Made by a program: the position numbers and the translations under genes
From: an uncultured Lachnoclostridium sp.
GTDB taxonomy: Bacteria > Bacillota > Clostridia > Lachnospirales > Lachnospiraceae
DNA length: 36,108 bases
NCBI GenBank assembly: GCA_947369165.1
Contig: CANBKJ010000027.1
Coordinates: 1 to 36,108, forward strand
Direction: 5' to 3'
Shown: positions 1-36,108 of the stretch, in pieces
Layout: every line of letters starts with the position of its first letter
Position numbering within the stretch: the stretch's first letter is position 1
The notes under the pieces: model-generated
Told to the model about the DNA's origin: nothing
Database searches by the model: none
Seen by the model: only the letters and a program-made list of their open reading frames with translations

Positions 1-80
1 GAGCTGGCTTTGGCGATGTAATTGTGTCAGGAAATTTCTTATGGTTTGCCTGGCGAGGTTCTAAAAAAGGAGGAAATGAT

Positions 81-1241
81 ATGAAAAAAGGTAAAGTCTT
101 ACAGTGCCTTCTGGTAAGTATGCTGGTGATGGCATGTGTGACCGGATGCATTGGACAGAAAACGGAAACGGTCATTCGCCCAGATGGTACGTGTTCATAT
201 AAGTATACATATTTATATGACAAATCCATGTTTGATAAATTGGAAACTTCAGGGGGGATGGATGACTCAGCCAGGGAATTATCTTCTGGAGATTATGTGA
301 AGGAAATTGTGGAAATCAAGGGAATACCCTATTATTCCTTTAGCAGAAATTTTGAATTTAGTAATTTGAACGAACTAAAAGCATTTTTGACAGAGGATGA
401 AACCTATTTCCGCAAAATAACGTCAGAATCCAAAGCTGCTTCCCAGTACGATAAGAGTTCCCATACGGCACCTTATTCATCGGTGACACTGGATACCGGT
501 ACCTTTATCGGGGTTTTGAAAGATTCTATTTTGGACGAGAGTCTGCAAAAAGATTCTGGAAGTGATAAAACTACTAAATCAAAAGAGACGATAGATGTGG
601 CAGATACGGATCTCAAAGGGAATAAGAGCATTGGTGAGATGTACGAAAAACTGGGGCTTGTGGTAGAGGTATCCATCACACTTCCCTCTACTATTACTGG
701 AAGCAATGGAAAGGTTCAGGGAAATACTGCGACATGGAATATCAATGATCTGCCAGATGATGGAAAACTGATCGCCGTCACGGGAAATAACCCGATCTTA
801 TCCTCTGATAAGACGCCGCCGGTGATCAAAGGAGTAAAAAACCGGGGATTGTATAATAAGACGGTGAAGGTAACCGCGCAGGACAATGTGTGCATGAAAG
901 AGCTGCGGCTCAATGGAGCCCGGTATCATACATCTGTCTTCCGCGTGGGTCAGAGCGGTTCCTATACACTGTCTGCTGAAGATGCCAGTCACAACAAGAC
1001 TACAGTACGGTTTAAGATCGACAAGAAGAAACCGACGATCAAAGGAGCTAAAAACGGAAAGAGATATCGCAAAAACGTTATATTGAGATTTTCCGACAAA
1101 AACGGGATTCGAAATGTCAAAATAAATGGCAAAAAGAAGGGCACCAAAAAGACCGTTCTGAAAAAGAACGGAAAATATATCGTGAAAGCTACAGATAAAG
1201 CAGGTAACACAAGTACGGTGCGATTCTGGATCAGTAAATAG
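81..1241 (+). CDS. Lipoprotein with tandem Ig-like C-terminal domains
   Basis: A predicted membrane-anchored lipoprotein of 386 residues. The reading frame is open further upstream, but the ATG at 81 follows AGGAGG at 69-74 and begins a typical signal peptide: Lys-rich start, hydrophobic core and a lipobox ending VTGC, with Cys23 as the lipidation site. Residues about 25-250 form an unrecognised extracellular region. From about residue 250, after DKTPP, two similar modules of about 70 residues follow; each runs from a PxIKG-type start, through a beta-strand-rich stretch, to a T-VRF end (DASHNKTTVRF, then DKAGNTSTVRF). This resembles bacterial Ig-like surface repeats. The C-terminus is very Lys-rich, which may favour contact with anionic wall polymers (inference). 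argC starts 25 bases downstream, so the two may share a transcript, but nothing links this protein to arginine synthesis. Function unknown. Confidence 0.8.
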   Translation: MKKGKVLQCLLVSMLVMACVTGCIGQKTETVIRPDGTCSYKYTYLYDKSMFDKLETSGGMDDSARELSSGDYVKEIVEIKGIPYYSFSRNFEFSNLNELKAFLTEDETYFRKITSESKAASQYDKSSHTAPYSSVTLDTGTFIGVLKDSILDESLQKDSGSDKTTKSKETIDVADTDLKGNKSIGEMYEKLGLVVEVSITLPSTITGSNGKVQGNTATWNINDLPDDGKLIAVTGNNPILSSDKTPPVIKGVKNRGLYNKTVKVTAQDNVCMKELRLNGARYHTSVFRVGQSGSYTLSAEDASHNKTTVRFKIDKKKPTIKGAKNGKRYRKNVILRFSDKNGIRNVKINGKKKGTKKTVLKKNGKYIVKATDKAGNTSTVRFWISK

Positions 1242-1266
1242 TAATTAGTACAGGAGGATATAAGAA

Positions 1267-2307
1267 GTGATAAAAGCAGGTATTATTGGTTCCACCGGAT
1301 ATGCCGGTCAGGAGCTTGTGAGATTATTGTTGCAGCACAAGGAGACAGAGATCGTATGGTATGGTTCCAAAAGCTATGTGGATGAAAAATTCAGCCGCGT
1401 ATTTGGCAATATGTTTCAGATCGTAGAAAATCTGTGCCAGGGGGATGATCTTCATGCCCTCTGCCGGGAGGCGGATGTAATCTTTACAGCGACGCCCCAG
1501 GGCTATCTTGCCTCTGTGATTGACGAAGAGATCCTCAGTTATTGTAAAGTGATCGACCTGAGTGCGGATTTCCGGATCAAAGATGTGGCGGTGTATGAAA
1601 AATGGTATGGTATCCAGCATAAAAGCAGCCAGCTCATCGAAGAGGCGGTGTATGGGCTCTGTGAGTTGAACCGGGAGAAGATCAAAGGGGCGAGGCTGGT
1701 AGCAAACCCAGGATGTTATCCCACTTGTTCCACCCTTGCCATAGCGCCTATGGTGAGGGAAGGATATATCGATACGAAGACGCTGGTGATCGACGCCAAG
1801 TCCGGCACAAGTGGTGCCGGGAGGGGAGCAAAGGTGCCGAATCTTTATTGTGAAGTCAATGAAAATATTAAGGCATACGGTGTGACCAGCCACAGACACA
1901 CCCCGGAGATCGAAGAGCAGTTATCTTACGTAGCTGGAGAGCCTGTTATGCTGAATTTTACACCTCATCTGGTTCCCATGAACCGGGGTATTCTGATCAC
2001 GGCTTATGCCAGCCTTAAACCAGGCATTACAAAGGAAATGGTTTATGAGGCTTATCAAAAAGCGTACAAAGAGGAGTATTTTGTCCGGGTTCTTGAAGAG
2101 GGAACCTGCCCGGAGACGAGATGGGTAGAGGGAAGTAATTTTGTCGATGTGTGCCCGAAAGTGGACGAGCGAACCGGCCGGGTGATCATGATGGGAGCCA
2201 TGGATAATATTACGAAAGGAGCTGCCGGACAGGCAGTTCAGAACATGAACATACTGTTCGGGCTGGATGAGACAGAAGGGCTTCGCCTGGTTCCGGTATT
2301 TCCGTGA
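1267..2307 (+). CDS. argC: N-acetyl-gamma-glutamyl-phosphate reductase
   Basis: Third step of arginine synthesis: NADPH-dependent reduction of N-acetylglutamyl phosphate to the semialdehyde, in the cytoplasm. The 346-residue length is normal. Residues 1-15 hold the dinucleotide-binding start GSTGYAG. The catalytic cysteine lies in NPGCYPT (Cys150), and the family signatures SGTSGAGR and HRHTPEIEEQ follow. The start is GTG, chosen because AGGAGG at 1252-1257 stands nine bases before it and the protein begins directly with the Rossmann strand. It opens the order argC-argJ-argB-argD, typical of Firmicutes that recycle the acetyl group. No ArgR/AhrC operator was recognised upstream. Confidence 0.97.
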   Translation: MIKAGIIGSTGYAGQELVRLLLQHKETEIVWYGSKSYVDEKFSRVFGNMFQIVENLCQGDDLHALCREADVIFTATPQGYLASVIDEEILSYCKVIDLSADFRIKDVAVYEKWYGIQHKSSQLIEEAVYGLCELNREKIKGARLVANPGCYPTCSTLAIAPMVREGYIDTKTLVIDAKSGTSGAGRGAKVPNLYCEVNENIKAYGVTSHRHTPEIEEQLSYVAGEPVMLNFTPHLVPMNRGILITAYASLKPGITKEMVYEAYQKAYKEEYFVRVLEEGTCPETRWVEGSNFVDVCPKVDERTGRVIMMGAMDNITKGAAGQAVQNMNILFGLDETEGLRLVPVFP

Positions 2308-2309
2308 CA

Positions 2310-2414
2310 GTGTGACTAAAGTCGCGAAAGCGGAGTACGAATGTGCCTGTGCGAAGCACAGGGTCACACGTAGTAATTGATTGTTTGTGCCTGCGGCCTA
2401 AAGTTTGCAGGTAC
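2310..2414. repeat. Two hairpins between argC and argJ
   Basis: The gap holds a nested inverted repeat. Outer arms GTGTGAC (2310-2316) and GTCACAC (2363-2369) enclose the perfect hairpin CCTGTGC-GAA-GCACAGG (2346-2362). A second stem follows, GTGCCTGC (2387-2394) with GCAGGTAC (2407-2414), ending 18 bases before the argJ start. There is no U-run, so these are not ordinary terminators. They could be RNA processing or stability elements, or a dispersed palindrome; the GAA triloop recurs in other gaps of this window. Confidence 0.7.
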
Positions 2415-2432
2415 GGGAAAGGTGTGGTTGTT

Positions 2433-3671
2433 ATGATAAAACAGATCGATGGGGGCGTGACAGCAGCCCAGGGATTTCAGGCGGCAGGAGCAGCTGCCGG
2501 GATAAAATATGAAAACAGGAAGGACATGGCCCTGGTGTACACCAGGGAGCCTGCGGTGGCTGCGGGGACTTTTACTACAAATGTAGTTAAGGCGGCTCCT
2601 GTGCTGTGGGACAAAGAGCTGATCGGAAAAAGCAAACCGTTTCATGCCGTCGTGCTGAACAGTGGTATTGCCAATGCCTGTACGGGAGAGGAAGGCAAAA
2701 AGAACAATGCCTGGATGGCGGCGGCGGTAGCGGAGGAATTGTCTGTCTCTACCCAGGAAGTTCTTACCTGTTCCACCGGTGTTATTGGAATGCAGCTGAA
2801 TATGGGGCCGGTAAAGAAAGGTGCTAAATTGCTGAAGGAGGCTCTGTCAGATACGAGAGAGGCGGCCAGGGCAGCGGCGGAGGCGATCATGACCACAGAT
2901 ACCTGCCCGAAGGAGTGTGCGGCAGAATTCGAGGTAGAGGGAAAGAAAGTGATCGTCGGCGGCATGTCCAAGGGATCCGGTATGATCCACCCGGATATGG
3001 CGACGATGTTAAGTGTGATAACGACGGATGCCTGCATTGGACAGGAGCTTCTCGCGGAGACTCTCAGAAATGTGGTGGGAGATACCTTCAATATGATTTC
3101 AGTGGACAGGGATACTTCTACCAATGACACCTGTATCGTGCTGGCAAACGGAATGTCTGGGATTCCTGAGATCAAGAAGGGGACGGAGTCATATGAAGCA
3201 TTCCGGGGGGCGCTTTTACATGTGGCCAGAGAGCTGGCGAAGCAGATGGCAGGTGACGGCGAGGGCTGTACGAAGCTTCTAGAAGTAAAGGTGGAAAATG
3301 CGGTGACGGTGGAGGCGGCAAAACAGCTCAGTAAGTCTGTTATCACCTCTAATCTCGTTAAGACCGCTGTCTATGGAAGCGATGCTAACTGGGGAAGGAT
3401 CCTCTGCGCTTTAGGGTATGCCGGGGTGAAATTTGATCCGGAGAAGGTGGATCTGACCATTTGTGCCGAAGGCGAAGAGGGCATGGAATCTATCGTGCTT
3501 GTAAAAGACGGAGTGGCGACGGGTTACAGCGAAGAAGAAGCTACTAAGCTTCTCAGTCAGAGTGAGGTATCGGTGGTCTGTGATATGAAACAGGGAACTG
3601 CAGCCGCTGTGGCGTGGGGATGTGATCTGACCTATGACTATGTGAAAATCAATGGGGATTACCGGTCTTAA
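2433..3671 (+). CDS. argJ: Bifunctional ornithine acetyltransferase / N-acetylglutamate synthase
   Basis: ArgJ moves the acetyl group from N-acetylornithine to glutamate, giving ornithine and regenerating N-acetylglutamate; bifunctional members can also use acetyl-CoA. The 413-residue protein has the self-cleavage site in MIHPDMATML, with Thr191 expected to become the N-terminal nucleophile of the beta chain. TTNVVKAAPV near the N-terminus and GSDANWGRILCALGYAG near the C-terminus are further family motifs. I chose the ATG at 2433, preceded by AAAGGTG; an in-frame start at 2343 would run through the hairpin region and add 30 unrelated residues. No separate argA is visible here, which fits a bifunctional enzyme (inference). 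Confidence 0.97.
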   Translation: MIKQIDGGVTAAQGFQAAGAAAGIKYENRKDMALVYTREPAVAAGTFTTNVVKAAPVLWDKELIGKSKPFHAVVLNSGIANACTGEEGKKNNAWMAAAVAEELSVSTQEVLTCSTGVIGMQLNMGPVKKGAKLLKEALSDTREAARAAAEAIMTTDTCPKECAAEFEVEGKKVIVGGMSKGSGMIHPDMATMLSVITTDACIGQELLAETLRNVVGDTFNMISVDRDTSTNDTCIVLANGMSGIPEIKKGTESYEAFRGALLHVARELAKQMAGDGEGCTKLLEVKVENAVTVEAAKQLSKSVITSNLVKTAVYGSDANWGRILCALGYAGVKFDPEKVDLTICAEGEEGMESIVLVKDGVATGYSEEEATKLLSQSEVSVVCDMKQGTAAAVAWGCDLTYDYVKINGDYRS

Positions 3672-3704
3672 TCTTAATAAGAACAGGAAAGGTTATGGAG
3701 AAAA

Positions 3705-4607
3705 ATGGAAGAATTTATGCATGAGGTGCTGATCAAGGCGGAGACCCTGATCGAAGCGCTTCCTTATATCAGAGATTTTAATAATAAAAAAGTAGTGGTA
3801 AAATACGGTGGCAGCGCCATGCTGGATGAAAAACTCCAGCAGAGCGTGATCAAAGATGTCGCCCTGCTGAAGCTGGTGGGAATGAAGCCGATCATCGTTC
3901 ATGGCGGCGGAAAGGAGATCAGCAAGTGGGTGAAGCTCATGGGCAAAGAGCCGGAGTTTGTTGAGGGACTCCGGGTGACGGATGACGACACCATGGAAGT
4001 GGCAGAGATGGTGTTAAATAAGGTAAACAAACATCTGGTGCAGATGATGGAGAAGTTAGGCGTCCGGGCTGCCGGAATCAGCGGAAAGGATGGCGGCACG
4101 ATCCACTGCGATAAAAAAATGGTTAATGGCAGGGATATCGGTTATGTGGGAGATGTAAAGGAAGTAAACTGCGAGCTCATCGATACTCTTTTGGAAAATG
4201 ATTTTGTACCGATCATCGCTCCCATCGGTCTTGGTGATGATTTTAAGTCTTATAATATTAACGCCGACGATGCGGCATGTGCCATCGCCAAATCCATAAA
4301 GGCAGAGAAACTTGCCTTTATGACAGATATAGAAGGGGTGTGCCGGGATGCCGGAGATCCCTCTACGCTGATGTCCGTGCTGACACTGGATGAGGCAAAT
4401 AAGCTGATCGAGGACGGTTTTATCGGCGGCGGTATGCTTCCTAAGCTGAGAAACTGTATTGATGCGGTAGAAGGCGGCGTGAGCCGGGTTCATATCCTTG
4501 ATGGGAGAAGGGACCACTGCCTTCTTCTTGAGTTCTATACGAAAAAAGGAATTGGGACGGCGATCATCAATAACGAAGAGAATCTGTATGCCCATGAAAC
4601 AGAGTAG
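3705..4607 (+). CDS. argB: Acetylglutamate kinase
   Basis: Phosphorylates N-acetylglutamate with ATP, the second step of the pathway. Amino-acid kinase family, 300 residues. Visible motifs are KYGGSAM (phosphate-binding Lys and glycines), VHGGGKEIS, the substrate-side [17 protein letters not shown] and a C-terminal GGGMLPKL. An N-terminal helix of about 25 residues precedes the first strand; in this family that extension goes with hexameric, arginine-inhibited kinases, so end-product inhibition is likely (inference from family). The start is not certain: the ATG at 3705 has a GGAG only four bases away and AGGAAAGG twelve bases away, and an in-frame ATG at 3717 is also possible. The stop codon is part of the hairpin that follows. 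Confidence 0.97.
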
Positions 4608-4642
4608 CTCAACGGCGCCAATTTGAACCTGCCGTCGAGCTA
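4605..4642. repeat. Nested hairpin in the argB-argD gap
   Basis: TAGCTC (4605-4610, including the argB stop codon) pairs with GAGCTA (4637-4642). Inside it ACGGC (4612-4616) pairs with GCCGT (4631-4635). No U-run follows. The structure ends 28 bases before the argD start and may be an RNA processing or stability element. Confidence 0.65.
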
Positions 4643-4669
4643 ATATAACATAAAGTGAGGTTTAATGAA

Positions 4670-5860
4670 ATGATGAAAAACAGCATAGATGATGCGGAAA
4701 CATATTTGATCCACTCCTACAACCGCTATCCGGTGGAGCTGGATCATGGGCAGGGGGTATACCTGTTTGATACGGAGGGAAAAAAATACCTTGATTTTGG
4801 CGGCGGCATCGCCGTATGTGCACTTGGCTACAGCGATGAGGAATTTAAAGAGGCGCTGAAAGAACAGATTGACAAGGGACTGCATTTTTCCAATTACTTT
4901 TATTCAGAGCCTTTAAAGAAGGCCGCGCAGGGACTGGCAAAGGCTACGGGCCTGGACAAGGTATTTATGGCAAACAGTGGAACAGAGGCGAATGAAGGCG
5001 CTTTGAAGCTGGCGAGAAAATATGCCTTGATGAAAGGATATATGGACCGGACGGAGATCGTCTCCATGAATAAGGCGTTTCATGGAAGAAGTATGGGAGC
5101 GCTGTCCGTGACGGGGACCAAGAAATACCGGGAACCCTTTGAACCGCTGATCTCCGGAGTCAGCTTTGCTGATTACAATGACTTGAAGAGTGTGGAGCAG
5201 AGCATATCAGACAAAACATATGCAGTCATCCTGGAGGCAGTCCAGGGTGAGGGCGGCATCTACCCGGCAGAGGAAGCATTTCTAAAAGGCATCCGCGAGC
5301 TCTGCCACAAGCATGATATCATGATGATCTGCGATGAGATCCAGTGTGGAATGGGACGTACGGGAAAGATGTTCGCCTATGAAAATTACGGCATAAAGCC
5401 GGATATCGTCACGATGGCGAAAGGAATCGGAAATGGCATCACCGTGGGCGCTATTGCGGCGACGGAAGAGGTGGCAAAGGCATTAGTACCAGGAGACCAC
5501 GGTACGACGTTTGGCGGAAATCCCCTTGCTTGTACTGCCGTCGTCAAGTCTCTGGAAATTTTCGAGAAAAAAAAGATTCTGGAACATGTAAATTCCATGG
5601 GAAAATATCTTGAGGACAAACTCTCCGGGCTTGTGGAATCATATGCTGTGGCGAAGGAGACGAGAGGACTTGGCCTGATGCGGGGGCTGGAGTGCGATGC
5701 GCCGGTGGGAGAACTCTGCAGTAAGGCGCTGGAAAAGGGATTGATCCTGATGAGTGCCGGAACCAATGTGATCCGTTTTGTCCCTCCGCTGGTGGTAGAG
5801 AGATGTCACATCGATGAAATGACAGGGATTCTTGAACAGATCCTTTCAGAATATGAGTAG
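4670..5860 (+). CDS. argD: Acetylornithine aminotransferase
   Basis: PLP-dependent class III aminotransferase converting N-acetylglutamate semialdehyde plus glutamate to N-acetylornithine plus 2-oxoglutarate. 396 residues. It carries GGGIAVCALGY, the phosphate-binding NSGTEANEGALKLAR, FHGRSMGALSVTG, the cofactor Asp in ICDEIQCGMGRTG and the Schiff-base lysine in MAKGIGNG (Lys251). A GTG at 4655 is in frame but has no ribosome site; GTGAGG at 4655-4660 stands nine bases before the ATG at 4670, so I start there (ATG at 4673 is the near alternative). Last gene of the arg cluster; argF and argGH are not in the window. Confidence 0.96.
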   Translation: MMKNSIDDAETYLIHSYNRYPVELDHGQGVYLFDTEGKKYLDFGGGIAVCALGYSDEEFKEALKEQIDKGLHFSNYFYSEPLKKAAQGLAKATGLDKVFMANSGTEANEGALKLARKYALMKGYMDRTEIVSMNKAFHGRSMGALSVTGTKKYREPFEPLISGVSFADYNDLKSVEQSISDKTYAVILEAVQGEGGIYPAEEAFLKGIRELCHKHDIMMICDEIQCGMGRTGKMFAYENYGIKPDIVTMAKGIGNGITVGAIAATEEVAKALVPGDHGTTFGGNPLACTAVVKSLEIFEKKKILEHVNSMGKYLEDKLSGLVESYAVAKETRGLGLMRGLECDAPVGELCSKALEKGLILMSAGTNVIRFVPPLVVERCHIDEMTGILEQILSEYE

Positions 5861-5900
5861 TTTCCGCTGCGCCGGGCCAGCCCGACGGAGCCGTTGATCT

Positions 5901-5949
5901 AAAAACTGCCATCCAACGTCATAATATTATACTATATGGCGTGGATGGC
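5901..5949 (-). terminator. Terminator of the HD-GYP gene
   Basis: Perfect 8-bp arms GCCATCCA (5908-5915) and TGGATGGC (5942-5949) with an AT-rich loop. Read on the minus strand the hairpin is followed by AGTTTTT, so it fits as an intrinsic terminator just after the minus-strand gene ending at 5959. It may also slow transcripts coming from argD. Confidence 0.7.
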
Positions 5950-5958
5950 TGTTATGCT

Positions 5959-7077
5959 TTACTGAATGATGATGCTGGCGCACTCCAGATCATCAGCCAG
6001 ATTATATACGTTTCCGGTTTTTAAACCGACTACAGTTGGTCTTAGGACGGAGTGCTTGTTATTCTTTACCACTCTGGCGTCCTCCCCGATGCTGAGTGTC
6101 ACGGTGGAATTCACCGGGTATAGGATAACACTTTCGAGAAAACATTTCATGGCGGAGATGTCAAGTTCCTCCGTCATAGCCATGATCATCTCCACGGCGG
6201 TACGCTGTGAAAATGATTTCTTGTAAGGGCGCTCTGTCACGAGGGCATCGTATACATCTGTCACGGAAAGGATTTTGGCATAGGGAACGATCTTTTCAGA
6301 GGTGCAGCCAAGAGGGTACCCCTTCCCGTTCATTTTTTCATGGTGCTGCAGCACCGAAAGGGAAATAACATCTGAAAATTCTTTCTTTTGTTTTAATATC
6401 TCATAGCCAAGAGTCGAATGGGACTTCATGATGGCAAATTCTTCGTCGCTTAATCTGGCTGGTTTATTCAGAATCTCCAGCGGAATTTTTGATTTGCCCA
6501 TGTCGTGGAGCAGCCCGGCGATGCCGATATCGTATACCTCCTTTTGTGAGAGTCCTTTGTTTCTGGCGATGATCATAGACAGTGTGGCTACATCCACACT
6601 GTGTTTGAAAGTGTATTCATCGCTGGTCTTTAACGCACTGATATCCACAGCGAGAGCATCGTTGTCATCGATGGCTTTCATCAGATCTGCCGTAATTTTA
6701 TTGGCGGTATTGGTAAACTGTGCCGAGCTGGAATTGTTATAGAGATATTGTATCCCCTCAGAGACACGTTTTTTTACACTTTCGGTAAGCTGGACCTTAG
6801 CGGGATCCTTTGTCTTATATTTTTCTATATTTTTGCACACAAAATCAGGCAGGGGTGGTTCCGGCTTGTCCGGTTCCGGATCTTCTTCCCCTTCCTGTAT
6901 GTAGACACCGGTGATTCCGCGTTTTTTCATTCCATCGATAAGAAACTCGTCTAGCTGGGTGCCGCGGGCGATCAATGTGCGGTCCATTCGGTCTTTGATC
7001 GTCTGATCTATCTTCATCCCCTCTTTCAGGGCGCTAATGCGTACATAATAACGTCTAATCAATCCATCCACCACCAT
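5959..7077 (-). CDS. HD-GYP domain protein (putative c-di-GMP phosphodiesterase)
   Basis: 372 residues. The C-terminal half (about 150-330) is an HD-GYP domain: HDMGK at 191-195 supplies the HD pair, and HHEKMNGKGYP at 245-255 gives the paired histidines and the GYP signature. Family members cleave cyclic di-GMP or related signals using a two- or three-metal centre. The N-terminal 70 residues resemble the leader domain often found before HD-GYP, followed by an acidic Pro-rich linker (EEDPEPDKPEPPLPD). No membrane segment or receiver domain is visible, so the input signal is unknown. The ribosome site before the ATG is weak; nearby GTG codons are alternatives. It is a single gene between two plus-strand operons. 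Confidence 0.9.
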   Translation of the reverse strand: MVVDGLIRRYYVRISALKEGMKIDQTIKDRMDRTLIARGTQLDEFLIDGMKKRGITGVYIQEGEEDPEPDKPEPPLPDFVCKNIEKYKTKDPAKVQLTESVKKRVSEGIQYLYNNSSSAQFTNTANKITADLMKAIDDNDALAVDISALKTSDEYTFKHSVDVATLSMIIARNKGLSQKEVYDIGIAGLLHDMGKSKIPLEILNKPARLSDEEFAIMKSHSTLGYEILKQKKEFSDVISLSVLQHHEKMNGKGYPLGCTSEKIVPYAKILSVTDVYDALVTERPYKKSFSQRTAVEMIMAMTEELDISAMKCFLESVILYPVNSTVTLSIGEDARVVKNNKHSVLRPTVVGLKTGNVYNLADDLECASIIIQ

Positions 7078-7276
7078 TTTTTCGTGTATCAGTTATTCAT
7101 ATATCCAAAGTGTATAGTATAACTTATATATCGGCAGAAATGGAAATATTATGAATATGGCAAAAAAGTATATTATTATGAAAAATTTTAACAAAATAGA
7201 AAAATAAAGAAAAATGATTTATAAACTTTATTTTATAAAGTAAAAAAAGAATTTATTAAAAAAAACAAAAAAGTGC

Positions 7277-7305
7277 TTGAAAAGTCATAAAAATTATTGT
7301 ATAAT
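7277..7305 (+). promoter_or_regulatory. Promoter of the gltB operon
   Basis: TTGAAA (7277-7282), a 17-base spacer and a perfect TATAAT (7300-7305), with AT-rich DNA upstream. The start point is expected near 7312, which puts the transcript's first bases right at the terminator hairpin beginning at 7316. The rest of the 7078-7440 gap is AT-rich with no gene. Confidence 0.85.
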
Positions 7306-7315
7306 GCATTCAGAC

Positions 7316-7371
7316 AAAGGTGTCAGAGAAGAAATACATACCCAAAGTGTTTCTTTCTGGCACCTTTTTTT
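7316..7371 (+). terminator. Leader terminator (attenuator) before gltB
   Basis: Arms 7316-7334 and 7350-7367 form an approximately 18-bp stem with one bulge and two G-U pairs, around a 15-base loop, followed directly by a T-run to 7371. It lies between the promoter and gltB, so transcripts should stop here unless the hairpin is prevented. The 5' arm overlaps a small GAC-AAAGGT-GTC hairpin whose hexaloop has A at position 1 and G at position 4, the pattern ANTAR proteins recognise. That stem is only 3 bp and I could not find a convincing second hexaloop hairpin. Confidence 0.8.
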
Positions 7372-7469
7372 GTTTCAAATGAGACAGAAAGAATCAAATC
7401 AAATGCGCATCATTTTCCAGGGTATGGGATGTCGGTCTTGTGAAGGTGCGTGAGAATGGAGGAATCGGT

Positions 7470-10400
7470 ATGAGTGGCACATATGTAGAGGAAACAAAGA
7501 GAAAAGCCATTGGTATGTATGATCCAAGCTTTGAACATGATAACTGCGGAATTGGAGCGATCGTTAATATTAAAGGAAAGAAAACTCATGATACAGTAAA
7601 AAATGCATTGGAGATCGTGGCTCATTTAGAGCACAGAGCCGGCAAGGACGGGGAAGGAAAGACAGGAGACGGCGTTGGCATCCTGCTTCAGATCTCCCAC
7701 AAGTTCTTTCAGAAGGTGGCGGCCGGTATGGGCATTGAGATCGGTGATGAGAGAGAGTATGGTGTGGGTATGTTTTTCTTTCCCCAGGATGAACTCAAAC
7801 GCAACCAGGCAAAGAAAATGTTTGAGACCATCGTGGATAAAGAGGGACTGACATTTCTGGGCTGGCGTGAGGTTCCCATCTCGCCCCGTATCCTGGGAAA
7901 AGCTGCGGTGGAATGTATGCCGTATATCATGCAGTGCTTTATAAAAAAACCGGCAGAGACAGAAAAGGGGCTGGAGTTCGACCGAAAACTCTATATCGCC
8001 CGCCGGGTGTTTGAGCAGTCCAATGAAAATACCTATGTGGTATCTCTTTCCAGCCGTACCATTGTATATAAAGGAATGTTTCTGGTGGCACAGCTGAGGC
8101 AGTTTTTTGATGATCTGCAGGATCCGGACTACGAATCTGCTATCGCCATGGTTCACTCCCGTTTCAGCACCAATACCCAGCCGAGCTGGCAGCGCGCTCA
8201 TCCGAACCGCTTCATCGTGCACAATGGTGAGATCAATACCATCCGTGGAAATGCAGATAAAATGCTGGCCAGGGAAGAGACGATGGAGTCGGATCATCTG
8301 ACTGGAGAGCTTCATAAGGTACTTCCGGTGGTGAATACCGAGGGCTCTGATTCAGCTATGCTGGACAATACGCTGGAATTTCTGGTGATGAGCGGCATGG
8401 AGCTTCCTCTTGCTGTGATGATCACGATACCAGAGCCCTGGGCAAATAATCGCTATATCAGTGATAAGAAAAAGGATTTTTACCAGTATTATGCCACGAT
8501 GATGGAACCCTGGGATGGGCCTGCTTCCATTCTGTTTTCCGACGGAGATATCATGGGAGCGGTGTTGGACCGCAACGGACTTCGCCCGTCCCGTTATTAT
8601 ATCACCGATGACGACCAGCTGATCCTGTCCTCCGAGGTAGGGGTTATGCCCATCAGTGAGGAACATGTGGTGAAAAAGGATCGCCTGCGTCCGGGAAAAA
8701 TGCTTTTGGTGGACACGGTGAAAGGTGAGTTGATCGATGACGATGAACTGAAAGAAACCTTTGCCTCAAAACAGCCTTACGGAGAATGGCTGGATACCAA
8801 TCTCGTGTGTCTCAAAGACCTTCAGATTCCGAATAAGCGGATTGAGTCTTACGATCCGGAGGAAAGCCTGCGGCTTCAAAAGGCATTTGGCTATACCTAT
8901 GAAGAAGTAAAATCCTCGATTCTTCCGATGGCGAAAAACGGTTCTGAGCCCATCGCAGCGATGGGACATGACACACCGCTGGCGGCGCTTAGTGGTCAGC
9001 CCCAGCCTTTGTATAATTATTTTAAACAGCGTTTTGCCCAGGTGACCAATCCACCCATCGATGCCATCCGGGAAGAGGTTGTGACTTCTACTACAGTATA
9101 CATTGGGGATGCGGGAAATCTGCTGGAAGAGAAGGCTGAGAACTGCCATTCACTTAAGATTGACGATCCAATCCTTACGAATACTGATCTTCTAAAGATC
9201 AAGTCCATGAATGTACCCGGCTTTAAAGTGGCAGTTATTCCGATCACCTACTATAAAAATACTTCCCTGGAAAAGGCGATCCACCGCCTTTATCTGGAGG
9301 CAGACCGGGCATATAAGGACGGCGCCAATATTCTGATCCTCTCCGACCGGGGAGTGGATGAGAACCATGTGGCGATCCCGGCGCTTCTGGCGGTATCTGC
9401 CATGCAGCAGCATCTGGTCAATACGAAGAAGCGCACCTCCCTTTCTATGATCCTAGAGAGTGCGGAGCCAAGAGAGGTGCATCATTTTGCGACGCTGCTC
9501 GGATTTGGTGCCACCGCGGTCAACCCCTATCTTGCGCTGGATACGATCCGTGGTCTGATCGACAGCCGTGTGCTGGATAAGGATTATTATGTGGCGGTGA
9601 ACGATTATAATTCTGCGGTTCTCCATGGAATTGTAAAGATTGCTTCCAAAATGGGCATTTCTACGATCCAGTCTTATCAGGGAGCCAAAATTTTTGAAGC
9701 GGTGGGACTTTCTAAAACATTGATCGATCCCTACTTTACCGGAACCGTTTCCAGGATCGGCGGACTGAATATCGAGGACATTCAGAACCAGGTAGAGATG
9801 CTTCATGATAAAGCATTTGATCCACTGGAACTGGGTACAGATATCACTCTTGACAGTATTGGAAACCACAAGAGCCGCAGCGGAAAAGAAGAGCACCTCT
9901 ATAATCCGAAGACCATCCATCTTCTGCAGGAGGCGACAAGAACCGGTGACTATAAGAAATTCAAGGAGTACTCCCATGAGATCGACCGTGAAGACCTTTA
10001 CGTGAACTTAAGAAGTCTCCTTGACTTTAACTTCCCGAAGAAGGGGATCGCCCTTTCTAAAGTGGAGAGTGTGGAGGAGATCGTGAAACGCTTTAAGACC
10101 GGAGCGATGTCTTACGGCTCTATTTCCCAGGAGGCCCATGAGACCCTTGCTATCGCCATGAACCGGCTTCACGGAAAATCCAACAGCGGTGAGGGAGGAG
10201 AGAGCCTGGAACGTCTCACCGTGGGAAAAGATGGGTTAAACCGCTGTTCTGCCATCAAGCAGGTGGCATCGGGACGCTTTGGCGTGACATCCAGATATCT
10301 GGTCAGCGCCAGGGAGATCCAGATTAAGATGGCGCAGGGTGCCAAGCCAGGAGAGGGTGGACATCTGCCGGGGAAAAAAGTGTATCCCTGGGTGGCAAAG

Positions 10401-12032
10401 ACGAGACACTCCACACCGGGGGTATCTCTGATCTCGCCGCCGCCACATCATGATATTTATTCCATCGAAGATCTGGCGCAGCTGATCTACGACCTGAAAA
10501 ACTCCAACCGGGATGCGAGAATATCGGTGAAACTTGTCTCTGAGGCTGGGGTCGGAACCGTGGCAGCCGGTGTGGCGAAGGCAGGTGCTGGAGTGATACT
10601 GATCTCTGGCTATGACGGTGGTACCGGCGCGGCGCCGGGAAGCTCCATTCACAATGCCGGGCTTCCCTGGGAGCTGGGACTGGCGGAGACCCATCAGACG
10701 CTTTTGATGAACGGTCTGCGGTCCAAGGTTGTGATTGAGACCGACGGGAAGCTGATGACCGGGCGTGATGTTATGATCGCGGCTCTGCTCGGCGCGGAGG
10801 AATTTGGATTTGCCACCGCACCTCTTGTGACCATGGGATGTGTTATGATGAGGGTTTGCAACCTGGATACCTGTCCGGTAGGAGTGGCGACACAGAATCC
10901 GGAACTTAGAAAGAGATTCAAGGGAAAACCGGAATACGTGGAGAATTTTATGAGATTTATCGCGGAAGAAGTCCGGGAACTGATGGCGAAATTTGGCGTG
11001 ACTACGCTGGATGAACTGGTGGGACGTTCCGATCTTCTGAGAGTGCGGGAAGATATTGATAATGAGAGAGCCGGCAAACTGGATCTCTCTGCGATCATAG
11101 AGAATCCCTTCGTGAAGGAGAAGAAGAGCAAGTTCAACAGCAAAGATATCTATGACTTTAAATTAAATAAAACAATAGATGAAAAGGTCTTTTTGAAAAA
11201 ATTTGCGGAGAATCTTGAGACCGGAGAAAAGAAGACCATTACGGCGAAAGTGACCAATACCGACCGCTCCCTGGGAACGATCTTTGGATCCCAGATCACA
11301 AAGAAACTGGGAGATGATCTGGAAGAGGATACTTTTACGATAAAATGTACCGGAAGCGGCGGGCAGAGCTTTGGTGCCTTTATCCCAAGGGGGCTGACCT
11401 TAGAGCTTAAAGGTGACAGCAATGACTACTTTGGCAAGGGACTTTCCGGAGGAAAACTCATCGTATACCCGCCGGAGAATATCCAGTATAAACCGGAGGA
11501 TAACATCGTGATCGGTAATGTGGCGCTGTACGGCGCTACCAGCGGTACCGCTTATATCAATGGTGTGGCAGGAGAGCGGTTCTGTGTAAGGAATTCTGGT
11601 GTTCACGCTGTTGTAGAAGGTGTGGGTGAGCACGGCTGCGAATACATGACCGGTGGCTGTGTGGTGATCCTCGGTTCCACTGGAAAGAACTTTGCCGCCG
11701 GAATGAGCGGCGGTATCGCCTATGTTCTGGATGAGAACAGCGACTTGTATCTGAAACTGAATAAGGAACTGGTTTCCTCAGAAGCAGTGTCCAATAAATA
11801 TGATGTCATGCAGCTTAAGGATATGATCACGGCGCATGTAGAGGCGACGGGTTCAGAAAAGGGTAAGGAGATTCTTGAGAACTTCAAGGAGGTTCTACCG
11901 AAGTTCAAGAAGATCATACCTCATGATTACAAGAACATGCTGCAGAAGATTGCCATTATGGAAGAGAAAGGGCTGAGCAATGAGCAGGCCCAGATCGAGG
12001 CATTCTATGAGACCCAGAAGGAAATTTCATGA
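7470..12032 (+). CDS. gltB: Glutamate synthase, large (alpha) subunit
   Basis: Transfers the amide of glutamine to 2-oxoglutarate; ammonia travels from the glutaminase site to the FMN site. 1520 residues, normal for NADPH-type GltB. Cys26 in DNCGIGAI is the Ntn nucleophile exposed after removal of a 25-residue propeptide, and the class II amidotransferase domain runs to about 430. The FMN/synthase domain starts near 850 (TGAMSYGSISQEAH, HGKSNSGEGGE, GYDGGTGAAPGSS). Cys1124, Cys1130 and Cys1135 (C-x5-C-x4-C) bind the 3Fe-4S cluster. The GXGXG beta-helix domain ends the protein. Start chosen at ATG 7470, seven bases after GGAGGA; an earlier GTG at 7440 has no ribosome site. First gene of the nitrogen operon, behind the attenuator. 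Confidence 0.97.
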   Translation: MSGTYVEETKRKAIGMYDPSFEHDNCGIGAIVNIKGKKTHDTVKNALEIVAHLEHRAGKDGEGKTGDGVGILLQISHKFFQKVAAGMGIEIGDEREYGVGMFFFPQDELKRNQAKKMFETIVDKEGLTFLGWREVPISPRILGKAAVECMPYIMQCFIKKPAETEKGLEFDRKLYIARRVFEQSNENTYVVSLSSRTIVYKGMFLVAQLRQFFDDLQDPDYESAIAMVHSRFSTNTQPSWQRAHPNRFIVHNGEINTIRGNADKMLAREETMESDHLTGELHKVLPVVNTEGSDSAMLDNTLEFLVMSGMELPLAVMITIPEPWANNRYISDKKKDFYQYYATMMEPWDGPASILFSDGDIMGAVLDRNGLRPSRYYITDDDQLILSSEVGVMPISEEHVVKKDRLRPGKMLLVDTVKGELIDDDELKETFASKQPYGEWLDTNLVCLKDLQIPNKRIESYDPEESLRLQKAFGYTYEEVKSSILPMAKNGSEPIAAMGHDTPLAALSGQPQPLYNYFKQRFAQVTNPPIDAIREEVVTSTTVYIGDAGNLLEEKAENCHSLKIDDPILTNTDLLKIKSMNVPGFKVAVIPITYYKNTSLEKAIHRLYLEADRAYKDGANILILSDRGVDENHVAIPALLAVSAMQQHLVNTKKRTSLSMILESAEPREVHHFATLLGFGATAVNPYLALDTIRGLIDSRVLDKDYYVAVNDYNSAVLHGIVKIASKMGISTIQSYQGAKIFEAVGLSKTLIDPYFTGTVSRIGGLNIEDIQNQVEMLHDKAFDPLELGTDITLDSIGNHKSRSGKEEHLYNPKTIHLLQEATRTGDYKKFKEYSHEIDREDLYVNLRSLLDFNFPKKGIALSKVESVEEIVKRFKTGAMSYGSISQEAHETLAIAMNRLHGKSNSGEGGESLERLTVGKDGLNRCSAIKQVASGRFGVTSRYLVSAREIQIKMAQGAKPGEGGHLPGKKVYPWVAKTRHSTPGVSLISPPPHHDIYSIEDLAQLIYDLKNSNRDARISVKLVSEAGVGTVAAGVAKAGAGVILISGYDGGTGAAPGSSIHNAGLPWELGLAETHQTLLMNGLRSKVVIETDGKLMTGRDVMIAALLGAEEFGFATAPLVTMGCVMMRVCNLDTCPVGVATQNPELRKRFKGKPEYVENFMRFIAEEVRELMAKFGVTTLDELVGRSDLLRVREDIDNERAGKLDLSAIIENPFVKEKKSKFNSKDIYDFKLNKTIDEKVFLKKFAENLETGEKKTITAKVTNTDRSLGTIFGSQITKKLGDDLEEDTFTIKCTGSGGQSFGAFIPRGLTLELKGDSNDYFGKGLSGGKLIVYPPENIQYKPEDNIVIGNVALYGATSGTAYINGVAGERFCVRNSGVHAVVEGVGEHGCEYMTGGCVVILGSTGKNFAAGMSGGIAYVLDENSDLYLKLNKELVSSEAVSNKYDVMQLKDMITAHVEATGSEKGKEILENFKEVLPKFKKIIPHDYKNMLQKIAIMEEKGLSNEQAQIEAFYETQKEIS

Positions 12033-12113
12033 CAGCGCCCCTGACAGGAGCCGGGGGAAAAGACGTTGCATTGCAGATATAAATAATTTATAATGAGGAA
12101 AGGGTTGAAAACT

Positions 12114-13595
12114 ATGGGAAAACCAACCGGATTTTTAGAGTATGACCGCAGGGGAAACACCGAGACCGGGCCCCTTGAACGGATTCAGAACTTCAATGAA
12201 TTTCATGTAGCGATGGGAGAAGAGGAGCGGCGGTGTCAGGCAGCCAGATGCATGGACTGCGGTGTACCTTTCTGCCAGTCAGGAATGATGATCGGCGGGA
12301 TGGCTTCCGGGTGCCCGTTAAACAATATGTGCCCCGAATGGAATGATCTGATTTATCTGGGGAATTACACAGAGGCATTAGGAAGGCTGCTAAAGACTAA
12401 CAATTTTCCTGAGTTTACCTCCCGGGTCTGCCCGGCGCCCTGTGAGGCAGCATGTACCTGCGGACTGAACGATACTCCCGTCACCATTAAGGAAAATGAA
12501 AATGCCATCATTGAATACGGTTATGCCAATGACCTGATGAGGGCGAAGCCGCCTAAGGTGAGGACCGGAAAAAAAGTGGCAGTGGTGGGCTCCGGCCCCT
12601 CTGGCCTGGCAGCGGCAGACCAGTTAAATAAGCGGGGACACAATGTGACCGTGTTCGAGCGTTCTGACCGCCCCGGCGGGCTTCTGATGTACGGGATCCC
12701 CAATATGAAGCTGGAAAAGACCGTGATCGAAGGCAGGGTTAAGATCATGGAAGAAGAGGGAGTAGAATTCCGCACGGGAGTTAATGTAGGAGTTGACGTG
12801 AAGGCAGAAGAGCTTCTGAAGGATTATGACAGGGTGATCCTCACCTGCGGTTCATCGAAGCCAAGAGACATCAAAGCACCGGGTAGAGAAGCAGCGGGAA
12901 TATATTTTGCGGTGGATTATCTCACAAGGGTGACAAAACATGTGATGGATCCAGAGTATAAAGATGTGATCGATGCCAAAGGAAAAAATGTTCTGGTGAT
13001 CGGCGGCGGAGATACGGGAAATGACTGTGTGGGATCTTCCATCCGACAGGGAGCAAAAAGTGTGGTTCAGCTGGAAATGATGCCAAAACCTCCGGAAGAA
13101 CGCGCTGACAATAACCCCTGGCCAGAGTGGCCCAAGGTATTAAAGACCGATTATGGCCAGCAGGAAGCCATCGCTGTATTCGGCAGTGATCCACGGATTT
13201 ATGAGACCACGGTTAAAGAATTTATCAAAGATGAAAAGGGCTGTCTCACTAAGGTAAAGGCGGTAAAGCTGGCATGGACCAGAGATGAAGAGACAGGACG
13301 CATGAATATGAGTGAGATACCAGGCAGTGAATTTATTCTGGATGTGGATCTTGTGTTTATCGCCGCCGGATTTCTGGGAACCCAGGAATATATCGCCGAG
13401 GATTTTGGCCTGAAACTGACAGAGCGGGCCAATGTGTTTACCAAACCAGGTCAGTACAAGACAAATGTAGAACGCGTATTTGCCGCTGGCGATATGCACC
13501 GGGGACAGTCTCTGGTGGTCTGGGCCATCCGGGAAGGGCGCGAAGTGGCGAGAGAAGTGGACGGGGATCTGATGGGATACTCGAACTTAAATTAA
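12114..13595 (+). CDS. gltD: Glutamate synthase, small (beta) subunit
   Basis: Oxidises NAD(P)H and passes electrons through FAD and 4Fe-4S clusters to GltB. 493 residues. N-terminal cysteine groups [25 protein letters not shown] and [11 protein letters not shown] bind the iron-sulphur clusters. [14 protein letters not shown] is the FAD site and [13 protein letters not shown] the NAD(P) site. [17 protein letters not shown] is the C-terminal FAD signature. The start at 12114 fits GAGGAAAGGG at 12095-12104; an ATG at 12093 overlaps that site and is unlikely. The 81-base gap after gltB contains no clear terminator. Confidence 0.96.
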
Positions 13596-13670
13596 ATGTG
13601 ATTTAAATGTAACTTGAAGTGAAATGAATTGGGGAAGAAAATCCTGTATTGTTTGTTTAGGAGGAGAAAA

Positions 13671-14984
13671 ATGGGAAATTATACCAAACAGGACATTATA
13701 CGGTTAGTTGAAGAGGAAGATGTGGGATTTATCCGTCTGCAGTTTGTGGACAGTTTTGGCGGGTTAAAAAATGTGGCGATGACCAGCGATCATCTCGACC
13801 AGATCCTGAATAACCGCTGTATGTTTGACGGCGCCGCCATCCAGGGATATGATACAAAGGAATTGTCAGAATTTATCCTGGCCCCGGATCTGGATACATT
13901 TACCATTTTTCCCTGGCGTCCCCAGAGAGGACGGGTGGCAAGATTTATCTGTGATGTGCTCAATCCTGACGGAACGCCCTATGAGGCAGATCCGAGATAT
14001 ATATTAAAAAAAGTAGCAGCAGAGGCAGAGCGAGAGGGATTTTCTTTCCATGTGGGGCCGGAAAGCCAGTTTTTCCTCTTTGATACCGATGAGAACGGAC
14101 AGCCTACGACGAATTCCAGGGAAAAAGGCGGATTTTTTGATATCGGACCGCTTGATTCCGGGGAAAATGCGAGACGCGATATGATACTTTCCCTGGAGGA
14201 GATGGGCTTTGTCATGGAAAGTTCGTATCATTCCAACGAGGTGGCGCAGCACTGCATCGATTTTATGTGTGACGAGGGACTTCGCACTGCAGACAACATC
14301 ATGACTTTTAAGCTGACGGTTCGCACGGTGGCGAAGCGGCATGGACTGCACGCTACTTTTATGCCAAAACCGCGGTATGGATTAAAGGGATCTGCGATGA
14401 TGCTAAACATGTTTTTGAGCAAAGATGGAAATAATATATTTGCCGACGAGAGTGCGTCGGACGGCATGAGCAAAAGGGCATACCATTTTATGGCGGGGAT
14501 CATTCGTCATATCAAGGGGCTGACCTTGATCAATAATCCTATCATAAATTCCTATAAACGGCTGGTACCGGGCTACAACGCACCAGTGGAGATCACCTGG
14601 TCACGTACCAGCAGAACCCCTCTGATCCGCATCACCAATGTGGGAGTGATCGGTCCAAGAGTGGTGCTGCGGAGCCCGGATGGTGCCAGCAATCCTTACC
14701 TGGTCCTGGCGGGCTGTCTGGCTGCCGGTCTGGAGGGAATCCGGGAGAAGCTGGAGCCGCCGGTGAGCATGGATGATGTCAGTGGGGAACAGGATCCTCG
14801 GTTTGACATTTTGCCGAGATCGCTGCGGGAGGCGATCCATGCTTTTGAAGAAGATATATTTTTGCAGAATGTGTTCGGAAAAACCCTCTCTGAGATTATT
14901 ATCAATGAAAAGAAAGAAGAATGGGAGGAATTTTCCCGACAAGTGACAGCCTGGGAGGTGGAAAAGTATCTCGACCGCGTATAG
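13671..14984 (+). CDS. Glutamine synthetase-like protein lacking catalytic residues (predicted pseudoenzyme)
   Basis: 437 residues, full length for type I glutamine synthetase, and gaplessly alignable with the Bacillus enzyme in the regions compared. Fold motifs are kept: MFDGAAI (Asp53), HGLHATFMPKP, NSYKRLVPGY and PLIRI. The active-site residues are not. GPEPEFF reads GPESQFF (second metal Glu to Gln133). HHEVAPGQHE reads YHSNEVAQHC (Ser188 and Cys195 in place of two Glu). GSGMHCN reads GSAMMLN (His to Met244). Flap PGYEAP reads PGYNAP (Glu to Asn303). RVEVRS reads RVVLRS (Glu to Val332). Only the first metal Glu (131) remains. Synthesis of glutamine is therefore very unlikely. The frame is intact with AGGAGGAG before the ATG, so it is a maintained protein, not a decayed gene. 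Between gltD and an ANTAR regulator, a sensor or partner role is my inference. Confidence 0.88.
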   Translation: MGNYTKQDIIRLVEEEDVGFIRLQFVDSFGGLKNVAMTSDHLDQILNNRCMFDGAAIQGYDTKELSEFILAPDLDTFTIFPWRPQRGRVARFICDVLNPDGTPYEADPRYILKKVAAEAEREGFSFHVGPESQFFLFDTDENGQPTTNSREKGGFFDIGPLDSGENARRDMILSLEEMGFVMESSYHSNEVAQHCIDFMCDEGLRTADNIMTFKLTVRTVAKRHGLHATFMPKPRYGLKGSAMMLNMFLSKDGNNIFADESASDGMSKRAYHFMAGIIRHIKGLTLINNPIINSYKRLVPGYNAPVEITWSRTSRTPLIRITNVGVIGPRVVLRSPDGASNPYLVLAGCLAAGLEGIREKLEPPVSMDDVSGEQDPRFDILPRSLREAIHAFEEDIFLQNVFGKTLSEIIINEKKEEWEEFSRQVTAWEVEKYLDRV

Positions 14985-15018
14985 TATATACAGCTATAGT
15001 AGGAGGTGAATATCTGCC

Positions 15019-15561
15019 ATGCGGATCCTTGTTGCGTTTCCTAATCTGGAGGATGCAAAAAAATTGAAAAATGTTCTGAACCGCGGCGGTTTTGATGATA
15101 TACTAGCCTGCAATAGTGCGTCTCAGGTGATCAGCGTGGCAAATGATTCCGATGGGGGGATTGTGGTCAGTGGATATAAACTCCCGGATATGCACTACAG
15201 TGAATTATTTGGTTATCTGCCCAGAGAATTTTCCATGCTTCTGGTGGCAAGTCCTGCCAGACTGGAGGACTGCTACAGCCGGGAGATCGTATGCCTGTCC
15301 ATGCCGGTTCATTCCCGGGAACTGATCAATACTGTACATATGATGACCATGGATCTCGCCAGGGAATTGAAGCGGCGGAAGAAAAAGCTGCCGAAAAGGC
15401 GGACGGCAGAGGAACAAAAGACCATTGATGCGGCGAAGGCCCTTCTGATGGAACGCAATCAGATGACGGAAATGGATGCGCATAAATATATCCAGAAACT
15501 CAGCATGGACAGCGGGAACAATCTGGTGGAAACGGCGGAAATGATCCTGGCATTTGAATAA
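15019..15561 (+). CDS. ANTAR-domain RNA-binding antiterminator with pseudo-receiver
   Basis: 180 residues. Residues 1-110 look like a response-regulator receiver, but the phosphorylation Asp position is Gly52 (SGYKLPDM) and the N-terminal acidic pair is missing (ILVAFPN), so phosphorylation is unlikely. After a very basic linker (KRRKKKLPKRR, 118-128), residues 130-179 match the ANTAR three-helix domain (TIDAAKALLMERNQMTEMDAHKYI...LVETAEMILAF). ANTAR proteins bind paired hexaloop RNA hairpins and prevent terminator formation. AGGAGGTGA at 15001-15009 is a near-perfect ribosome site. The gene starts 34 bases after the glutamine-synthetase-like gene and 17 bases before carA. A similar regulator (NitR) beside glnA and glt genes is known, from memory, in Clostridium saccharobutylicum. 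Its target may be the gltB leader. Confidence 0.92.
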   Translation: MRILVAFPNLEDAKKLKNVLNRGGFDDILACNSASQVISVANDSDGGIVVSGYKLPDMHYSELFGYLPREFSMLLVASPARLEDCYSREIVCLSMPVHSRELINTVHMMTMDLARELKRRKKKLPKRRTAEEQKTIDAAKALLMERNQMTEMDAHKYIQKLSMDSGNNLVETAEMILAFE

Positions 15562-15578
15562 TGGAATGGAGGCAATAT

Positions 15579-16682
15579 ATGAAAGCTTATTTGATTCTGG
15601 AAGATGGAACTGTATTTACCGGAAAAAGTATCGGGAGTACAAGGGAAGTGATCAGTGAGATCGTATTTAACACTTCCATGACCGGTTATCTGGAGGTGCT
15701 GACGGATCCCAGTTATGCGGGACAGGCGGTGGCAATGACCTATCCTCTTATTGGAAATTACGGTATATGCCGGAGAGACATGGAATCAAAGAGGTCCAGT
15801 GTGGATGGTTTTATTGTCCGTGAATTGTCCAGGCTCAGCAGCAATTTCCGGGATGAGCAGAGTGTCCAGGATTTTCTGGTGGAGCAGGACATTCCGGGAA
15901 TTGAAGGCATCGATACCCGTTCCCTCACCAAGATCCTGAGGGAAAAGGGAACGATGAACGGCATGATCACCACCAATGAAGCCTGTGATCTGGATGCCGT
16001 CACCAGTCAGTTAAAACAATATAGTGTTCTCGGCGTCGTTGACAGGGTAACAACAAAAGAAGCTGTATCCTATCAACCTGGGGATTTGGATACAGATAGC
16101 AGCATTCCGATCACGAAGAAGGTTGCTATTCTTGACGTGGGGACAAAATTTAATATTGCCAGATGTCTGCTGAAGCGTGGGTGTGAGGTGACGGTCTATC
16201 CCGCGCGTACGAAGGCGGAGGATATTCTGGCGGGGAATCCTGATGGGATCATGATCACCAATGGCCCGGGGGATCCAAAGGACTGCGGGGAAGTGATCGA
16301 GAATCTGAAAATTCTTTATGCCTCAGATATACCAATCTTTGCTATCTGTCTTGGCCATCAGCTGATGGCCCTTGCCATGGGTGCGGATACCGAGAAGATG
16401 AAGTATGGACACCGGGGCGCGAATCACCCGGTGAAGGATCTGGAGACAGGGAGAGTTTATATTTCATCCCAGAACCACGGGTACGTCGTAAAAGAGGATA
16501 CCATCCCGGAGGGAGTGGCGGAGACAGCTTTTATCAATGTAAACGACGGCACCGTGGAGGGACTGAGGTATTTAGGGAAAAATATTTTTACGGTGCAGTT
16601 TCACCCGGAAGCGTGTGCCGGACCAAAAGATTCCGAAATATTGTTTGAGCGGTTTATGAGCATGATGAAGGAGGAAGCGTGA
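15579..16682 (+). CDS. carA: Carbamoyl-phosphate synthase, small (glutaminase) subunit
   Basis: Hydrolyses glutamine and delivers ammonia to CarB for carbamoyl phosphate, precursor of arginine and pyrimidines. 367 residues. The N-terminal CarA domain has VFTGKSIG and NTSMTGYLEVLTDPSYAGQ. The C-terminal class I amidotransferase domain has nucleophile Cys257 in AICLGHQ and His342/Glu344 in FHPEA. The ATG at 15579 follows GGAGG (15568-15572); an ATG at 15561 that overlaps the previous stop has no such site. Placement in the glutamate operon ties this glutamine-using step to nitrogen supply. Confidence 0.97.
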   Translation: MKAYLILEDGTVFTGKSIGSTREVISEIVFNTSMTGYLEVLTDPSYAGQAVAMTYPLIGNYGICRRDMESKRSSVDGFIVRELSRLSSNFRDEQSVQDFLVEQDIPGIEGIDTRSLTKILREKGTMNGMITTNEACDLDAVTSQLKQYSVLGVVDRVTTKEAVSYQPGDLDTDSSIPITKKVAILDVGTKFNIARCLLKRGCEVTVYPARTKAEDILAGNPDGIMITNGPGDPKDCGEVIENLKILYASDIPIFAICLGHQLMALAMGADTEKMKYGHRGANHPVKDLETGRVYISSQNHGYVVKEDTIPEGVAETAFINVNDGTVEGLRYLGKNIFTVQFHPEACAGPKDSEILFERFMSMMKEEA

Positions 16683-16683
16683 T

Positions 16684-19600
16684 ATGCCTAAGATAGAAGG
16701 AATACAAAAAGTTTTGGTGATCGGCTCCGGTCCGATCGTCATCGGACAGGCAGCAGAGTTTGATTATGCGGGAACCCAGGCATGCCGTTCCCTGAAAGAA
16801 GAGGGGATGGAGGTTGTTCTGATCAACTCAAATCCCGCTACCATCATGACGGATAAGGATATCGCGGACAAGGTATATATCGAGCCGCTGACGGTGGATG
16901 TGGTAAAGAATCTGATCCGGAAGGAAAAGCCGGACAGCGTCCTGCCTACACTGGGGGGGCAGGCGGCCCTGAATATCGCCATGGAGCTGGAGGAATGCGG
17001 ATTTCTGGAAGAGCAGAAGGTGCGATTGATCGGAACTACTTCCTTAACGATAAAAAAAGCCGAGGACCGTCTGGAATTTAAACAGACTATGGAAAAGATC
17101 GGCGAGCCCATCGCCGCCAGTGAAGTTGTGGAGACTGTGGAAGACGCGGTGGCATTTGCAAACACCATCGGCTATCCGGTGGTGATCCGTCCCGCATATA
17201 CCCTGGGTGGCAGCGGGGGAGGCATCGCCGGCAATGAAGAAGAGCTCAGGGAGATCTGCGCTAATGGCCTGCGTCTCTCCCGGGTGGGACAGTGCCTCAT
17301 CGAGCGCTGTATCGCTGGCTGGAAAGAGATCGAGTATGAGGTGATGCGGGATGCCGGCGGCAACTGCATCACGGTCTGTAATATGGAAAATCTCGATCCT
17401 GTGGGTGTCCATACCGGAGACAGTATCGTGGTGGCGCCATCCCAGACTCTGTCAGATAAAGAATATCAGATGCTCCGGTCTTCGGCGCTAAGTATTATCA
17501 CTGAACTAAATATCACCGGAGGATGCAACGTACAGTTTGCCCTCCATCCGGAATCTTTTGAGTACTGTGTCATCGAGGTAAATCCGAGAGTCAGCCGTTC
17601 CTCCGCCCTCGCTTCAAAAGCTACAGGATATCCCATCGCCAAGGTGGCGGCGAAGATTGCCCTGGGCTATACTTTGGATGAGATCCCCAATGCCATCACC
17701 GGCAGGACCTTCGCCAGCTTTGAGCCGGCGCTGGATTATTGTGTAGTGAAGATTCCGAGATTACCTTTTGATAAATTTATTAAGGCCAAGAGAACCCTGA
17801 CTACCCAGATGAAGGCCACGGGAGAGGTCATGAGCATCTGTACTAATTTTGAAGGGGCTTTGATGAAGGCGCTGCGTTCCCTGGAGCAGCATATCGACAG
17901 CCTGGATATCGGAAGATATACAGACCGCTCCAAAGAGGAGCTGCTAGAGCGTGTCCGTATCGTGGATGACCGGAGGATCTATATTATAGCGGAACTGATC
18001 CGAAAGGGAGCGACATACGAAGAGATTCATGAGATTACAAAGATCGACCGCTGGTTTATCGACAAGATAGCGATCCTGGTAGAGATGGAGCAGCGTCTTA
18101 AGAGGGAGACGCTGACGCCGGAACTTCTTGCAGAGGCAAAACGGATCGAGTTCCCCGATAAGGTCATCGCCGGTTATGCCGGAATGACCGAGCGCGAAGT
18201 CCATGATCTGCGTGTTGCCAATGGCATCACCGCTGCCTTTAAGATGGTGGATACCTGCGCAGCGGAATTTGAGGCGGCGACACCTTATTATTACAGCTGC
18301 TTTGGCAGTGAGTGCGAGGCGGATGCGGTTAAGACAAAGAAAAAAGTGATGGTGCTTGGATCCGGCCCCATCCGCATCGGTCAGGGTATCGAGTTTGATT
18401 TTTGTTCGGTGCACAGCGCCTGGTCGTTGGAACAGAGCGGTTATGAGACCATAATAGTAAATAACAATCCGGAGACCGTAAGTACGGATTTTGACGTGGC
18501 CAATAAGCTGTACTTTGAGCCGCTCACACCGGAGGATGTGGAAAATATCGTGGATCTGGAAAAACCCGACGGAGCTGTCGTACAGTTTGGCGGACAGACC
18601 GCCATCAAGCTCACCCAGGCGCTGATGGAGATGGGAGTTCCGATCTTTGGAACCAGCGCAGAAAATGTGGATGCCGCAGAGGACAGAGAGCTGTTTGATA
18701 AAATTCTGGAAGAGTGCGGGATTCCGAGGCCAAAGGGGCATACCGTGTTTACCACCGAAGAGGCGTTGGAGGCGGCAGATGAGCTGGGATATCCGGTACT
18801 GGTGCGCCCTTCCTATGTGCTGGGCGGCCAGGGGATGCAGATCGCCATCAATGACGATGACATCATAGAATTTATGTCCATCATCAACCGTCACGTGCAG
18901 GAACATCCGATCCTTGTGGATAAGTATCTGATGGGGAAAGAAGTAGAAGTGGATGCTGTGTGTGACGGTGAAGATATTCTCATACCTGGTATTATGGAAC
19001 ACATTGAGCGCGCCGGGATTCATTCGGGAGACAGTATTTCCGTCTATCCGGCACAGAGCATCAAACCGGAGGTGCAGGAAGTACTGGTGGATTATACGAG
19101 AAAGCTCGCCAGATCTCTCCATGTCATCGGACTGATCAACATACAGTTTATCGTGTACCATGAGGACGTCTATGTAATCGAGGTCAATCCCCGTTCCTCC
19201 CGGACAGTGCCGTATATCAGTAAGGTGACAGGGATCCCTATTGTGAAACTGGCTTCCCAGGTGATTCTGGGAGCGAAGATCAGAGAACTTGGATATGAGA
19301 CAGGACTGGCGAGAAAGGCAGATTATACCGCCATCAAGATGCCGGTATTTTCCTTTGAAAAACTCCGTGGCGCCGAGATCAGCCTTGGACCGGAGATGAA
19401 ATCCACCGGAGAGTGCCTCGGTATCGCCAGGACCTTCAATGAGGCATTGTCAAAAGCATTTCTTGGCGCTGGCATCAATCTGCCTCAGCACAAAAAAATG
19501 ATCCTCACAGTGCGTACCCAGGAACAGGAAGACGCAGTTCCCATCGCCAGACGTTTTCTTGCCCTGGGATATGAGATCTACGCCACCCTGGGAACGAAAA

Positions 19601-19902
19601 AAGCCCTTGCCAGAGCGGGCGTCGAGGTGATCGGAATCAATAAGATCGAGCAGGAAGCGCCGACGCTGATGGATCTGTTACTGGAACACGAGATTGATCT
19701 GGTGATTGATATTCCCAAGCAGGGAGAACATTCCCACGATGGTTTTCTGATCCGGCGGACTTCCATCGAGACAGGTGTCACCTGCCTCACCTCCCTGGAT
19801 ACGGCGAATGCCCTGTTGACCTCTCTGGAAAATGTGGATAAGACCCAGATGTCGCTGATCGATATTGCGGCCATTGAGGGGCGTCAGGGTACAGCACACT
19901 AG
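16684..19902 (+). CDS. carB: Carbamoyl-phosphate synthase, large subunit
   Basis: Makes carbamoyl phosphate from bicarbonate, ammonia and two ATP. 1072 residues with the expected internal duplication: two ATP-grasp halves, each starting with a VLGSGP-type strand (KVLVIGSGPIVIGQAAEFDYAG near 10; KVMVLGSGPIRIGQGIEFD near 557) and each with ExNPRxSRSSA or ExNPRSSRTVP metal-site motifs. The last 130 residues form the MGS-like allosteric domain (LTVRTQEQEDAVPIARRFLALGYEIYATLGT), where UMP and ornithine act in known enzymes. AGGAGG lies 9-14 bases upstream, and carA ends one base before. Its last four bases overlap the convergent potassium gene. Confidence 0.98.
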   Translation: MPKIEGIQKVLVIGSGPIVIGQAAEFDYAGTQACRSLKEEGMEVVLINSNPATIMTDKDIADKVYIEPLTVDVVKNLIRKEKPDSVLPTLGGQAALNIAMELEECGFLEEQKVRLIGTTSLTIKKAEDRLEFKQTMEKIGEPIAASEVVETVEDAVAFANTIGYPVVIRPAYTLGGSGGGIAGNEEELREICANGLRLSRVGQCLIERCIAGWKEIEYEVMRDAGGNCITVCNMENLDPVGVHTGDSIVVAPSQTLSDKEYQMLRSSALSIITELNITGGCNVQFALHPESFEYCVIEVNPRVSRSSALASKATGYPIAKVAAKIALGYTLDEIPNAITGRTFASFEPALDYCVVKIPRLPFDKFIKAKRTLTTQMKATGEVMSICTNFEGALMKALRSLEQHIDSLDIGRYTDRSKEELLERVRIVDDRRIYIIAELIRKGATYEEIHEITKIDRWFIDKIAILVEMEQRLKRETLTPELLAEAKRIEFPDKVIAGYAGMTEREVHDLRVANGITAAFKMVDTCAAEFEAATPYYYSCFGSECEADAVKTKKKVMVLGSGPIRIGQGIEFDFCSVHSAWSLEQSGYETIIVNNNPETVSTDFDVANKLYFEPLTPEDVENIVDLEKPDGAVVQFGGQTAIKLTQALMEMGVPIFGTSAENVDAAEDRELFDKILEECGIPRPKGHTVFTTEEALEAADELGYPVLVRPSYVLGGQGMQIAINDDDIIEFMSIINRHVQEHPILVDKYLMGKEVEVDAVCDGEDILIPGIMEHIERAGIHSGDSISVYPAQSIKPEVQEVLVDYTRKLARSLHVIGLINIQFIVYHEDVYVIEVNPRSSRTVPYISKVTGIPIVKLASQVILGAKIRELGYETGLARKADYTAIKMPVFSFEKLRGAEISLGPEMKSTGECLGIARTFNEALSKAFLGAGINLPQHKKMILTVRTQEQEDAVPIARRFLALGYEIYATLGTKKALARAGVEVIGINKIEQEAPTLMDLLLEHEIDLVIDIPKQGEHSHDGFLIRRTSIETGVTCLTSLDTANALLTSLENVDKTQMSLIDIAAIEGRQGTAH

Positions 19903-20552
19903 TTAGTTTTTGCCGACAGCTTAAAAACATCGGAGGATTTTCCGATCACAACGATATGGTCATCCTTCTGGAAGGTATAGTCCCCTTTGGGCATGGGATC
20001 GATGGACTGTCCGTTCTTGATGGCAATGATATTGACATTGTATTCCTGGCGGACGTTGATATCAATGATGGTTTTGCCGATCCAGTCCGGGATGATCGGA
20101 ATTTCAAAAATCGAACAATCTGAGGTCAGTTCAATGTAATCGAATATATTTGTGGCATTGTAGCGGACCGCAAGTTTTTCAGCAATTTCTTTTTCCGGAT
20201 AAAACACTTCGTCAGCCCCTATTTTTTTCAAAAATTCGGCCTGGCGGAGCCGTTTTGCCTTTGAAACCACAAAGGTGGCTCCCAGTTCTTTCAAAATAGA
20301 GGTGATCTCCAGGGAGGCATAAAAATCTTCTCCGATGGCCACAAAACAGTAGTCAAAATTGTTCACTCCGATGCTCTTTAGAACAGCAGGATTGGTACAG
20401 TCCCCGGCGATGGCATCGCCAAATATGGTGGAGAGTTCCTGGATCTTTTCCTCGTCTTTGTCTATGATCATGACATCATTTCCTAACTCCTGCATTTTTG
20501 CGGCGAGGCAGCGGCCCAGCATTCCCATTCCAATGACTAATATTGATTTCAT
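19899..20552 (-). CDS. ktrA: Potassium uptake regulatory subunit, RCK/TrkA family
   Basis: Peripheral gating subunit of a Ktr/Trk potassium transporter. 217 residues. Residues 1-130 form an RCK/TrkA-N Rossmann domain: ILVIGMGMLGRCLA then an acidic residue at the end of the second strand (MIIDKDEEK), as expected for adenine nucleotide binding. Residues 140-217 are a TrkA-C domain, which in KtrA and KtrC proteins can bind c-di-AMP (family knowledge). A GAAAGAAAGGA ribosome site precedes the ATG. The transporter gene lies 69 bases upstream on the same strand. Its stop codon overlaps the end of carB, and no terminator is seen between the two. The choice of ktrA over trkA follows from its single-RCK length. 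Confidence 0.93.
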   Translation of the reverse strand: MKSILVIGMGMLGRCLAAKMQELGNDVMIIDKDEEKIQELSTIFGDAIAGDCTNPAVLKSIGVNNFDYCFVAIGEDFYASLEITSILKELGATFVVSKAKRLRQAEFLKKIGADEVFYPEKEIAEKLAVRYNATNIFDYIELTSDCSIFEIPIIPDWIGKTIIDINVRQEYNVNIIAIKNGQSIDPMPKGDYTFQKDDHIVVIGKSSDVFKLSAKTN

Positions 20553-20621
20553 TTTGATTTTCCTTTCTTTCTTCGATATAATATATATTCTGTTTAATTC
20601 ATTTTGAAGTCATCCATTGAA

Positions 20622-21968
20622 TCAGCCGATGAGAATTTTTTCTTTCGGCCGTTTGAGTGGCGGCTTTTTATCACATTCTCCAAATACCAGCATCAATGTG
20701 AAACCGCCGATGCGCCCGCTGTACATAAGAAGGATCAGTATGATGTGGGACAGGGCGCTCAGGGTAGGTGTGATTCCCATGGTGACACCGACAGTACAGG
20801 TGGCGGAGATCACTTCAAACTGGATGACAGAAAGATCCATGCCCTCTATGTGGCAGATCAGCATGGCCCCCAGGATCACATAGGTGAGATATACGATCAC
20901 GGTTACTGCAGCCTGCTTGACCAGATCCTTCCCCAGCCGTTTCCTGAATATCGTACTGTCGGAATATCCGCGGGACATCGTGACCATGGAGATAAATATG
21001 ACCGCCAGGGTAGTGGTCTTGATCCCCCCGGCCGTGGACCCGGGGCTTCCTCCAATCATCATAAGGGCATTGGAGAGAAGAACGGAAGATGGGGACATCT
21101 GGCTGTAATCTATGGTATTGAAGCCCGCCGTGCGCATGGTAGTGGAGGCAAAAAAAGATTTGATCATCCGTTCTGGAATGCCGTCGCCTTTCATGGTATA
21201 ACCGGACTCGAAGAAAAAATAGCCCACTGTTCCCAGGATCAGGAGAATTCCTGTGGTGATCAGGATCAGTTTGGCGTGGAGGGAGTATCTAGAAAAATGA
21301 AGCTTGTTTTTCAGCACATCCTCCCATACTAAGAATCCGATGCCGCCGATAATGATCAGCAGGGCGAGAGTCATACCCACCAGCCAGTCATCCTGATAGG
21401 CGGTAAAAGAAGAATAGGGTTCGTATTTTCCCATCAGGTCAAAGCCGGCATTGCAGAAGGCGGACACCGAGTGGAATATGGCGTAGTACAGCCCCTGTCC
21501 CCAGCCCATCTGCGGGACGAACCGGATGGCGAGAAAAAGAGCCCCGATGCCCTCTAAGATGGCAGTGCCGGCGAGGATCCGCTTAACGAGACGAACCATG
21601 CCGCCCACCTGAACATTTCCTGCCGCCTGCATCAGAAGCATGCGTTCCTGCATATTTAGTTTTTTCTTCATCATAATAAAGATCATGGAAATAATGGTCA
21701 TAAGTCCGATGCCGCCGATCTGGATCATGATCAGTATGACCAGCTGGCCAAAGATGGACCAGTTCGTATAAGTGTCAGCGATGATCAGTCCTGTCACACA
21801 GGTTGCACTGGTGGAAGTAAACAGGGCATCCAGGGGAGTGGTCCACTGCCCGCTCCGGGAGGATACCGGAAGACATAGCAGGAGAGTTCCCGTCAATATA
21901 ACGAGAATAAAGCTCATGGCGATGATCCGTGTAGGACTGATTTTATGCATCCACTGATAAAATAACAT
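20622..21968 (-). CDS. ktrB: Potassium transporter, KtrB/TrkH family
   Basis: Membrane pore subunit, 448 residues, about eight transmembrane helices with four re-entrant pore loops. The four filter segments can be read as TSATCVTGL, VSAFCNAGF, TMRTAGFNT and SATCTVGVT, each with the filter glycine. The intramembrane gate region between the second and third repeats is Gly-rich (IIIGGIGFLVWE). The N-terminus MLFYQWMHKISPTRIIAMSF is short and basic. AGGAGG precedes the ATG. It is the first gene of the minus-strand ktrB-ktrA pair, behind a TATAAT promoter and a leader hairpin. Ion choice (K+ with or without Na+ coupling) cannot be settled from sequence. Confidence 0.94.
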   Translation of the reverse strand: MLFYQWMHKISPTRIIAMSFILVILTGTLLLCLPVSSRSGQWTTPLDALFTSTSATCVTGLIIADTYTNWSIFGQLVILIMIQIGGIGLMTIISMIFIMMKKKLNMQERMLLMQAAGNVQVGGMVRLVKRILAGTAILEGIGALFLAIRFVPQMGWGQGLYYAIFHSVSAFCNAGFDLMGKYEPYSSFTAYQDDWLVGMTLALLIIIGGIGFLVWEDVLKNKLHFSRYSLHAKLILITTGILLILGTVGYFFFESGYTMKGDGIPERMIKSFFASTTMRTAGFNTIDYSQMSPSSVLLSNALMMIGGSPGSTAGGIKTTTLAVIFISMVTMSRGYSDSTIFRKRLGKDLVKQAAVTVIVYLTYVILGAMLICHIEGMDLSVIQFEVISATCTVGVTMGITPTLSALSHIILILLMYSGRIGGFTLMLVFGECDKKPPLKRPKEKILIG

Positions 21969-22000
21969 GGGTGTGACCTCCTATATGTTTTGTAATTCCC

Positions 22001-22040
22001 AAAGCATAAGAACATACACAAGCAAATGTTCTTATGCTTT
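22001..22040. repeat. 15-bp perfect inverted repeat in the ktrB leader
   Basis: Arms 22001-22015 and 22026-22040 (AAAGCATAAGAACAT and its complement) with a 10-base loop. On the minus strand it lies in the 5' leader of ktrB, about 33 bases before the start codon. On the plus strand it is followed by six T and would act as an intrinsic terminator, although no plus-strand gene reads into it. Confidence 0.8.
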
Positions 22041-22059
22041 TTTGACCCTGGTATCAGTT

Positions 22060-22087
22060 ATTATACACCTTTTGCAGAATTATTGCA
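22060..22087 (-). promoter_or_regulatory. Promoter of ktrB-ktrA
   Basis: On the minus strand a perfect TATAAT (22060-22065) follows, after 16 bases, a weak -35 TGCAAT (22082-22087). Transcription would start near 22053, so the leader contains the 22001-22040 hairpin. Confidence 0.55.
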
Positions 22088-22138
22088 CCCCATTTTCAAT
22101 GGTACCTTTAAAAGATATGGAAAAATCAGAGAAAAAAC

Positions 22139-22167
22139 TTTACAGATCTGAGGATATGTGGTAAGAT
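22139..22167 (+). promoter_or_regulatory. Promoter of rpsO
   Basis: TTTACA (22139-22144), 17-base spacer, TAAGAT (22162-22167). A start near 22174 places the three-stem leader right at the 5' end of the message. Confidence 0.65.
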
Positions 22168-22183
22168 AATCGAGTTGAATCAA

Positions 22184-22229
22184 CCAATACTCGGAATCAG
22201 GACAACTCCGACCGGTTCTTGGTAATTGG
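22184..22229 (+). promoter_or_regulatory. Candidate S15 autoregulatory leader (three-way junction)
   Basis: Three stems can be drawn: CCAAT (22184-22188) with ATTGG (22225-22229); TCGGA (22191-22195) with TCCGA (22207-22211); and CC/GG of the segment 22212-22222. Together they form a compact three-way junction ending 14 bases before GGAGG. In Firmicutes, S15 represses its own message by binding a three-way junction that mimics its 16S site. The fold is drawn by hand. Confidence 0.5.
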
Positions 22230-22257
22230 CATTTAAAAAATATGGAGGTATGTTAAA

Positions 22258-22524
22258 ATGATGACAACAGGGAAAAAAGCAGAGATCATTAAAGAGTTTG
22301 GAAGAACACCAAACGACACAGGTTCACCTGAGGTTCAGGTGGCTCTTCTGACAGAGCGGATCAATACGCTGACAGAACATTTGAAGGAGAACAAGAAAGA
22401 CCATCACTCAAGAAGAGGTCTTTTGAAAATGGTAGGTAAGAGACGCGGTCTTCTGGATTATCTGAAGAAAACAGATCTGGAGGGTTACCGTGCCCTGATC
22501 GCAAGACTTGGTCTGAGAAAGTAA
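22258..22524 (+). CDS. rpsO: 30S ribosomal protein S15
   Basis: 88 residues, the standard length. It has the family core [42 protein letters not shown] and the C-terminal [30 protein letters not shown]15 is a primary 16S rRNA-binding protein of the 30S platform. GGAGG at 22244-22248 serves the ATG at 22258; the next codon is also ATG, so the start could be three bases later. It is followed, with a Nudix gene between, by pnp, close to the common rpsO-pnp order. Confidence 0.98.
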
Positions 22525-22550
22525 GAATTGTTTGCTCGACAGAGCAGTAG

Positions 22551-22605
22551 AAAATGATAGGTGTGGCCAATGGATATTCTATAGCTGCAACTATCATTTT
22601 TGTCT
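22551..22605 (+). terminator. Probable rpsO terminator
   Basis: Perfect 10-bp arms AAAATGATAG (22551-22560) and CTATCATTTT (22591-22600), followed by TGTCTATTT. The 30-base loop is long, so termination may be partial. Confidence 0.55.
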
Positions 22606-22629
22606 ATTTACTGTGAAAGTTCCGGACAG

Positions 22630-22798
22630 CGACCATGTGGAGGAGCGTGTTTACACGCACAGCCATATGGTCGTTGGACGGGCAGACGGTATGAGTACGC
22701 AGGGCGACAGCACGAAAGTACGAATGCCGGCAGCGATTGCGGGAGTGCAGTATGCACGAAGCAATCGACTTTTATAACGATGGTGCCGCCGAAGGCGG
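22630..22798. repeat. Cluster of nested intergenic hairpins between rpsO and the Nudix gene
   Basis: No gene lies in 22525-22835. It holds three structures in a row. First, CGACCAT (22630-22636) with ATGGTCG (22667-22673) encloses GCGTG-TTTA-CACGC (22645-22658). Second, CGATTGC (22734-22740) with GCAATCG (22761-22767) encloses GTGCA-GTA-TGCAC (22745-22757). Third comes CCGCC-GAA-GGCGG (22786-22798). The first two share one plan: a 7-bp outer stem and a 5-bp inner stem with a tiny loop. The third recurs at 30635 and 35919. Confidence 0.7.
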
Positions 22799-22835
22799 TA
22801 TGTCGGGTTTATTGTAAAAGTGACGGAGGTGGCCT

Positions 22836-23300
22836 ATGAAAAGAGATAGAAGTCAGTCCATGGTGATCCGGGGAGACCGGATTCTTTTAGTAGAGCATGA
22901 ATTGTTTGGACGGGATTTTTATAATCTTCCCGGTGGAGGAATTGAAGAAGGAGAGACGCCGGAGCAGGCGGCGCTGCGGGAACTTGCAGAGGAGTGTAAT
23001 GTGCAGGGAAGGATCCTGAGACCGCTGACCATCGAGTATAAGCCGGATCTCGAAAGCCGGGTCTATACGTTTCTGGCAGAGATTCCGGAGGATGCGGTAG
23101 CAGTGAAGGGACTGGACCCGGAACTTTCCCCGGAGGAACAATCCATCGTAGCGGTCAAATGGATGCGTCTGGATGAGATTGCAGAGAGAGACCGGGCATA
23201 TCTGTTTGGTGCAGGATTGATGCGGGTACCATACTTTCATGATGAAGTTCTGCTGTGGGACGGGGAGGATATCAGTTATCCGGCGAAAAAGATGGTGTGA
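22836..23300 (+). CDS. Nudix hydrolase
   Basis: 154 residues, one Nudix domain. The box GX5EX7REUXEEXGU is read as residues 34-56 (G34...E40...REL at 48-50...EE at 52-53, followed by CNV with Asn in place of the usual Gly). The metal-binding glutamates are present. Nudix enzymes cleave nucleoside diphosphates linked to another group; the substrate cannot be told from the motif. The acidic C-terminal half with FHDEVLLWDGEDISYP is unassigned. GGAGG stands just before the ATG. Between rpsO and pnp a role in RNA or nucleotide turnover is conceivable but unproven. Confidence 0.9.
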   Translation: MKRDRSQSMVIRGDRILLVEHELFGRDFYNLPGGGIEEGETPEQAALRELAEECNVQGRILRPLTIEYKPDLESRVYTFLAEIPEDAVAVKGLDPELSPEEQSIVAVKWMRLDEIAERDRAYLFGAGLMRVPYFHDEVLLWDGEDISYPAKKMV

Positions 23301-23400
23301 TGGTGCAGCTACTGGGCCGCATGGCCGCAGTATTAAAAAAAATGTTTCCTTTATGGAGATATTATGTTATACTTAATATGTATGTGTAAAAAAACAAATA

Positions 23401-23481
23401 TAGAGATTTGTCCGAGACTTCTGAAAAGTGCATTATCTGAGAGGACGGATAATGTGTTTTTCAGTTGTTTCGGAATCTCTA
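23401..23481 (+). promoter_or_regulatory. Long leader hairpin upstream of pnp
   Basis: An imperfect hairpin of about 80 bases: TAGAGATT (23401-23408) with AATCTCTA (23474-23481), TCCGA with TTCGG, CTGAAAA with TTTTCAG, and CATTATC with GATAATG, around an apical TGAGAGGACG loop. No U-run follows. It ends 30 bases before the pnp start. In enteric bacteria a long pnp leader stem is cut by RNase III and PNPase then degrades its own message; a similar control here is inference. Confidence 0.75.
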
Positions 23482-23511
23482 GTTTAAATAAGAATGTAAG
23501 GAGAAAAAAAT

Positions 23512-25608
23512 ATGTACAAGACATTTTCAATGGAGCTTGGAGGAAGAACTCTTTCTGTGGATATTGGAAGAGTAGCCGCCCAGGCAAATGGTGCAGCATT
23601 TATGCATTATGGAAATACTGTTGTTTTATCAACGGCGACAGCATCGGAAAAACCGAGAGAAGGCATCGATTTTTTCCCACTTAGTGTGGAGTATAATGAA
23701 AAAATGTATTCCGTGGGAAAGATTCCCGGCGGATTTACGAGACGGGAGGGAAAACCTTCCGACAATGCGATTTTGACCTGTCGTGTGATCGACCGTCCGA
23801 TGCGGCCGCTGTTTCCGAAGGATTATCGGAATGATGTCACTCTTGAAAATCTGGTGATGTGTGTGGATCAGGACTGCAGCCCTGAGCTCACGGCAATGCT
23901 TGGTTCTGCTCTTGCCACATGTATTTCAGATATTCCTTTTGATGGCCCAACGGCAGCGACACAGATCGGTCTGGTGGACGGTGAGCTGGTGATAAATCCT
24001 ACCGCTGATCAGAGACAGATTTCGGATCTCGCTCTTACAGTGGCTTCCACCAGGGAAAAAGTAATCATGATCGAGGCGGGCGCTAACGAAGTGCCAGAGG
24101 ACCTTATGATCGAAGCGATCTATAAGGCTCACGAAGTAAATGGGCAGATCATCGAATTTTTTGATAAGATCGTTGCTGAGTGCGGAAAAGAAAAGCATGA
24201 ATATGAGCACTTTGATATACCAGAGGATCTGTATGAGGACATGGTTTCCTTTGTCACTCCTGAGGCGATGGAAGAGGCTGTGTTTACGGATGTAAAACAG
24301 GTCCGTGAGGAAAATATCCGCAAGATCAAGGATCAATTGGAGGAGCGTTACGAAGAGGCGCATCCGGAGTGGATGGAACTGATCGATGAGGCTGTTTATA
24401 AATTCCAGAAGAAGACCGTCCGTAAGATGATCCTTAAGGACCACAAACGTCCGGATGGCCGTGAGGTGACGCAGATCCGTCCCCTGGCAGCAGAAATCGA
24501 TGTACTCCCTACGGTTCATGGTTCGGGACTGTTCTCCAGAGGACAGACACAGGTGCTCAATGTGACGACTTTGGCACCGTTGGCTGAAAAACAAAAACTG
24601 GATGGACTGGATGAGCATATTACATCTAAGAGATATATCCATCATTATAATTTTCCATCCTATTCGGTAGGTGAGACAAGACCGAGCAGAGGTCCTGGAC
24701 GCCGCGAGATTGGACATGGAGCGCTGGCAGAGAGGGCGCTTGTACCAGTGATTCCTACGGAGGAAGAATTCCCTTATACGATTCGTACCGTATCGGAAAT
24801 CATGGAGTCCAATGGTTCTACTTCCCAAGGAAGTATTTGTGCCTCCACGTTGTCACTGATGGCGGCAGGTGTGCCGATCAAAGCGCCGGTAGCAGGTATT
24901 TCTGTAGGTCTGGTGACTGGAGATTCCGATGATGATTATCTGATCCTTACGGATATCCAGGGACTGGAGGATTTCTTTGGCGATATGGACTTTAAGGTTG
25001 CCGGTACTCATAAAGGAATCACAGCCATTCAGATGGATATTAAGATTCATGGTCTCACCCGTGAAATTGTCGAAGGTGCGATCCGTCGTACCAAAGAGGC
25101 GAGAACCTATATTCTGGATGAAGTAATGATGAAAGCCATCGCAGAGCCGCGTAAGGAAGTAAATGAATTTGCTCCAAAGATCAAGCAGATCATGATTGAT
25201 CCGGCGAAGATCGGTGACGTGGTTGGACAGAGAGGAAAGACTATCAATACGCTGATCGAGCGCACTGGCGTGAAGATCGATATTACCGATGACGGTGCGG
25301 TATCGGTATGTGGTACAGACAAGGCGATGATGGATGAGGCTCTCCGTCTGATCCAGATCATTGTGACAGATTTTGAGAAGGGACAAGTTTTGGAGGGAAC
25401 CGTTGTAAGTATCAAAGACTTTGGTGCTTTTATTGAATTTGCTCCTGGCAAGGAAGGTATGGTTCATATTTCTAATATCTGCAAGAGAAGAATCAATCAT
25501 GTGGAAGATGAACTGACATTGGGCGACAAAGTAAAGGTTGTCTGCCTTGGAAAAGACAAGATGGGCAGAATTTCTTTCAGTATGAAGGATCTCCATGAAA
25601 ATGCCTAA
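23512..25608 (+). CDS. pnp: Polyribonucleotide nucleotidyltransferase (PNPase)
   Basis: Phosphorolytic 3'-5' exoribonuclease, a trimer with RNA drawn through its central pore. 698 residues. The first RNase PH-like core has GGRTLSVDIGRVAAQANGA and FTRREGKPSDNAIL. The second core has RPDGREVTQIRPLAAE, GSGLFSRGQTQ and the active-site region GDSDDDYLILTDIQGLEDFFGDMDFKVAGT. Then a KH domain (GDVVGQRGKTINTLIERTGVKIDI) and a C-terminal S1 domain (VLEGTVVSIKDFGAFIEFAPGKEGMVHIS). An AAGGAG ribosome site precedes the ATG. The end overlaps the next gene by 14 bases. Confidence 0.98.
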   Translation: MYKTFSMELGGRTLSVDIGRVAAQANGAAFMHYGNTVVLSTATASEKPREGIDFFPLSVEYNEKMYSVGKIPGGFTRREGKPSDNAILTCRVIDRPMRPLFPKDYRNDVTLENLVMCVDQDCSPELTAMLGSALATCISDIPFDGPTAATQIGLVDGELVINPTADQRQISDLALTVASTREKVIMIEAGANEVPEDLMIEAIYKAHEVNGQIIEFFDKIVAECGKEKHEYEHFDIPEDLYEDMVSFVTPEAMEEAVFTDVKQVREENIRKIKDQLEERYEEAHPEWMELIDEAVYKFQKKTVRKMILKDHKRPDGREVTQIRPLAAEIDVLPTVHGSGLFSRGQTQVLNVTTLAPLAEKQKLDGLDEHITSKRYIHHYNFPSYSVGETRPSRGPGRREIGHGALAERALVPVIPTEEEFPYTIRTVSEIMESNGSTSQGSICASTLSLMAAGVPIKAPVAGISVGLVTGDSDDDYLILTDIQGLEDFFGDMDFKVAGTHKGITAIQMDIKIHGLTREIVEGAIRRTKEARTYILDEVMMKAIAEPRKEVNEFAPKIKQIMIDPAKIGDVVGQRGKTINTLIERTGVKIDITDDGAVSVCGTDKAMMDEALRLIQIIVTDFEKGQVLEGTVVSIKDFGAFIEFAPGKEGMVHISNICKRRINHVEDELTLGDKVKVVCLGKDKMGRISFSMKDLHENA

Positions 25609-26413
25609 TTCATTTATGAAGATAGCACTTACCAGCATGGACACAGCGTGGGAAAATAAGTCTGTGAACCAGGAAAAATGTGCGGAACTGATAAAGCGGG
25701 CCTCGGAATCTGGGGCTCGCCTTATCCTTTTTCCAGAGATGACCCTGACAGGATTTACTATGGATGTTCAGGGCTGTGGAGAGATCGAAGGCAGGTGTCA
25801 GTACTGCTCTACTGTGGCTTTTTTTCTGGAGCAGTCAGAGAGGTACGGGATGGCGGTGGGATTTGGCTATATTCATCAGGAAGAGGGGAAGGGAACGAAC
25901 CATTTTGTGGTGGTTGACAAGGGAAAAATTCTTGCAGATTATACCAAGATACATCCTTTTTCTTATGGTGGTGAGGACCGCGTTTATATCCCTGGTAATC
26001 AGCTGGTTTCGGCAGAACTGGACGGCATTCGTATGGGGCTTTTCATCTGCTATGATCTGCGGTTTCCAGAGATTTTTCAGGCAGCCAGTGAGGAGTGTGA
26101 GGTGCTGGCGGTGATCGCTAACTGGCCCAGAGAGCGTATTCATCACTGGCACTCTCTGCTTCCGGCAAGAGCCATAGAAAACCAGTCTGTAGTATTGGGA
26201 GTGAACCGCAGAGGCTGGGGCAATGGGATCGAGTATGTGGATTCCAGTGAAGTATATGACTGTGAGGGAAACCGGATTCCATGTCAGCGTATTACCACCG
26301 AGGCAGGAGACGACTGTCTTTTGTGCGAGGTGGATGTCCGGAGACCGTGGCAGCTGCGAAGAGAATTTCCGGTAAAACGGGACCGGAGAAAAAAATGGTA
26401 TCAGAGTCTGTAG
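25595..26413 (+). CDS. Nitrilase-superfamily carbon-nitrogen hydrolase (omega-amidase-like)
   Basis: 272 residues. The Glu-Lys-Cys triad is visible: Glu48 in LFPEMTLTGF, Lys118 in DYTKIHPF and Cys152 in FICYDLRFPE. WPRERIHHWHSLLPARAIENQ and GVNRRGWGNGIEY fit the branch of Nit2/YafV omega-amidases, which hydrolyse alpha-ketoglutaramate or similar omega-amides. The substrate is inferred only from the branch. The start at 25595 lies inside the end of pnp, six bases after GAAGGA, suggesting translational coupling; ATG codons at 25601 and 25616 are alternatives, the last lacking a ribosome site. Confidence 0.88.
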   Translation: MKMPNSFMKIALTSMDTAWENKSVNQEKCAELIKRASESGARLILFPEMTLTGFTMDVQGCGEIEGRCQYCSTVAFFLEQSERYGMAVGFGYIHQEEGKGTNHFVVVDKGKILADYTKIHPFSYGGEDRVYIPGNQLVSAELDGIRMGLFICYDLRFPEIFQAASEECEVLAVIANWPRERIHHWHSLLPARAIENQSVVLGVNRRGWGNGIEYVDSSEVYDCEGNRIPCQRITTEAGDDCLLCEVDVRRPWQLRREFPVKRDRRKKWYQSL

Positions 26414-26540
26414 CCGGTGGAACAAATTTTGAACTAGTTTCCATCTACGATAATAGCAAAATAGTGTTGTTTTCGTTGGATGGGCCGGTGGCACTGTCAG
26501 TCACAGGGATCGTGGAAAAAAGGTATAAAGATCAGAATAA

Positions 26541-26598
26541 ATGTCACACTATGAGTAGGCCGAGGGCCTGTAATAATCAGAAAAGGTGTGTGTGACAT
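26541..26598 (+). promoter_or_regulatory. Nested hairpin enclosing the tepA start codon
   Basis: ATGTCACAC (26541-26549) is the perfect complement of GTGTGACAT (26590-26598), which includes the first two bases of the start ATG at 26597. Inside is AGGCC-GAG-GGCCT (26557-26569). The AAAAGG ribosome site (26581-26586) lies in the intervening single strand. The fold could limit translation initiation. Confidence 0.6.
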
Positions 26599-27226
26599 GG
26601 GAACAGAGAATATCAAAGAATACGGACAATGCCAGCTGGGCGGGATCCAGCTGCTATCTATTATCGGAGAAATCGAGGGACATGAGTGTGTCTCAGAGAA
26701 TACAAAATCCACAAAATATGAACATCTGCTTCCTCTATTGGCGACTGCAGAGCACGACGAGGAAGTCAAGGGAATTCTATTTTTGGTCAATACCGTAGGC
26801 GGGGATGTGTCCTGCGGCCTTGCACTGGCGGAGATGATCGCCGGTCTGAGCAAGCCGACGGTGTCGCTGATTATTGGTGACAGCCATTCCATCGGTGTAC
26901 CTCTGGCGACGGCTACCGATCATTCTTTTATTGTGCCCAGCGCGACGATGATCATACATCCGGTACGCATGAGTGGCATGGTGATCGGGGCTCCCCAGAC
27001 CTACGGACAGTTTCAGCAGATCCAGGACCGGATCATTGATTTTATCGTGCGGAACTGTGAGGCGAAAAAAGAACGGATTGAAGAGCTTATGATGAATACC
27101 TGCATGCTTTCCAAAGATCTTGGAACGGTACTTGTGGGGAAAGAGGCGGTGGAGGAGAAGCTGGTAAATGAAGTTGGTAATCTCTCTTCTGCGCTGGCCT
27201 ATCTGAAAAAAGTGATTCACGCCTGA
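26597..27226 (+). CDS. ClpP-like serine protease, TepA family
   Basis: 209 residues, cytoplasmic ClpP/crotonase-fold protease. The probable nucleophile is Ser98 in GDSHSIGVPLA, aligned with the ClpP serine, and the His is H121 in MIIHPVR. FLVNTVGGDVSCGLALAEMI matches the ClpP region with VNSPGG. The Bacillus TepA protein has been linked to secretion and signal peptide handling and to spores; the exact role is unclear. I chose the ATG at 26597 because of AAAAGG at 26581; a GTG at 26588 is possible. It is followed 38 bases later by the FtsK/SpoIIIE gene, a pairing seen in related Clostridia (from memory). Confidence 0.85.
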   Translation: MGTENIKEYGQCQLGGIQLLSIIGEIEGHECVSENTKSTKYEHLLPLLATAEHDEEVKGILFLVNTVGGDVSCGLALAEMIAGLSKPTVSLIIGDSHSIGVPLATATDHSFIVPSATMIIHPVRMSGMVIGAPQTYGQFQQIQDRIIDFIVRNCEAKKERIEELMMNTCMLSKDLGTVLVGKEAVEEKLVNEVGNLSSALAYLKKVIHA

Positions 27227-27264
27227 GAAGCGGCGTTGAAGGAGAGGGAAAGGTTTAAAGAAAA

Positions 27265-29736
27265 ATGGCAAATAAGAAGAGAAAACCTGTGAAAAAAGTT
27301 CAGGATGCGTCTCCTCTGGCAAGAGAGATCATACTTTTGGTGATCATCGTATTTTCCATCTTGTCACTGCTGAGTCTGTTTGATCTGTGTGGTGCCGGGG
27401 GAAGGCTCCTAAGTGGGCTGCTGTTTGGACTTTTTGGTGCTGTCTCTTATATTTTTCCAATCTGCCTTCTGGTGGCAAGTGGATTTTTTATATCCAACCC
27501 GGACAATTCCGAGCTGAAACGTAAGATCATATACAGTGCGGGATTGTACATATGTCTTTGTGGTATTTTCCAGTGGGTGATCGACAGCAAGGCAGAGGGA
27601 TTGATCGAAGTATTCAAGCTCTGTAGCAGCGAGCGGACCGGTGGCGGCCTTTTGGGAGGGATACTTTCGTACCTATTGACACTTCTGGCAGGACGAGCCG
27701 GTTCACTGGTGATCATACTCGGACTGACTCTGCTTTTTGTGATGCTTATTACGAGAAAGCTGATCTTTGCGGCGATCCGAGATCTCTACGAAGAAAAGTC
27801 ATTGAAAAAAGACTACATAGAATATGAGAATTACGAAGAGCAGAAAGAAGAGCCGGCACAGCGGCAGATGAAGGTACACACCTTTGAGAAGAAGAAAGGA
27901 AAAGAGACAAAAAGAAAACAGAAAAAGGCGCAGATGCAACCGGTGGAGCCGGAGGCGCAAGAGGAAGAAAAGACAGAGCAGAAACAACGATCCGATGTGG
28001 TTACTGAGGAGCCAGAGCTCCCGAACATATCGATTATCCGGGGTGGTTCACCGGCTTCTGCTGAAAATCCGGTGTATCAGGAGGAACTTGATACAAAGTT
28101 TGGAAATCAAAAGGCGGATCAGACTTTGGAAAACAGGGAATCAAAGATCAGGGAGTCCAAGACCCAGGCTTCCAGGACAAATGAGTCTAAAACGGAGGAT
28201 TCCAAAGCGGAGATTCAGCAGATCGAGGAAGAGATCAAGAAACCAGAATCCAAAAAGGAAAGCGCGTATGTATTTCCTTCCCTGGATCTGCTCTCCCAGC
28301 CCAAGGCGGGGAACAAAGGTCTCAGCGATAAAGATCTGATCGACACAGCGGCCAAACTTCAGGGAACATTGGAGAGTTTTGGTGTCAAGGTAAAGATGGG
28401 AGATGTGAGCTGCGGACCGAGTGTGACCCGGTATGAGCTGGTGCCGGAGCAGGGGGTAAAGGTGAGCAGCATCACCAGACTTGCGGATGATATCAAGCTG
28501 AGCCTGGCGGCTTCGGATATAAGGATCGAGGCGCCGATCCCCGGCAAAGCGGCAGTGGGAATCGAGGTGCCGAATGCCAGACGGAATATGGTGACTCTTC
28601 GTGAACTGCTGGAGAGCAGGGAATTTCAGAGCGCCAAGTCCAACGTATCCTTTGCTGTGGGAAAGGACATCAGCGGTAAGACCATTGTCACAGATATTGC
28701 CAAAATGCCCCATATGCTTGTGGCAGGGGCGACCGGTTCCGGTAAATCGGTGTGTATCAATACGCTGATCATGAGTATTATTTATAAGGCGGATCCAAAT
28801 GACGTCAAATTTATCATGGTGGATCCGAAGATGGTGGAACTGACAGCTTATGCGGATATCCCCCATCTGATGATCCCGGTGGTGACGGATCCGAAGAAAG
28901 CTTCTGCGGCGCTGAACTGGGCGGTGCAGGAGATGACGGTGCGCTACAATAAATTTGCAGAGCTTGGCGTCCGGGAAATCAAGAGTTATAATAAAAAGAT
29001 ATCCGGTCTCAAATACAACGAAGAGAATACCTATGATAAGATGTGCCAGATCGTTATTATCGTGGACGAATTTGCCGATCTGATGATGGTAGCTCCGGGA
29101 GAGGTCGAAGATGCGGTCTGCCGTCTGGCGCAGCTGGCGAGAGCGGCGGGAATTCATCTGGTACTGGCCACCCAGAGGCCTTCTGTCAATGTCATTACTG
29201 GTCTGATCAAGGCAAATATTCCATCCCGTATCGCCCTGTCGGTGTCATCTGCCATTGATTCCCGGACCATCATCGACAGCGCCGGAGCAGAGAAGCTCCT
29301 GGGAAACGGAGATATGCTTTTTGCGCCCCAGGATTATCCAAAGCCTGTGCGTATTCAGGGAGCCTTCGTATCCGATGAAGAACGGGATGACGTGGTGGCA
29401 TTTTTGAAACAACAGCAGTCGGCATCCTATAATGAGGAGATTACGAAACATATCGAGGCAAATCCGGTGGGGGGCAAGACAGGAGCCGCTGGGGGTGCAC
29501 CAGGTGGAAATGAAAGAGATGAGCTTTTTGTGGAAGTGGGCCGCTTTATCATCGAAAAAGATAAGGCATCCATTGGAATGCTCCAGAGAGTATTCCGCAT
29601 CGGCTTTAACCGCGCTGCCCGGATCATGGACCAGCTCTGTGACGCCGGTGTGGTAGGACCGGAGGAAGGAACGAAGCCAAGGACGATCCTTATGTCCATG
29701 GAGCAGTTTGAGAATTATCTGGAAACCGAGGGATGA
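27265..29736 (+). CDS. DNA translocase FtsK/SpoIIIE
   Basis: 823 residues. ATP-driven DNA pump acting at the division or sporulation septum. About four transmembrane helices lie within residues 20-165. A highly charged linker of about 150 residues follows, with a repeated ESK-type motif ([18 protein letters not shown]). The motor has Walker [10 protein letters not shown] (Lys494) and Walker [14 protein letters not shown]. The C-terminal winged-helix gamma domain ([40 protein letters not shown]) reads orientation signals in DNA. The ribosome site GAGGGAAAGG is a little far from the ATG. Whether this is the vegetative or the sporulation member cannot be decided here. Confidence 0.95.
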
Positions 29737-29750
29737 GAGGGAGGATTCTT

Positions 29751-30626
29751 TTGAGAGGATGGCTTGTGGTAAACGGGTTTTTATACACCGGTAAATTTAC
29801 GGAACTGACTGATATGCTTGTGGCGGCGGCAGAAAGAAAAGAGATTTGTCTCGAGGTAAGATCCAATGCAGAGATTTATACCGGAATCTTTGAACTGGAT
29901 CCCACAGTTTCCAGACCGGATTTCGTTCTGTTCTGGGACAAGGACGTGATACTGGCCAGATATCTGGAGTTATCGGGAATTCCAGTGTACAACAGCAGCC
30001 GTTCCATTGAAGTGTGCGATGACAAAAGGAAAACTTATCTCTCCTTGTTGGAAGCGGGGATTCCGATCCCCAAAACGATTTCTGGCCCTATGACCTATGA
30101 AAATGTGGGGTTTCCCTCATTGGATTTTGTGGGGAGCCTGGAAGATGGGCTGGGATATCCCCTGATCGTCAAGGAAGCTTTTGGTTCCTTTGGGGAACAG
30201 GTCTATATGGCAGAAAACCGTGAGGATCTGGAGCGTATCCTGAAAGCCATCGAGAGGAAACCTTTTCTTCTCCAACAGTATATTTCTTCCAGCCGCGGTC
30301 AGGATGTGCGGCTACAGGTAGTAGGAGATCAGGTGGTGGCGGCGATGCGGCGTTATTCAGACAATGATTTTCGCGCCAACATCACCAGTGGAGGTCATAT
30401 GGAGGGGTATGAGCCAGAGGAGGCTGCATGCCATTTAGCAGTCCGGGCAGCTCAGGCGGCAGGCTGTGACTTTGCCGGGGTAGATCTTTTGTTTACAGAA
30501 GACGGCTTTCTGGTGTGTGAGGTAAACTCCAATGCCCATTTTAAGAATCTCTATGACTGCACCGGGATTGATACGGCGGACTATATTGTGGAGTATATCT
30601 CTTCCGGAGTAACCGGTTTTTGTTAA
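29751..30626 (+). CDS. RimK-like ATP-grasp ligase (first of tandem pair)
   Basis: 291 residues. ATP-grasp carboxylate-amine ligase of the RimK type: PLIVKEAFGSFGEQVYMAE (ATP-binding lysine and glycine loop), the central SRGQDVRLQVVGDQVVAAMRR, DFRANITSGG and the metal-binding CEVNSNAHF (Glu257, Asn259). Such enzymes join an acyl phosphate to an amine, for example adding glutamate to a protein or cofactor; the substrate here is unknown. The start is taken as TTG 29751, six bases after AGGGAGG; an in-frame ATG at 29733 overlaps the ftsK stop but has no ribosome site at a usable distance. A similar but divergent ligase follows. Confidence 0.85.
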   Translation: MRGWLVVNGFLYTGKFTELTDMLVAAAERKEICLEVRSNAEIYTGIFELDPTVSRPDFVLFWDKDVILARYLELSGIPVYNSSRSIEVCDDKRKTYLSLLEAGIPIPKTISGPMTYENVGFPSLDFVGSLEDGLGYPLIVKEAFGSFGEQVYMAENREDLERILKAIERKPFLLQQYISSSRGQDVRLQVVGDQVVAAMRRYSDNDFRANITSGGHMEGYEPEEAACHLAVRAAQAAGCDFAGVDLLFTEDGFLVCEVNSNAHFKNLYDCTGIDTADYIVEYISSGVTGFC

Positions 30627-30634
30627 TGGTGCTG

Positions 30635-30647
30635 CCGCTGAAAGCGG
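30635..30647. repeat. GAA-triloop hairpin between the two ATP-grasp genes
   Basis: CCGCT-GAA-AGCGG at 30635-30647. The surrounding 45-base gap resembles the one before the Nudix gene (GGTGC-GCCG-GAA-GCGGT, then TTTA-T-GTAAAA-like bases), so this is a related copy. GGAGG at 30651-30655 is 16 bases from the next start codon, unusually far. Confidence 0.6.
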
Positions 30648-30671
30648 TCTGGAGGTTTAGTAAAAAGCGAT

Positions 30672-31601
30672 ATGAAAATATGGATGATCTATGACAGAGA
30701 AGGAATACAGCGAAATGCTTTTTATATTCAGATGTACCGGGAGAGGTGCCGCACCTATGAGACTGAGGTGGAGCCGGTGCTGGCAGAAACCCTGCCACAT
30801 CGCCTCAAGGACGGTGAAATACCGGTATGTGCCCTTGTACGTACCATTTGTCCGGAGATCAACCAGATGCTGGAGCAGGTGGGAATCCCGGTCTTCAACT
30901 CGTATCAGGTCAGTTATGTCTGCAATCACAAGGGGCGGACGCTGGAATATTTTAAGGACCGGGTGCTGTCGGTGCCCTCTCTGACCTTTTCCGGAAAAGA
31001 GCTTCCGGTCATCCTCTCACAAAAGCCTCGGGAGCTTATCTGTCTGTTTGAAAACCAGTTTTTTTACAGTAGTTCCTTTGAATGGGATGAGCGGGAACTG
31101 ATCTGCTCCGCCTCTGACTTTGTCGTGAAAGCGGTGGATGGCCACGGGGGAACACAGGTGTTTTCCATCGGGGAGGACAAAAAGAAAGTTCTGGCTGGGA
31201 TTGGCGGGGATGATTTTGTGTTGCAGCCGATGATCAGCAGCGGATCTTCGGCAGAGAACAGACTGAGCCGGGATGTGAGAGTTTATGTGGTGGGAAAGAA
31301 GATCTTTGCAGCGGTGCTGCGGAGTTCTTCCGGGGATTTTCGCGCGAACTTTTCTCTGGGGGGAGAGGTGTGCCGGTATGGACTTTCCAGCCATGAGGTC
31401 CGTGTTGTGAAATCTGTCCTGGATGGGATGGAGTTTGGCATGGCGGGCATCGATTTTATCGTGGATGACAGGAGACGGCTGATCCTCAATGAGATCGAGG
31501 ACGTGGCGGGAGCCAGGATGTTGTACCAGTGTGCCCCGGAGCTGGATATCGTCCAGGAATATCTCCGGTATATTCTGGAAGAAAAGTTACCCAGGACTTA
31601 A
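30672..31601 (+). CDS. RimK-like ATP-grasp ligase (second of tandem pair)
   Basis: 309 residues. ATP-grasp fold related to its upstream neighbour: DFVVKAVDGHGGTQVF (ATP lysine and glycine loop), SRDVRVYVVGKKIFAAVLR, GDFRANFSLGG and the metal-site strand LILNEIEDVAGARM. In the last motif the usual E-x-N is E-I-E (Glu274, Glu276), a change from RimK-like enzymes that may alter metal or substrate handling. The N-terminal 90 residues (ending GIPVFNSYQVSYVCNHKGRT) match the first ligase's pre-ATP-grasp region, so the pair arose by old duplication. The start codon has only a distant GGAGG. Substrate unknown; the two enzymes may act on the same product in sequence (inference). Confidence 0.82.
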   Translation: MKIWMIYDREGIQRNAFYIQMYRERCRTYETEVEPVLAETLPHRLKDGEIPVCALVRTICPEINQMLEQVGIPVFNSYQVSYVCNHKGRTLEYFKDRVLSVPSLTFSGKELPVILSQKPRELICLFENQFFYSSSFEWDERELICSASDFVVKAVDGHGGTQVFSIGEDKKKVLAGIGGDDFVLQPMISSGSSAENRLSRDVRVYVVGKKIFAAVLRSSSGDFRANFSLGGEVCRYGLSSHEVRVVKSVLDGMEFGMAGIDFIVDDRRRLILNEIEDVAGARMLYQCAPELDIVQEYLRYILEEKLPRT

Positions 31602-31634
31602 TTTGTGTTTACTAATCTACCTAAATTTTGACGG

Positions 31635-31662
31635 TTGAGTTATTATGATAATGTGGTATACT
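31635..31662 (+). promoter_or_regulatory. Promoter of fhs
   Basis: TTGAGT (31635-31640), 16-base spacer, TATACT (31657-31662). A GGAGC/GGCTCC stem (31690-31705) lies in the leader before the ribosome site. Confidence 0.6.
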
Positions 31663-31738
31663 TATGTTGTAACTTTGTTGGTAGAAAATGGAGCTGCTTT
31701 TGGCTCCGCTTAACGATATCACCAGAAGGAGAGGTAAG

Positions 31739-33409
31739 ATGAAATCAGATATTGAGATTGCTTTGGAAGCAGAACTTCAACCGATTCAGGAAGTTGCGAA
31801 AAAACTAGATATCCAGGAAGGAGATCTGGACCTTTATGGAAAATATAAGGCGAAGCTGACAGACGATCTTTGGGATAAGATCAAGGATAGAAAGGACGGT
31901 AAGTTGATCCTGGTGACTGCCATCAATCCTACCCCTGCAGGGGAAGGGAAGACAACTACCACCGTTGGTCTTGGCCAGGCGATGGATAAGCTGGGGAAGA
32001 AAACGGTCATCGCATTGAGAGAACCGTCTCTTGGTCCTTGTTTTGGTATTAAGGGGGGAGCTGCCGGGGGAGGTTATGCCCAGGTGGTTCCGATGGATGA
32101 GCTGAATCTTCATTTTACCGGAGATTTTCATGCCATCACCTCCGCCAATAATTTGCTGGCGGCTATGCTGGATAATCATATTCATCAGGGGAACACCCTT
32201 GGCATTGATACAAAACAGATTGTATGGAAGCGCTGTGAGGATATGAATGATCGGGTGCTCCGGAATATTACCGTTGGGCTCGGAAGAAAAGTGGACGGCG
32301 TCACCAGAGAGGATCATTTTATCATCACGGTGGCTTCGGAGATTATGGCGATTCTCTGTCTGGCGGAAAATATGAGGGATCTGAAAGAGCGGCTTGGACG
32401 TATTATCGTTGCTTACAATTATGAGGGGAGCCCTGTGACGGCAGAGGAGTTGAATGCAGTAGGCGCTATGGCGGCGCTTCTCAAAGAGGCGCTGAAGCCG
32501 AACCTGATCCAGACGCTGGAACACACACCGGCCATCGTCCACGGTGGACCTTTTGCCAATATCGCTCATGGCTGCAACAGCATGCGGGGAACGAAAACGG
32601 CATTAAAACTGGCAGATTATACGATTACTGAGGCTGGTTTTGGCGCAGATCTTGGCGCTGAAAAGTTTTTTGATATCAAGTGCCGCATGGGTGGTTTCCG
32701 TCCGGATGCGGTGGTTCTGGTTGCCACGGTACGTGCCCTTAAGTATAATGGTGGTGTTGCCAAGACAGATCTTGGGCAGGAAAATCTGGAAGCTCTGAAA
32801 AAGGGGATTGTCAATCTGGAAAAACACATTGAAAATGTGGCCAAATACAAAGTACCCTGCGTGGTCACTCTGAATCAGTTTGTGACCGACACCGAGGCAG
32901 AGCTGGAATATGTGAAAAAATTCTGCGAGGAGAGAGGCTGCCGCTTTGCGCTGTCCCAGGTGTGGGAAAAGGGCGGCGAGGGTGGAATCGAGCTGGCGAA
33001 GACGGTCGTGGAAACTGTCGAGACAGAGGAAAGCCATTTCCAGTGCCTGTATGATGATTCTCTTTCCCTGCGGGAGAAGATGGAGACGGTGGCGAAAGAG
33101 ATCTATGGGGCGAAAGAGGTCGTGTACGACAAGGCGGTACAGACTCAGATCGATCGTTTGGAGGCTCTGGGATTTGGAAAGATGCCGGTTTGTATGGCGA
33201 AAAACCAGTATTCTCTGTCAGACGATCCCACTCTGCTTGGCCGTCCCAGAGATTTTTCCATTCACATCCGCGATGTATATGTATCGGCGGGAGCCGGTTT
33301 TGTAGTGGCGATCACTGGAACGGTTATGACGATGCCAGGGCTTCCGAAAGTTCCAGCGGCAGAGTGCATCGATGTGGACGAAGAGGGAAAGATCACAGGA
33401 TTGTTTTAA
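31739..33409 (+). CDS. fhs: Formate-tetrahydrofolate ligase
   Basis: ATP-dependent formation of 10-formyl-tetrahydrofolate from formate, feeding purine synthesis and, in acetogens, the methyl branch of the Wood-Ljungdahl pathway. 556 residues, normal length. The P-loop-like [21 protein letters not shown] lies at 62-82, with [23 protein letters not shown] and [13 protein letters not shown] further on. The start at 31739 follows AAGGAGAGG; an ATG at 31688 sits inside the leader hairpin and is not used. It stands alone between its own promoter and a strong terminator, and no other acetogenesis gene is in the window, so acetogenesis cannot be claimed. Confidence 0.97.
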
Positions 33410-33425
33410 GTGAATAGATTAAAAA

Positions 33426-33468
33426 TAAAAATGTCAACTTATTTAGCGTGATAGGTTGACATTTTTTT
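33426..33468 (+). terminator. Terminator of fhs, sharing DNA with the bioY operator
   Basis: A 16-bp stem with one G-U pair (arms about 33426-33442 and 33451-33467), an 8-base loop TTAGCGTG and a terminal T-run to 33468. It ends the fhs transcript. The same palindrome contains two of the three bioY operator half-sites. Confidence 0.85.
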
Positions 33469-33493
33469 GATGCCATGGTATTATAATGTCAAC
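33431..33493 (+). promoter_or_regulatory. bioY promoter with BirA-like operator
   Basis: The promoter is TTGACA (33456-33461), 17-base spacer, TATTAT (33479-33484). Half-site ATGTCAAC (33431-33438), its inverse GTTGACAT (33455-33462, over the -35) and a third half-site ATGTCAAC (33486-33493, over the expected start point) surround it. The first two arms are 16 bases apart, the spacing of BirA boxes. The half-site is close to the GTTAAC-type consensus of Firmicute BirA, and both downstream genes are biotin genes, so biotin repression by BirA is likely. Confidence 0.75.
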
Positions 33494-33517
33494 TTGTAAA
33501 AAAAAGAGGTTTACATT

Positions 33518-34108
33518 ATGAATATTTCTAAAAGAACACTAATGCTCACAAAAATTACCCTGATGACAGCATTTCTTATCGTGGCATCCTACATTGTCAT
33601 TCCCATGCCCTTTGCCGTGGCATCCATCAGCCTTCAGACATTGGCGGTAAATCTTATCGCTTTGCTGCTCTCTCCGCTGGAAGCGGGTATATCCATCCTG
33701 GTGTATATTCTGCTCTGTGCGGCGGGAGTACCGGTGGCAAATGGAGGAAAGGGCGGAGTGGCCTATCTCATGGGACCAACCGGCGGATTTTTTATAGGTT
33801 TTCTGGCAGCTGTGGTTCTGATTTCCCTGTTAAGAGGTAAAATGTACAGTTTACCAAGATACCTGTTGACCACGATCGGCATCGGCATACCAGTGATGTA
33901 TCTTTTTGCCATGATCTGGATGGTGGCAGTGACAGGTCTGCCTCTGAAGGCAGCGTTTCTGACCGGCTGTGCGCCATTTCTTCCGTTGGATGCGGTGAAA
34001 TGTGTGGTGGCGAGTCTTATGGCGGGACCGTTAGTAAAGGTGATGAATCAATATGAGCAGAATAAAGGAATTACAAAAGAAACTATATCAGGGCGGCGCA
34101 TGCTCTAA
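33518..34108 (+). CDS. bioY: Biotin transporter BioY
   Basis: Substrate-binding S component of an ECF-type biotin importer. 196 residues, about six transmembrane helices. Family motifs are ISLQTLAVNLIALLLSPLEAGISILVYILLCAAGVPVANGGKGG, GPTGGFFIGF and the C-terminal PFLPLDAVKCVVASLMA. GAGG precedes the ATG. The ECF energising module is not in the window, so it must be elsewhere or BioY acts alone. The last 56 bases overlap bioB, an arrangement that suggests coupled translation. The last 25 or so residues are hydrophilic and unusual for the family, which may reflect this read-through into bioB. Confidence 0.95.
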   Translation: MNISKRTLMLTKITLMTAFLIVASYIVIPMPFAVASISLQTLAVNLIALLLSPLEAGISILVYILLCAAGVPVANGGKGGVAYLMGPTGGFFIGFLAAVVLISLLRGKMYSLPRYLLTTIGIGIPVMYLFAMIWMVAVTGLPLKAAFLTGCAPFLPLDAVKCVVASLMAGPLVKVMNQYEQNKGITKETISGRRML

Positions 34109-35015
34109 AATGGAGATTATGAGTCTGGCAGAGGAACCTCTGGAGGAGCTTTGCCAGGCTGCCGATGAGATCCGGAGGCATTTTTGCGGAAATGCCTTCG
34201 ATCTTTGTGCTGTGATCAGTGCCAGAGGAGGTCCCTGTTCGGAAGACTGCAGATTCTGTGCCCAGTCGGGAGCCAATCCCTCCTGTCGGGAAGTTCCGCG
34301 CTTTTCTCTTCTGGGAACAGAAAAACTGCTGGAAGATGCCATGGAAAAGGACCGCCGGGGAATGATGGCATATGGGATCGTTTCTTCGGGAAGGGTTCTG
34401 CCCGGTGAAGATGTGAAAAAGCTCTGCCATTCCCTGCGCCTCATTCGACAGAAAACCAGTTTGCGTCTCTGTGGTTCCCTGGGACTACTGGGGAAGGAGG
34501 ATCTGGAAAAAATGAAGGCTGCAGGAATGCAGATGATACATAATAACCTGGAAAGCTCAGAAACTTATTTTGAAAAATTGTGTACCACCCACACATATGA
34601 GGAGAAAAAAGCTACGATCCGGGCTGCGAAAGAGGCGGGCCTTGCCGTATGCAGCGGCGGGCTCTTCGGCATCGGAGAGATGCTGGAGGACCGTATAGAA
34701 CTGGCAGTAAATGAACGGGAACTGGGGGTGGATTCGGTACCGGTAAATCTGCTGGATCCAGCTCCGGGAACCCCTTTTGAAGGCGTAGAACCTCTCCGGG
34801 AAGATGAGGTACGAAGAACGGTGGCTCTGCTGCGGTTTGCCCTTCCGGATGTATTCATCCGCCTGGCTGCCGGGAGGGAATATTTGTCGGACAAGGGAAG
34901 ATCCTGCTTTATGTCCGGGGCAAATGCTGCCATCAGCGGAGACTTTCTGACCACGATGGGAATATCCATAGATAAGGATTTGAAGATGCTGCAGGCTCTG
35001 GGGTATGAGATTTGA
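34053..35015 (+). CDS. bioB: Biotin synthase (radical SAM)
   Basis: Inserts sulphur into dethiobiotin. 320 residues. The radical SAM cluster motif is Cys62-x3-Cys66-x2-Cys69 (PCSEDCRFCAQSG), followed by the SAM-binding GIVSSGR and the HNLESSETYF region, with VPVNLLDPAPGTPFEG near the C-terminus. The start at 34053, inside bioY, has AAAGGTGA about ten bases upstream; an ATG at 34110 has no ribosome site. No bioA, bioD or bioF is present, so the cell may import or salvage dethiobiotin or carry these genes elsewhere. Confidence 0.95.
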   Translation: MSRIKELQKKLYQGGACSKMEIMSLAEEPLEELCQAADEIRRHFCGNAFDLCAVISARGGPCSEDCRFCAQSGANPSCREVPRFSLLGTEKLLEDAMEKDRRGMMAYGIVSSGRVLPGEDVKKLCHSLRLIRQKTSLRLCGSLGLLGKEDLEKMKAAGMQMIHNNLESSETYFEKLCTTHTYEEKKATIRAAKEAGLAVCSGGLFGIGEMLEDRIELAVNERELGVDSVPVNLLDPAPGTPFEGVEPLREDEVRRTVALLRFALPDVFIRLAAGREYLSDKGRSCFMSGANAAISGDFLTTMGISIDKDLKMLQALGYEI

Positions 35016-35024
35016 GGAACCACA

Positions 35025-35053
35025 TTGAATTATCTCTAAAAATATGTTATAAT
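35025..35053 (+). promoter_or_regulatory. Promoter of the carbonic anhydrase gene
   Basis: TTGAAT (35025-35030), 17-base spacer, perfect TATAAT (35048-35053). The leader to 35136 can form alternative small hairpins (GGCGT with ACGCC, or TCCGG with CCGGA, sharing bases). Confidence 0.8.
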
Positions 35054-35136
35054 CTGCTCAAAACGAAGGAGTCCGGTGAAGTATCAGGCGTGGTGTGAAC
35101 GCCGGATTCGCGGGACGGAAATGGAGGATAGTATTT

Positions 35137-35706
35137 ATGCAGGAACAAAAGGTGACAGCAGCGGAGGCAATGGAAAAACTGATCGAGGGTAATAAGCGTT
35201 ATCTGACAGCGATGACAAATCCCGGAGATGTATCTCCCCAGATCAGACAGGTTACTTGTGATGAGGGACAGAGCCCTTACGCTATTGTAATAACATGTTC
35301 GGATTCCAGGGTTATTCCTGAAAGTATTTTCTGCGCAGGCATCGGTGAGTTGTTTGTCATCCGTGTGGCTGGAAATGTTATGGATAACCATCAGCTGGGC
35401 AGTGTGGAGTATGCGGCAGGCCACCTTGGAACCAAACTGGTAGTCGTGCTGGGACACAGCCATTGTGGCGCTGTCGGAGCGGCGCTTCACCAGGAGCCAG
35501 ACGGCTATACCAAGTTTATCACAGATGAGATCCGCAAGGCGATCGGTGGGGAAAAAGATGAATACCGTGCCTGCTGCTTAAATGTTGAGAGAAGCGTGTC
35601 CATCATAAAAGAAAGCCTTGGTATTCAGGATGAGGATAAGGATGGATTAAAAGTATGTGGTGCGGTATACCACATCGATAATGGTTCCGTAGAATTTTTA
35701 GATTAA
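35137..35706 (+). CDS. Beta-class carbonic anhydrase
   Basis: Interconverts CO2 and bicarbonate, with zinc at the active site. 189 residues. Zinc ligands are Cys54 (ITCSDSRV), His107 and Cys110 (GHSHCGAV); Asp56 and Arg58 form the usual dyad. GNKRYLTAMTNPGD near the N-terminus and RVAGNVMDNHQLGSVEYA are typical. The start ATG 35137 follows GGAGG (35121-35125); a GTG at 35095 would add an unrelated segment. Bicarbonate supply would serve CarB upstream in the window and biotin-dependent carboxylases, but co-regulation is not shown. Confidence 0.95.
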   Translation: MQEQKVTAAEAMEKLIEGNKRYLTAMTNPGDVSPQIRQVTCDEGQSPYAIVITCSDSRVIPESIFCAGIGELFVIRVAGNVMDNHQLGSVEYAAGHLGTKLVVVLGHSHCGAVGAALHQEPDGYTKFITDEIRKAIGGEKDEYRACCLNVERSVSIIKESLGIQDEDKDGLKVCGAVYHIDNGSVEFLD

Positions 35707-35747
35707 AGAAATAATGCGTACATAGGAAACTACCCTAAAGTATGAGT

Positions 35748-35797
35748 AAATCTCCAAACTGCTGCAAGATAAGTTTACACAGTTTGGAGATTTTATT
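35748..35797 (+). terminator. Terminator of the carbonic anhydrase gene
   Basis: A perfect 14-bp stem, AAATCTCCAAACTG (35748-35761) with its complement (35780-35793), an 18-base loop and a T-rich end (TTTTATTT). Confidence 0.85.
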
Positions 35798-35818
35798 TAC
35801 GCGAAAGCAAAGTGAGAA

Positions 35819-36050
35819 AGGTGCGAAGTTTTTCTAAGGCATGAAAAAACCATGCCTTAGAAAAACTTCGCACCTATGAAGAACAGCAAAACTGTTCTTC
35901 ATTCATGGAGTGTTTGTGCCGCCGTAGGCGGTATGTTTGGAAGTGAGAATACCTGCAAGCTTGCTCGCAAGGAATTCGAGCGCACCCGCGAACCCGAGCG
36001 GTCTCGCGATGCGTGACACCCATGGTTTACGTGGAAGGCACAAGCCATGG
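35819..36050. repeat. Dense cluster of inverted repeats at the window end
   Basis: No gene is seen in 35798-36108. A perfect 25-bp inverted repeat (35819-35843 with 35851-35875, loop AAAAAAC) is followed directly by an 11-bp one (35876-35886 with 35892-35902, loop CAAAA), then CCGCC-GTA-GGCGG (35919-35931), GCTCG/CGAGC (35963-35981), CGCGA/TCGCG (35987-36008) and CCATGG/CCATGG (36020-36050). The first stem has no U-run and is too long and perfect for a usual terminator. This may be the edge of a dispersed palindromic (MITE- or REP-like) element. Confidence 0.7.
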
Positions 36051-36108
36051 CGCCGCCCGCGAATACTTTAGTGTTTTCAATGATTTGCCGAAATTATCAT
36101 AACTAAAT

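Follow-up and report, generated by a model that had tools for sequence, protein, structure and literature searches.

The open reading frame described here encodes, judging from its sequence, a protein with the fold of type I glutamine synthetase (GS) but without the residues needed for glutamine synthesis. Loss of the catalytic residues appears to have occurred without decay of the gene, and this conclusion is strongly supported. We consider it probable that the protein, referred to below as the pseudo-GS, is a type I GS that no longer carries out catalysis and is retained as the sensor subunit of an ANTAR protein in a NitR-type nitrogen circuit. The stretch of DNA analyzed, referred to as the window, makes up an entire contig (36 kb) from a genome of 2.8 Mb that is 92.6% complete. 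The features of the window on which the argument depends are collected in Table 1.

Table 1. Positions of the features discussed in the text and the evidence for each
Feature	Position	Strand	Evidence
Promoter-like TTGAAA-17-TATAAT directly upstream of the leader	7277..7305	+	11/12 matches; number of promoter-like sites in the region not above shuffles
Leader RNA: GAC-AAAGGT-GTC hairpin (A1, G4 hexaloop) overlapping intrinsic terminator GGTGTCAGA...TCTGGCACC-TTTTTTT	7311..7373	+	z -6.3 and -7.2; 26.7 bits; family covariation
gltB, glutamate synthase large subunit, first gene past the leader	7440..12032	+	Pfam
gltD-like glutamate synthase small subunit	12093..13595	+	Pfam domains; name by context
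Pseudo-glutamine synthetase (GS-I fold, 437 aa)	13671..14984	+	Pfam, 4s0r alignment, residue comparison, NCBIfam score, dN/dS
Altered codons of the pseudo-GS	Q133 14067-14069; S188 14232-14234; C195 14253-14255	+	
Altered codons of the pseudo-GS	M244 14400-14402; N303 14577-14579; V332 14664-14666	+	
ANTAR antiterminator protein, degenerate receiver	15019..15561	+	Pfam ANTAR; HMMER and Foldseek matches to EutV, Rv1626, AmiR
carA, carbamoyl-phosphate synthase small chain	15561..16682	+	Pfam
carB, carbamoyl-phosphate synthase large chain	16684..19902	+	Pfam

Active site of the glutamine synthetase-like protein

A preliminary description of this DNA proposed a full-length GS homolog with a ribosome site, and the sequence bears this out. 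The reading frame opens with ATG, AGGAGGAG lies immediately upstream, the Pfam domains Gln-synt_N and Gln-synt_C cover nearly all of the 437 residues, and the protein matches B. subtilis GS (4s0r) over its whole length (E = 2.7e-138). The alignment had been described as free of gaps; this holds for the active-site blocks, whereas elsewhere it contains a one-residue gap near position 125 and another of about six residues at 369-380. All six of the replacements that had been proposed (Q133, S188, C195, M244, N303, and V332) are present relative to 4s0r. Five of the six metal ligands of GS (E, E, E, E, H, E) are gone, with E131 as the sole remaining one, and the flap Glu is replaced by N303. The accompanying caution that a two-residue shift might supply one metal ligand was well placed. 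The motif HHEVAPAQHE reads YHSNEVAQHC in the window, with E190 located two residues later. Of the 12 sequences taken to represent the degenerate clade to which the protein belongs, 11 carry this E190.

The window GS scores 410.7 bits against the NCBIfam equivalog model TIGR00653, under its cut-off of 429.15 bits; a same-genus protein (L005) scores 414.1 bits and an intact relative (L023) 572.1 bits. The position of Arg62, the feedback-inhibition residue of GS, is occupied by T62; 82 of 106 intact sequences have Arg there, as does one of the 12 clade representatives. Pocket arginines that in GS enzymes bind glutamate and ATP phosphates are retained in the representatives, with R297 and R334 found in 12/12, R320 in 11/12, and R315 in 10/12. 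The AlphaFold model of the window GS is poor (pLDDT 57) and was left out of the analysis.

The same substitutions were sought in relatives, as the preliminary description had suggested. Five public relatives at 97-99% identity share the exact set, and a sixth at 86% identity has most of the losses and retains E133. Because all or most losses are common to these six other public records, sequencing or assembly error is ruled out as their source. The closest named records are metagenome-assembled genomes labelled Eubacterium sp., Eubacteriaceae, and uncultured Roseburia; we call the wider GS family Lachnospiraceae on the basis of such labels.

We read 191 related GS loci, a set that is neither complete nor random. 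The active site is intact (E/D or H at all seven sites) in 153 of these, at least one metal ligand is lost in 31, and the flap residue alone is lost in seven; among the 150 matches listed, there are 24 metal-ligand losses and three flap-only losses. A 'glnA' label in these gut bacteria thus need not mean a working enzyme. A FastTree phylogeny of 171 loci places the window GS in a clade of 17 (support 0.986) that is degenerate throughout. With 191 loci the clade has 19 members (0.988), having been joined by two long-branch degenerate loci, L143 and L158. Members of the clade vary in how much they have lost: at one end, L007, L008, and L098 have lost E188 and the flap residue alone, and at the other the window GS has all six changes. 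The motif HHEVAPAQHE has become YH(S/A)xE in most members. If a lost ligand is never regained, the full trees call for 9 (171 loci) or 17 (191 loci) metal-ligand loss events; these numbers become at least 6 or at least 12 when nodes below 0.9 are collapsed, and at least 4 or at least 8 when nodes below 0.95 are collapsed. The number is tree-dependent, because the 20 added loci moved L143 and L158 into the clade and raised the counts. The replacements also differ between lineages, with C, H, Q, V, or G at position 195 and M, S, F, Q, or K at position 244. On comparison of these loci, the window GS is the extreme of a family with graded and repeated losses, rather than a single odd protein.

Operon, probable ANTAR partner, and leader RNA

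The pseudo-GS gene lies in a same-strand run of gltB, gltD, GS-like, ANTAR, carA, and carB genes, and this order is common to the five near-identical relatives, the 86% relative (a partial contig), the same-genus genome G108, and G270. More broadly, 187 of 191 loci have an ANTAR gene directly downstream of GS and in the same orientation, with a gap of -4 to 358 bp (median 41). This neighbor accompanies 31/31 GS genes with metal-ligand loss, 7/7 with flap-only loss, and 149/153 that are intact. As for the four exceptions, L040 ends at a contig edge and L149, L157, and L165 have an intact GS. The linkage is equally strong for intact GS, so operon membership alone could explain it. In 19 wider neighborhoods, GS and ANTAR occur together in all 19, gltBD in two, and carAB in four within the range covered, which leaves the ANTAR gene as the only gene of the window operon that is constant beside GS. 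Of the 29 genomes without this GS, 20 were searched for an ANTAR domain, and 17 of these have none; in the remaining three (L212, L213, and L214) the match to the partner proteins is confined to the ANTAR domain.

We note that L214 (1480-3138, - strand), from a genome without the GS-ANTAR pair, encodes a CTP synthase with a C-terminal ANTAR domain (Pfam CTP_synth_N, GATase, and ANTAR), and that L213, at a contig edge, contains a similar CTP synthase-ANTAR fusion by eye. Here too, an enzyme that handles glutamine is linked with an antiterminator domain.

The ANTAR protein of the window matches EutV and Rv1626 over its whole length in sequence, and AmiR in the ANTAR part. Its fold matches all three (Foldseek; AlphaFold model pLDDT 89; whole-chain TM of about 0.5). 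In the receiver domain, the phosphoacceptor Asp is replaced by Gly52 and the acid pair by F7-P8. The phosphoacceptor is absent from 187/187 ANTAR partners, where the position is occupied by G (158), S (12), A (12), T (2), E (1), N (1), or V (1), and the acidic pair is also replaced, mostly by F-P. Given this uniform absence, control by a partner protein, as in AmiC-AmiR (PMC3369931), is more likely than control by a kinase.

The hairpin and the terminator of the gltB leader share GGTGTC, and their helices are mutually exclusive, which fits an antiterminator paired with a terminator. The same layout, searched with a strict pattern, is found upstream of GS in 54 of the 169 loci with enough upstream sequence, compared with 0.05 expected from mononucleotide-shuffled sequence, and in 58 of 189 loci of a larger set. 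Over 48 aligned leaders, 95.8% of cells are paired in the small hairpin, which shows 19 double-sided changes (7.9 in shuffles), and 93.2% in the terminator, which shows 20 (4.4 in shuffles). The A1 and G4 residues were preset by the search pattern in 46 of these 48 leaders, and their invariance in those leaders is thus uninformative. The pattern left free the outer hairpin pair and, in the second pair, the 3' letters; the outer pairs covary. An A1/G4 hexaloop hairpin overlapping a terminator is also present at L178. There is no second A1/G4 hairpin of at least three pairs at window positions 7241-7440, and a dual-hairpin scan of the window returns two pairs, neither of them within the gltB leader. 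Rfam gives no match for the leader in the window at the gathering threshold, or in the GS loci of four relatives at E up to 1. The leader could be a new RNA family, one that precedes amtB, GSIII, and gltB in several genera; in some relatives an A..G loop can be seen by eye at the terminator tip.

Other RNA elements are found elsewhere in the window. An Rfam Clostridiales-1 RNA lies at 22614-22774 (99.4 bits). Two consecutive A1/G4 hexaloop hairpins occur at 23394-23470, upstream of a PNPase gene (23512-25608, Pfam) and with no clear terminator; the second caps a long imperfect hairpin, and the arrangement may reflect chance or PNPase autoregulation.

A covariance model (R2) was trained on GS-I leaders plus two gltB leaders (from the window and G108). 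Among 15 genomes that carry the GS-ANTAR pair it found matches in 9, and among 15 without this GS in none (E 0.01; 150 candidates scored per genome). Of its 11 matches, five lie before gltB (L203-L206 and L209), three before GSIII (L200, L201, and L202), and one before amtB (L210, 1501-1541). The tenth (L207, 1501-1538, - strand, in G074) precedes a circularly permuted ATP-grasp gene, which is either an unexpected regulon member or a chance hit, and the eleventh has no ORF of at least 80 aa within 500 nt. The window leader is a modest match at 26.7 bits, although it is a training sequence, and it missed the E 0.01 cut-off in the genome run, as did the leaders of G108, G054, and G024, which are present by pattern. 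Four of the six pair genomes without a model match (G000, G108, G054, and G024) have the leader by pattern. The leader RNA marks a nitrogen regulon in the large family Lachnospiraceae.

A second, intact GS had been proposed as a check, and a type III GS (GSIII) is indeed found in the same genome. A PF00120 search of that genome, which is 92.6% complete, recovers this as the only other GS. It aligns full-length to the solved B. fragilis GSIII 3o6x, and the GS motifs are visible. Furthermore, it has a leader of its own (L193, 1223-1261, 28.4 bits), whose end is separated from the likely ATG (1394) by about 130 nt and whose loop, GAAGGT, starts with G instead of A. Nearly all family genomes (295 of 299) carry a GSIII, so this redundancy is a background condition. 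Three genomes with this GS and without a GSIII match keep an intact GS-I (L139 in G083, L050 in G210, and L113 in G295), as expected, in numbers too small to weigh and with G210 only 68% complete.

The leader precedes GS, gltB, GSIII, or amtB in 9 of 11 degenerate-clade genomes (G000, G108, G054, G074, G164, G171, G192, G286, and G029); G278 has a leader variant by eye only, and none was found in G270. These results suggest that the circuit outlives catalysis. The leader also accompanies intact GS and is thus independent of the pseudoenzyme state. Two tandem leader-like elements are found before GSIII in G257 (L136, 1298-1339 and 1357-1404), and a strong leader match of 42 bits (L192, 14136-14174) is followed, some 460 nt further on, by an ORF that contains a tRNA_anti-codon OB-fold domain and looks tRNA-synthetase-like by eye.

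Selective constraint and alternative explanations

The preliminary description argued that the gene is not decaying by drift, and the rates of substitution are in agreement. Relative to L168, L170, and L171, the dN/dS of the GS gene is 0.028, 0.031, and 0.045, which is close to that of gltD (0.036, 0.029, and 0.034) and lower than those of carA (0.056, 0.063, and 0.073) and the ANTAR gene (0.049, 0.073, and 0.057). Comparisons with L172 and L178 were left out, being mostly saturated and, in the case of gltD of L172, off-frame. Among 106 intact GS sequences, 118 positions are at least 97% invariant, and six of these are the metal ligands. The 12 degenerate-clade representatives keep 107 of the 112 non-ligand positions and 2 of the 6 ligand positions, the latter being invariant by construction, since the intact set was selected by those residues. 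The enrichment of ligand positions among the lost ones is circular because both groups were picked by the same residues, and a hypergeometric test of it carries zero weight. A decaying pseudogene, caught before loss of its frame, would account for the loss of conserved catalytic residues, and the intact GSIII elsewhere in the genome could make GS-I dispensable. This explanation is nevertheless highly improbable: the frame is intact across the clade of 17 loci, the non-ligand invariant positions are largely kept, and the dN/dS values argue against decay.

The protein could also serve in other ways. A new enzymatic activity, or a GS-type activity in which E190 replaces a metal ligand, is unlikely, even though E190 is conserved in 11 of the 12 representatives and could replace one ligand, and some members (L007, L008, and L098) retain all of the seven sites except E188 and the flap. 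There is precedent in Streptomyces GlnA3 and GlnA4, which are described as GS-like proteins that can take new substrates (PMC5403932, PMC6529630). Against this, the window GS has also lost E133, E195, H244, and E332, and the lineage-specific replacements at 195 and 244 fit relaxed constraint rather than a new shared chemistry. The protein might instead join an active GS as a noncatalytic subunit and modulate it, without acting on the ANTAR protein. The C-terminal residues W428, E429, Y433, and L434 are retained in 12/12 clade representatives, so assembly surfaces may be kept. Yet the only other GS found in the 92.6% complete genome is type III, with a different type of subunit, which makes mixed dodecamers unlikely, and the ANTAR neighbor would be left unexplained; we regard this arrangement as distinctly unlikely. 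Finally, the pseudo-GS could be regulatory with another partner (for example, PII or a DNA-binding regulator), with the ANTAR linkage serving only to co-order expression. In favor of this, Bacillus GS acts on GlnR. Its action on TnrA is also described (PMC6316151). However, of the window operon genes only ANTAR is constant beside GS, and genomes without this GS have either no ANTAR domain (17 of the 20 searched) or matches in the ANTAR domain alone, so that a partner of this kind is very unlikely.

Proposed sensing circuit and comparison with known systems

A sensor role acting through the ANTAR protein is the reading we prefer. The preliminary description suggested a dedicated sensor, and pointed to the binding of GlnR and TnrA by glutamine synthetases of Firmicutes. 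Loss without decay is strongly supported, and a regulatory role is its best explanation; as for the partner of the pseudo-GS, the adjacent pseudoreceiver-ANTAR protein with its leader regulon is a likelier candidate than the Bacillus regulators GlnR and TnrA. We infer the binding, the ligand, and the direction of GS-ANTAR control as follows. In its former active-site pocket, the pseudo-GS oligomer would bind an anionic ligand that reports nitrogen status (glutamine, glutamate, or a nucleotide); the retained arginines and lost metal-binding carboxylates suggest a metal-free pocket for such a ligand. In nitrogen-rich cells, the (pseudo-)GS, in one ligand state, would hold the ANTAR protein. Upon nitrogen shortage, the ANTAR protein would be released and dimerize, and could then grip the 5'-terminal AARGGC hairpin of the nascent leader and block the terminator. 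The resulting read-through would allow transcription of gltBD-pseudoGS-ANTAR-carAB, of GSIII, and, in a relative, of amtB. This model of holding and release joins NitR induction with the binding of TnrA by B. subtilis GS.

As to how such a protein arose, we lean toward a history in which GS sensed nitrogen for the ANTAR protein even before it ceased to be an enzyme. GSIII would then have taken over synthesis, leaving the GS-I active site free to decay while signaling was kept, and this would have been repeated in Lachnospiraceae. If true, the degenerate copies expose how NitR-type antitermination senses nitrogen.

In NitR-type antitermination, an ANTAR protein is encoded with GS/GOGAT genes, and nitR is reportedly linked to glnA in Clostridium saccharobutylicum. 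The window resembles this system in that its ANTAR protein is likewise encoded with GS/GOGAT genes and that terminator-containing leaders are found on nitrogen-assimilation genes, and differs in that GS is there treated as an enzyme, whereas the window GS is a pseudoenzyme. NitR is described as inducing GS/GOGAT genes on nitrogen limitation, by a mechanism that the source calls not fully understood (PMC6316151; see also PMC4676874). The same source describes B. subtilis GS as binding TnrA in nitrogen-rich cells and keeping it off DNA (PMC6316151). The likeness to B. subtilis GlnA lies in whole-length homology and in GS acting there as a regulator by protein contact. The window GS differs in being without five of the six metal ligands, the flap Glu, and Arg62, and in that its candidate partner is an RNA-binding ANTAR protein.

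AmiC has a periplasmic-binding-protein fold. The candidate sensor of the window has a GS fold instead, in contrast to the sensors of both AmiC-AmiR and NasS-NasT. In AmiC-AmiR from Pseudomonas and in the nitrate-responsive NasS-NasT, the ANTAR protein is held by a ligand-binding partner, and AmiR is described as having a pseudoreceiver (PMC3369936, PMC3369931, and PMC3795266). The ANTAR receiver of the window is similarly without a phosphoacceptor when aligned to EutV and Rv1626. For the RNA, A1 and G4 are described as the residues needed for ANTAR binding, and the target as two hairpins (Ramesh et al. 2012, PMC3369931). The window leader shares the A1/G4 hexaloop, the overlap with a terminator, and the nitrogen genes downstream, whereas a single covarying hairpin was found per leader, at the 5' end of the transcript.

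Lengsin is a GS-like protein without shown GS activity, and to our knowledge neither lengsin nor FluG, both eukaryotic, has a known ANTAR or RNA link. Fungal FluG is also described as a GS-like protein without shown GS activity (PMC6478659). Among the literature matches listed, from a search covering a minority of subscription journals, none describes an ANTAR protein paired with a bacterial pseudo-GS. Taken one by one, the regulatory role of GS, the control of GS/GOGAT genes by ANTAR proteins, and the presence of ANTAR leaders upstream of nitrogen genes are already known. A pseudo-GS beside an antiterminator separates signaling from catalysis, and makes the idea of GS as a sensor directly testable.
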